DNA of 45,951 bases from contig ONFO01000025.1 in NCBI GenBank assembly GCA_900317155.1, positions 1 to 45,951 of the forward strand. The letters are read 5' to 3'. The stretch comes from an uncultured Bacteroidales bacterium. Its GTDB lineage: Bacteria; Bacteroidota; Bacteroidia; Bacteroidales; F082. The position numbers and the translations under genes are program-made. Shown here one piece after another: positions 1 through 45,951 of this stretch (positions are counted from its first letter, which is position 1; every line of letters begins with the position of its first letter). A model generated the notes under the pieces. That model saw only the letters and a program-made list of their open reading frames with translations. It did no database searches and was not told the DNA's origin.

Positions 1-344
1 TCTTTACGACGTTCCTCGGTCAAAGCGGGGACGCTGATACGGAGGATTTCACCGTTGTTGATGGGGTTGAAGCCCAAGTTGGCGTTCAAGATGGCCTTGG
101 CGATGTTGCCGAGTGCGCTCTTGTCGAAGGGTTGCACCACAATCATGCGGGCGTCGGTGCAGCCGATGTTGGCGGTCTGCTCGATGGGCACCGTCGTGCC
201 GTAGTATTCAACCATAACGCCGTTCAGCATGGCTGGACTGGCTTTTCCTGCTCTAATGCCCTGAAATTCATGCTCCAAGTGCTTGATGGTGTTTTCCATG
301 CTTTCAGTGGCCTCGTCTAATACAAATTGAGAATCTTCAGTCAT
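1..344 (-). CDS. frr: Ribosome recycling factor, 5' part (C-terminus outside window)
   Basis: Reverse-strand reading from the ATG at 344 gives MTEDSQFVLDEATESMENTI and continues through EFQGIRAGKASPAML, VPIEQTANI and NPINNGEILRISVPALTEERRKD. These are the conserved blocks of ribosome recycling factor, which splits post-termination ribosomes together with EF-G. About 114 of the usual ~186 residues are present; the rest lies left of position 1. A -7 box sits about 20 bp upstream of the ATG. In most bacteria frr follows pyrH directly. Here pyrH lies about 5 kb away on the same strand with four unrelated genes between. The identification is firm because the motif blocks are continuous and in order. 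Confidence 0.96.
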   Translation of the reverse strand, partial: MTEDSQFVLDEATESMENTIKHLEHEFQGIRAGKASPAMLNGVMVEYYGTTVPIEQTANIGCTDARMIVVQPFDKSALGNIAKAILNANLGFNPINNGEILRISVPALTEERRK

Positions 345-363
345 ATTTTTCAGATTTTGGGTG

Positions 364-371
364 CAAAAGTA
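364..371 (-). promoter_or_regulatory. Bacteroidota -7 box (TACTTTTG) for frr
   Basis: The minus strand reads TACTTTTG, an exact match to TAnnTTTG, placed 19 bp before the frr ATG. The position fits a short leader. No convincing -33 TTTG was located, so this rests on the -7 match and spacing only. Confidence 0.5.
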
Positions 372-412
372 AAAATATTTCTTTTTCCAATCAAAAATCT
401 TGCCGTTTTTCT

Positions 413-2302
413 CTAATGGAGTGGCTCGTACAAACCTTTCAAAACAGGATTCTTATGGGTATAGTAATAACTCATCTTGGTCATGGCCAAGGTGTCGCAA
501 TGCTGGTTCCAAAGGTAAGTTTTGATGGTCTTGCCTTGGGCGGGCAGCTCTTCGTTGAAGTTGATGGCGCTTGCGATGACGTTGTCACCTTTTGGGAATT
601 TGCCGCTATAGGGTGAGAGACCGTGCCATAGCAGAAGGGAGTCGGTTTCGGTGTCGCGAATCTCGATGACCACGATGCAGTTGCGGAGACTGTCGGGGGC
701 TTCCACCTTTGCCACGATGCCCAAAGCTTCAACATCGTTAGGCAAGGAGTCGCAATTGAGGTAATAGGGCAGGCCCCATTCCCATCCTGGCATGACAACA
801 GTGTCGTCCGACAAGGTGTGAAGCAAATACTGGGCATCTTCTGTTGGGGTCTTGCTTAACGTCAGGTAACGCGAGGTGAACCAGTCTTTCTGCTCGATGA
901 GATAAGGGTAGTTGCCCACGGCAGCGGTTTCCCAGATAGGGCTGGCATAGTCGGTCCAGCCAAAGCCGAGCATGGAGGCTTCTTTGTGTTCGCTGAGCCA
1001 TTTGTTGAAGTCGCCCAATTCGGTATAACGGTTGAAGACAATGCGGTTTTCGACGTCGGTTTGCGCTTGGTAAAACTCAGCGGCTTCCCCGATTTCAGTG
1101 CGGGTGGCAAACTGAATCTTGTCGCCAAATTGTGCTTTGTCCTGCTGCATCTCGGCTGCAATCTGGTCGAAGCCTTGATGGTACATCAGGTCATAATGTC
1201 TGCGTGTCAAGACCAAAGAGGTAATGCCTATAAAAAGGATGGCGCCCACCACCAAGGCCGTCTGCCATGGCGAAAGCGTGCGACTTTGGAACAAGGAGAA
1301 GGCGACGATGATGACGAAAGGGTAACTGAAAATCAGCGTGCTATGCTGAATGATAGGTTCGCGGAGCAAGGAATAGGCGAAAGCGATGGCGAAGATGATG
1401 ACAAACCAAATCAAGCCAACCCAGCGTAAAGGATTCCTGCTCTTGTCGTGTTTGCCGAGAATGAGCGGCAATAGGATGATGATGCCTGTGGCAAACATGA
1501 ACAGTTGCGAATAGTTCATGGTGTATTGGATGAAGTCGGTGAGGAAGGTGGCTTTGGGCGCACTCAACCAGCCGCCGATGCTGCCGCTAACAAAGAGTTG
1601 CTGGTAAAAGACGGGTAGGGTGGGAAGAAACAGCATGACCGCAATTATTCCGCTGAGCCAATACGCTTTGCGCCGCTCCTTGGGTAAGAAGAACAAGCCC
1701 GTGAGGAAAATCAGTCCAGCTTGGGCGATGGAGAAATACTGCATCAATGAGCAAGCCCATGCCGAAAGTGCGAAACCGATGTAATCCCTTGTCGTCGTTT
1801 TCGTCCCGAAAACGACCTTGTGCCAGAACCACACCATCAGCAGTACAAAGAACAATCCCGCTGCATAAGGGCGCGCCAACTGACTATAGAACACCGTGAG
1901 CTGGCTGACGGCAAAGAAAGCCGCAGAGAACAGACCCACCTTGCGGTTGAACCACTGCCTTCCTATTAAATAAATAAGGTATACAGAACCGATGCCCATC
2001 AGCGCGAAAGGCAGTTTGACCCAAAACTCGCTCCAACCGAAGAGCTGCACCCAACCCCAAAGGAAAAGCTGCACCCCAATGGGATGGCTGTCGGGCATCA
2101 CACCAAGTTGGATGAAGTCATGGAAGTTGTCGAATCGGGTGCGAAGCAAGGCACTGAACTCATCGTGCATGAAAGGCACTTGGCCGAGTTTCCAAAGCCT
2201 TAACAGGGCCGTAACAAGAATGATGACAGCAATAAGAATGAGGTCGATGGTTTTGCTCGACGCATTATGGTTTTTCCGAAGATGATGGCTTCTTTTTTTC
2301 AT
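413..2302 (-). CDS. GT39/ArnT-like polytopic membrane glycosyltransferase
   Basis: A 629-aa protein with a GT-C architecture. A basic N-terminus (MKKRSHHLRKNH) is followed by a first membrane segment and a periplasmic loop with the acidic pair in FMHDEFSALLRTRF, where the catalytic Asp/Glu of the PMT/ArnT family sits. About ten hydrophobic segments follow up to roughly residue 400, then a soluble C-terminal domain of about 200 residues. Such enzymes move a sugar from a polyprenyl-phosphate donor to lipid or protein on the outer face of the inner membrane; acceptor and sugar cannot be read here. The frame is open to 2365, but the ATG at 2302 is preferred because a -7 box lies at 2353-2360. The gene is divergent from the ceramide operon. 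Confidence 0.8.
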   Translation of the reverse strand: MKKRSHHLRKNHNASSKTIDLILIAVIILVTALLRLWKLGQVPFMHDEFSALLRTRFDNFHDFIQLGVMPDSHPIGVQLFLWGWVQLFGWSEFWVKLPFALMGIGSVYLIYLIGRQWFNRKVGLFSAAFFAVSQLTVFYSQLARPYAAGLFFVLLMVWFWHKVVFGTKTTTRDYIGFALSAWACSLMQYFSIAQAGLIFLTGLFFLPKERRKAYWLSGIIAVMLFLPTLPVFYQQLFVSGSIGGWLSAPKATFLTDFIQYTMNYSQLFMFATGIIILLPLILGKHDKSRNPLRWVGLIWFVIIFAIAFAYSLLREPIIQHSTLIFSYPFVIIVAFSLFQSRTLSPWQTALVVGAILFIGITSLVLTRRHYDLMYHQGFDQIAAEMQQDKAQFGDKIQFATRTEIGEAAEFYQAQTDVENRIVFNRYTELGDFNKWLSEHKEASMLGFGWTDYASPIWETAAVGNYPYLIEQKDWFTSRYLTLSKTPTEDAQYLLHTLSDDTVVMPGWEWGLPYYLNCDSLPNDVEALGIVAKVEAPDSLRNCIVVIEIRDTETDSLLLWHGLSPYSGKFPKGDNVIASAINFNEELPAQGKTIKTYLWNQHCDTLAMTKMSYYYTHKNPVLKGLYEPLH

Positions 2303-2352
2303 TTCATTGGTAATAAGGAAGATATGCTCCAAAAAAGTAGCATTATGAACTG

Positions 2353-2360
2353 CAAATTTA
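2353..2360 (-). promoter_or_regulatory. Bacteroidota -7 box (TAAATTTG) for the glycosyltransferase
   Basis: The minus strand reads TAAATTTG, an exact TAnnTTTG match. It predicts transcription starting near 2346, downstream of the upstream in-frame ATG at 2365. This argues for translation from the ATG at 2302. Confidence 0.45.
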
Positions 2361-2413
2361 TACATTTATTCATTATTGTTGATTTTTTTGGGCCGTTGAA
2401 TTTCATAAAATCC

Positions 2414-2421
2414 TATTTTTG
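2414..2421 (+). promoter_or_regulatory. Bacteroidota -7 box (TATTTTTG) for the ceramide operon
   Basis: TATTTTTG is an exact TAnnTTTG match, with a TTTG at 2387-2390 as a possible -33 element (spacer 23, slightly long). The ATG of the first operon gene starts only 5 bp after the box, so the transcript would have almost no leader. Confidence 0.55.
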
Positions 2422-2425
2422 CACG

Positions 2426-5536
<3,111 letters not shown>

Positions 5537-5537
5537 C

Positions 5538-6245
5538 TTATTTCGTCACAAGCGTTCCGATGTTCTCGCCGCGCAAGACCTTCATCAGGTTACCGCGGGT
5601 GTTCATGTCGAAGACGTACATCGGCATGTCGTTTTCCTTGCACATGGTGAAGGCGGTCATGTCCATCACCTTCAGGTTGCGCTGATAGGCTTCGTCGTAG
5701 GTAATGTGTTCGAACTTGGTGGCCGTCGGGTCTTTCTCAGGGTCGGCGGTATAGATGCCGTCCACGCGGGTGCCTTTCAGGATGATGTCAGCCTTGATTT
5801 CGACGGCGCGTAATGCCGAACCTGTGTCGGTGGTGAAGAAGGGGTTGCCTGTGCCGGCACCCATCACCACGATGTGGCCTTCCTCAAGCAGGCGGATGGC
5901 TTTGGCGCTGCTCATCGTGTCGGCGATGCGGTCGATGTAAAGTCCTGCAAGCAGGGTGGCTTTTTGTCCTTTGCTCTGCAAAGTGGATTGCATGGCCATC
6001 GAGTTGATGACGGTGGCGAGCATGCCCATATAGTCGCCTTGGATGCGGTCCATGCCTTTCGAGGCACCTTGCAGGCCGCGATAGATGTTGCCGCCTCCGA
6101 TGACGATGCCTATTTGCACGCCAGCTTTTGCTGCTTCAATGATTTCATCGGCATAGTCGTTCAGTCTTTGCGGATCGATGCCGTATTGCTGGCTGCCCAT
6201 CAGGGCTTCGCCACTGAGTTTTAGGAGTACGCGATTGTATTTCAT
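5538..6245 (-). CDS. pyrH: UMP kinase
   Basis: A 235-aa amino-acid-kinase-fold enzyme that phosphorylates UMP to UDP. It begins MKYNRVLLKLSGEALMG and has the family blocks GVQIGIVIGGGNIYRG, GDYMGMLATVINSMA, VVMGAGTGNPFFTTDT, ALRAVEIKADIILKGTRVDG and FDMNTRGNLMKVLRGENIGT. The start at 6245 matches the family; the open frame runs 7 codons further but adds only AT-rich repeat sequence. The usual partner frr is about 5 kb downstream. The 74 bp upstream is AT-rich word repeat. Confidence 0.96.
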   Translation of the reverse strand: MKYNRVLLKLSGEALMGSQQYGIDPQRLNDYADEIIEAAKAGVQIGIVIGGGNIYRGLQGASKGMDRIQGDYMGMLATVINSMAMQSTLQSKGQKATLLAGLYIDRIADTMSSAKAIRLLEEGHIVVMGAGTGNPFFTTDTGSALRAVEIKADIILKGTRVDGIYTADPEKDPTATKFEHITYDEAYQRNLKVMDMTAFTMCKENDMPMYVFDMNTRGNLMKVLRGENIGTLVTK

Positions 6246-6319
6246 GATTTTAGATTTATAATTCAAGATTTAATATTTAAAATTTAAAATTTGAGATTCA
6301 AAATTTAAGGATTTGGGAT
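6246..6319. repeat. AT-rich word repeat (TTTAAATTC-like) upstream of pyrH
   Basis: This spacer is built from variants of a 9-10 base word such as AATTTAAAAT, AGATTTATAA and GATTCAAAAT. Similar strings precede secA (12291-12331), the toxin-antitoxin remnant (26648-26690) and the 1,326-aa protein (27336-27400). No protein or clear promoter box is visible in it. Confidence 0.6.
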
Positions 6320-8872
6320 TTAGAATTTGAGGATTCTTGTGGTGGTTCCTTGAGTTGACTTGATGAAATATACGCCATTGGCCAGGGATGAGACGTCAAT
6401 CGTGTTGCTTCCCGCGTTGATTTGGATTGTCATCAGTGGCTGACCAATCGTATTATATAAGGTGAGGGTGCCTTGAACACCGCTTTCAATTGTCAGTGTG
6501 GAAGTGACATGGGTTGGATAAACGTTGAAGCGTGTTTGCTCTTGTTCGCCAATGCCAACGGTGGTTTCCACCACAATCGGGCCTGCTTGCACCGATTCCC
6601 CTTGAGGATAGACCGCTGAGATGGTATAACGGTGGCTGCCCGTTGGCAGATCATAGTCCTCGTAACTCATCTCGGTGACGGTGGCCACGAGGGCATCGTC
6701 TCGGTAGAGTTTGTAGGCATTCGGTTCACCTTCGATGGGGAGGTTCCATGTGAGTTTGACGTTGTCGTTGCCAAAGACTTCAGCGGCAAAATCAGTGGGT
6801 GGATAGAGGATAACTGCCTCAGCGTATTTCATGCAAGAGGCAAAGCCCTGCAAACCGTCGTCGGAATAGGCCACATAGAGGGCTCCGTCGATGGCAGTAA
6901 TGCATGGATCGTCCATGGAACCTTCCGAGACGAGGCTTGGCCCAACGTAACTCCATTCCTCCTCATATTGCAGCACACTTAGGTAGTTCGACTGCCCTTC
7001 GTTGACGAAAGCCACGGTGAACTTGCCTTCGTTGAAGCAAGCACTGAGTTCAGATACGGCTCCTTCCGCGAGGTTGTCGCCAAGACTTTCAAAATCACTG
7101 CCGTTGAAACGGACGGCTCGGAGTTGATAAGAAGGATAGGCACAATACGCAAGATAAGGCATGTCGTTTTCGTCAAGTGCCATGCTTTGGTAGAAATAGA
7201 GGTTGTCGATGCCGCTCCCCACAGCAACCCATTCTCCGTTTTCGAATTTTCTGACTTTCAGGGTATTGCTGGTCATATAATCAGCGTAACTGATGTAAGG
7301 CGTGTTGTTGCTGTCGAAGACCAATTCTTGATGGCAGGCGTATTCCGCGTCTGGAACATAAATGCCCGTACCGCTCACAGGCACCCAGCTGTCGTTCTCC
7401 AATTTGAACACGACCCCCTTGTAGCCTTGTGAAACATCACGAGCAACGAGGTAGGGCAAGTCGTTGTTGTCGAGGACGATATGCGTCTCCACGCTGCTGA
7501 AGGCACTGCCTATGGGAGTCCATTGGCTGCCGTCCCACTTGAAAGCATACCCATTGTCACTTTGGTCGGAGTAGGCCACATACACATCGCCGTTGGAAGC
7601 CAAATCCATGCCGCCTGCTGAAACCGAACAGGAAGTGCTGATGCTGCCCATCTGCTCCCAAGTGTCGGTACCTGCGGCGTTTTTGTATAAAACAGGAGTG
7701 CTGTTCTCGTTTCCAAACACATACAGGTTGCGTTCATTGTCCATCTTTATTCCAAACACTTGGAAGGCGTTTTGCGAGAATCCACGAGGTCCCACATATT
7801 CCCAACTCCCGCTCAGGGGCTCGTCGACGATGATGGTGAAATTCTGAATCGTGCTATGGATGCATTCCGACAATTCCAGACGCACCTCGTAGCTTCCCGG
7901 TTGGTCAGGAATACCGTAAAGGCAGGCAGATTCTCCGTCGTATTGCTCTAACGTCAGCCAACTCGGGCCTTGTAAAAGAGTGATGTTGACATAGTCAGCG
8001 GGGTCGGGGTCGTGGAAATACACATTATATAGGTAATTGAGGTTGGCGTAGGACTCGGTCTTCGGTGTCGAGGTGAAAAGGGGCGCGGCTGTCTCTTCGC
8101 CATTGAGATAGGGACTCTTCACAGCGTTTTCCACGGTGCCGTCAGGAGCGATGAGGAGGCCGATGATGCGCACATAGTTGTAATCATAGTTTTCATCAAG
8201 TGTGTAAGTGAACTCATAACTAGCTGTTTGTCCGCTTGGCAACGAACTCGGGAACGAGCCTTGTATGCCATCATAATCGCAGAGCAGTTGCCGTCCCACG
8301 TGGTCGTAGGCGATGCGCTCGGCAGGGATGGGGTTAGGTAGGTTCTCGTACCCACCCATGGGTCCATAACCGCCTCCGCTGTAGGAGTTGGTTTGGTTGT
8401 AGGAGGGCGCTGGTCCAGTCACACCATCTTCGGTGAGGATGGCCGCGAAACGGTAGTCGCCGCTCATGTTCTCCAAGGCCGTGGCAGATACATGAGCTGT
8501 CAGTAGCCTTGTGGCAGGGTCGTAATCACAGGTGATGCCCATGTTCACTTTTGGCGTGACTTGGCTCTCTTGTTCCACTTTCGAGAACCAGTTCTGTGTT
8601 TCTTGGGCAAGGAAGTGCCGCCCGATGTTGGCTGAAGGCGCACCGAGAAGGCCTGAAGCATTGTAATAGTCGTTGTTGGCCATCGGGTCGCTGCTGTGGA
8701 TGGCGACGAAGATGACGTTGTCGTGGGTGCCGCAGAGCGAGTCACCGTAGTAGATGCCTCTCGGGCACCATTGGCACCAGGTGCCGGTCAGTTCCTCGAC
8801 GAGGACGTTCTTTTGTGCAAAGCCGATGTTGAAGGTATATAGCAACATCGCGGTGAAGAATAGTTTTTTCAT
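6320..8872 (-). CDS. Secreted Omp28-like multidomain protein, T9SS cargo
   Basis: An 850-aa secreted protein. Signal peptide MKKLFFTAMLLYTFNIGFAQ; an Omp28/thioredoxin-like domain with a CxxC in GTWCQWCPRG and the stretch GAPSANIGRHFLAQE (about residues 20-265); an Ig/cadherin-like segment (about 265-355); a beta-propeller-like block with repeated VYVAYSD, PYISYAD and PYLAYCA strands (about 355-670); a fibronectin III-like domain (PTDFAAEVFGNDNVKLTWNL); and a C-terminal T9SS type A sorting domain (FNVYPTHVTSTLTIE to NGVYFIKSTQGTTTRILKF). It would be exported by Sec, moved across the outer membrane by T9SS and surface-anchored or released. The physiological role is unknown. A -7 box lies 24 bp upstream. 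Confidence 0.85.
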   Translation of the reverse strand: MKKLFFTAMLLYTFNIGFAQKNVLVEELTGTWCQWCPRGIYYGDSLCGTHDNVIFVAIHSSDPMANNDYYNASGLLGAPSANIGRHFLAQETQNWFSKVEQESQVTPKVNMGITCDYDPATRLLTAHVSATALENMSGDYRFAAILTEDGVTGPAPSYNQTNSYSGGGYGPMGGYENLPNPIPAERIAYDHVGRQLLCDYDGIQGSFPSSLPSGQTASYEFTYTLDENYDYNYVRIIGLLIAPDGTVENAVKSPYLNGEETAAPLFTSTPKTESYANLNYLYNVYFHDPDPADYVNITLLQGPSWLTLEQYDGESACLYGIPDQPGSYEVRLELSECIHSTIQNFTIIVDEPLSGSWEYVGPRGFSQNAFQVFGIKMDNERNLYVFGNENSTPVLYKNAAGTDTWEQMGSISTSCSVSAGGMDLASNGDVYVAYSDQSDNGYAFKWDGSQWTPIGSAFSSVETHIVLDNNDLPYLVARDVSQGYKGVVFKLENDSWVPVSGTGIYVPDAEYACHQELVFDSNNTPYISYADYMTSNTLKVRKFENGEWVAVGSGIDNLYFYQSMALDENDMPYLAYCAYPSYQLRAVRFNGSDFESLGDNLAEGAVSELSACFNEGKFTVAFVNEGQSNYLSVLQYEEEWSYVGPSLVSEGSMDDPCITAIDGALYVAYSDDGLQGFASCMKYAEAVILYPPTDFAAEVFGNDNVKLTWNLPIEGEPNAYKLYRDDALVATVTEMSYEDYDLPTGSHRYTISAVYPQGESVQAGPIVVETTVGIGEQEQTRFNVYPTHVTSTLTIESGVQGTLTLYNTIGQPLMTIQINAGSNTIDVSSLANGVYFIKSTQGTTTRILKF

Positions 8873-8895
8873 GGTGAATTGGTTTTATTTGCTCG

Positions 8896-8903
8896 CAAAA
8901 ATA
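8896..8903 (-). promoter_or_regulatory. Bacteroidota -7 box (TATTTTTG) for the 850-aa Omp28-like gene
   Basis: The minus strand reads TATTTTTG followed by GC, 24 bp before the ATG at 8872. It lies between the secA terminator and the gene, consistent with independent transcription. Confidence 0.55.
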
Positions 8904-8920
8904 GCATTTTTTTAGAATGC

Positions 8921-8959
8921 TTAAACAAAACGAGCGGAATTAAACCCTAATTCCGCTCG
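8921..8959 (-). terminator. Rho-independent terminator of secA
   Basis: A perfect 12-bp stem (8931-8942 pairs with 8948-8959; CGAGCGGAATTA and its complement) has a 5-base loop and is followed on the minus strand by TTTTGTTT. It lies 21 bp past the secA stop codon. The other side also has a T run, so it could act on both strands. Confidence 0.85.
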
Positions 8960-8980
8960 TGTTTTTATAATGATGGACAC

Positions 8981-11900
8981 TTATTCGGCAGCCTCAAGCC
9001 TTCCGTGGCAGTTCTTGTACTTCTTGCCACTACCGCAAGGGCATGGGTCATTTCGCCCCACTTTCACCTCTTTGCGGATGGGCTGGGTGACTTGCTTCTG
9101 CTGCGTGTCGCTGTGCGACTGGGCCAACAGATCTTGACGCTGCTCACGGATCTTCGACTTGTCGATGCCTTGCGGACCACGCGACTCGCGCACGGCGTTC
9201 GGGTCTTGTGTCGGGATGTCGGCACGCATCAAGAAGGAGATGACGTCCTCGTTGATGTTCTCCAACATGGCCTTGAACAGGTTAAACGACTCCAATTTGT
9301 ATATGACCAACGGGTCTTTCTGCTCGTAGGAGGCGTTTTGCACCGATTCCTTCAGGTCGTCGAGTTCGCGGAGGTGCTCCTTCCAGGCATTGTCGATGAG
9401 GCCGAGGGTGATGCTCTTCTCGATGCAGAGGTTCACCTCGCGGGCACCGTTTTCGACAGCCTTCTTCAGGTTGACGATGACGTTCATGCCGCGCTTGCCG
9501 TCGGTAATCGGGATGGCGATGTTCTCAAAGTGGGTCTGGTTCTCATACACGTTCTTGATGACCGGCAAGGTCTTCTCGCCGATGATACGGGCTTTGTCAC
9601 GATAGTGCTCGAGGGCAGCATCAAACAATTTCTCGGCCAGTTCCTTGGTTTTCATCCTGTCGAATTCCTCTTCCGTGAAGGGTGCATCGATGCCCATGGC
9701 GGAGAGCAGCTCCAACTTGAAGCCTTCATAGTCCTTGGCGTCTTGATATTCTTCAATCAGTTTCTCGCCAAAGTCGAACATCATGTTGTTCAGGTCGATG
9801 GAGAGTCGTTCGCCAAACAAGGCGTGACGGCGTTTCTTGTAGATGACCTCACGCTGGGCGTTCATCACGTCATCATATTCGAGCAAGTGCTTACGTACGC
9901 CGAAATGGTTCTCTTCAACCTTTTTCTGTGCCTTCTCGATCTGCTTGGTAATCATCGGGTGTTGGATGACTTCGCCTTCCTGCAAGCCCATGCGGTCCAT
10001 GATGCCTGCGATACGCTCGGAACCGAACATACGCATCAGGTTGTCTTCCAACGAGACGTAGAACTGTGAACTACCCGGGTCGCCTTGACGTCCGGAACGA
10101 CCACGCAACTGACGGTCGACACGGCGTGACTCGTGGCGCTCGGTGCCGATGATGGCCAGACCGCCAGCTTCTTTGACGCCAGGCCCTAACTTGATATCGG
10201 TACCACGACCAGCCATGTTGGTGGCGATGGTCACGGTGCCTGCCTGACCGGCTTCTTTCACGATCTGTGCTTCCTTGAAGTGCAGCTTGGCGTTCAGTAC
10301 ATTATGAGGGATGTTCTTTCGCGTCAGCATGCGGCTGAGCAACTCGGAGACTTCCACCGAGGTGGTACCCACCAGCACGGGTCGACCTGCATTGACCAAT
10401 CTTTGGATTTCGTCGATGACGGCGTTGTATTTCTCGCGCTTGGTCTTGTAAATCATATCTTCCTGGTCGATACGGGCGATGGGGCGGTTGGTCGGGATGA
10501 CGACCACATCGAGTTTGTAGATGTCCCAGAACTCGCCCGCTTCCGTCTCAGCGGTACCGGTCATACCAGCCAGCTTGTGGTACATACGGAAGTAGTTCTG
10601 CAAGGTGATGGTGGCGTAGGTCTGCGTGGCGGCTTCCACCTTCACGTTTTCCTTGGCCTCCACGGCTTGGTGCAGGCCGTCGCTCCAACGGCGGCCTTCC
10701 ATGATACGGCCCGTCTGTTCGTCAACGATCTTGACTTTGTTGTCGATGATGACATAGTCGACATCTTTCTCAAACAAGGTGTAGGCTTTCAGCAGTTGCT
10801 GCACGGTGTGCAAACGCTCCGACTTCTCGGCGAAGTTACGCATCAGCTCGGCTTTGCGCAGCACTTTCTCATCATTGGTCAGGTTGGAGTGCTCCAGTTC
10901 GGCCACCTCACTACCTACATCAGGGATGATGAAGAACTCTGGGTCGTTGTAGGCAAGCGCGAGTTGTTCGCTGCCCTTGTCAGTGAGGACAACGGTATTC
11001 AGTTTCTCATCGATGACGAAGTAGAGCTCGTCGTCGATGATGTGCATGTTCTCGTTACGGTTCTGCATATAGAAGCCCTCAGTCTTCTGCAGCAGGCTCT
11101 TCATGCCTTCCTCGCTGAGGAACTTGATGAGGGCGTTATTCTTGGGCAGACCGCGGTAGGCGCGGAAGAGTTGGTCGGCGCCGTGTTTCTTTTCGTCCTC
11201 GGTAGCGTTGGGGTCGGTGAGGATCCTCTTGGCTTCGGCCAAAATCGATGTCACATAACGCTTCTGAGCTTCGAAAAGCTTGACCACGTCAGGTTTCAGC
11301 TGGTCGAATTCCTGCTGGTCGCCGCGTGGCGTGGGACCGCTGATGATCAAAGGCGTACGGGCATCGTCAATCAACACCGAGTCGACCTCGTCGACGATGG
11401 CGTAGTGGTGTTTGCGTTGCACCAACTCTTCGGGGTTGCCTGTCATATTGTCACGCAGGTAGTCGAAACCGAACTCGTTGTTGGTACCATATGTGATGTC
11501 GCAGTTATAAGCGCGGCGACGTGCGGCGGAGTTGGGCTCGTGCTTGTCGATGCAGTCCACGGTGAGGCCGAGGAATTCGTACATCGCGCCCATCCATTCG
11601 GAGTCACGTTTGGCCAAGTAGTCGTTCACGGTGACGACGTGGACACCTTTGCCGGCGAGGGCGTTCAGGTAGACGGGTAGGGTAGCCACGAGGGTCTTAC
11701 CTTCACCAGTGGCCATCTCGGCGATCTTACCTTGGTGCAACACGATACCGCCTATGATTTGGCAGTTGTAGTGCACCATGTCCCAAGTCACCATGTTGCC
11801 GCCAGCCATCCAGCTGTTCTTGTAGTAAGCCTTGTCGCCCACGATGGTGACGTGCTCGTATTTGGCAGCCAGCTCGCGGTCGAGGTCGGTGGCAGTCACC

Positions 11901-12283
11901 TCCACGGTCTCGTGTTCGCAGAAATATTTGGCGGCGGCTTTCACCACCGAGAACGCCTCGGGAAGGATCTCGTTCAGCGCCTCTTCGATGTGGTCGAGTT
12001 CCTGTTTCTCGAGCTTGTCGATTTGGTTGTAGAGTTTCTCTTTCTCGTCGGGCTCCATGTCGGGGTTGGCTTCGGCCTTGGCTTTCAGCTCGGCGATTTC
12101 GGCCACCTCGGTGGCGGTCTTGTTCTTGATGTATTCCTTGAATTCTTGTGTCTTATGTCTCAGGTTGTCGATGTCGAGTTTCACGATTTGATCGTAAGCC
12201 TTGAGTGTCTTTTGGAGTATGGGCTCCAGGGCCTTGTTGTCGCGTGAGGCCTTGTCGCCGAAGAGTTTTTTGAAAAATCCCAT
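8981..12283 (-). CDS. secA: Preprotein translocase ATPase SecA
   Basis: A 1,100-aa motor of Sec export. Walker [10 protein letters not shown] near residues 191-198, DEAD-like [46 protein letters not shown] and the arginine-rich [19 protein letters not shown] are all intact. A zinc-binding SEC-C tail ([19 protein letters not shown]) closes the protein. The length exceeds the ~900 aa of E. coli SecA, as is usual in Bacteroidota, with an extended N-terminal helical part and an insertion around residues 330-400. The start [11 protein letters not shown] is the only plausible one. It serves all Sec-dependent cargo here, including the T9SS substrates. It is monocistronic, with its own -7 box and a strong terminator. 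Confidence 0.98.
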
Positions 12284-12357
12284 TTATTTTCAGTGATTTA
12301 AAGATTCAAAATTTAAGATTTAAAATTCAATGGTTTGCCACTTGCACAAAATTCGTG

Positions 12358-12365
12358 CAAAGGTA
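12358..12365 (-). promoter_or_regulatory. Bacteroidota -7 box (TACCTTTG) for secA
   Basis: The minus strand reads TACCTTTGCAC, a full TAnnTTTG match, 74 bp before the secA ATG. The AT-rich word repeat would lie inside the leader. Confidence 0.55.
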
Positions 12366-12469
12366 GGGAATTTCCGTGAATTGGTGAAAATATGCGACAA
12401 AAAGTCAGAAAAACAATTGTTTTAGGATACGAAAAGCAAACCGTTCGAATTGTTCTGAAAAAAATCTGA

Positions 12470-12502
12470 TTTTATGCAATAAATACGCTGTACTGCATAA
12501 AA
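12470..12502. repeat. 9-bp inverted repeat TTTTATGCA / TGCATAAAA
   Basis: TTTTATGCA at 12470-12478 is the exact complement of TGCATAAAA at 12494-12502, with 15 bases between. A further GATGCATAAA follows at 12526-12532. The pair lies 48 bp upstream of the -7 box of the next gene and could be an operator. There is no T run to suggest a terminator. Confidence 0.4.
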
Positions 12503-12549
12503 AAGTATGTTTTTTGTGCAATAGGATGCATAAATTGAATAAAAAGTCG

Positions 12550-12557
12550 TATTTTTG
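12550..12557 (+). promoter_or_regulatory. Bacteroidota -7 box (TATTTTTG) for the DUF4143 ATPase
   Basis: TATTTTTG is an exact TAnnTTTG match 23 bp before the ATG at 12581. No well-spaced -33 TTTG was found. Confidence 0.5.
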
Positions 12558-12580
12558 TCAGCGAAATAAGATAATAGAAC

Positions 12581-13846
12581 ATGAAGACCATCATCCTAAA
12601 CCAGCGAAAAGAGCGTGATGAACTGCTTTCGCGTCCTTATTTGGAACGTCGGAGCAACCAAGATACTGAAATGTTGTTGGGCAGTCATCTTATCAAGTTG
12701 ATAACGGGACCTCGTCGTGTGGGCAAATCTACGCAGGCCTTGCTGATGCTGCGGGACAGGAATTTTGCCTATTTGAATTTTGACAGTCAGCAGCTGTTGG
12801 ATGCTTGGGATGCCGACCTGGTCATGCGGATGCTGGATGATGTGTACCCTGGTTACGAATATCTTTTGCTCGACGAGGTGCAGAATCTTGATGCATGGGA
12901 TTTGTGGGTTAGTGAGCTTTATCGACTTGGAAAGAATCTTGTCATCACAGGAAGCAATGCCAAGATGCTGTCAAGCGAGATGGCTACGGCGCTGACGGGG
13001 AAGTATTTAAAGGTTGAGATGTTGCCGTTCAGTCTTGAGGAGTTTTTCGACTGGAATAAACTGGACCTCAGTAAGTTGAATCCTGAACAACAAGCGGACG
13101 CCTCAGCGCTGATGGACGACTATCTGAGGAATGGCGGATATCCGGAGGTGGTGGCATCGCGCCAGCTGACACGTACCTATCTTGATACCTTGTTCGATTC
13201 CATCGTGTGGAAGGATGTGGCCAAGCGCCACAGTGTCAGAAACGTTACGGACTTAAATGACCTGGCTATGTATCTGGTTTCCAATTTCTGCAATCCCGTA
13301 AGTGCCAATGAATTGACGGAAGAATTAGGCTTCTCCAGTGTGAATACCACCAAGAAGTTTATGGACTATCTTCACGAGCCTTATTTGTTTTACTACCTGC
13401 CTCGTTACAACAACAAGCTGAAGTTGATGAAGAAAGCACCTCGGAAAGTCTATGTGGTTGACAATGGTTTTGTTGTCGCCAAGGCATTCTCTTTGAGTGA
13501 CAACCTTGGACGTCTGCTCGAAAACCAGGTTTTCGTCGAGTTGCTGAGGCAAGGGTATGACACCGATAAGACCATGTTTTATTATCGTTCGCGCAACGAC
13601 AAGGAGGTGGATTTTGTCTTGCGCAAAGGCACGCACATAGAACAATTAGTGCAGGTCTGCTATGATATGAGTAGTCCCAAGACTGAAAAGCGGGAGGTGG
13701 ATAGCCTAACGGAATGTGCAGCGGAACTGAATTGCAGCAACCTTGTTATTGTGACGAACGACGAGGAGCGCATCATAGAGAAAGATGGTTATAGGATAGA
13801 GGTCGTGTCTGTGGCGAAGTGGAGTGTTTCTTTGGCGCAAGCATAA
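12581..13846 (+). CDS. AAA_14/DUF4143 ATPase
   Basis: A 421-aa protein with Walker A GPRRVGKST at residues 43-51, Walker B YLLLDEVQN, and sensor-like NLVITGSNAKML. The C-terminal DUF4143 part contains FYYRSRNDKEVDFVLRKG, whose acidic and lysine residues resemble a PD-(D/E)XK nuclease core. Families of this type occur in many copies in Bacteroidales genomes as stand-alone genes. Their role is not established; some are discussed as toxin- or defence-like. It has its own promoter and no obvious partner, but borders the accessory islet to its right. The start MKTIILNQRKERDEL agrees with family members. Confidence 0.88.
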   Translation: MKTIILNQRKERDELLSRPYLERRSNQDTEMLLGSHLIKLITGPRRVGKSTQALLMLRDRNFAYLNFDSQQLLDAWDADLVMRMLDDVYPGYEYLLLDEVQNLDAWDLWVSELYRLGKNLVITGSNAKMLSSEMATALTGKYLKVEMLPFSLEEFFDWNKLDLSKLNPEQQADASALMDDYLRNGGYPEVVASRQLTRTYLDTLFDSIVWKDVAKRHSVRNVTDLNDLAMYLVSNFCNPVSANELTEELGFSSVNTTKKFMDYLHEPYLFYYLPRYNNKLKLMKKAPRKVYVVDNGFVVAKAFSLSDNLGRLLENQVFVELLRQGYDTDKTMFYYRSRNDKEVDFVLRKGTHIEQLVQVCYDMSSPKTEKREVDSLTECAAELNCSNLVIVTNDEERIIEKDGYRIEVVSVAKWSVSLAQA

Positions 13847-13880
13847 TAACATGCAAATAATATGTTACATTCTTGTTGTT

Positions 13881-14060
13881 TTATGGCAATTTAACCTCCG
13901 GAATCACCAACTCCCCTTCATCACGCACAAAATCCCGCTGATAAAACATACAATAATAAACAGGCAGGTAGGTGATGCAGTTTTTCACAGAAATTTCACG
14001 TTCATTATTCAATACCATAGCATGTTGGATATGGTAGTCGGGCGTATATAAAAATGCGTA
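13881..14060 (-). pseudogene. 3' remnant of an unrecognised gene (59 codons, no 5' end)
   Basis: An in-frame stretch without an upstream start reads TPDYHIQHAMVLNNEREI, KNCITYLPVYYCMFYQRDF, DEGELVIPEVKLP, stop. Amino-acid composition looks protein-like, and the frame begins at a stop immediately past the end of the TOPRIM-like gene. A second, shorter fragment with a matching end lies at 15951-16007. The parent family was not recognised. A 45-aa small ORF starting at the internal Met is an alternative reading. The rest of the 13847-14065 spacer shows nothing. Confidence 0.45.
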
Positions 14061-14065
14061 TTATG

Positions 14066-14758
14066 TCATTTGAAATGGTCTTTCACGAACTCATACCAAC
14101 TGCCAAAAGTGGCAATATGCCCTGTCTCCTCAAAACGCTTAATCAATTGAAGCAGATACGCTTGATGCTGCACGTCTATCGTGTTGTTTTTTGAATAGCT
14201 CATATTTCGCTCTTCAAGCATCCTTTTCAAGTATCGAAGATGGAATTTTGCCGTTGTCGCGAATCTATCGGGATCCATGTTGCCCATTTCTTCTGGATTG
14301 TTCAATCCTACGTTGTAATACTTGATACAGTTCAGATATTCAGTGTTTTGTGGATTGTCCTTGAATACGCTTTGGTTGCCCAAAAACCATGTTTCCATGC
14401 ATACTTTATGCTCAAAGACCACCAGTTCAGCATTTTGCAAGGTAACACTTTTCTTTTTTAATTCAGATTCAATCTGTTGCAAAATGTATCCTCTGGATTC
14501 CTCCTCCGTATCAAGGCAGACCAAAAGATAATCGTAATGAGAGCCCTCCTTACTATTGATGCTATTGATATCCATAACGGCATTCGCCACATGGTTATAT
14601 ATGGAAGGGATTCCGCCTGCACTAAAGATGAAGTAGTTGTTTTCGTTTACATCCTCAAAATTCTCTATACGAGTATAAGTGGGCGCCAATATGGATAGCC
14701 ATGCTGGATACACTGACAACTCTGTCTTATCGCCTTCAACAATAATGTAACAATTCAT
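14066..14758 (-). CDS. TOPRIM-like (RloB/DUF4276-type) protein, partner of the upstream ATPase
   Basis: A 230-aa protein that begins MNCYIIVEGDKTELSVYPAW, the N-terminal glutamate motif of small TOPRIM proteins (RloB, DUF4276, DUF4435). It continues with YDYLLVCLDTEEESRG, the DxE-type acidic motif, and VCMETWFLGNQ, resembling the cFEaWLL block of that group. These residues would bind metal in a nuclease or effector domain. The gene follows the ABC-type ATPase by 12 bp on the same strand, so the pair is an operon. ATPase plus separate TOPRIM protein is the plan of RloAB and of the anti-phage system PARIS (AriA/AriB). Defence is an inference from this plan; exact family membership was not tested. 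Confidence 0.6.
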   Translation of the reverse strand: MNCYIIVEGDKTELSVYPAWLSILAPTYTRIENFEDVNENNYFIFSAGGIPSIYNHVANAVMDINSINSKEGSHYDYLLVCLDTEEESRGYILQQIESELKKKSVTLQNAELVVFEHKVCMETWFLGNQSVFKDNPQNTEYLNCIKYYNVGLNNPEEMGNMDPDRFATTAKFHLRYLKRMLEERNMSYSKNNTIDVQHQAYLLQLIKRFEETGHIATFGSWYEFVKDHFK

Positions 14759-14770
14759 CTTGTAAGGGGA

Positions 14771-15883
14771 TTATCGGTTCTGTCCTGTCCTATATTCTGG
14801 GGTCTGCATCAATTGCATGAAAGCCTCGTGTTTCGAGTGTTCTCCAATATGAAGTTCATCTGCTGTATGTACATGCACATTGCTTCCGTTGCGCGTGAGA
14901 ATCATCCAATCCTTAACGGGAATGGCATTGATGATATAAGGATGATGGCTGGTCATCACCACCTGAATGTTGGCTTCCGGTTCCATGATGAGGTCGGCCA
15001 ATTCATTGATGCAGTTCACACCAAGACCGTTCTCGAACTCATCAATCATAATCACATCGCCGTCGTTTGCCAAAACTAAAGTGATGATTTGCAATAAAGT
15101 ACGCATCATTCCCGAAGAAATATCAGGCTGATCAATCCAAGTCGAAACATTGTTTTCCTTGATTCTTAAATATAAAAAGTACAGGTGATTCACACTTTCT
15201 ACCAACTTAAAATCTATATTCTCAATTGCAGGAAAAACACCTTTAAACTTTTGAACAATGACATCAAATTCTTGAAGACCATTTTCGCGAAGCAAAAACA
15301 ATTTTTCTAACAGAGATGTAGATCTAAATTGTTTGATTTGTTTAATGTCAAAACGTTTTTCTTTATAAAGGGGATAGTTAGATATTTGTATGACAACATC
15401 AGTTATATCTAAAGAATAGCACTGCTTAAAGCCTTCGTAAATTGACTTAATTGATGATTCTTCTTTAAGTAATTCAACCACACTCTTAGTACTATCAAGC
15501 TTTACTATTTCGCGATTTAAAAATTTTATACTGTCAGGTACGCGATCCACCAAAACTATGTCATCTTCTATTATTTTTTCTCTAGCAACAGCAAAGACAA
15601 CTTCATATTCACTTGTAAGAAGTTCTACACCAACATCACCGCCATAAACAAATTCTCCTTCCCAAACATAATCATGCTCGTTTTGCTCAAATTCAACCTT
15701 CCATTCCAAACCATTAAACGATTCACCTTTTGCAATGCGAGCCAATGTCTTGATTACATTTAAAACCTTGGTTTTTCCCACACCAGAAGCTCCAACCAAA
15801 AGGGTGAGCATAGGATTGAACTCCATATTTTCGATGTTCCATCCCGTTCTCTTGTTTCTTGCGCTTATTGACTTGAATTTCAT
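14771..15883 (-). CDS. AAA15/ABC-type ATPase (RloA/AriA-like), candidate defence ATPase
   Basis: A 370-aa SMC/ABC-class ATPase: Walker A GASGVGKT at residues 31-38, ABC signature SSGMMRTLL, Walker B VIMIDEFENGLG and the switch histidines in MTSHHPYIIN. The middle (about 80-240) is lysine/glutamate-rich and probably the helical insertion. There is no TOPRIM domain in the protein itself, unlike OLD nucleases; that function appears split into the next gene. The stretch is visibly richer in A and T than its neighbours, which fits recent acquisition. It has a -7 box 22 bp upstream. Together with the 230-aa partner it looks like an RloAB/PARIS-type module. Confidence 0.75.
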   Translation of the reverse strand: MKFKSISARNKRTGWNIENMEFNPMLTLLVGASGVGKTKVLNVIKTLARIAKGESFNGLEWKVEFEQNEHDYVWEGEFVYGGDVGVELLTSEYEVVFAVAREKIIEDDIVLVDRVPDSIKFLNREIVKLDSTKSVVELLKEESSIKSIYEGFKQCYSLDITDVVIQISNYPLYKEKRFDIKQIKQFRSTSLLEKLFLLRENGLQEFDVIVQKFKGVFPAIENIDFKLVESVNHLYFLYLRIKENNVSTWIDQPDISSGMMRTLLQIITLVLANDGDVIMIDEFENGLGVNCINELADLIMEPEANIQVVMTSHHPYIINAIPVKDWMILTRNGSNVHVHTADELHIGEHSKHEAFMQLMQTPEYRTGQNR

Positions 15884-15905
15884 ATTGCTTAGTGTTTATA
15901 ATTTG

Positions 15906-15913
15906 CAAAAATA
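15906..15913 (-). promoter_or_regulatory. Bacteroidota -7 box (TATTTTTG) for the ATPase-TOPRIM pair
   Basis: The minus strand reads TATTTTTGC, 22 bp before the ATG at 15883. It is the only promoter-like box for the two-gene unit. Confidence 0.55.
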
Positions 15914-15950
15914 CAGATTATTTTGATTTCAACCAATTTCAATCAATTCA

Positions 15951-16007
15951 TTAAAGCATTTCAATCTCCGAAATCACCATCTTCCACTCATCCCGCTCAT
16001 TATTCTG
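15951..16007 (-). pseudogene. Short 3' remnant related to the fragment at 13881-14060
   Basis: Minus-strand reading gives QNNERDEWKMVISEIEML then stop. It aligns with DEGELVIPEVKLP of the other remnant (D-E-x-x-hydrophobic-V-I-x-E-hydrophobic), and the DNA also aligns (CTCCGAAATCACCA versus CTCCGGAATCACCA). It is only 18 codons, so the call rests on the paired similarity. Confidence 0.3.
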
Positions 16008-16071
16008 CTAGTAGAATGAGCAAATCTTAATGACAATCGTAAAATAATATAAATCAATTCATTCCTGCAAC

Positions 16072-16219
16072 AAAAAGGGACTTTTTCCGAAAAATTTAGC
16101 CTAAAAAAGGGACTTTTTCCATTGTTTTATGGGTCAAAAAAAGGGACTTTTTCCGAAATTTTCAGCCTAAAAAAGGGAATTATTCCATGATTTTAAGGGG
16201 TGAAAATGGGACTTTTTCC
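16072..16219. repeat. Five tandem copies of AAAAAGGGACTTTTTCC with ~33-bp period
   Basis: Motif copies start at 16072, 16103, 16136, 16169 and 16203 (steps 31, 33, 33, 34). Copy 4 is degenerate (GGGAATTATTCC). Each motif carries a small dyad, AAAAAG-GGA-CTTTTT. The spacers alternate: copies 1 and 3 are followed by CCGAAAxxTTxAGCCT, copies 2 and 4 by CCATxxTTTTAxGGG, giving a higher-order 66-bp unit. The run ends 7 bp before the stop codon of the TlpA-like gene. Function unknown. Confidence 0.85.
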
Positions 16220-16225
16220 ATGTGG

Positions 16226-17596
16226 CTATTTTCCGTAAAGCCGTCTCACCCTCTCCTCCAAATACCGCTCAGGACTCGGTGCCGGTGCCTCGCCAATCTT
16301 GTTGCCCCTGGCGATGAGGATATACTCAGGGAAGGTGCGCACGTTGTAGGCCTCAAGCAAAAGGATGTTGTCACCCAGGTCGAGGAGGGGCCAGTCTTGG
16401 CGTTTTTCCTCAAACTGTTGCTTGAAGAACGTCATCTTGTCGTGGGTGGCGATGGTGAGAATCTGAATGGTGTCCTGCCATTGGTTGTGGAGACTCCTAA
16501 GTTCAGCAAACTGATGCTCGCTGACAGGCGATTGCCCATCAACAAATTGCAATAGAACTAAGCCTTCTTTGTAGTCTGATAGGCTCACGTCGTTGCCATT
16601 GCTGTCAGTTAAGGTGAAGTCGGGAGCCATTGTGCCTGGAGCGAGGCGGTTGAGCTTATCAAAGAAGTCGCTGATGATAGCTTTATGCTCGGGGTGTTTT
16701 GTCTGTGACTTGATGTGGTTGAGGTGGTCTTTGGCCAAACGGCTGGTGCCACGGTCGCCTTGGCAGAGCTTCTGCAGGTTATAGATTGTGATGAGCTCGG
16801 CCAATTGTGGGTTGTCTGCCATGAGCGGGTCGGTGGCCAGGTATTTCTTGAAAGCAGCCGGGCCTTCCATGAAGGCGTCGTTGAGCAAATGGCTATCGTA
16901 AGAGGCACTGTTGAAGTAGCCGTCAAACAGTTCCTTGAAGAGGTCGATGTAAGCGCTTTGGGTGTAGCGCACTGGCTGCCCGTCGTAATAGTCCTTGATG
17001 ACTTTCTTGCCACCGTCGGTGCTGATACCCAACTTGATGGCGGCAATCTTATAGTCGTTGTGGTTCTTCACATACTCCGACTTGATGTCGGGCAGCTCGC
17101 GGCTGATGGCGTTTTGTATGGAGTCGATGTAGCGCACTTGCCGCCCACGGTAGATCTGGCTGAAATGATCAATCATGTAGCTGTTGATGATTTCTTCGGA
17201 GTAGATGATTTGCCGATAGAGGCCTTGGTCGGTGGCGCGTTTCACGCGGAGGGTGGGCAGCTCTTTCTCGAAGTAGGAAACGTTTTCTTGCTGTTCGGGC
17301 ACGATGATTTCAATGTCGTAGTTGGCATTGGGTGTAAGGATGAGGTCAACATACTCCAGTCCGACATAAATTCGGGCAGGAAGGATGTGCTTCACCGGAC
17401 CTTCAAGGACGAAATGGCCTTTTTCGTCGGTTTGGCCTTGGTCGAGCAAGAGGCTGGTTTCGTTGATCAGGTCTTCGTAGACGAAGAGCCTTATTATGGT
17501 GTTGGTTTTGTTGCTTCGCCCGGTAATTGTCACATTTTGAGCACTTACCGTGAGAAATAGCAGGGATAATAACAGCGTAACAATCCTTCGTTTCAT
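16226..17596 (-). CDS. Secreted TlpA/AhpC-like thioredoxin-fold protein lacking active-site cysteines
   Basis: A 456-aa exported protein: signal peptide MKRRIVTLLLSLLFLTVSAQ, a DUF4369-like beta domain (about 21-120), a helical middle, and a C-terminal thioredoxin-like domain starting at APGTMAPDFTLTDSNGNDVSLSD (about residue 310). In active TlpA proteins the next strand carries WCxxC; here the equivalent reads LLQFVDGQSPVSEHQFAEL, with no cysteine, so classical disulfide chemistry is excluded. The cis-proline region seems retained in VRTFPEYILIA. It follows coaD by 26 bp and is probably cotranscribed. A structural or binding role is likely; the partner is unknown. Confidence 0.75.
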   Translation of the reverse strand: MKRRIVTLLLSLLFLTVSAQNVTITGRSNKTNTIIRLFVYEDLINETSLLLDQGQTDEKGHFVLEGPVKHILPARIYVGLEYVDLILTPNANYDIEIIVPEQQENVSYFEKELPTLRVKRATDQGLYRQIIYSEEIINSYMIDHFSQIYRGRQVRYIDSIQNAISRELPDIKSEYVKNHNDYKIAAIKLGISTDGGKKVIKDYYDGQPVRYTQSAYIDLFKELFDGYFNSASYDSHLLNDAFMEGPAAFKKYLATDPLMADNPQLAELITIYNLQKLCQGDRGTSRLAKDHLNHIKSQTKHPEHKAIISDFFDKLNRLAPGTMAPDFTLTDSNGNDVSLSDYKEGLVLLQFVDGQSPVSEHQFAELRSLHNQWQDTIQILTIATHDKMTFFKQQFEEKRQDWPLLDLGDNILLLEAYNVRTFPEYILIARGNKIGEAPAPSPERYLEERVRRLYGK

Positions 17597-17622
17597 GCCT
17601 ATAAAACGAGAATGGGGCGGAA

Positions 17623-18093
17623 TTATTGCTTTTTCGGCAACTTCACCTCGACAGGCAGGAACTTGGAGGTGTCGCCGCCGTTCTTGTAGATGTCGCGGAC
17701 GACGCTCGACGACACGCCCACCAGTTCGCTCTCGGTGAGGAGGAAGATGGTCTCCAATTCGGGGTGCAGGCGTTTGTTGGCGTGCCCGATCATGTTTTCA
17801 TACTCGAAGTCACTGCCGCAGCGCAATCCGCGGATGATGGTTCTGGCGCCTACCTTTTTGCAGAAGTCGGCGGTGAGGCCTTCGTAGCTCTCCACTTTCA
17901 CTTCGGGATAGTCCTTGAAGACGGCCTCGCACCAAGCGATGCGGTCTTGCAATTCAAAGGTGGAGCGTTTCTCCATGTTGATGCCTACGGCGACGTATAT
18001 CTCGTCAAACATAGGTAGTGCTCTCAAAACGATGCTGCGGTGACCCAAGGTGATGGGGTCGAAAGAACCAGGGAATACGGCTATTCTTTTCAT
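17623..18093 (-). CDS. coaD: Phosphopantetheine adenylyltransferase
   Basis: A 156-aa enzyme converting 4'-phosphopantetheine and ATP to dephospho-CoA. Motifs are GSFDPITLGH at residues 9-18 (the T/HxGH nucleotidyltransferase signature), EKRSTFELQDRI, the substrate loop TIIRGLRCGSDFEYE and the ATP-binding end ELVGVSSSVVRDIYKNG. Length equals the family norm. Its -7 box is about 93 bp upstream, leaving a leader that contains a CGAGAC-word palindrome. The TlpA-like gene follows in the same transcript. Confidence 0.96.
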   Translation of the reverse strand: MKRIAVFPGSFDPITLGHRSIVLRALPMFDEIYVAVGINMEKRSTFELQDRIAWCEAVFKDYPEVKVESYEGLTADFCKKVGARTIIRGLRCGSDFEYENMIGHANKRLHPELETIFLLTESELVGVSSSVVRDIYKNGGDTSKFLPVEVKLPKKQ

Positions 18094-18106
18094 TGGTTGT
18101 TCTTTT

Positions 18107-18177
18107 TGACTTCGGGACTTCGGGACGCGGGATCATTTCGTCTCGTAGTCCTGCAGTCCAGTGGTCTCGTGTCCTTT
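18107..18177. repeat. Palindromic word repeat (CTTCGGGAC / GTCTCGTAG) in the coaD leader
   Basis: Short words CTTCGGGACTTCGGGAC are followed by GTCTCGTAGTCC and GTCTCGTGTCC. The same words, in complementary form (GCGAGACTACGAGACTACGA, TCTCGAAGTC), occur at 31910-31987. Between the coaD -7 box and ATG the repeat would be transcribed and could fold. Confidence 0.6.
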
Positions 18178-18185
18178 TTGCGCTG

Positions 18186-18193
18186 CAAAAATA
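18186..18193 (-). promoter_or_regulatory. Bacteroidota -7 box (TATTTTTG) for coaD
   Basis: The minus strand reads TATTTTTGCAG directly after the stop codon of the NUDIX gene. It predicts a leader of about 85 bases for coaD. Confidence 0.5.
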
Positions 18194-18820
18194 TTATTTC
18201 GCCACGACCTGACGTAATTCTTTTTCGAGAATTTCACTGATGGAACGGAAAGTATTTTTCAAAAACACCTCAACTTCTTCATTCCCAATTAGTTTTATTT
18301 CCGTGATGCCTTCTTCTGTCTGTGGCTTGGGTTGAATGCGTTTCGTGGTGGTCATCAAGTACCAATAGGTTTGTTTTAATGTCCACTGTTCGTGCTCCAA
18401 ATAGCAATGCCAAGTGGAGGGCAAAGCCCTGACAATTTGCAAGTTGCCTATACCCGTTTCTTCCTCAACTTCGCGCAAGGCAGCCACCTCGGGCGTCTCT
18501 CCTTGTTCGATATGTCCTTTGGGCAGGTCGGGGATGCCGTGGCGCACAATGCTCACGAATTTTCCGTCTTGCACGACGATTCCGCCTGCCGCCGGTGCCA
18601 TCCTGAAGGTCTCTTTCAAGGCTATGGCCACGGCGTTTTCACCCACTTCGTGGATGAAAGTGTCGCCCGGGTCGCGGTCTTCGAGCCACTCAGGTAAAAA
18701 ATCGCACAAAAGTTCGGCATCGTATTTGTCAGATTCTTGGGATGTTGCGTCGAATTTCAACGAATCACCATCGATTTTTGGGAAAACCAGTGCTTTGTTT
18801 TCTTGAAAAATCTTGTACAT
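18194..18820 (-). CDS. NUDIX hydrolase
   Basis: A 208-aa protein with a perfect NUDIX box, G-x5-E-x7-REVEEETGI (GHIEQGETPEVAALREVEEE), after an N-terminal domain of about 85 residues. The box coordinates metal for hydrolysis of a nucleoside-diphosphate-linked compound; the substrate cannot be told. KGHIEQGE preceded by IPDLP resembles the diadenosine polyphosphate/ADP-ribose-type group, but this is weak. The ATG at 18820 (MYKIFQENKALVF) is preferred over the one at 18853 because the -7 box at 18851-18858 overlaps the latter. It is divergent from pyrE. Confidence 0.88.
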   Translation of the reverse strand: MYKIFQENKALVFPKIDGDSLKFDATSQESDKYDAELLCDFLPEWLEDRDPGDTFIHEVGENAVAIALKETFRMAPAAGGIVVQDGKFVSIVRHGIPDLPKGHIEQGETPEVAALREVEEETGIGNLQIVRALPSTWHCYLEHEQWTLKQTYWYLMTTTKRIQPKPQTEEGITEIKLIGNEEVEVFLKNTFRSISEILEKELRQVVAK

Positions 18821-18850
18821 TTGCAGTCTGTTTATGTCGTTTTCGAGCGA

Positions 18851-18858
18851 CAAAGATA
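18851..18858 (-). promoter_or_regulatory. Bacteroidota -7 box (TATCTTTG) for the NUDIX gene
   Basis: The minus strand reads TATCTTTGTC, 30 bp before the chosen ATG at 18820. It decides the start, since the alternative ATG at 18853 lies inside the box. Confidence 0.6.
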
Positions 18859-18930
18859 AACAAATTCGTTGAATGTGTGCCTGTCACATCTTGGCAGCCA
18901 CAGAAAAAGAAAGAATCAAATCGAACAACT

Positions 18931-19578
18931 ATGAAATACGACGATTCAGCATTGACCTTGGCTCTGCATCTGCTTCAAATCAGGGCCGTGAAACTTAGCC
19001 CTAAGGCTCCCTTCACTTGGGCATCGGGACTGAAAAGCCCCATTTATTGCGACAACCGTGTCACCCTCTCTTACCCTGCCGTGCGTACCTTTATCCGCCA
19101 GCAGTTTGTGGAGAAGATCATGCAAAACTACGGCAAGCCCGACGTGATTGCTGGCGTGGCCACGGGTGGCATCGCCCAGGGCGCGTTAGTGGCCCAGGAG
19201 TTGGGACTGCCTTTCGTGTATGTGCGCTCCGAGAAGAAGTCGCACGGCATGCAGAACCAGATTGAAGGCGTCATCAATGCGGGGCAGTCGGTGGTGGTCG
19301 TCGAGGACTTGGTCTCCACGGGCAAGTCGAGCCTTTTGGCTGTCGATGCTTTGCGTGAGGCAGGCGCCGAGGTGAAGGGCATGGTGGCCATCTTCACCTA
19401 TCAGATGGAACTCGCCAAGAAGAATTTCGAGGAGAAGAACTGCGAACTGGTCACGCTGTCGAACTACGAGACTTTGATTCACAAGGCCGTTGAGGAAGCC
19501 TACATCTCCGAAGAGGACGTGCAGTCACTGAAGGAATGGCGCAAGGACCAGCAGGCCTGGAGCGACCAATGGAATTAA
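18931..19578 (+). CDS. pyrE: Orotate phosphoribosyltransferase
   Basis: A 215-aa enzyme joining orotate and PRPP to form OMP in pyrimidine synthesis. Motifs are KSPIYCDNRVTLSYP, the substrate-binding GVATGGIAQGALVA, YVRSEKKSHG and the PRPP loop VVVVEDLVSTGKSS. The start MKYDDSALTLALHLL matches the family; the open frame to the left is antisense to the NUDIX gene and not used. No clear -7 box was found in the 110-bp divergent spacer. A strong terminator follows. Confidence 0.97.
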   Translation: MKYDDSALTLALHLLQIRAVKLSPKAPFTWASGLKSPIYCDNRVTLSYPAVRTFIRQQFVEKIMQNYGKPDVIAGVATGGIAQGALVAQELGLPFVYVRSEKKSHGMQNQIEGVINAGQSVVVVEDLVSTGKSSLLAVDALREAGAEVKGMVAIFTYQMELAKKNFEEKNCELVTLSNYETLIHKAVEEAYISEEDVQSLKEWRKDQQAWSDQWN

Positions 19579-19620
19579 ATAAGATTAGGGAAACAAATCT
19601 GACATAAATCATACATTTTA

Positions 19621-19663
19621 ACAAAAGAGAACAGCCAACGGAAGTTCGGCTGTTCTCTTTTGT
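19621..19663 (+). terminator. Rho-independent terminator of pyrE
   Basis: A perfect 16-bp stem: 19621-19636 (ACAAAAGAGAACAGCC) pairs with 19648-19663, with an 11-base loop. The right arm ends CTCTTTTGT. The A/T-rich base of the stem makes it usable from the birA side as well. Confidence 0.85.
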
Positions 19664-19708
19664 AGAGACGCATTCAATGCATCTCTTCTCATAGAATGCG
19701 TTTCTATA
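19664..19708. repeat. REP-like palindrome GAGACGCATTC / GAATGCGTTTC
   Basis: Right after the pyrE terminator, AGAGACGCATTCAATGCAT is followed by GAATGCGTTTCTA. The words pair with each other both locally (GCATTCAATGC) and over the whole stretch. Similar TAGAGACGC palindromes are frequent in other bacteria, so this is probably a dispersed REP-type element. Confidence 0.5.
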
Positions 19709-20435
19709 ACAAGAATTTAATTTCCTTAATGTCAAAACAATAGGAATTGTCAGCCTCGTCCTTCATCATCAATCGTCCAAAAGGGTCAAGCCCCGTCATG
19801 AAAAGCCGCAAGACTTTTCCCTTCACTTCATAATCCGCCCATGTGTGATAGCGGAATAATCTTTTCAGGTATTCTTGTTCGATGACAGTTGGGTCGGATT
19901 TCAATTGCTCCACCTTTATTAATATATGCTCCACGATTTGCTCCATCAAGGGCTGCAAATCGTAGGTCTTGCCCGTTATCATCTTCATGGAAATCGGGTG
20001 TGTGGGCCAATCTTGAAATGTCATTTGGTTGACGTTCAGTCCGATGCCGATAATGGAAACGTCCATCATGTTGGCTTTTATTGTGCTGTTGATGAGGATG
20101 CCCGCCAGTTTGCGGTTTCCATAATAGAGGTCGTTTGGCCATTTGATGCTGAGTTTTTCGGTGGGCAAAATGCCATCCAACACCTCGATGATGCCCAACG
20201 GCACGGCCTCGGAGAGCAGAAACTGCCTTTTGGCGGGCAAAAAACCCATGTCTACGGCCAAAGAGAAAGTGAGGTTCTTTCCAACCTCACTTTCCCAGCC
20301 GTTGTTGCCCATGCCTTTGCCTTTGGTCTGCTCGTCGGCGCTGACCAGCCAGTTGCGGATGTCGCCTTCCGACTGCTTCCTCTGCAGGTAGGCATTGGTG
20401 GAGTCGATTTGGTCGAAATGATGGTACTGGAGCAT
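19704..20435 (-). CDS. birA: Biotin-[acetyl-CoA-carboxylase] ligase
   Basis: A 243-aa mono-domain BirA that activates biotin with ATP and attaches it to carrier lysines. Motifs are IDSTNAYLQ, the biotinyl-AMP loop TKGKGMGNNGWESE, GKNLTFSLAV, IKWPNDLYYGNRKLAGILI and IIGIGLNVNQ. There is no N-terminal DNA-binding helix-turn-helix, so it is an enzyme only. The start ATG at 20435 overlaps the preceding stop codon (TGATG), meaning it is translated by coupling with the Omp28-like gene; a GTG lies one codon earlier. No own promoter box was seen. Confidence 0.93.
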   Translation of the reverse strand: MLQYHHFDQIDSTNAYLQRKQSEGDIRNWLVSADEQTKGKGMGNNGWESEVGKNLTFSLAVDMGFLPAKRQFLLSEAVPLGIIEVLDGILPTEKLSIKWPNDLYYGNRKLAGILINSTIKANMMDVSIIGIGLNVNQMTFQDWPTHPISMKMITGKTYDLQPLMEQIVEHILIKVEQLKSDPTVIEQEYLKRLFRYHTWADYEVKGKVLRLFMTGLDPFGRLMMKDEADNSYCFDIKEIKFLL

Positions 20436-22060
20436 CACTTCACCACGACCCTTTGTGTTTCATTGCCGACTTTGACGGCATAGATGCCTGCGCCGAAACG
20501 CTTCATGTCGATTTGCAGCTCGCCGTCGCAAAGGCCGTCGAAGACGCGCTGTCCGGCCATATTGAATATGGTGACGTTTTGTTTGCCTTGGCTGAAGATG
20601 TTGAGGAGGCCGTCGGTCGGGTTGGGGTAGATGAGGGTGGTTGAAGTGAGGCCTTCTTCCACATCAGCCGTCACCTCGTAGGAGAACTCGTTGCTCTCGC
20701 TTTCGCCGAACGAGTTGCCCGAAAACAGGGTAGTGCCACCGGCTTTTAGGCCATAGACGCCTCCATTGAGTCCGTCGCCGCCGGCGTCGAAGATGGTGAA
20801 GTCGTAGCAGCCGTCGCCCGTGATTTCAAGGGTCTCGGTGTGCATGGAGTGTGCTTCTTCGTAGGGACCGCCTTCGATGACGACTTCGCCCGTCCATAGG
20901 TTGGTCACCTTCCAAGTGGTTTCTTGAGGATTGGCATCGGTGCGGATGCTGAGTTTCAACACTTTGCCCACCGTTTCGGGCGAGCCTTCGAACTCGAAAC
21001 TGGCCACATCATTGATCGGGGCTTCGTCGCTGCCACCGTTGATGCTCTTGATCCTCACTTCAAGCGTGTTTTCTTCTTCCACTGGGAAGCTGATGGCGCC
21101 AAGGTCGATGCTTTCGGAGGCGAAAGTGCTTAAGTTGCCGCTCCAGTCCACGTTCTTTAAGGTGTTGCCGTTGACCAGCACTTCCAGCTCGGCGGAGGTC
21201 AGGGCGTTGCTGCCGTTGTTGGTCAGCACCACTTTAGGTTCGGCTTCGCCGCTGCAGATGACTTTTTTCACTTGGCTGATGTCGCTCACTGCGGCTTCGT
21301 TGGTGTAGAAAGGCTCTACGCTCTCGCTCGACTTGCAGGCTTGGTACACCTCTTTTGTGCTGAAGTTCTGTATCCAGGCGATGGCGTCCAGCTGGCTCAT
21401 GTCATAGATGTTGGCCAGCTCCCAGGTGAAGGTGTAGGCAAAATAGTCGCCGGCTTCCACGCTGCCGATGTTGGTGCCTGATGCGGTGGGCAGCAGCTTC
21501 TTCATCACGCTGTAGAAGTCCTTCTCGCCGTTGGGGCCGGGGGCGGAGTTGAAGTGGATGGCCTTTTCGATGACGCCGACATACAGCCTGAGACTGCCCT
21601 CGATGGCGGTGGAGGCACGTCCCATCACGTGCACCGTGATGAGGTTGGCGGCCTCGTCCACCTCAAAGGAGAGGCGCATCTCGTAGGGCGATTCGATGGC
21701 CAGCCAGTTGTTGACCATGTTCTGGTTCAATCCTTGGGGGATGCTGCCGAAGCGGATGCCGTCAACGGAAGTGTGGGGCACCGAATTAACGCTATACACC
21801 CCTTTGCGCGCGTCGTTGTCGGTGGTGTTGTGCAGATACATCGGGTCGTTGGGTGAAGGCCAGCTCATGTGGTACTTGATGGCGGCCACGCGGTCGGCAT
21901 TGGCGTTGATGAGGGCGTCAAGGGCGGGGTTTTGCTGGGCACAAGGACCACAACCCGTGTTCGTGAAGCACTCAAACAAGAGAATACGTTCGTTCTGTGC
22001 ATTGATTTTCAGTGAGAAAAGCATCATGATCGATGCGAAAATTAAGGTAGTTTTTTTCAT
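20435..22060 (-). CDS. Secreted Omp28-like thioredoxin-fold protein, T9SS cargo
   Basis: A 541-aa secreted protein. Signal peptide MKKTTLIFASIMMLFSLKINAQ, then an Omp28-type thioredoxin-like domain with CGPC in FTNTGCGPCAQQNPALDALI and SVPHTSVDG (about 23-270). A middle beta domain with EPKVVLTNNGSNALTSAELE (APHP-like) follows, then GDGCYDFTIFDAGGDGLNGG, and a T9SS type A sorting domain from LIYPNPTDGLLNIFS to IYAVKVGNETQRVVVK. The ATG at 22060 is chosen because upstream codons contain the promoter. It is coupled to birA by TGATG. Its domain plan resembles the 850-aa protein at 6320 without the propeller. Confidence 0.88.
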   Translation of the reverse strand: MKKTTLIFASIMMLFSLKINAQNERILLFECFTNTGCGPCAQQNPALDALINANADRVAAIKYHMSWPSPNDPMYLHNTTDNDARKGVYSVNSVPHTSVDGIRFGSIPQGLNQNMVNNWLAIESPYEMRLSFEVDEAANLITVHVMGRASTAIEGSLRLYVGVIEKAIHFNSAPGPNGEKDFYSVMKKLLPTASGTNIGSVEAGDYFAYTFTWELANIYDMSQLDAIAWIQNFSTKEVYQACKSSESVEPFYTNEAAVSDISQVKKVICSGEAEPKVVLTNNGSNALTSAELEVLVNGNTLKNVDWSGNLSTFASESIDLGAISFPVEEENTLEVRIKSINGGSDEAPINDVASFEFEGSPETVGKVLKLSIRTDANPQETTWKVTNLWTGEVVIEGGPYEEAHSMHTETLEITGDGCYDFTIFDAGGDGLNGGVYGLKAGGTTLFSGNSFGESESNEFSYEVTADVEEGLTSTTLIYPNPTDGLLNIFSQGKQNVTIFNMAGQRVFDGLCDGELQIDMKRFGAGIYAVKVGNETQRVVVK

Positions 22061-22091
22061 TTGTGATAGATTTATAATGGATTTCTTTGCA

Positions 22092-22099
22092 CAAAAGTA
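22092..22099 (-). promoter_or_regulatory. Bacteroidota -7 box (TACTTTTG) for the Omp28-like/birA unit
   Basis: The minus strand reads TACTTTTGTGC, 31 bp before the ATG at 22060. It places the transcription start after the longer open frame's upstream ATGs. Confidence 0.55.
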
Positions 22100-22201
22100 G
22101 ATATTTTTCAAAAAATGGCAATGTTTTGTTGCGACTTTGGAAAAAGATTTGCAATTTTGCAGTTTGAAAATGAATATCAGTAACAATTAAAACACTAAAA
22201 A

Positions 22202-22927
22202 ATGAAGAAATCTATTTTTACATTAATCTTGATGGCTGTAATCGGTTGTGTTTCAGCCCAGTCTTTGCAATTCGAATGGGAGGGCACTGTCTTTGATGAG
22301 GGCGAGATCATTGAATGCACCAACGATGAATACGGTTTCGGTGAGCTTATCCAGCACATGTATGTCAGGAACAACACCCAGGAGCCGATGAGGGTTCTCA
22401 TTGAGAAAGAAATTGTTCAAGACCTTGAAGGCGTGATGAATACGTTCTGCTGGGGTATGTGCTTCGGCCCCGATGTGTTTGTCAGTCCAGATGCTAATGA
22501 AGTGCCCGCGGGCGACATCAACACCGACGAGCTTTCTTTCCATGCCCTTTATAATGAAGACGTTTATGGTGATGTGATCATCAAGTATTACGCCTACGAA
22601 GAGCGCACCCCTGAGCAACGCGTCAGCATTGTCGTCCGTTTCCGCAAGTCGGGCGTGGGCGTCGCCGAGAACGTGGCCAACTTCGGTCATGCTTATCCCA
22701 ACCCGGCCTCTTCGGTCGTGCATTTCGATTATGAACTTTCAGCTTCCAATACGGTTTCTGTTTCTGTCTACAACCTGCTTGGCCAGGAAGTCCTGAACCA
22801 GAATCTGAACAGCCTGCAAGGCCAGGTCACGATTTCGGTGGCCGACCTCAACGAAGGTATCTACTTCTGCAACCTCGTTGTGAACGGACGTGCAGTGAAG
22901 ACCGAAAAGTTCGTTGTGAAGAAATAG
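22202..22927 (+). CDS. Small secreted T9SS cargo protein
   Basis: A 241-aa protein with signal peptide MKKSIFTLILMAVIGCVSAQ, a beta-rich domain of about 130 residues resembling exported DUF-type domains (FEWEGTVFDEGEIIECTN, MYVRNNTQEPMRVLIEKE), and a C-terminal T9SS type A sorting domain (FGHAYPNPASSVVHFDYEL to YFCNLVVNGRAVKTEKFVV). No catalytic motif is recognised. A weak -7-like CAATTTTG lies about 48 bp upstream. A strong terminator follows. Confidence 0.8.
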   Translation: MKKSIFTLILMAVIGCVSAQSLQFEWEGTVFDEGEIIECTNDEYGFGELIQHMYVRNNTQEPMRVLIEKEIVQDLEGVMNTFCWGMCFGPDVFVSPDANEVPAGDINTDELSFHALYNEDVYGDVIIKYYAYEERTPEQRVSIVVRFRKSGVGVAENVANFGHAYPNPASSVVHFDYELSASNTVSVSVYNLLGQEVLNQNLNSLQGQVTISVADLNEGIYFCNLVVNGRAVKTEKFVVKK

Positions 22928-22961
22928 TCTTTTTATTGTATTTTTACTGAAATTTGTGTGT

Positions 22962-22994
22962 AGTATGCCGCTTTTCGGAGCGGCATACTTTTTG
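22962..22994 (+). terminator. Rho-independent terminator after the small T9SS cargo gene
   Basis: An 11-bp perfect stem (AGTATGCCGCT at 22962-22972 pairs with 22979-22989) with loop TTTCGG is followed by TTTTTG. Confidence 0.9.
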
Positions 22995-23033
22995 TAAGGA
23001 AACCGCTCGTAACTTCATTAAATCAGCACAAAA

Positions 23034-23477
23034 ATGGAAAACAACAAAAAACTGCAACGCGACACGCAACACAAGGTGATTGGTGGTGTCTGCTCGGGTT
23101 TGGCCAACTATCTTGGCCTTGACGCATCCCTGGTCCGGCTGTTTTTCGCCATTGCTTTCTTCATTTTCAGTACGGGCTTTTGGGTCTACATCATCCTTTG
23201 GATTGTCATGCCTGCCGGAATCGACGCCCCAAGCGAGGCCAACTATTTCGTTTCGCCCGATGGCTCGACAGAGGCCTCGCCGGATTCTGAAAGTGGCGGC
23301 CTGAAAACGTCGAACTCCAAAGGAACGCTTACCGCTGGTTTGATACTGATCGGCATCGGCGTCTTGGGTCTCCTGAACAGGTATATCCCTGAAATCAATT
23401 GGCAAACGGCTTGGCCCATCATGCTTATCTTACTTGGTCTTTTCCTCATCTTCCCATTTAGTGTAAAAAAGTCATGA
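23034..23477 (+). CDS. PspC-domain membrane protein
   Basis: A 147-aa protein. The N-terminal PspC domain reads LQRDTQHKVIGGVCSGLANY with membrane helix FFAIAFFIFSTGFWVYIILWIVMPAG. A serine-rich linker (about 75-100) and a LiaI/DUF5668-like pair of membrane segments (LTAGLILIGIGVLGLLNRYI, AWPIMLILLGLFLIFP) follow. PspC proteins sense or respond to envelope stress in other bacteria. The next gene overlaps by ATGA, so the two are coupled. No -7 box was seen before it. Confidence 0.88.
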   Translation: MENNKKLQRDTQHKVIGGVCSGLANYLGLDASLVRLFFAIAFFIFSTGFWVYIILWIVMPAGIDAPSEANYFVSPDGSTEASPDSESGGLKTSNSKGTLTAGLILIGIGVLGLLNRYIPEINWQTAWPIMLILLGLFLIFPFSVKKS

Positions 23478-23770
23478 AAAGCAGAAACTTATTCCTCGGC
23501 ATCATCATCCTCTTCATCGGTGTGGTGTCGCTTCTGGCCGCTCTCGATGTCTTCGATTTCAGCTGGCGTATCGCATGGCGACTTTGGCCCATCCTGTTTA
23601 TCTTTGCTGGCATATCCATCCTTCCCGTCAAGGAATGGCTGAAGGCCGTCTTGCTGGTGTTGACATTGGCTCTGGGTGTGGTGCTGTACCAACACGAGGC
23701 CGAAGAGAGTGGAAGCCGCTGGCTCTTCTCTCAAACCGCCAAATCAAGCGTTGAAATGAACTTATTATGA
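23474..23770 (+). CDS. Short LiaF/DUF5668-like membrane protein
   Basis: A 98-aa protein with three likely membrane segments (FLGIIILFIGVVSLLAAL, LWPILFIFAGISILP, AVLLVLTLALGVVLY) and a short soluble tail ending SSVEMNLL. Homologues next to PspC usually continue into a soluble cell-wall-active-antibiotics-response domain of about 100 residues. That part is missing here, and the following 100 bp is AT-rich non-coding DNA. It may be truncated or a natural short form. It is coupled to the PspC gene. Confidence 0.65.
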   Translation: MKSRNLFLGIIILFIGVVSLLAALDVFDFSWRIAWRLWPILFIFAGISILPVKEWLKAVLLVLTLALGVVLYQHEAEESGSRWLFSQTAKSSVEMNLL

Positions 23771-23842
23771 TTCAAAATATAAAAAAATGCAATTTTTTTG
23801 ATTTTTTTTCAACTATTTTGAACGTATGTATTCTATAATTTG

Positions 23843-23850
23843 TATTTTTG
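23843..23850 (+). promoter_or_regulatory. Bacteroidota promoter (TTTG-N22-TATTTTTG) for the TonB receptor
   Basis: TATTTTTG at 23843-23850 has TTTG at 23817-23820 as a reasonable -33 element. The ATG follows 45 bp downstream. Confidence 0.6.
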
Positions 23851-23895
23851 CGAATCCAATTCTAAATAGGTGTAACAAAAAATACAAATTTCGCT

Positions 23896-26241
23896 ATGAA
23901 TAATCGTCTACTATCAAAGCTGTTTTTTGCAACTCTTTTCCTTCTTTTGGCCTCATTTACAGCTGTGGCTCAAGACAATAGCATCAAAGGCTTCGTCTAC
24001 GAAGAGTCGACGGGTGAGCCGATGATGTTCACCAATGTCTACCTGAAAGGTACCACCTACGGCGGCACGACCAACGAGAACGGCTATTTCAACATCAACC
24101 GAATCCCTGACGGGCACTACACCTTATTAATTACTAGCGTAGGCTACGACACCATCTCGGAAGTCTTCAACCTTTCGAAAAACCAGAGCATTAACCGCAA
24201 GTATTACTTGAAGGAGACCAGCCAGAAGCTGGAAACGGTGACCATCACTGCCGACAAGATTGAGGCCCGCACCGAGACCAAGACCTCGGTCATCACTGTT
24301 ACACCCAAGACGATCACCAAGATTCCGAGCGTGGGCGGTCAGGCCGACTTCGCCCAATACCTGCAAGTGGTGCCGGGCGTCATCTTCACTGGCGACCAAG
24401 GCGGTCAGCTCTATATCCGTGGTGGCTCACCCATCCAGAACAAGGTGCTTTTGGACGGTATGGTGGTCTACAATCCTTTCCACTCCATCGGCCTGTTCTC
24501 GGTCTTTGATACCGACATCATCCGCAACGCCGACGTCTACACCGGCGGCTTTGGCGCGGAATACAGCGGACGTATCTCCTCCATCATGGACATTTCGACC
24601 CGCGACGGCAACAAGAAGCGCTTCTCGGGCAAGATTGGCGGCAATACCTTTGGTGCCAAGGTCATGATCGAAGGCCCGTTGAAGAAAGCCAAGAACCCTG
24701 AGGATGCCACCATCTCGTTCATCCTCTCTGCCAAGAACTCCTACCTCGAACAATCCAGCAAGGTCATCTATCCCTACGCCTCCGAAAGCGGACTGCCTTT
24801 CAATTTCCAGGACATCTACGGCAAAGTCTCGTTGAACGCTCCTAACGGCAGCAAAATCAACCTGTTCGGCTTCTCGTTCAACGACCAGGTGAACAACTAC
24901 ATGTCGCTGTCAGACTTCGGCTGGAATTCGTTTGGCGCAGGTACCAACTTCCTTGTCATCCCGGGCAAGGCCCCTGTGATGATTGAAGGTAACGTCGCCT
25001 ATTCGAGCTACACCTCCCGCATGAAAGAGGAGAGCAACCCCGACCGTTACAGCAACATCAACGGCTTCAACATGGGCTTCGACTTCAGCCAGTTCATGGG
25101 CAAGAACACCTTGAAATACGGTATCGAGATGTTGGGCTACACGACCGACTATGTCACCTACAGCGTGTATGGCCATAACAAGATTGGCTCCAAGGTAAAC
25201 TCCACTGAAATAGGCATCTATGCAAAATACAAGGCCGTGTTGGGCAATCTCTTGCTTGAGCCGAGCTTCCGCTTGCAATACTATGCTTCCTTGCCTGACA
25301 TCTCGCCTGAGCCCCGTCTGGCTGTGAAGTACAACGCCACTGACCGTTTCCGTCTGAAAGCCGCTGCGGGCATGTATTCGCAGAACTTCGTGGCCGCCAC
25401 CAGCGACCGCGACGTGGTGAACCTGTTCTACGGCTTCCTCTCGGGCATCGACAACCTGCCAGAGACCTACAACGGAAAGCCCATCAATAGCTACCTGCAA
25501 AAGGCTTACCATGCCATCTTGGGCCTCGAGTTTGACCTCACGCAGAACGCCACGGTGAACTTGGAAGGCTATTGGAAAGACTTCACGCAGCTCACCAACA
25601 TCAACCGCAACAAGATCTATGCTGACACGCCTGCCAACTCGCAGATTCCCGACTTGCTGAAGAAAGACTTCACCAAGGAGACCGGTAATGCCTACGGCTT
25701 CGATGTCTCGTTGAAATTTGAGGACAAGCACTGGTACCTCTGGGCGGTGTATGCTTTGGGCTTCGTGAACCGTGAATATGAGAAAGCCGTCGAGGACGGT
25801 GTCGAGATGGTGACGTACGCGCCCCACTTCGACCGTCGCCACAACGTCAACATCATCTTGACCTATACGGCGGGCTCGAAGCGCCAGTGGGAGTTCAGTG
25901 GCCGTTGGAACTTCGGTACGGGCTTCCCGTTCACGCAGGTGCAGGGCTTCTATGAGTACTACTCCTTCCAGAACGGCATCAACTTCGACTATGTCACCAC
26001 CAACGGCGAGCTGGGTGTGCTTTACGGTGAGCTCAATGGCGGCCGTCTGCCCACCTACCACCGCTTTGACATCGATGTGAAGCGCAAGTTCTATTTCACT
26101 GAGAACATCTTATTGGAGGCTGACCTCAGCGTGACCAACGTCTACAACCGCAACAACGTGTTTTATGTCAACCTGGTCACCAGCGAGATTTCGCGCCAGC
26201 TGCCCATCCTCCCGACCTTCGGCTTGACCTTCTCGTTTTAA
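23896..26241 (+). CDS. TonB-dependent outer-membrane receptor with carboxypeptidase-like N-domain
   Basis: A 781-aa protein with signal peptide MNNRLLSKLFFATLFLLLAS, a CarboxypepD_reg-like domain (SIKGFVYEESTGEPMMFTNV, about 28-115), a plug domain (VGGQADFAQYLQVVPGV, GGQLYIRGGSPIQNKVLLDG, ADVYTGGFGAEYSGRISSIM, about 120-250) and a beta barrel ending in a terminal aromatic (PTFGLTFSF). Such receptors import large or scarce ligands using TonB energy. No SusD-like partner is next to it, so polysaccharide uptake is not indicated; the ligand is unknown. It is monocistronic. Confidence 0.9.
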   Translation: MNNRLLSKLFFATLFLLLASFTAVAQDNSIKGFVYEESTGEPMMFTNVYLKGTTYGGTTNENGYFNINRIPDGHYTLLITSVGYDTISEVFNLSKNQSINRKYYLKETSQKLETVTITADKIEARTETKTSVITVTPKTITKIPSVGGQADFAQYLQVVPGVIFTGDQGGQLYIRGGSPIQNKVLLDGMVVYNPFHSIGLFSVFDTDIIRNADVYTGGFGAEYSGRISSIMDISTRDGNKKRFSGKIGGNTFGAKVMIEGPLKKAKNPEDATISFILSAKNSYLEQSSKVIYPYASESGLPFNFQDIYGKVSLNAPNGSKINLFGFSFNDQVNNYMSLSDFGWNSFGAGTNFLVIPGKAPVMIEGNVAYSSYTSRMKEESNPDRYSNINGFNMGFDFSQFMGKNTLKYGIEMLGYTTDYVTYSVYGHNKIGSKVNSTEIGIYAKYKAVLGNLLLEPSFRLQYYASLPDISPEPRLAVKYNATDRFRLKAAAGMYSQNFVAATSDRDVVNLFYGFLSGIDNLPETYNGKPINSYLQKAYHAILGLEFDLTQNATVNLEGYWKDFTQLTNINRNKIYADTPANSQIPDLLKKDFTKETGNAYGFDVSLKFEDKHWYLWAVYALGFVNREYEKAVEDGVEMVTYAPHFDRRHNVNIILTYTAGSKRQWEFSGRWNFGTGFPFTQVQGFYEYYSFQNGINFDYVTTNGELGVLYGELNGGRLPTYHRFDIDVKRKFYFTENILLEADLSVTNVYNRNNVFYVNLVTSEISRQLPILPTFGLTFSF

Positions 26242-26292
26242 GTAAATACAGGCCTCAACAGCTATGTCATCCCCGCGAGGGCAGCAGGAGCA

Positions 26293-26360
26293 GGCCTCAG
26301 AAAGCATGTCATTCCCGCGCTGGGCAGTGGGAAGGCAAGGAATCTATGCTTTCTGAGGCC
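26293..26360. repeat. Hairpin element with 14-bp stem GGCCTCAGAAAGCA
   Basis: GGCCTCAGAAAGCA at 26293-26306 is perfectly complementary to 26347-26360. Inside are TGTCATTCC and GGAATCTA, the core shared with the array at 32.6-34.1 kb. The core orientation is opposite to the CAGAAAGC elements of that array. Confidence 0.85.
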
Positions 26361-26389
26361 GTTAATTAAGGTTACAACTTCTTTGTTCC

Positions 26390-26468
26390 GCCTCCCATAG
26401 ATTGACTACGTCGAATGCAGAGCATTTCCTGCCAACGCACATACCCTTGCAGGAATGACATGGGAGGC
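26390..26468. repeat. Hairpin element with stem GCCTCCCAT, inverted core, carrying an insertion
   Basis: GCCTCCCAT at 26390-26398 pairs with 26460-26468. The core reads AGATT...AGGAATGAC, reversed relative to the six 55-bp copies at 32.6-34.1 kb. After AGATT it contains GACTACGTCGAAT, the same insertion seen at 33873-33886. Confidence 0.8.
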
Positions 26469-26564
26469 TGGCTGGAAAACCATCCTCGGAAAAGTTATCA
26501 ACACCTGTTGAAAAAAACTTCAGCCGCTTTTTCGAAATTCCTACACCTTATTATATTAATGTTT

Positions 26565-26572
26565 TATCTTTG
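26565..26572 (+). promoter_or_regulatory. Bacteroidota -7 box (TATCTTTG) before the toxin-antitoxin remnant
   Basis: TATCTTTGC is an exact TAnnTTTG match about 145 bp before the next ATG. The long leader contains a small GCCC/GGGC hairpin and the AT-rich direct repeat. Confidence 0.5.
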
Positions 26573-26661
26573 CACCCGTAAAACTGCCCTTTTGGGCATG
26601 GTATGATTGTGCAAATATCGAAGTGTGAGTGAGTTACGTGTGATAATTTTGAATCTTTGAA

Positions 26662-26710
26662 TTTTAAATCTTAAATACTTAAATAACAACCAATTAAAAA
26701 CAACAAACAA
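26662..26710 (+). repeat. 49-bp exact direct repeat, copy 1
   Basis: The 49 bases from TTTTAAATCTTAAATACTTA to CAACAAACAA are identical to 27375-27423. The two copies bracket the toxin-antitoxin remnant, one in each following gene's leader. Confidence 0.95.
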
Positions 26711-26716
26711 CAAGCC

Positions 26717-27097
26717 ATGTGCAGTTACAACATAACACTTAGTGACGCTTTGGTGGAAAAAGTGAGACCGTCCTTCGCCGACGACAACGCCTTGCAGCTT
26801 TGGCTCCAGCAGCAGATGGAGGAGCTTTTGCTCAATCTTTATATGCGGCAAGAGACAAAAAATCGCGCGAGGAAAGCTGTGGCGGCCATGCGTCAACAAA
26901 GTGAAAACAATGGCAATTCTGAGACGACCCTTGAGGAGATTAATGCAGAAATTCGCCAAGCAAGGCAAAAACAAACAGAAGAGCAGGCTATTCCTGATGC
27001 CGTGCTCCGTCTGCTTGGCGCAGGCTTACCTTTGGACGATGACGACTTGAATGGGCGCAAAGCCTATTATCAACACCTTGAAGAGAAATACCAATGA
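26717..27097 (+). CDS. Putative antitoxin of a PIN-type toxin-antitoxin pair
   Basis: A 126-aa soluble protein starting MCSYNITLSDALVEKVRPSF, resembling the short ribbon-helix-helix-like N-terminus of Bacteroidales antitoxins. It continues with an acidic, glutamine-rich helix (EINAEIRQARQKQTEEQ) and an end LGAGLPLDDDDLNGRKAYYQ, a typical toxin-wrapping tail. The stop overlaps the ATG of the PIN fragment (ATGA). The leader contains one of the two 49-bp direct repeats. Assignment is from neighbour and general shape. Confidence 0.5.
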   Translation: MCSYNITLSDALVEKVRPSFADDNALQLWLQQQMEELLLNLYMRQETKNRARKAVAAMRQQSENNGNSETTLEEINAEIRQARQKQTEEQAIPDAVLRLLGAGLPLDDDDLNGRKAYYQHLEEKYQ

Positions 27098-27330
27098 CTA
27101 AGCTTTCCGATTTGCGCCGCTTGACACAAGTGACCACCGCTAACGAGTGTACTGTTGACGATGCACTTGTCTCTCAATTTAAGGACTTCGAGGATGCCAT
27201 GCAATATCATTCGGCAATGCAAGCTGGTACCGAGGCTGTCATTACTAGAAACGGCATAGATTTCACCAACTCGAAACTCCCTGTTATGACCGCTGGTGAG
27301 TATCTTACCATGATAAGCCCACTAAACTAA
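27094..27330 (+). pseudogene. C-terminal half of a PIN-domain toxin
   Basis: A 78-aa frame reading DDALVSQFKDFEDAMQYHSA, AGTEAVITRNGIDFTNSKLP and VMTAGEYLTM. This matches the C-terminal half of Bacteroidota PIN-domain (VapC-like) toxins, including the acidic DFEDA and the TRNxxDF motif. The N-terminal half with the first catalytic aspartate (LxDTNI/V) is absent in all nearby frames. It is therefore likely inactive as an RNase. The ATGA overlap with the upstream gene suggests either an in-frame deletion of the toxin start or re-use of the fragment. Confidence 0.6.
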
Positions 27331-27374
27331 AGAGGAATCTTAAATCTTTGAATTTTAAATCTTTGAATTTTAAA

Positions 27375-27423
27375 TTTTAAATCTTAAATACTTAAATAAC
27401 AACCAATTAAAAACAACAAACAA
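27375..27423 (+). repeat. 49-bp exact direct repeat, copy 2
   Basis: Identical to 26662-26710. It forms the leader of the 1,326-aa gene and ends 2 bp before its ATG. The AT-rich words to its left (27336-27374) extend the similarity imperfectly. Confidence 0.95.
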
Positions 27424-27424
27424 A

Positions 27425-30400
27425 ATGAAAAGGAGATTTACAATCCTAACTGCAGCCCTCGCGCTGCTTACCTTCCTCGCAGTGCCTATGGGGATGCGGG
27501 GACAAGAAACTGTTACAGCGACAAGTACGACTATGACAGCCAATGTATCATACCAAGACTTGGAGACTGGAAAACTTATTGAATACAAGAATTCAGCTAG
27601 CAATTCTTATTCAAACCCTTTGCGTATTTATTCAGGTAATACATTTACGATACATGCAAAAGAAGGCGTTGAAAAAATAACTCAAATTGCAATTGTTGCA
27701 AATAGTACTTCTTATGCAAATGCAACAAAGAACGCAACATGGACTGCTACTGGGGAAGGCTTATGCTCGGCAACCGCTTCGGTGAGCGGATCAAATGTTA
27801 CTGTTGCAATAACAGGCACGGCAACTACAGTTACATGTAAACCTTCAGAGCAAATTAGATGGAATCAATTAAGTGTCACTTATGTTACATCAGGAACGCC
27901 TCCGGCGATTACTTATACTATGACTTATGATGCCAATGGCGGAATTGGTACTATGACGGATGAAGACAGTCCGTATGATGCAAATGCAACGGTTACCGTT
28001 TTGGACAATGAGTTTACACGTGAGCATTTTGATTTTGTAAAATGGAACACAAAAGCAGATGGAACTGGTACCGACTATGATGAAGGTGATACTTTCACTA
28101 TCAGAGACAATACCACTCTGTATGCTCAATGGGAATCCGACGGCACTGCTGGTGAAGGCTCTATTTGTTTCAGCAATCAATCAAGTTGCACTGCAATTAA
28201 TGGCCAATCTGTCACAGGTGAGGATGATTTAGGCAATACTTGGACAATAACAACAGTGGGTACAAATAGCTTCACTTCAAATTCTGGTTATTATCAGGTT
28301 GGCTCGGGTAATAGCCCGGCCACTAGCATCACCTTTACTACAACTCTCGATGAAGAAGTGAATGTGACTGATTTTTCGGCCATGTTTGGGGGATTCAGCG
28401 CCACCCGCGCATCGGTTGTTCTAAAAGTTGATAACACTCAAGTTGGTTCTGGTACCCTCAATGGAGCCGATGATGTTACGGTTAGTAGTTCTTCCGCTCA
28501 AATTGGAACAACATTGACAGTTATTGTTACTCCAACCGCTGGAGGTGTCAAGTGCTACAACATTTCTTATGCCTATGAAATTATAGACAATCCTGCCGTT
28601 GCCACCACCACCACCATCAATGTGCCCCAAGATTTCAACACTGATATTTATCAAGGCACAAATGCTGGTACTCTGACTGCAACTGTCAAGGATAACGATG
28701 ACAATACCATCAGCGGTGCCACCGTCACTTGGTCTTCGAGCAACACTGGCGTTGCCACCATCGATGCTAACGGCGAAGTTACTCTCGTTGCCGTTGGCAC
28801 CACCACCATCACTGCCAGCTATGCAGGCGTTGAAGATCAATACAGACCTTCTGAAGGCACTTACGAACTTACTGTTGTCAACGAAGATCCCAATGCGCCT
28901 GGCACACTGAACAATCCTTACACTGTGGCGCAAGCCCGCGCAGCTATTGATGCTGGCACTGGCACACAAGGCGTGTATGCCACTGGTATTGTTTGTACAG
29001 CCTCTAGCAACCTGTATCAAAACAAATATTTATCGTATTACATTTCTGCAGATGGTTCAACAGAATCTGATCAACTTGAAGCTTATAATGGATTGGGCAT
29101 AAATGGTGCAAACTTCACGTCCGTTGACGATGTTCAAGTGGGCGATATTGTTGTGATTTATGGTAATTTGACGAAATACAATTCAACGTATGAATTTGCC
29201 GCCAACAACCAACTTGTTTCTTTGGTGCGACCCAACCAATACACCCTAACCGCTACAATGAGCCACGTTGCAGATTTCACCATATTCGCTGGTGATGAGA
29301 TTGTATCAGGACCAGATCCAGAGAACCCTTCTCAAACTGTTCAAGTATTTGCTGGAACAACCGTTGGAGTTAGCATCGGTGGAATGGAGAATTGCTATCT
29401 CTTTAGTTCCTTGACCGTCAACGGCTCAACAGCTGGTGTAACTCAAGATGATCCAGATGACCTATATTTTGAATTCACCATGCCTGACGGAGATGCTGAG
29501 ATTGACGTTACGACTACTACTGCAACACCTTTCACTCTTACGGTGGTAGGTATGGATAATGTCAGCTTTGACATGTATATGGGTTATAATAGTACAGAAG
29601 TTACAATTACTGAAGGTACGGCTTCCATCTGCGAGCAGATGCATGTTATCATTGATGACTTGACCGTTTCGACTGGTTTCGTCCTTGATGCAATTACCCT
29701 TTCATATGGTAATACCACAGAGGAAGTCAATCCTGCTTTAGGTTTCACCATGCCTTCCAGCGACGCGACGCTGACTTTCACGACTCATGAAGCTGAAACA
29801 TTTACCTATACCAAAGTCACTTCTGTCACGCCTGGCAAGCATTATATCATTGTGACATCATCAACAGATAGTGACGGAAAATATCATGCTATGGGTGGCA
29901 AGAATTTGGGTGGTTCATACATGAATCCGGTTGAAGTTAGCGTTGACAACAATACCGTTACCGTTGCTGAAAACGATGGAGTAGCAGAAATTCTCATCGA
30001 CGGAACTGAAGACAATTATACGCTCCATACTTCAGAAGGTTATCTGGTTGGTGGCAATAAATCAATGAATACCAATGGTACAGAAGAATCAACTTGGACT
30101 ATTAGTTTTAATGCAAACAATCAAGCTATAATAACTTGGACTATAAATACTACGGGATATTCAATACAATACAATTCCTCAAATCCTCGTTTTGCTTGCT
30201 ATTCAAGTAACCAAGCCAAAGTTTGTCTTTATGTGAAAGACGAGCCTGCCACCGAGACCTACACCCTCACCGTCACTGGTTATGCCGACTACAGTGCCAA
30301 AGATGGTTATTGCCTCATTGCTTCACCTGTCACCGTGGATCCTGCCGATGTTGAAGGCATGGTTGTTGCAAACACCGATCCTAACTACCAATATTTCGAC

Positions 30401-31405
30401 CTCTACTCTTTTGCCAATAATCAAGATAAAGAATGGCGCAATTACAAAGACACCCACTTTGACCTCGTTCCTGGTACGGGTTACCTCTATGCCAAGAAAG
30501 CTACTAATGAAATCTCGACCTACGACTTCGAGCTTACCGGCACACCTTACAGTGGCAACGGCCAAATCGAGCTCACTCAAGGCACTGGCAAATGGGCTGA
30601 TTGGAATCTTGTCGGTAACCCCTACGGCGTAAATGCTGAAATCAGCATGGATTACTATGAAATGAATGGGGATGGTTCGGAATTGATGGCTGGTGTAGAC
30701 GAAGTGGTTGATGCAATGCAAGGTGTGTTTGTGGAATACACTGAAGATGACCAGACAGTTAACTTCGTGCCTCAGAGGGGCGCTAATCCTGGAGTAGGGA
30801 ATAGGCTCGTCCTCAACCTCGTTCGCAATCGCGGCACCGTCATCGACCGCGCCATCGTCCGCTTCGGCGAAGGCCGCCAGATGACCAAGTTCACGCTGTT
30901 CGAGAACAGCACCAAGCTCTACATCCCGCAGGATGACGAGGACTACGCCATCGTGCGCAGCGAAGCCCAAGGCGAACTGCCCGTCAGCTTCCGCGCCAGC
31001 GAAAACGGCACCTATACCCTCAGCATGAATGTGGAGAACGTCGACATGAACTACCTCCACCTCATCGACAACATGACCGGCATGGACATCGACCTGCTCC
31101 AAACCCCGAGCTACACCTTCGAAGCCAACACCAACGACTATGCAAACCGCTTCAAGCTGGTGTTTGCCGCCAACGGCACTGACGAGGCTGACGAATCCAG
31201 CTTCGCCTTCTTCAGCAACGGCAACCTCATCGTCAACAACGAAGGCAACGCCACCCTGCAGGTGATCGACATCAACGGCCGCATCCTCAGCAGCGAGACC
31301 ATCAGCGGCAGCTGCAGCAAGGCCATCAACGCCACAACGGGCGTCTACATGCTCCGCCTCATCAACGGCGACAACGTGAAGGTCCAAAAGGTGGTGGTGA
31401 GATAA
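27425..31405 (+). CDS. Large secreted adhesin-like multidomain protein, T9SS cargo
   Basis: A 1,326-aa surface protein. Signal peptide MKRRFTILTAALALLTFLAV; a threonine/asparagine-rich beta region; one Listeria-Bacteroides (InlB B/Flg_new) repeat, YTMTYDANGGIGTMTDED to TTLYAQW (about 160-238); a beta domain (about 245-385); a BIG_2-like Ig domain (TVTWSSSNTGVATIDANGEV, about 395-485); an OB-fold/DUF5689-like domain (YATGIVCTASSNLYQNKYLS, about 495-590); InlB-like strands; and a C-terminal T9SS type A sorting domain (GNLIVNNEGNATLQVIDING to VYMLRLINGDN). Base composition changes near 30240: the first 2.8 kb is AT-richer than the last 1.2 kb, suggesting domain exchange in front of a resident tail. 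The ligand is unknown. Confidence 0.82.
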   Translation: MKRRFTILTAALALLTFLAVPMGMRGQETVTATSTTMTANVSYQDLETGKLIEYKNSASNSYSNPLRIYSGNTFTIHAKEGVEKITQIAIVANSTSYANATKNATWTATGEGLCSATASVSGSNVTVAITGTATTVTCKPSEQIRWNQLSVTYVTSGTPPAITYTMTYDANGGIGTMTDEDSPYDANATVTVLDNEFTREHFDFVKWNTKADGTGTDYDEGDTFTIRDNTTLYAQWESDGTAGEGSICFSNQSSCTAINGQSVTGEDDLGNTWTITTVGTNSFTSNSGYYQVGSGNSPATSITFTTTLDEEVNVTDFSAMFGGFSATRASVVLKVDNTQVGSGTLNGADDVTVSSSSAQIGTTLTVIVTPTAGGVKCYNISYAYEIIDNPAVATTTTINVPQDFNTDIYQGTNAGTLTATVKDNDDNTISGATVTWSSSNTGVATIDANGEVTLVAVGTTTITASYAGVEDQYRPSEGTYELTVVNEDPNAPGTLNNPYTVAQARAAIDAGTGTQGVYATGIVCTASSNLYQNKYLSYYISADGSTESDQLEAYNGLGINGANFTSVDDVQVGDIVVIYGNLTKYNSTYEFAANNQLVSLVRPNQYTLTATMSHVADFTIFAGDEIVSGPDPENPSQTVQVFAGTTVGVSIGGMENCYLFSSLTVNGSTAGVTQDDPDDLYFEFTMPDGDAEIDVTTTTATPFTLTVVGMDNVSFDMYMGYNSTEVTITEGTASICEQMHVIIDDLTVSTGFVLDAITLSYGNTTEEVNPALGFTMPSSDATLTFTTHEAETFTYTKVTSVTPGKHYIIVTSSTDSDGKYHAMGGKNLGGSYMNPVEVSVDNNTVTVAENDGVAEILIDGTEDNYTLHTSEGYLVGGNKSMNTNGTEESTWTISFNANNQAIITWTINTTGYSIQYNSSNPRFACYSSNQAKVCLYVKDEPATETYTLTVTGYADYSAKDGYCLIASPVTVDPADVEGMVVANTDPNYQYFDLYSFANNQDKEWRNYKDTHFDLVPGTGYLYAKKATNEISTYDFELTGTPYSGNGQIELTQGTGKWADWNLVGNPYGVNAEISMDYYEMNGDGSELMAGVDEVVDAMQGVFVEYTEDDQTVNFVPQRGANPGVGNRLVLNLVRNRGTVIDRAIVRFGEGRQMTKFTLFENSTKLYIPQDDEDYAIVRSEAQGELPVSFRASENGTYTLSMNVENVDMNYLHLIDNMTGMDIDLLQTPSYTFEANTNDYANRFKLVFAANGTDEADESSFAFFSNGNLIVNNEGNATLQVIDINGRILSSETISGSCSKAINATTGVYMLRLINGDNVKVQKVVVR

Positions 31406-31538
31406 CTATGGCCCATGGCCTATGGCTTATGGCTGTTTTTACCGAGTGGTAAGTAGCAGCCATAAGCCAAGAGCCAAATGGCCGTCAACCGAGCCTTAGG
31501 CACACGCAGGCCATTGGCTATAGGCCATAAGCCATAAT
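31406..31538. repeat. TATGGCC-word hairpin directly after a stop codon (copy 1)
   Basis: Words CTATGGCCCATGGCCTATGG begin at the base after the stop codon and are answered by CAGCCATAAGCC and GGCCATAAGCCATAA. Related elements follow the genes ending at 36159 and 37044. It could end or protect the mRNA. Confidence 0.75.
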
Positions 31539-31590
31539 CCAACAACAATTAAACAATTCAACGATCAACAATTAAACAACAACATAAACA

Positions 31591-31863
31591 ATGAAGAAAC
31601 TTGTAATGACAATCGCCATCGTACTGAGCATGGGCGCAACGACTTTCGCACAGGATGTGGAAGTGTATGAAGAGAGAGGCCTCTTCGGCATGGGAAAAGA
31701 ATCCAGCATTTTTGGCGCAAAAGCAGGAGAAGATGCCTTGTTGCTTCCCGACCACGGTGAAACTGAAGACCAGGATGCCGACTCACCCTTGGGCACAGGT
31801 ATCGCCCTGCTGACCACCCTCGGCGCCGCCTACATGGTCGCCAAGAAGCGCAAAGAGGATTAA
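31591..31863 (+). CDS. Small exported protein with PLGTG-membrane-KKR tail
   Basis: A 90-aa protein: signal peptide MKKLVMTIAIVLSMGATTFA (about 1-21), a 45-residue exposed part, then PLGTGIALLTTLGAAYMVAK followed by KRKED. The tail is a short motif, a membrane helix and a basic end, the layout of C-terminal sorting or anchoring signals. Similar tails occur in small Bacteroidales proteins beside surface-protein genes, as far as I recall; function unknown. It lies 185 bp after the large adhesin-like gene, with a TATGGCC hairpin between, and no separate -7 box is evident. Confidence 0.65.
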   Translation: MKKLVMTIAIVLSMGATTFAQDVEVYEERGLFGMGKESSIFGAKAGEDALLLPDHGETEDQDADSPLGTGIALLTTLGAAYMVAKKRKED

Positions 31864-31909
31864 AAAGCATAGCATCTCAAGTAGTTGAGCAAGATTAGTT
31901 TGCCTGTTG

Positions 31910-31987
31910 GACGCGAGACTACGAGACTACGAGACTGCGAGACATTGGCTTGTCCCGAAGTCTCGAAGTCACCTGTCTCGAAGTCAA
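31910..31987. repeat. Palindromic CGAGACTA word repeat
   Basis: GCGAGACTACGAGACTACGA and GACTGCGAGAC are answered by CGAAGTCTCGAAGTC and GTCTCGAAGTC. The words match, in complement, the repeat in the coaD leader (18107-18177). Confidence 0.65.
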
Positions 31988-32034
31988 AAGATACTGCAGT
32001 CTAATATTGAACAGTTACTTAATTGTCAAAGAAG

Positions 32035-32066
32035 GGTCAGTGGCTTCGGCCGCTGGCCTTTTTTTG
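32035..32066 (+). terminator. Rho-independent terminator with TTCG loop
   Basis: A 10-bp stem (32035-32044 with 32049-32058, two G-T pairs) closed by TTCG is followed by seven T. It ends transcription from the adhesin/90-aa gene side before the MarR promoter. Confidence 0.8.
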
Positions 32067-32099
32067 TCCAAACATTTGCGAAACTCCAAGGATTATCCC

Positions 32100-32107
32100 T
32101 ATCTTTG
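32100..32107 (+). promoter_or_regulatory. Bacteroidota -7 box (TATCTTTG) for the MarR gene
   Basis: TATCTTTGC is an exact match, 39 bp before the ATG at 32147 and just past the terminator. Confidence 0.6.
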
Positions 32108-32146
32108 CATTTCCAATAATCACGATAATCATAAAAATGGGATAAT

Positions 32147-32599
32147 ATGATACTTGTAAAACAAGCAGGGGTCTACGTCAACATCTTGAATTGCAGGCTC
32201 AAGAAGTACCTGGCAGAGGTGTTCAAGAAGAACGGGGTAAACCTGACGGCGGAGCAGTACCTCGTCATGGACACGTTGTGGAATGAGGGCACGCTCACCC
32301 AGCAGGCCATCGCCTTCATCATCCAGAAGGACAAGAACTCGGTGACGCAGTTCATCGACAACTTGGAGAAGAAGGGCTTGGTTGCCCGCTCGGTGGCCAA
32401 GGACGACCGCCGCGTGAACAACATCGTGGTCACTGCCGAGGGCATGGCGCTTAAGGACTCCACCAAGCAACTGGCCATCGACACGATGAACAAGGCATTG
32501 GAGGGCATCCCTGAGGAGGATCTGCAGACGTTTGTCACCGTGTTGAAGAAGGTCTGCGGCAACATCAGCGACTTCGGGAAGCAGACGGAGCCTTGGTAA
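32147..32599 (+). CDS. MarR-family transcriptional regulator
   Basis: A 150-aa winged-helix protein. VYVNILNCRLKKYLAEVFKK and LTAEQYLVMDTLWNEGTLTQ lead into the recognition region IAFIIQKDKNSVTQFIDNLE and the wing KKGLVARSVAKDDRRVNNIV. The last helices form the usual dimer interface. It binds DNA as a dimer and commonly responds to small aromatic or lipid-like compounds; no ligand can be read. It has its own promoter; the nearest downstream gene lies beyond about 500 bp of repeats, so no target is obvious. Confidence 0.92.
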   Translation: MILVKQAGVYVNILNCRLKKYLAEVFKKNGVNLTAEQYLVMDTLWNEGTLTQQAIAFIIQKDKNSVTQFIDNLEKKGLVARSVAKDDRRVNNIVVTAEGMALKDSTKQLAIDTMNKALEGIPEEDLQTFVTVLKKVCGNISDFGKQTEPW

Positions 32600-32612
32600 A
32601 TCCAGCCTCACG

Positions 32613-33145
32613 TGTCATTCCTGCAGAAGCCTGTAACAACCTGAAGAACACGTCAAATCAGCCTCCCATGTCATTCCAGCTGGGGCAAGTGGGTGAGCGG
32701 GAATCTATGGGAGGCGGAGCAAAGAAGAAAAAACCATAAATGACGTCCCCAACAGCTATAGATCCCATGCCTTTGCCCACCAACCCCCGCGGGGATGACA
32801 TAGCTGTAGGAGCCTGTTTCTGCCCATCGTTGGAATGACATGCTTTCTGCTGCCTGTTTCAACCTGAAGAACACGTCAAAACCAGCCTCCCATGTCATTC
32901 CAGCGTGGGCAAGTGCGTTGGCGGGAATCTATGGGAGGCGGGCCAAAGAAGATAACAACCATGAATGACGGCATCAGAAAGCATAGATTCCAAGCCCTCG
33001 CGCAATCCAACGCAGGAATGACATGCTTTCTGCTGCCTGTTTCAGCCTTAAGAACACGTCAAACCAGCCTTCCATGTCATTCCAGCGGGGACAAGTGGGT
33101 TGGAGGGAATCTATGGGAGGCGGCACAAAGAAGAAAAAATAAAAG
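32613..33145. repeat. Hairpin-repeat array, left block (five elements)
   Basis: Type A elements (stem GCCTCCCAT/ATGGGAGGC, 55 bp, core TGTCATTCC...GGGAATCTA) at 32661-32715, 32885-32939 and 33067-33121 (the last with one G-T stem change). Type B (stem CAGAAAGCAT, 58 bp, reversed core) at 32975-33032. Type C (stem ACAGCTAT, reversed core) at 32752-32807. Half copies lie at 32613 and 32831. Conserved linkers are CCTGAAGAACACGTCAAA before A and CAAAGAAGATAACAACCATG after A. No protein is supported here; short open frames across the block are repeat translations. Confidence 0.9.
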
Positions 33146-33154
33146 ATTCAACAA

Positions 33155-33436
33155 ATGAAAACCTATTGGGTATATATGATGCAAAGTGCCAATGGCAAAG
33201 CCTTATACACGGGAGTCACCAATGACCTTGATAGGCGTGTTAGAGAGCACAAGGATGGTAGTGGATCTGCATTTACGGCAAAATACAAATGCCATAAATT
33301 GGTATACTATGAAGATTTTGGTCTGATAGATCAGGCGATAGTAAGGGAGAAAGAAATCAAAATGCTATCAAGAGCGGAAAAAGAAAGACTGATAGATACT
33401 ATCAACCCTGAAAGGAAGGATTTGTTCGAGGTGTAG
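33155..33436 (+). CDS. Single-domain GIY-YIG nuclease (UPF0213/YhbQ-like)
   Basis: A 93-aa protein covering just the GIY-YIG domain: TYWVYMMQSANGKALYTGVT has WVY and YTG in place of GIY and YIG, followed by NDLDRRVREHK with the catalytic arginine, then EDFGLIDQAIVREKEIKMLS with the metal-binding glutamate, and INPERKDLFEV at the end. All key residues of the small family are present and the length is normal. Members cut DNA in vitro in some cases, with unclear cellular roles. The gene is surrounded on both sides by hairpin repeats; its ATG is 34 bp after element A3. Confidence 0.9.
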   Translation: MKTYWVYMMQSANGKALYTGVTNDLDRRVREHKDGSGSAFTAKYKCHKLVYYEDFGLIDQAIVREKEIKMLSRAEKERLIDTINPERKDLFEV

Positions 33437-33446
33437 GTAATCAGTC

Positions 33447-34135
33447 ATCCTTCCATGTCATTCCTGCAGAGGCCTGTAACAACCTGAAGAACACGTCAAA
33501 CCAGCCTCCCATGTCATTCCAGCGGGGGTATGTGCGTTGGCGGGAATCTATGGGAGGCGGGCCAAAGAAGATAACAACCATGAATGACGGCATCAGAAAG
33601 CATAGATTCCAAGCCCTCGCGCAATCCAGCGCAGGAATGACATGCTTTCTGCTGCCTGTTTCAACGAGCCTTCGTTGGGATGACATAGCTGTTGGAGCCT
33701 GTTTCTGCCCAGTGTTGGAATGACATGCTTTCTGCTGTCTGTCTCAACCTGAAGAACACGTCAAAATCAGCCTCCCATGTCATTCCAGCGGGGGCAAGTG
33801 GGTGAGCGGGAATCTATGGGAGGCGGTTCAAAGAAGATAAAGACCATGATTGACGGCATCAGAAAGCATAGATTGACTACGTCGAATCTTCGATTTCCAT
33901 GCCTTCGCGCAATCCAGCGCAGGAATGACATGCTTTCTGCTGCCTGTTTCAACGAGCCTTCGTTGGGATGACATAGCTGTTGGGGCCTTTTTCTGCCAGC
34001 GCAGGAATGACATGCTTTCTGTTGCCTGTCTCAACTTGAAGAACACGTCAAACCAGCCTCCCATGTCATTCCTGCGGGGGTATGTGCGTAGGCGGGAATC
34101 TATGGGAGGCGGTTCAAAGAAGGAAACAACCCCTT
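33447..34135. repeat. Hairpin-repeat array, right block (five elements)
   Basis: Type A elements at 33504-33558, 33770-33824 and 34056-34110; type B at 33594-33651 and 33860-33939 (80 bp because of a 22-bp insertion). Half elements GGGATGACATAGCTGT lie at 33677-33692 and 33966-33981, and TGACATGCTTTCTG at 33721 and 34008. The linker CTGAAGAACACGTCAAA precedes each A copy. Spacing between A copies is 266 and 286 bp, so units are close to but not exactly tandem. Confidence 0.9.
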
Positions 34136-34193
34136 TTTTTGCCCTCTGGCACAATAATTGGATAATTTTTCCGCGTTTAAACCGTTGAATCCT

Positions 34194-34201
34194 TATCTTT
34201 G
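34194..34201 (+). promoter_or_regulatory. Bacteroidota -7 box (TATCTTTG) for the lipoprotein/polyphosphate cluster
   Basis: TATCTTTGCAG is an exact match 14 bp before the ATG at 34216. It is the only promoter box recognised before the five-gene run. Confidence 0.6.
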
Positions 34202-34215
34202 CAGCTCAAATTTTG

Positions 34216-34947
34216 ATGAATATGAATAAGACAATCAAATTATTATGGGCGCTCTTTGCGACGGCTTTGCTGTTGACGGCGTGCAACAAAGGCCCAGGCG
34301 AAGGCGGCACAGGCACGGTGCGAGGCTATGTGAAGCTGGTGCACCATCCCGACGACGACTACACCTTGACTCCCGACACCATGGCGGCGGCCAAGACCGA
34401 CGTGTTCATCGTCTATGGCGACGAGCCTTATTTCGGCAACGACGTGGAAACGAATGCCGAAGGGATGTATCAGTTCGAATACCTGTTGCCTGGCAACTAT
34501 ACCGTGTTTTCCTATTCCACCTTGCCTTCAGGCGAGAAGGTTGCTGTGAGCGAGACGGTCAATCTGACGCGAGGAGCGGTAGCACAAGCGCCTACGCTTT
34601 ACATCCACGATGGCAAGGCATACGGCACATCCGTCGTGAAAGGGCAGGTAATGGCGGCCTATTATGTCAAGGACGATGGCGTTTGGTACTATCATTCGGA
34701 AGGCCCGGCTTATGAGCACCGGGTATATATCCGCAAGGCAGGCGAGGAGCTGTATTTCGATGACACCCGCACTGGCGTGGATGGCAAATTCGCATTCCAG
34801 AAGTTGCAGCCCGGTGAGTATGAGATTTTCACCGTGACCGAAGACGGCGATGAGTGTCCGTCGCTGCTGTTCCAAAGTGTCAGCGTGGGAGAAGCGGGAC
34901 AGATTTACGAACTTGAAGAACCTTTTGTAATCAGAATAAACTTATAA
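34216..34947 (+). CDS. Lipoprotein with repeated beta-sandwich (carboxypeptidase-like) domains
   Basis: A 243-aa lipoprotein: signal and lipobox LLWALFATALLLTACN, a glycine-rich stretch, then two beta domains ending in similar strands, NAEGMYQFEYLLPGNYTVF and VDGKFAFQKLQPGEYEIFTV. These are characteristic of carboxypeptidase-regulatory-like (transthyretin-fold) domains. Either ATG at 34216 or 34222 may be used. It precedes a secreted protein by 10 bp, so both are cotranscribed, probably with the polyphosphate genes. The specific role is unknown. Confidence 0.75.
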   Translation: MNMNKTIKLLWALFATALLLTACNKGPGEGGTGTVRGYVKLVHHPDDDYTLTPDTMAAAKTDVFIVYGDEPYFGNDVETNAEGMYQFEYLLPGNYTVFSYSTLPSGEKVAVSETVNLTRGAVAQAPTLYIHDGKAYGTSVVKGQVMAAYYVKDDGVWYYHSEGPAYEHRVYIRKAGEELYFDDTRTGVDGKFAFQKLQPGEYEIFTVTEDGDECPSLLFQSVSVGEAGQIYELEEPFVIRINL

Positions 34948-34957
34948 TTGATAGGAT

Positions 34958-35386
34958 ATGAAACGTTTAGCAATAGTTTTGGCTTTGTTTGCCATCAGTT
35001 TGTGCGGTATGGCACAGTCGGTCTCTGAGAGCACCATCCAGAAGCGCGAGAACCGAAAAGGCATGGTGCTGAAGGAGTGGAACACGGCTGCAGGTGACAA
35101 GCGTGCCTTCCTCGACCGCGTGACGACCTACGATGAGTTAGGCCGGAAGATTGAGGAAATCGAATATGCCAGCTATGGACAGAAATGGCGTGTGGTGAGC
35201 GAATATCCCGCCAACAGCGATATCACGGCTAAGGTGGTGCGCGAAATCGAGTATAACGACCGCGACAAAGTGGTCAGAATCAGGAAATTCGAATACAACG
35301 AGGATGGCTCCAAGAAATGCCAGAAGAACTATTATCCGAATGGCAAGCTGGAGTCGGTGAAGACTTTCGAGTACGTCCCCAAATAA
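34958..35386 (+). CDS. Small secreted protein with MORN/YD-like beta strands
   Basis: A 142-aa exported protein with signal peptide MKRLAIVLALFAISLCGMAQ. The mature part has repeated short strands of the kind VTTYDELGRKIEEIEY, VREIEYNDRDKVVRIRKFEY and NYYPNGKLESVKTFEY, as in MORN-type or toxin-related secreted repeats. A weak Shine-Dalgarno-like TAGGAT precedes the ATG. The VTC-domain gene follows within 5 bp or less depending on its start. Function unknown. Confidence 0.65.
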   Translation: MKRLAIVLALFAISLCGMAQSVSESTIQKRENRKGMVLKEWNTAAGDKRAFLDRVTTYDELGRKIEEIEYASYGQKWRVVSEYPANSDITAKVVREIEYNDRDKVVRIRKFEYNEDGSKKCQKNYYPNGKLESVKTFEYVPK

Positions 35387-35391
35387 AGCTT

Positions 35392-36159
35392 GTGGAAGAG
35401 ATCCTCAGCATAGTGCAAGGCATGAAGCCCATCACGCTCGACGAGATGAGTGCCGTGAAGCTAATGAACCGCATCGACACGAAGTATGTGGTGACGGAGA
35501 ACCAGCTTCGCGCCATTTTGTTGGGCATCCGCGACAGCTACTATGCCCAGGAAGTGGAAGGCAACCGGTTCTCGCCTTACAACACCGTGTATTACGACAC
35601 GCCCGAGCTGACGATGTACCTCATCCACCACGACCGCCACTTGGTGCGCGACAAGGTGCGCGTGCGTACCTACGTCGACTCCCACCTGACCTTCTGCGAG
35701 GTGAAACACAAGAACAACAAAGGTCGCACGAAGAAGAAACGCATCAAGGTGGAACCCATACCCAACATCTTGGACAACCCGGAGGCGGCTGCGTTTTTGG
35801 CTGAAAAACAACCTTACCCTATCAGCACATTAAGCCCACATCTGGTTACCCTCTTCGACCGAATCACCTTGGTTAATTTCGAAAAGACCGAACGTCTCAC
35901 CATCGATTGCAACCTGCGTTTCGAGAACCTGCGCAACGGTCACACCGCCTCGGTAGCTCCCCTCGCTGTGATGGAACTCAAGCAAGACGGTCGTGCCCAC
36001 TCATTGCTGAAAGATGTGCTCTTTGAATTGAGAATCAGGCCGTTCAAGGTCAGCAAATACTGCATCGGCACCTGCCTGACCCGCCCCGAGGTGAAACAGA
36101 ACCGGTTTAAGAAAAAGCTGAGGAGAATGGAGAAATTGAAAACTATGGCCTATGGCTAA
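35392..36159 (+). CDS. VTC-domain protein, putative polyphosphate polymerase
   Basis: A 255-aa protein of the VTC superfamily. It has MNRIDTKYVVTENQL, the basic strands RDKVRVRTYVDSHLTFCEVK and KHKNNKGRTKKKRIKVEP, and the acidic MELKQDGRA, the tunnel residues that bind triphosphate chains and metal. In yeast Vtc4 this domain makes polyphosphate from ATP. The GTG at 35392 gives VEEILSIVQGMKPITLDEMS; family members have about a dozen residues before the conserved ITLDEM. ATG at 35422 is the alternative. The last codons (TMAYG) are encoded by the TATGGCC repeat, so the natural end has been overwritten. The DUF4956 partner follows. Confidence 0.85.
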   Translation: MEEILSIVQGMKPITLDEMSAVKLMNRIDTKYVVTENQLRAILLGIRDSYYAQEVEGNRFSPYNTVYYDTPELTMYLIHHDRHLVRDKVRVRTYVDSHLTFCEVKHKNNKGRTKKKRIKVEPIPNILDNPEAAAFLAEKQPYPISTLSPHLVTLFDRITLVNFEKTERLTIDCNLRFENLRNGHTASVAPLAVMELKQDGRAHSLLKDVLFELRIRPFKVSKYCIGTCLTRPEVKQNRFKKKLRRMEKLKTMAYG

Positions 36160-36243
36160 TGGCTCATGGCTCGCTACCCCAAAAGGTTCCGTTTTCACAC
36201 CTTGGGTGAAGCGAGCCATAGGCAATAAGTCATAAGCCATCGG
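36143..36243. repeat. TATGGCC-word hairpin overlapping a gene end (copy 2)
   Basis: CTATGGCCTATGGCTAATGG starts inside the last codons of the VTC gene and is answered by GCGAGCCATAGGCAATAAGT and CATAAGCCATCGGCC. GCGAGCC pairs with GGCTCGC in the left arm. Confidence 0.75.
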
Positions 36244-36315
36244 CCAACAACAAATCGAAGATTCGACGAAGTCAATTAAACAATTAAACAGTTAAACAAT
36301 CAACAATCAACAAAT
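36244..36315 (+). repeat. Leader with CAATTAAACAA words and an inverted GACTACGTCGAATC copy
   Basis: GAAGATTCGACGAAGTCAAT (36258-36277) is, with one change, the reverse complement of the insertion found in hairpin elements at 26403 and 33873. It is followed by repeated CAATTAAACA words up to the DUF4956 ATG, like those before the 90-aa gene (31540-31590). Confidence 0.55.
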
Positions 36316-37044
36316 ATGAATCTACTACAAATCAACATGCAGGACTTCGACCCTGACATTGCGCGCGAGTTTGGCGGCGGTGCATCGACCATGGATTTCC
36401 TCGGCGTGCCGCTCTTTGATGCCCAGAGCCTCTGGACGACCTTGATCCGCTTCGTGTTCAACCTCCTCGTCTGCTGGGTCATCATTCATTTCTTCTACTA
36501 CAAGAAGGCCAACCGCAAGGACTATTACTTCACCTTCATCATGTTTGCGGCGGTCATCTTCCTCATCATTTCGCTGATGGAGAACATGAAGATGAACATC
36601 GCCTATGCCCTCGGCCTCTTTGCCATCTTCGGCATGATACGTTACCGAACGGAGACCATCAAAATCCGTGAGATGACCTACCTTTTCGTGGTGATGGGCC
36701 TGAGCATCGTCAACGGCATGGCACTCTCGACGAGTTATATAGAGCTGCTTGCCGTAAACTTGATGATCGTACTGATTATCTGGCTCTTGGACGGCACGAA
36801 GATACTGAAGCACACGGCCATGAAGATCATCCTCTACGACCGCATCGAGAACACCAAACACGGCAAGGAGGAAGACCTGAAGGCCGACCTTATCGAACGC
36901 ACGGGCTTGGATATCACGAAGGTGGAAGTGGGGCATATCGACTATCTGCGCGACGTGGCTTTCGTCAAGGTGTACTACAAGCCGATTGACGGCGAGGTGA
37001 ATACGATAGATACGATAACTAAGCTGAAGGACTTTGATAGTTAG
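36316..37044 (+). CDS. DUF4956 membrane protein
   Basis: A 242-aa protein with about four membrane helices (LIRFVFNLLVCWVIIHFFYY, FIMFAAVIFLIISLM, IAYALGLFAIFGMIRYRT, TYLFVVMGLSIVNGMAL, LLAVNLMIVLIIWLLDG) and the family signature FGMIRYRTETIKIREMTYLF. The C-terminal cytosolic ferredoxin-like domain of about 60 residues ends with DTITKLKDFD. DUF4956 proteins are recurrent neighbours of VTC-domain polymerases and may form the membrane channel that moves polyphosphate; this is inferred from gene pairing. Confidence 0.87.
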   Translation: MNLLQINMQDFDPDIAREFGGGASTMDFLGVPLFDAQSLWTTLIRFVFNLLVCWVIIHFFYYKKANRKDYYFTFIMFAAVIFLIISLMENMKMNIAYALGLFAIFGMIRYRTETIKIREMTYLFVVMGLSIVNGMALSTSYIELLAVNLMIVLIIWLLDGTKILKHTAMKIILYDRIENTKHGKEEDLKADLIERTGLDITKVEVGHIDYLRDVAFVKVYYKPIDGEVNTIDTITKLKDFDS

Positions 37045-37146
37045 ACTATGGCCTATGGCAGATGGCCTATGGCAGTCCCAAGTGAGAAATAGTCTCATGC
37101 TTTTCTTGGTCTGCCCAAGGCCATAAGCCATAATCATAGGCCATAG
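37045..37146. repeat. TATGGCC-word hairpin directly after a stop codon (copy 3)
   Basis: CTATGGCCTATGGCAGATGG begins three bases after the stop and is answered by GGCCATAAGCCATAATCAT and AGGCCATAG. It separates DUF4956 from DUF2490. Confidence 0.75.
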
Positions 37147-37157
37147 TAAATGATTAA

Positions 37158-37838
37158 ATGAAGAGGTTACTAACCATATCATTATTATTGCTTCTGTCGG
37201 CAAGTCTCTTCGCGCAGAGCGAGCGCACGACCGACTTCGGCGGCATTGTCTCGGCTGAGGCAGAGGCGAGTCTGGGCGGTCCCTTTGGCTTGTCGGTGGA
37301 GGAGGAGCTGCGTTTCGACCATGACTTCACCCAGTTCGACCGTTGGCTCAACTCGGTGGGCGTGGACTACACCTGTCTGCACAACCGCATGAACATTGGC
37401 CTTACCGCTGACTACATCCGTCGCCATAACGACCGAGGCTATTACGAGAACCGTGGCCGTTTGGGTCTGCAGGTGACCTACACGGAGGAATGGCGCCGCT
37501 TCAAGTTTCAGGTGCGCAGCAAGGCCATCGGCACCTTTTTGGACGAGCGCACGGGCGAGCATCGGGTCAATCCGAGGCTGTATTGGCGCAACCGGCTGAA
37601 AGTGACCTATCAGCAACCCAATAGCCGATTCAAGTATGCCCTTTCGACCGAGCTGTTTTGGCTCACCAACGACCCCAAGAAAGGCGGCCTCGACAATCTC
37701 CGCACGGTGCTTTCGGTGGATTACCGGTTGGCGCGGCAATACTCGCTTTCCCTTTTCGCCCGCATGGACAACGACTTGCAGGTGAATGCACCCGTTGACC
37801 GATTCTATTTAGGAATGACGTTTAAGGCGAAGTTTTGA
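37158..37838 (+). CDS. DUF2490 outer-membrane beta-barrel protein
   Basis: A 226-aa exported protein, signal peptide MKRLLTISLLLLLSASLFAQ, then alternating beta strands typical of DUF2490 barrels (LSVEEELRFDHDFTQFDRWL, VNPRLYWRNRLKVTYQQPNS, YALSTELFWLTND) and the outer-membrane end RFYLGMTFKAKF. It follows the VTC and DUF4956 genes, completing the group from cytosol to outer membrane. Its activity is unknown. Confidence 0.82.
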   Translation: MKRLLTISLLLLLSASLFAQSERTTDFGGIVSAEAEASLGGPFGLSVEEELRFDHDFTQFDRWLNSVGVDYTCLHNRMNIGLTADYIRRHNDRGYYENRGRLGLQVTYTEEWRRFKFQVRSKAIGTFLDERTGEHRVNPRLYWRNRLKVTYQQPNSRFKYALSTELFWLTNDPKKGGLDNLRTVLSVDYRLARQYSLSLFARMDNDLQVNAPVDRFYLGMTFKAKF

Positions 37839-37863
37839 GCGGTTTTATTATTGCAATTTCAAC

Positions 37864-37898
37864 AAAAAAAGCTGTTTTTTTCGAAATGGCTTTTTTTA
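37864..37898 (+). terminator. Possible A/T-rich terminator after DUF2490
   Basis: AAAAAAAGC at 37864-37872 is complementary to GCTTTTTTT at 37889-37897 and is followed by T-rich DNA. The stem has few G-C pairs, so strength is doubtful. Confidence 0.35.
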
Positions 37899-37913
37899 TT
37901 TGAATTGGTTTCC

Positions 37914-37921
37914 TATTTTTG
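37914..37921 (+). promoter_or_regulatory. Bacteroidota -7 box (TATTTTTG) for the alpha-2-macroglobulin/pbpC pair
   Basis: TATTTTTGTAG is an exact match 30 bp before the ATG at 37952. Confidence 0.55.
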
Positions 37922-37951
37922 TAGTCCCGAAACCAATCAAATCTTATCAAT

Positions 37952-40900
37952 ATGAATACTAAGCATAACATGAAAAGAATCAGTATCAGCATCATCGCTG
38001 TGATGTTGTTGCTGGGTTTCTTGTCGGGTTGCGGCAAGAAAGAGAATGCTGCTGCGCCGAAATCCTTTGTGGAACGCATCCAGCCATTGAATGAGGCCCT
38101 GCTGCCACTGCTTGACAGCTACACCTCCGGTGTCATCGCCTCTGGTGACCCTATTGTGGTCAGGTTTAAGAACCCGGAGACGATGAAGGTGAAGTTTGGC
38201 GAGACGATTTCCGCCAAAGCCTTCGAGTTTACCCCCGCATTGAAAGGTAAGGCCGTATGGATTGACGAGAACACCGTCGGGTTCCAGTACGACCAAATCG
38301 ACAAGGACCAGAATTATGTCTGCAAGTTCAACATGTCTGAGTTTTTGGATGTGGCAGGCGACCAAAAGCTGGAGTTTGGTTTTGGCGTACGTCGCCAGAA
38401 CTTCAGCCTCGTTGCCCAGCAGCCCATCTGCGTCTCCAACGAGTCGATGAACTACAACTTGCGCATTGCCTTTGCCGTGCCCGTCGACCAAGATGAGGCC
38501 ATTCACATGTTTGACGATGCGTTTGCCAAAAAACATCCCGTGCAGGTGACCTATTCGGGGAACAATGTCTATGATTTTGAAGTTCAAGGCTTTGAACGTA
38601 AGAATTCGGACTATACGGTACGTGTCGCATTGGATGGAAAAGCCGTTGATTCGAAGGCGAAGATGGAACGTGAGCTGGTGATTTATGCCAAAGACAAGTT
38701 CATCCCCTTGAGCTTCGATGTCGACCGCAGCTCCAGCCAAGCCACGCTGTTCTTCAGCCAGCCACTGAAGGAAGACCAAAACCTTAATGGCTTTGTCGAC
38801 GTTCCCAGGAATCTGGCTTATAAGGCCGACATCAAGGGCAACAAAATCGACTTCTATTTCGACAAGAGCAAACTCTATTCCTATCAGCTGGATGATTTGA
38901 AAATCGGTATCGGCAGTGGCATTCGTTCCGCCAGCGGCATGGTGCTACAAGAGGATATCGAATACGAACTGGATCTGACCGAGGTGCTGCCCAAGGTGCG
39001 TTGGACCGACGACGGCATCATCATCCCCAATGTGGATGAGACCACGGTCTACTTCGATGCTATCTGCGTCAATTCGGTGACTTTGAGGATTATTCGTATT
39101 TTCGACGACAACATCCTTTCCTTCTTGCAGGACAACGAGTTGGGTGAGACCTACGGTGTGCGCAAGGCAGGTCGTTTGGAGAAGAAAGTCCGTTTGGCTG
39201 TCGACAATCCTTATCCGAACCAATGGAAGACTTTCCCCATCGTGCTTTCAGATTACATCAAGGTGGAACCTGGCGCGATGTATCAGTTGAGCCTCAATTT
39301 CGGTCCTGCCGACTACACGTTCGCCTCCGATGAAATGAAGCATGCTGTGATTGAAAACGAAGCCCTTGAGGCCAGCTATTGGGATGGTGAGAGCTATGAC
39401 TATAAGGAATACAACTACGACGGTGAATGGGGCGACCCCAACGGCTTATACTATTATAACTATGTAGAGGCTAAGAAGAACATCGTCGTCTCCGACCTCG
39501 CTGTCACCGCCAAGATGGGCCGCAACGATGTCGTGGATGTGTATGTCTATCAGATTTCCGATGCCAAGCCCGCCACGGGTGCCCAGGTGATGGCTTATAA
39601 CTTCCAGAAGCAGGAACTGTCCAAAGGCAACGTAGACGGACAAGGCCATGTGCAGCTGAGCTGCGCCAACCGTCCCGCCTTTGTGGTGGCTTCCGATAAG
39701 AAAGGCAGCAAGTCGGTGATCAAGTTGAACGATGGCAATGCCTTGTCGTACAGCCGCTTCGATATTTCGGGTGAACCCGTGGAGAAGGGCGTTTACGCTT
39801 TCGCATATTCCAACCGAGGCGTGTGGCGTCCAGGCGATGAGCTGCAGCTCAACCTCATGCTGAATGATTTTGAGTCGGCCTTGCCGAATGACTATCCGGT
39901 CGTCCTCGAAGTGATTGACGCCTCGGGCCGTCTCTATGCCAAGCAGGTGAATACCAAGCCGGTGAACGACATTTATTGCTTTACCGTCCCGACCAACGTG
40001 TCGGATGAGACAGGTCTATGGCTGGCTCGCTTCAAGGTGGGGACGAACGTCATCACCTCGAATCTGCGCGTGGAGACAATCAAACCCAACCGTTTGGAGA
40101 TTCTCTTCGACCTGCCTGAAGTCGTCAGTACCACACGCAACGAGCGCGTCAATCTGACCTCAAGATGGCTCAATGGCATGAAGGCCAACGGCTTGAAGAC
40201 TGAGGTGGATGTGAAATTGCGCGAAGGTAAGACCACTTTCAAGAACTTCTCTGACTATACCTTTGAAAATGAGACCCAGTTGTTTGAACCGGAGGAGGTT
40301 TCGTTATATAGCGGCCAGCTTAATGCAGAGGGCGTGACCAATGTAGGTTTCGGCCCGTTGCACGATGTGTATGCCTCGCAAATGATGAACGGCATTTTCA
40401 CGGTGAAAGTCTTTGAGAAAGGTGGTGACTTCAGTATTGCCGCATTCAATGCCAAAGTGTCGCCGTATGCCCGTTATGTGGGTGTGAGGTTGCCTGAGAC
40501 TTCTTCAAAATACGGCAGCTATTATGATACCGATAAGGATTGGAAGTTCGACATCGCTGTGGTGAATGAGACGGGCTCGGCTTGCAAGTCGGCTGTCGCC
40601 TTGGACTATGCCCTGTATAAGATGGATTCCTACTGGTGGTGGTCGAGCGAGGACATCTATGATTTGCAGCGTTATGCCTCAGGTACCTACAGGTCACCTG
40701 TGCAGAACGGCGTTTTGACCTGCACGGGCACGACTTCGGTCAGCTTCAACATTCCTGAGGATAAGTGGGGCAGCTACCTCTTCGTGGTGAGAGACAATCA
40801 AGGCGGTCACATGTTTGCCAAGGTCATCGACTTCGACTGGGGTTACGGCCATTCCTCATCCGCTTCGGGCGCTCCCGCCCAGTTGGCCATGAAGGCTACG

Positions 40901-43462
40901 GCTGACAGCTATCAGGTGGGTGAGAAGATCGTGGTTACCTTCCCGGCCAATGACAAGGCCAAGGCTTTGGTCACTGTGGAGTCTAACGACCGTGTGCTGC
41001 AGAGCATGCTTGTTGAGAACCTCGGTCAGGAAGGCAAGGTTGAGATTACCGCCACGGAAGAGATGATTCCGAATGTCTACGTCTACGTGGCCTTGATACA
41101 GCCGCATGATGCCGCCAACGACCTGCCCATCCGTCTCTACGGCGTGATACCCGTGAAGGTGGAGAACAGGAAACTGCAACTGCAGCCCAATATCCAAGTG
41201 CCCGAAACCGCCAACACGAAGAAGAAACTCGACGTGAAGATTAGTGAAGCCGCTGGACAAGCCATGACCTACACCTTGGCTATCGTTGACGAAGGTATCC
41301 TCGGCCTGACCAACTACAAGACCCCGAATCCTTACGGCTACTTCAACAGCAAGCAAGCTTTGAGCGTCCGTACTTGGGACAACTACGCTTCTATCGTGGA
41401 TGCCTTCAGTGGTGAGTTGGGCTCTGTGTATGCCATCGGTGGTGACGGTATCCTCAACCAAGAGGTCACTTTGGACAAGCGCTTCAAGGCTTACGCCGTC
41501 ACTTTAGGACCTTTCGAGTTGAAGGCAGGCGAAACCAATACGCATAGCTTCGATGTGCCGCAATGCTCTGGCGCACTGCGCTTCATGGTGGTGGCTAAGG
41601 GCAACGGTAAGGCTTTTGGCTCGTCGGAGAAACGCATGACGGTGGTCGACCCGATCAACCTCTATGCCTCGGCACCGCGTGTGGTGGCTCCTGGCGATGA
41701 GCTGAACCTCAAGGTACAGGTGCAGGCGCCTACGATGAAGAACAAGACCTTACAAGTGAAGTTCGACAATAAGAACCTTGAGCCCATTGGCAGCTTGCCC
41801 ACCACGGTGCAGATTGATGGCAATGGTGAAGGCATGGTTGCCGTTTTGACGAGCATCCCCAAGACTTTGGGCAATGCCGAACTGAAGGTCTCCGTGACGG
41901 GTGATGGCTACACCGCCGAATCCTCGACCGTGATGCCCATCCGTATGCCTTACGCCGAGCGTCGTAACACCATCACCAAGGAAATCGAGGCTGGACAGAC
42001 AGCCAGCATCCCGTTCAACATGGAGGGTATGGCTGGAACGCAACAAGGCAACATCACCGTGTCGAGCCTGCTGCCTGTCGACTTGTTCGGTCGCATCGAT
42101 TACCTGTTGGGTTATCCGCACGGTTGCCTCGAACAAATCACTTCGAAGGCCTTCCCGCAGCTCTATCTGAACTACTTCGCCCAACTTGACGACAAGACCA
42201 AGGAAGAGATGCAGGAAAATGTTAACTGGGTGATTACCAATATGAAGGCGTACCAGAAATCAGACAACTCCATGTCGAACTGGCCCAGTGGATCTTACGT
42301 CAATCCATGGACTGAAATCTATGCCTTGCATTTCCTCGTTGAGGCCAACAAGCAAGGCTATAATGTGCCGCAGTACTTCCTCGACGGCTTGCTGAAATAC
42401 CAAGCTGACCGTGCCAAGCAGTGGAAGAACAACATCGACTACAAACAAGGGGAAACCATCCAGGCCTACCGTCTCTTTGTGTTGGCTTTGGCTGGCAAGG
42501 CTGAGATGGGTGCCATGAACCGCTTCAAGGAGTTAGATATGATGTACGACCTGACCAAGGTGCTTGCTGCGGGTGCTTTCGCTCAGACGGGTAAGACCAA
42601 TATTGCCCAGAAGCTGTTGCCCGCCTATGAAGACGGCAAGGCCATGTCTGACTATTATTCTTCCTTCGGCTCACTTATGCGCGACCTCTCTTTCCTGACC
42701 TATGTCCAGATGCTCTGTGATGTGGATCAACAGACGGTGCAGAACAACATCAACGAGGTGTGCCGCATGATGAGCACCAACCGTTGGATGGACACCCAGA
42801 CCACGGCCTTCTCGCTCTTTGTGTTGGGTAAGTATGCCGAGAAGATGAACGTTAAAAACACGAACCTCTCTGCCACAGTGAAGGCCAATGGCGACGAGCG
42901 TACCTTGAACACCAATATGGCTTCGGTAGGCTATGGCTTCACGCCGAAGTTGGGCAGCAACACGGTTGAGGTGAAGAACAACACCGACCAGAAACTGATA
43001 GCGAATGTCTTCACCAAGACTGCAGTGGCCGAATACGACATGAATGAGGGTGGCAACCTGATCAATATGACGGTGGACTACTTCGACAAGAACGGTAACC
43101 CAGTGAACTTGAACTCGTTGACTGCAGGCACCGATCTTGTGGTGAAGATTAGTGTGTATAATCCGAGCGAATGGCGTGTCACCGAGCTGGCGTTGTCGTA
43201 CTATCTGCCTTCGGGTTGGGAGTTGGTTAACGAGCGTGTGGCAGGTGACGAGACGGTCAACCAAGGCGCCAAGCATATTGACTTGCGCGACGACCGCGCT
43301 TACTTCTACTTCGACCTGTGGTCGAGAGAAAGAGTGAACTTCACGCTGAAGGTCAACGCCACCTACGAAGGTAACTACATGATCCCTGCCGTCCGTTGCG
43401 AGGACATGTACAATGCTGATATCTTCTACAACGTTCCTGCTCGTGGGTGTGTGGTGAAGTAA
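37952..43462 (+). CDS. Bacterial alpha-2-macroglobulin lipoprotein with thioester
   Basis: A 1,836-aa lipoprotein: signal with lipobox AVMLLLGFLSGCGKK (the shorter start MKRISIS at 37970 is equally possible), a series of macroglobulin beta domains, a bait-like region, the MG/alpha-2-macroglobulin block (FSYSNRGVWRPGDELQLNLM reads here as FAYSNRGVWRPGDELQLNLM), and the thioester signature YPHGCLEQITSKAFPQLYL in the C-terminal half, with the alpha-toroid and receptor-like domain after it. It is expected in the periplasm, trapping proteases that breach the outer membrane. It is 13 bp ahead of pbpC, the classic partner, which would repair peptidoglycan at the same damage. The CLEQ cysteine and glutamine are both intact. 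Confidence 0.93.
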   Translation: MNTKHNMKRISISIIAVMLLLGFLSGCGKKENAAAPKSFVERIQPLNEALLPLLDSYTSGVIASGDPIVVRFKNPETMKVKFGETISAKAFEFTPALKGKAVWIDENTVGFQYDQIDKDQNYVCKFNMSEFLDVAGDQKLEFGFGVRRQNFSLVAQQPICVSNESMNYNLRIAFAVPVDQDEAIHMFDDAFAKKHPVQVTYSGNNVYDFEVQGFERKNSDYTVRVALDGKAVDSKAKMERELVIYAKDKFIPLSFDVDRSSSQATLFFSQPLKEDQNLNGFVDVPRNLAYKADIKGNKIDFYFDKSKLYSYQLDDLKIGIGSGIRSASGMVLQEDIEYELDLTEVLPKVRWTDDGIIIPNVDETTVYFDAICVNSVTLRIIRIFDDNILSFLQDNELGETYGVRKAGRLEKKVRLAVDNPYPNQWKTFPIVLSDYIKVEPGAMYQLSLNFGPADYTFASDEMKHAVIENEALEASYWDGESYDYKEYNYDGEWGDPNGLYYYNYVEAKKNIVVSDLAVTAKMGRNDVVDVYVYQISDAKPATGAQVMAYNFQKQELSKGNVDGQGHVQLSCANRPAFVVASDKKGSKSVIKLNDGNALSYSRFDISGEPVEKGVYAFAYSNRGVWRPGDELQLNLMLNDFESALPNDYPVVLEVIDASGRLYAKQVNTKPVNDIYCFTVPTNVSDETGLWLARFKVGTNVITSNLRVETIKPNRLEILFDLPEVVSTTRNERVNLTSRWLNGMKANGLKTEVDVKLREGKTTFKNFSDYTFENETQLFEPEEVSLYSGQLNAEGVTNVGFGPLHDVYASQMMNGIFTVKVFEKGGDFSIAAFNAKVSPYARYVGVRLPETSSKYGSYYDTDKDWKFDIAVVNETGSACKSAVALDYALYKMDSYWWWSSEDIYDLQRYASGTYRSPVQNGVLTCTGTTSVSFNIPEDKWGSYLFVVRDNQGGHMFAKVIDFDWGYGHSSSASGAPAQLAMKATADSYQVGEKIVVTFPANDKAKALVTVESNDRVLQSMLVENLGQEGKVEITATEEMIPNVYVYVALIQPHDAANDLPIRLYGVIPVKVENRKLQLQPNIQVPETANTKKKLDVKISEAAGQAMTYTLAIVDEGILGLTNYKTPNPYGYFNSKQALSVRTWDNYASIVDAFSGELGSVYAIGGDGILNQEVTLDKRFKAYAVTLGPFELKAGETNTHSFDVPQCSGALRFMVVAKGNGKAFGSSEKRMTVVDPINLYASAPRVVAPGDELNLKVQVQAPTMKNKTLQVKFDNKNLEPIGSLPTTVQIDGNGEGMVAVLTSIPKTLGNAELKVSVTGDGYTAESSTVMPIRMPYAERRNTITKEIEAGQTASIPFNMEGMAGTQQGNITVSSLLPVDLFGRIDYLLGYPHGCLEQITSKAFPQLYLNYFAQLDDKTKEEMQENVNWVITNMKAYQKSDNSMSNWPSGSYVNPWTEIYALHFLVEANKQGYNVPQYFLDGLLKYQADRAKQWKNNIDYKQGETIQAYRLFVLALAGKAEMGAMNRFKELDMMYDLTKVLAAGAFAQTGKTNIAQKLLPAYEDGKAMSDYYSSFGSLMRDLSFLTYVQMLCDVDQQTVQNNINEVCRMMSTNRWMDTQTTAFSLFVLGKYAEKMNVKNTNLSATVKANGDERTLNTNMASVGYGFTPKLGSNTVEVKNNTDQKLIANVFTKTAVAEYDMNEGGNLINMTVDYFDKNGNPVNLNSLTAGTDLVVKISVYNPSEWRVTELALSYYLPSGWELVNERVAGDETVNQGAKHIDLRDDRAYFYFDLWSRERVNFTLKVNATYEGNYMIPAVRCEDMYNADIFYNVPARGCVVK

Positions 43463-43475
43463 ATCGTTTAAAGCG

Positions 43476-45791
43476 ATGAAATGGCTCGCAAGACATAAGA
43501 AAACCAAGGTTGTCTTATCGGTTCTTGCGGGCCTTTTCATTGCCTTCCTCTGCATCCCAGTGCCGCGCTTCGACAAGCCCTATTCGACGGTCTTGACGGC
43601 GAAGAAAGGAGAGCTGCTCGGCGCAAAGATTGCCGACGACGGCCAATGGCGTTTCCCGGCCACCAACGACTATTCCCCAAAATACATCGCCTGCCTCTTG
43701 GAATATGAGGACCGTTGGTTTTTCTTCCATCCAGGCTTCAACCCTGTCTCGTTCGTGAAGTCGTTTGTCGACAATATGAAAGCAGGGGAAGTGGTGCGCG
43801 GCGGCAGCACCATTTCGATGCAGGTGGTGCGCATGTCGCGCGACAATCCCCCGCGAACTTATGCCGAAAAACTGTGGGAGGTCATCTTGGCCATGCGGCT
43901 GGAATTGCATTATTCCAAGAAGTCCATCCTTGAGATGTATGCCGCCAACGCGCCCTTTGGGGGCAATGTGGTGGGCATCGATGCGGCGGCATGGCGCTAT
44001 TTCCACACCACACCCGATGAGCTCTCTTGGGGCGAGGCAGCCACCCTCGCTGTGTTGCCCAATTCTCCGGCGCTGATTCACCCAGGTCGTTCCCGCGACC
44101 GTTTGGAGAAGAAACGCGATGAGTTGTTGCAACGTATGCCCGATGCCAAGGCTATCATTCCCAAACGATTTAATGTGCCCCGGATTTCAGAAGAAGATGC
44201 TGAACTGGCCATGATGGAAGACATCCCCGATAAGCCTTTCGAAATGCCTATGCTGGCTTATCATTACCTTAGCGATCAAGATAAACAACATCATGGACAT
44301 CAGATTGCATCAAGCATAGACTACAATCTGCAACGTTCGGTGATGGAAATCATGCATCGACATCACGATGCCAATGTGATGAACAATATCGATAATGCAG
44401 CTGTTTATGTTCTTGATTATCTGAAAGATGAAATTGTTGTCTACGTGGGAAACAACATGGATGCCTCCGATGCTGCTATGGTCGACATGGTGAAAGCGCA
44501 ACGCTCAACGGGAAGCATTTTGAAACCCTTCCTCTTTGCTGCCATGTTGGATGAAGGCACCTTGCTGCCCGAGATGGTGCTGCCCGATATCCCGATGAGT
44601 CTCTCAGGCTTCACGCCGAAGAACTACAGTGGTGAGTATTGGGGTGCCGTGTCAGCCGACAAGGCCTTGCAGAACTCACTGAATGCGCCTTTTGTCCACC
44701 TACTGCGCGAGTACGGCCAGCAGCGGTTTTATAACTTGCTGAAACAGTTGCCGCTGAAAGGCCTTGTCTTTGATGCGGAACATTACGGCCTTTCGCTCAT
44801 CGTGGGTGGGGGAGAGGCTTCGCTTTACGACATTACCAATGCCTATGCCAAGATGGGACGGAAGTTAGCCTCGTATGTGAACGAAAGCTATAATGTCAAG
44901 ATAGACGAGAAGGAGTCGCCTTTTTCGGCAGAGGCCATTGCTGAGACCTTTCATGTGATGCTGGGCTTAACGCGGCCTGTCAATCAGATAGGTTGGGGAG
45001 GCTTCTCTTCCTCGGCACAGGTGGCTTGGAAGACGGGCACCAGCTTCGGCTTCAAGGATGCTTGGGCGGTGGGCCTCACCGACCGTTATGTGGTGGGCGT
45101 TTGGGCAGGCAACTCTGATGGAGAAGGTCGTCCTGGGTTGACGGGTGTGGGTGTGGCTGCTCCCATCATGTTTGACGTGGTCGGCAAGCTGAGCGACAGC
45201 TATCGTTATCCCGCCAACACTCCAGGAAGTATTGAGATTGAGGTGTGTGCCGATTCGGGTTATCCCAAGTCGGAGCTTTGTGAGCATACGAAGAAGATCC
45301 TCGTGTGTAATGTGGAGAACCAGACGGGCGTGTGTCCCTATCATAAAAAGGTGTTTTTGGACGAGTCGCGGCAGTATCAGGTGCGTCCCGACTGCTATCC
45401 CGTTGACCAAAAATGCTTTGAAGTGTATTATGTATTGCCGCCCGTGATGGAGTGGTTCTACAAGAAGCACTCACCCTTGTTCCGACCCTTGCCGGCTTTC
45501 TATCCTGGCTGTGGCAGCGCCCATCCAGATGACGTGATGGCCTTCGTCTATCCTAAGAGCGATGCCAAGGTGAGCATCCCCATCGGCATCCGTGGCGACC
45601 GCCAACAGGTCATCTTCGAGATTGCACATCGCAACCCACAAAAAACGATATATTGGATGCTAAATGAACAATTCTTAGGTCAGACCACCTTCAACCATCA
45701 GATGCCTATCGACGTGGAGAAAGGCACCTACCGTCTCCGTTGCGTTGACGAAGATGGAGTGGAGCTGAATAGGAAGATAGTGGTGCAGTGA
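43476..45791 (+). CDS. pbpC: Penicillin-binding protein 1C
   Basis: A 771-aa bifunctional peptidoglycan synthase. One N-terminal membrane helix (VVLSVLAGLFIAFLCIPV), a GT51 transglycosylase domain (EYEDRWFFFHPGFNPVSFVK with the catalytic Glu, GGSTISMQVVRM, about 60-230), a transpeptidase domain with STGSILK (active-site serine and lysine; SILK instead of the frequent STLK), SLN and WKTGTSFG motifs (about 300-560), and a C-terminal BiPBP_C domain with several cysteines (ELCEHTKKILVCN, CPYHKK). Pairing with the alpha-2-macroglobulin gene is conserved in many Gram-negatives. Confidence 0.94.
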   Translation: MKWLARHKKTKVVLSVLAGLFIAFLCIPVPRFDKPYSTVLTAKKGELLGAKIADDGQWRFPATNDYSPKYIACLLEYEDRWFFFHPGFNPVSFVKSFVDNMKAGEVVRGGSTISMQVVRMSRDNPPRTYAEKLWEVILAMRLELHYSKKSILEMYAANAPFGGNVVGIDAAAWRYFHTTPDELSWGEAATLAVLPNSPALIHPGRSRDRLEKKRDELLQRMPDAKAIIPKRFNVPRISEEDAELAMMEDIPDKPFEMPMLAYHYLSDQDKQHHGHQIASSIDYNLQRSVMEIMHRHHDANVMNNIDNAAVYVLDYLKDEIVVYVGNNMDASDAAMVDMVKAQRSTGSILKPFLFAAMLDEGTLLPEMVLPDIPMSLSGFTPKNYSGEYWGAVSADKALQNSLNAPFVHLLREYGQQRFYNLLKQLPLKGLVFDAEHYGLSLIVGGGEASLYDITNAYAKMGRKLASYVNESYNVKIDEKESPFSAEAIAETFHVMLGLTRPVNQIGWGGFSSSAQVAWKTGTSFGFKDAWAVGLTDRYVVGVWAGNSDGEGRPGLTGVGVAAPIMFDVVGKLSDSYRYPANTPGSIEIEVCADSGYPKSELCEHTKKILVCNVENQTGVCPYHKKVFLDESRQYQVRPDCYPVDQKCFEVYYVLPPVMEWFYKKHSPLFRPLPAFYPGCGSAHPDDVMAFVYPKSDAKVSIPIGIRGDRQQVIFEIAHRNPQKTIYWMLNEQFLGQTTFNHQMPIDVEKGTYRLRCVDEDGVELNRKIVVQ

Positions 45792-45951
45792 TGAGCTTCT
45801 CTGCAGGAATGGAATTAAGCCTAAAGAAACAAGCGGCGGCCAATGACAATTAGACTTATAGGTCATTTTGCAGGCTGCGATGTATGCTGAAGCCCAATGG
45901 ATAGAGGCGATTTCGGCGATTGAAACGTTTCAGGGGCAAAATTGAGGTTCA
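45792..45951. other. Right-end spacer, nothing recognised
   Basis: The 160 bp after pbpC contain no hairpin with a T run, no promoter box and no open frame with protein-like composition. Confidence 0.6.

Follow-up and report, generated by a model that had tools for sequence, protein, structure and literature searches.

One family of small, stand-alone GIY-YIG nuclease genes and one superfamily of repetitive extragenic palindromic (REP) sequences form a specific pairing that is widespread in bacteria. The pairing is seen in concentrated form in the window, the 45,951-nt contig stretch analysed here, where a nuclease gene lies within an array of hairpin repeats at positions 32613–34135; gene and repeat types found in this array are called window-type below. 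The array is probably an amplified copy of a selfish element composed of the GIY-YIG gene and its cognate palindromes, a nuclease-only ‘REPtron’. The GIY-YIG gene is also a strong candidate to encode the enzyme, so far missing, behind the spread of CGTC REPs. A preliminary description of this DNA had paired gene and repeats as a local curiosity; the pairing itself holds, whereas its local character does not.

The array contains ten hairpin elements, nine of them intact and one interrupted, together with seven half elements (the tag and first arm only). The gene at 33155–33436(+) is centred in it, with five full elements on either side, in agreement with the layout originally described. The features are as follows.

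32147–32599 (+), left border gene of the insertion, MarR-like (a label read from the sequence)
32613–32640 (+), half element at the left array edge
32670–32707 (+), REP-like hairpin element, ATTCC type, intact
32759–32799 (−), REP-like hairpin element, ATCCC variant, intact
32832–32842 (−), half element
32894–32931 (+), REP-like hairpin element, ATTCC type, intact
32984–33022 (−), REP-like hairpin element, ATTCC type, intact
33076–33113 (+), REP-like hairpin element, intact, the nearest full one upstream of the gene
33155–33436 (+), stand-alone GIY-YIG nuclease gene, 93 aa, identified with the PF01541 profile
33456–33484 (+), half element directly 3′ of the gene
33513–33550 (+), REP-like hairpin element, intact, the nearest full one downstream of the gene
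33603–33641 (−), REP-like hairpin element, ATTCC type, intact
33677–33687 (−), half element, ATCCC variant
33717–33727 (−), half element
33779–33816 (+), REP-like hairpin element, ATTCC type, intact
33868–33932 (−), REP-like element with one arm interrupted by about 22 bp
33965–33975 (−), half element, ATCCC variant
34004–34014 (−), half element
34065–34102 (+), REP-like hairpin element, intact, the last of the array
34213–34947 (+), ORF of the gene bordering the insertion on the right
26308–26346 (+), isolated intact element, partner of the next
about 26390–26462 (−), isolated interrupted element, broken at the same place as 33868–33932

The last two entries correspond to the isolated copies reported earlier near 26293 and 26390, which proved to be one intact and one interrupted element. 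Core 32759, alone among the nine intact ones, shows the ATCCC variant of the ATTCC type, as do two half elements (33677 and 33965). DNA folding of seven intact array elements (out of nine) gave, in five cases, a 10-bp outer stem with an ATTCC/GGAAT inner stem and the tag as a small unpaired bulge. Element 33076 differs from these five standard folds in its inner pairing, and the ATCCC-variant element has an outer stem of 7 bp. The pattern GTCATTCC-N6..30-GGAATCTATG has 26 matches in the 3.8-Mb genome, against none for a reversed control pattern, and 8 of the 26 fall inside the 1.5-kb array. The 17 copies outside the window comprise three head-to-head pairs, one tail-to-tail pair and others that are mostly single. 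A core with a one-base gap, as first proposed, has no match in the genome; the real gap is about 21–25 bases.

The 93-aa ORF matches PF01541 (GIY-YIG domain) with 57.6 bits against a cut-off of 22.6 (E 1.5e-15), and an NCBIfam search with the same protein gave no match. Residues Y7, Y18, R28, E65 and N84 are invariant in an alignment of 39 chosen relatives. The two tyrosines, the arginine, the glutamate and the asparagine of the protein are presumably its catalytic residues, going by the roles known for I-TevI and UvrC. The protein belongs to the GIY-YIG nuclease superfamily, and on sequence grounds it is predicted to have nuclease activity. Its structure model has a pLDDT of 95.1. The first-ranked Foldseek match is UPF0213 1zg2 (E 4.4e-5, the sole match below 0.001), and ranks 2 to 9 are weak matches to Slx1 structures (E 0.013 to 0.11). 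Slx1 is a nuclease acting on branched DNA, and this modelled likeness would be compatible with processing of hairpins or cruciforms by the GIY-YIG protein. The minimal GIY-YIG fold is common to Slx1, bacterial Slx1-like proteins, UPF0213 stand-alone proteins and the family described here, but the present family, unlike Slx1 and UPF0213, is flanked by REPs. It also keeps the invariant N84, whereas Slx1 is without a C-terminal Asn according to PMC1564403; we infer that N84 is the same Asn that Slx1 lacks.

REPs have been split into a GTAG and a CGTC superfamily by Di Nocera et al. (2013) (PMC3733652). Elements of the latter carry a CGTC tag, often replaced by TGTC or CCTC, a stem opened by A–T pairs and a short tail, and the superfamily takes in Rickettsia RPE-4 and RPE-6 as well as Neisseria dRS3, which is equated with the Neisseria CGTC-1 REPs (PMC3733652). 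The window elements have an unpaired TGTC tag at one end, and their stems open with complementary A and T (ATTCC/GGAAT), as in the CGTC superfamily; a GTC tag, an A–T stem opening, a tail following the stem and head-to-head pairs are held in common. In the CGTC superfamily head-to-head pairs are the prevailing arrangement; among the own-genome copies outside the window there are three such pairs. At the 190 loci described below, where a GTCAT tag and an A/T-opened stem are themselves parts of the search rule for repeats, the base 5′ of GTCAT is T in 328 cases, C in 112, A in 13 and G in 5. However, the stems of 8–9 bp and loops of 4–5 nt given for the CGTC families in PMC3733652 are shorter than those of the window elements, whose core spans about 38–41 nt, whose stem is interrupted and whose outer stem reaches at most 10 bp. 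Because their length and interruptions exceed those of the four CGTC families described, the window elements are termed a divergent (long) variant of the CGTC/TGTC superfamily and do not belong to any of those four. The alphaproteobacterial and Neisseria elements beside GIY-YIG genes look compact, unlike the window elements.

A GTCAT-type REP lies within 250 bp of the gene at 154 of 190 GIY-YIG loci, and on both sides at 120 of the 190, a total in which 80 loci are the best of at least 575 relatives. Two sets make up this number. The first, 110 loci, is drawn from the own genome, genomes of the family and 18 plasmid-collection records (picked for variety from 44), with 60 further places from the genus search taken in list order; 79 of its loci are flanked, 61 of them on both sides. 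The cross-phylum set consists of the best 80 of at least 575 confirmed relatives from a scan of species genomes, and 75 of these 80 loci are flanked, 59 on both sides. Phylum-level names were available for 70 of these best 80, and flanked loci occur in 28 of the 30 names. Near-identical loci were kept separate (e.g. L154–L156), and the rows are not all independent. Where both sides carry a repeat, the order REP(+)–gene–REP(−) is found at 76 of 120 loci (p 9e-19 against an expectation of one quarter). Seven scrambled tags gave flanking at only 0 to 4 of the best 80 loci of at least 575.

Thirty-six of the 190 loci have no GTCAT-type REP within 250 bp. Five belong to the cross-phylum set (L205, L212, L216, L232 and L240), and L216 begins 44 bases from a contig end. 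Among the 31 failing loci of the first set 26 were inspected, and palindromes of related build were present in both flanks of 10; the flanks of L102, L103, L105 and L106 showed no recognisable palindrome. Rhizobium CIAT894, Neorhizobium, Shinella, Azospirillum, Aeromonas, Planktothrix and Spirosoma have repeat types of their own beside the gene, and loci of Rhizobium K1/93, Legionella, Pseudomonas, Acetoanaerobium and Subdoligranulum did not pass the rule. In a record of N. gonorrhoeae the GIY-YIG homologue has elements on its flanks that resemble the dRS3 consensus, and the link to Neisseria dRS3 suggested at the outset is thereby borne out. Three of the CGTC hosts named in PMC3733652 (A. lipoferum, S. 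meliloti and Neisseria) have GIY-YIG genes beside palindromes in the present material.

REPs lie between genes and form hairpins, and any small isolated gene could look flanked if the repeats were merely common intergenic sequences or the terminators of a short gene. This passive explanation is highly improbable. The enrichment persists within non-coding DNA, where the REP density near the gene exceeds that at more than 600 bp by 12.4-fold in the cross-phylum set (best 80 of at least 575) and by 8.8-fold in 103 loci of the first set, 7 of the 110 having been left out of this count and of the protein tree for want of a clean protein by the frame rule. Two gene families, for cold-shock proteins and Y1 transposases, served as controls. 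None of 30 cold-shock genes had a GTCAT-type REP, compared with 29 of 35 GIY-YIG loci from the other genera of the family, and the upstream border gene of the array, followed in 29 relatives, had any GTCAT-type repeat at 5 loci. Terminators would also leave the matched stem types and the REP(+)/REP(−) orientation unexplained. The gene is enriched beside repeats far above the cold-shock and Y1 genes, as the initial proposal had predicted.

Movement of the repeats by a RAYT or another IS200-like Y1 transposase, with the GIY-YIG gene incidental, was also considered, and Y1 transposase genes are indeed present in 20 of 20 genomes tested. However, a GTCAT-type match was found at 1 of 20 Y1 loci, a weak one 353 bp away in a widened search window, compared with the 154 of 190 GIY-YIG loci. 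None of the 20 Y1 loci (one per genome, from 79 matches listed) has a REP within 250 bp, and RAYT was rejected as the mover of the repeats on this ground. Likewise, no RAYT or IS200 gene with CGTC units in its flanks was found in the survey of PMC3733652. We give this explanation almost no weight. According to that survey, CGTC REPs seem to be without a dedicated transposase, the enzyme having perhaps died out or been replaced, and no enzyme gene is reported beside them (PMC3733652); here, by contrast, a GIY-YIG gene adjoins the repeats.

The pairing extends to the type of repeat. The 5-nt stems upstream and downstream of the gene are identical in 47 of 61 loci of the first set (shuffled mean 11.1, maximum 22) and in 40 of 59 cross-phylum loci from the best 80 of at least 575 (shuffled mean 9.9, maximum 22). 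Stem type follows gene phylogeny: mapped onto a rapidly built tree of 181 proteins, 146 of them labelled, it needs 58 changes, whereas shuffled labels need 92 on average and never fewer than 82. The cross-phylum rows alone (73, from the best 80 of at least 575, two of the 80 being too short and left out) need 36 changes against a mean of 46.9 and a minimum of 40.

Close orthologs of the window gene (78–100 % identity) are present in 17 of 99 genomes of the genus. All 17 hold at least 9 window-type repeats, whereas 10 of the other 82 genomes hold at least 5 (Fisher p 1.5e-12 over the 99 genomes, not corrected for phylogeny), with medians of 20 repeats per genome with the ortholog and 0 without it. 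The repeats are thus not equally abundant in genomes lacking the gene; equal abundance would have spoken against the preliminary description. A GTCAT-type REP is found no more than 250 bp away at 20 of the 21 close-ortholog loci, on both sides at 17; L042 fails the strict rule and contains an imperfect GTCATACC palindrome, and the close orthologs at L042 and L045 adjoin other stem types. A second gene clade (at least 66 % identity to the L119 protein) occurs in 17 genomes (in one case the match is partial), and the loci examined have ATTGC-type repeats in their flanks. At least 16 ATTGC-type repeats are found in 17 of 17 second-clade genomes and in 17 of 82 others; the identity cuts of 78 % and 66 % and the repeat cuts of 5 and 16 were set after the lists had been seen. 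In joint regressions over the 99 genomes, likewise without phylogenetic correction, window-type repeats are predicted by the window-type gene (p<2e-4) and not by the second gene (p 0.35), and ATTGC repeats are predicted by the second gene (p<2e-4) and, more weakly, by the window-type gene (p 0.0014). The last result shows that shared ancestry inflates the co-occurrence of genes and repeats in the genus. Among the ten repeat-rich genomes without a close gene, nearly all repeats listed for G074 are of another loop type; genome G095, 98 % complete, has 38 window-type repeats and no close gene.

The site of the array can be compared between relatives. Of the 99 genus genomes, 71 have a match to the upstream border gene; the 30 best-matching loci were read, the own locus included, giving 29 of 70 relatives with an upstream-gene match. 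None of the 28 relatives that show both border genes has a GIY-YIG gene at this site; the locus of the 29th stops at a contig edge. The border genes are 42–255 bp apart in 27 of these array-less relatives and 533 bp apart in L304, in which another stretch separates them. A single window-type repeat lies at the gene-less site of L294, and no window-type repeat was found at the other 27 of 28 in the stretch read; a REP already in place therefore seems not to be required for insertion. A close ortholog is present elsewhere in 11 of the 28 gene-less-site genomes, and by nucleotide comparison the genus orthologs occupy about ten contexts, some common to two or three genomes.

Filled and empty sites are also apparent outside the genus. 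In Azospirillum lipoferum the cassette lies between sufB and sufC, and the same interval is without it in A. oryzae, A. ramasamyi and strain B510. In Sphingobium the site is filled in TomTYG46, six other records cover the full query, and TomTYG72 has an empty site. The gene-less site of TomTYG64 contains one palindrome tagged at both ends, resembling the fused outer halves of the flanking REPs, and TomTYG74 contains a mutated version of it; across four Sphingobium plasmids such double-tagged palindromes occur at 2 loci, compared with 24 single-tag ones. The double-tagged palindrome may have been left behind by a deletion, or it may be a target that was never filled. No target duplication was found, and the intergenic DNA of Azospirillum and Sphingobium is too diverged to place the insertion ends to the base. 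For the Rhizobium CIAT894 query, 15 of 57 records were listed and besides the query itself these contained border pieces only. Sinorhizobium M103 was tried as an empty site and rejected; it is also filled, with fewer repeats around the gene. Genes and repeats have thus been gained or lost at syntenic sites, a presence/absence polymorphism, and the empty sites anticipated in the preliminary description do exist in genus relatives, Azospirillum and Sphingobium.

These sites bear on the main rival to the selfish-element reading, a free-standing homing endonuclease that lands in or cuts REPs while something else spreads them. The GIY-YIG fold is typical of homing enzymes, and 6 of 8 relatives gave matches, below the cut-off, to endonucleases of group I introns, though the window protein gave none. 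The TomTYG64 palindrome could be an uncut target, and the single repeat at the gene-less site of L294 might be read in the same way. However, the palindrome serves equally well as a deletion footprint, and 27 of the 28 gene-less sites show no window-type repeat to land in. Additionally, repeat type tracks gene type in each genome and the two flanks match, which suggests joint spread. Free-standing GIY-YIG homing endonucleases of the I-TevI group share the catalytic core and the selfish life style with the present family, but the gene here is flanked by its own palindromes. No added DNA-binding domain such as NUMOD, one mark of an intron- or intein-encoded homing endonuclease, was found in the window protein, PF01541 being its sole Pfam domain, and the gene sits in an intergenic array and would thus have no intron, the other mark, around it. 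On balance a homing passenger is unlikely, though it deserves to be kept in view.

A host-serving origin is less probable again. Under this explanation a domesticated, structure-specific nuclease trims REP hairpins or cruciforms, and the REPs are its workplace. Slx1 is, if weakly, among the top structural matches, and REP-rich genomes could need such an enzyme. The distribution of the gene argues otherwise: it is patchy (within one genus, 17 of 99 genomes have the window-type gene), the orthologs are spread over about ten contexts, some copies contain stops, and some genomes have paralogs beside different REP types. In G100, paralogs L037 and L109 are accompanied by ATTCC repeats, L152 by ATTGC repeats and L157 by none that pass the rule; in G106, L032, L108 and L111 go with ATTCC and L149 and L162 with ATTGC. 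In its patchiness, contexts, paralogs and stops the GIY-YIG gene looks like selfish DNA, and a domesticated resolvase is considered rather improbable.

In the selfish-element reading, the commonest unit would be REP(+)–GIY-YIG gene–REP(−), about 400 bp long, in which the REPs play the part of terminal inverted repeats. Its gene-less derivatives would be the single REPs and head-to-head pairs scattered through the genome. The nuclease may recognise the tag and hairpin, which at replication forks are probably extruded or single-stranded, and nick or cut there; host repair or template switching would then copy the REPs, and sometimes the gene, to new sites. The array could have arisen through local reiteration by the same cut-and-copy process. 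The enzyme may be pictured as a hydrolytic, joining-free counterpart of RAYT for CGTC REPs; GIY-YIG nucleases are not known to have strand-joining chemistry, which speaks against this reading.

The RAYT enzyme, a Y1 tyrosine transposase, works on REP DNA in single-stranded form. The RAYT–GTAG REPtron and the present unit have in common one small enzyme gene between cognate REPs, and dispersed gene-less REPs and pairs. They differ in the enzyme, here an unrelated GIY-YIG nuclease rather than a Y1 HUH transposase, and in the tag, here TGTC (GTC) rather than GTAG. Likewise, head-to-head REP pairs as non-autonomous derivatives are shared with REPINs and MITEs, but the putative helper enzyme here is a GIY-YIG nuclease. 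A wider proposal is that transposase-free elements, found across bacteria and consisting of a GIY-YIG protein of about 95 residues between inverted REPs in about 400 bp, seeded the CGTC REPs, including Neisseria dRS3 and probably the Rickettsia RPEs, by hairpin cutting and copying through host repair; we regard the chances for and against it as about equal. REP–GIY-YIG–REP elements would then perhaps be among the smallest autonomous elements known.

A search of open-access PMC, judged in part from the first-listed matches and with preprints and most subscription journals outside its range, returned no paper linking GIY-YIG to REPs. Three papers citing PMC3733652 (PMC12306157, PMC6006769 and PMC5896051) contain no mention of GIY in their available text. 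If the proposed role is correct, CGTC REPs would gain the dedicated enzyme reported as missing in PMC3733652. Additionally, dRS3-like repeats would be given an origin, the many small GIY-YIG genes annotated merely as nuclease family proteins would be explained, and there would be a route by which a nuclease without joining chemistry multiplies repeats. The loci also constitute a large natural set of matched enzyme–hairpin pairs for work on specificity.

The own genome holds further paralogs of the window gene. Two of these, L001 and L004, are flanked at either end by repeats, palindromic or direct, that are not of the window type.

In one relative (locus L294, genome G127), the site that corresponds to the window's array lacks the gene; a single REP of the window type (TGTC tag, ATTCC/GGAAT inner stem), at position 1451, lies alone between the border genes. 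In Sphingobium, the site without the gene (loci L311 and L313; AP027328.1, 94032–94058) is occupied by a palindrome bearing the tag at both ends, looking like the outer halves of both flanking REPs, fused. Such double-tagged palindromes were rare in a search of four plasmids.

Several copies of the nuclease gene contain in-frame stops (locus L263; G064, contig C17, 51635–51922; G157, contig C5; G026, contig C178), as expected of decaying selfish genes. Window-type repeats are present, without a closely similar copy of the gene, in genome G095 and nine other genomes of the genus survey, which looks like loss of the enzyme with its REPs staying in place. G095 alone, a genome 98 % complete, harbours 38 of these repeats.

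Local array growth next to the gene has a second case in Sinorhizobium, where the gene is found at both of the compared loci (L094 and L314) and additional REP pairs surround it in one. In the plasmid p1 of Planktothrix agardhii (L092), the GIY-YIG/REP cassette has a type IIL restriction-modification gene on one side and drmA, a DISARM gene, on the other. Some records filed as plasmids in the plasmid collection are multi-megabase sequences of chromosome size, among them NZ_CP119142.1; an N. gonorrhoeae record, for example, measures 2.17 Mb.

Two elements of the window, at 33868–33932 and 26390–26462, are split by approximately 22 bp at the same point of one arm, and the interruption of the former contains the palindrome TCGAATCTTCGA. 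These interruptions may be a nested repeat that is aimed at the hairpin arm. A stretch resembling them is found in the upstream flank of locus L045, in another genome.
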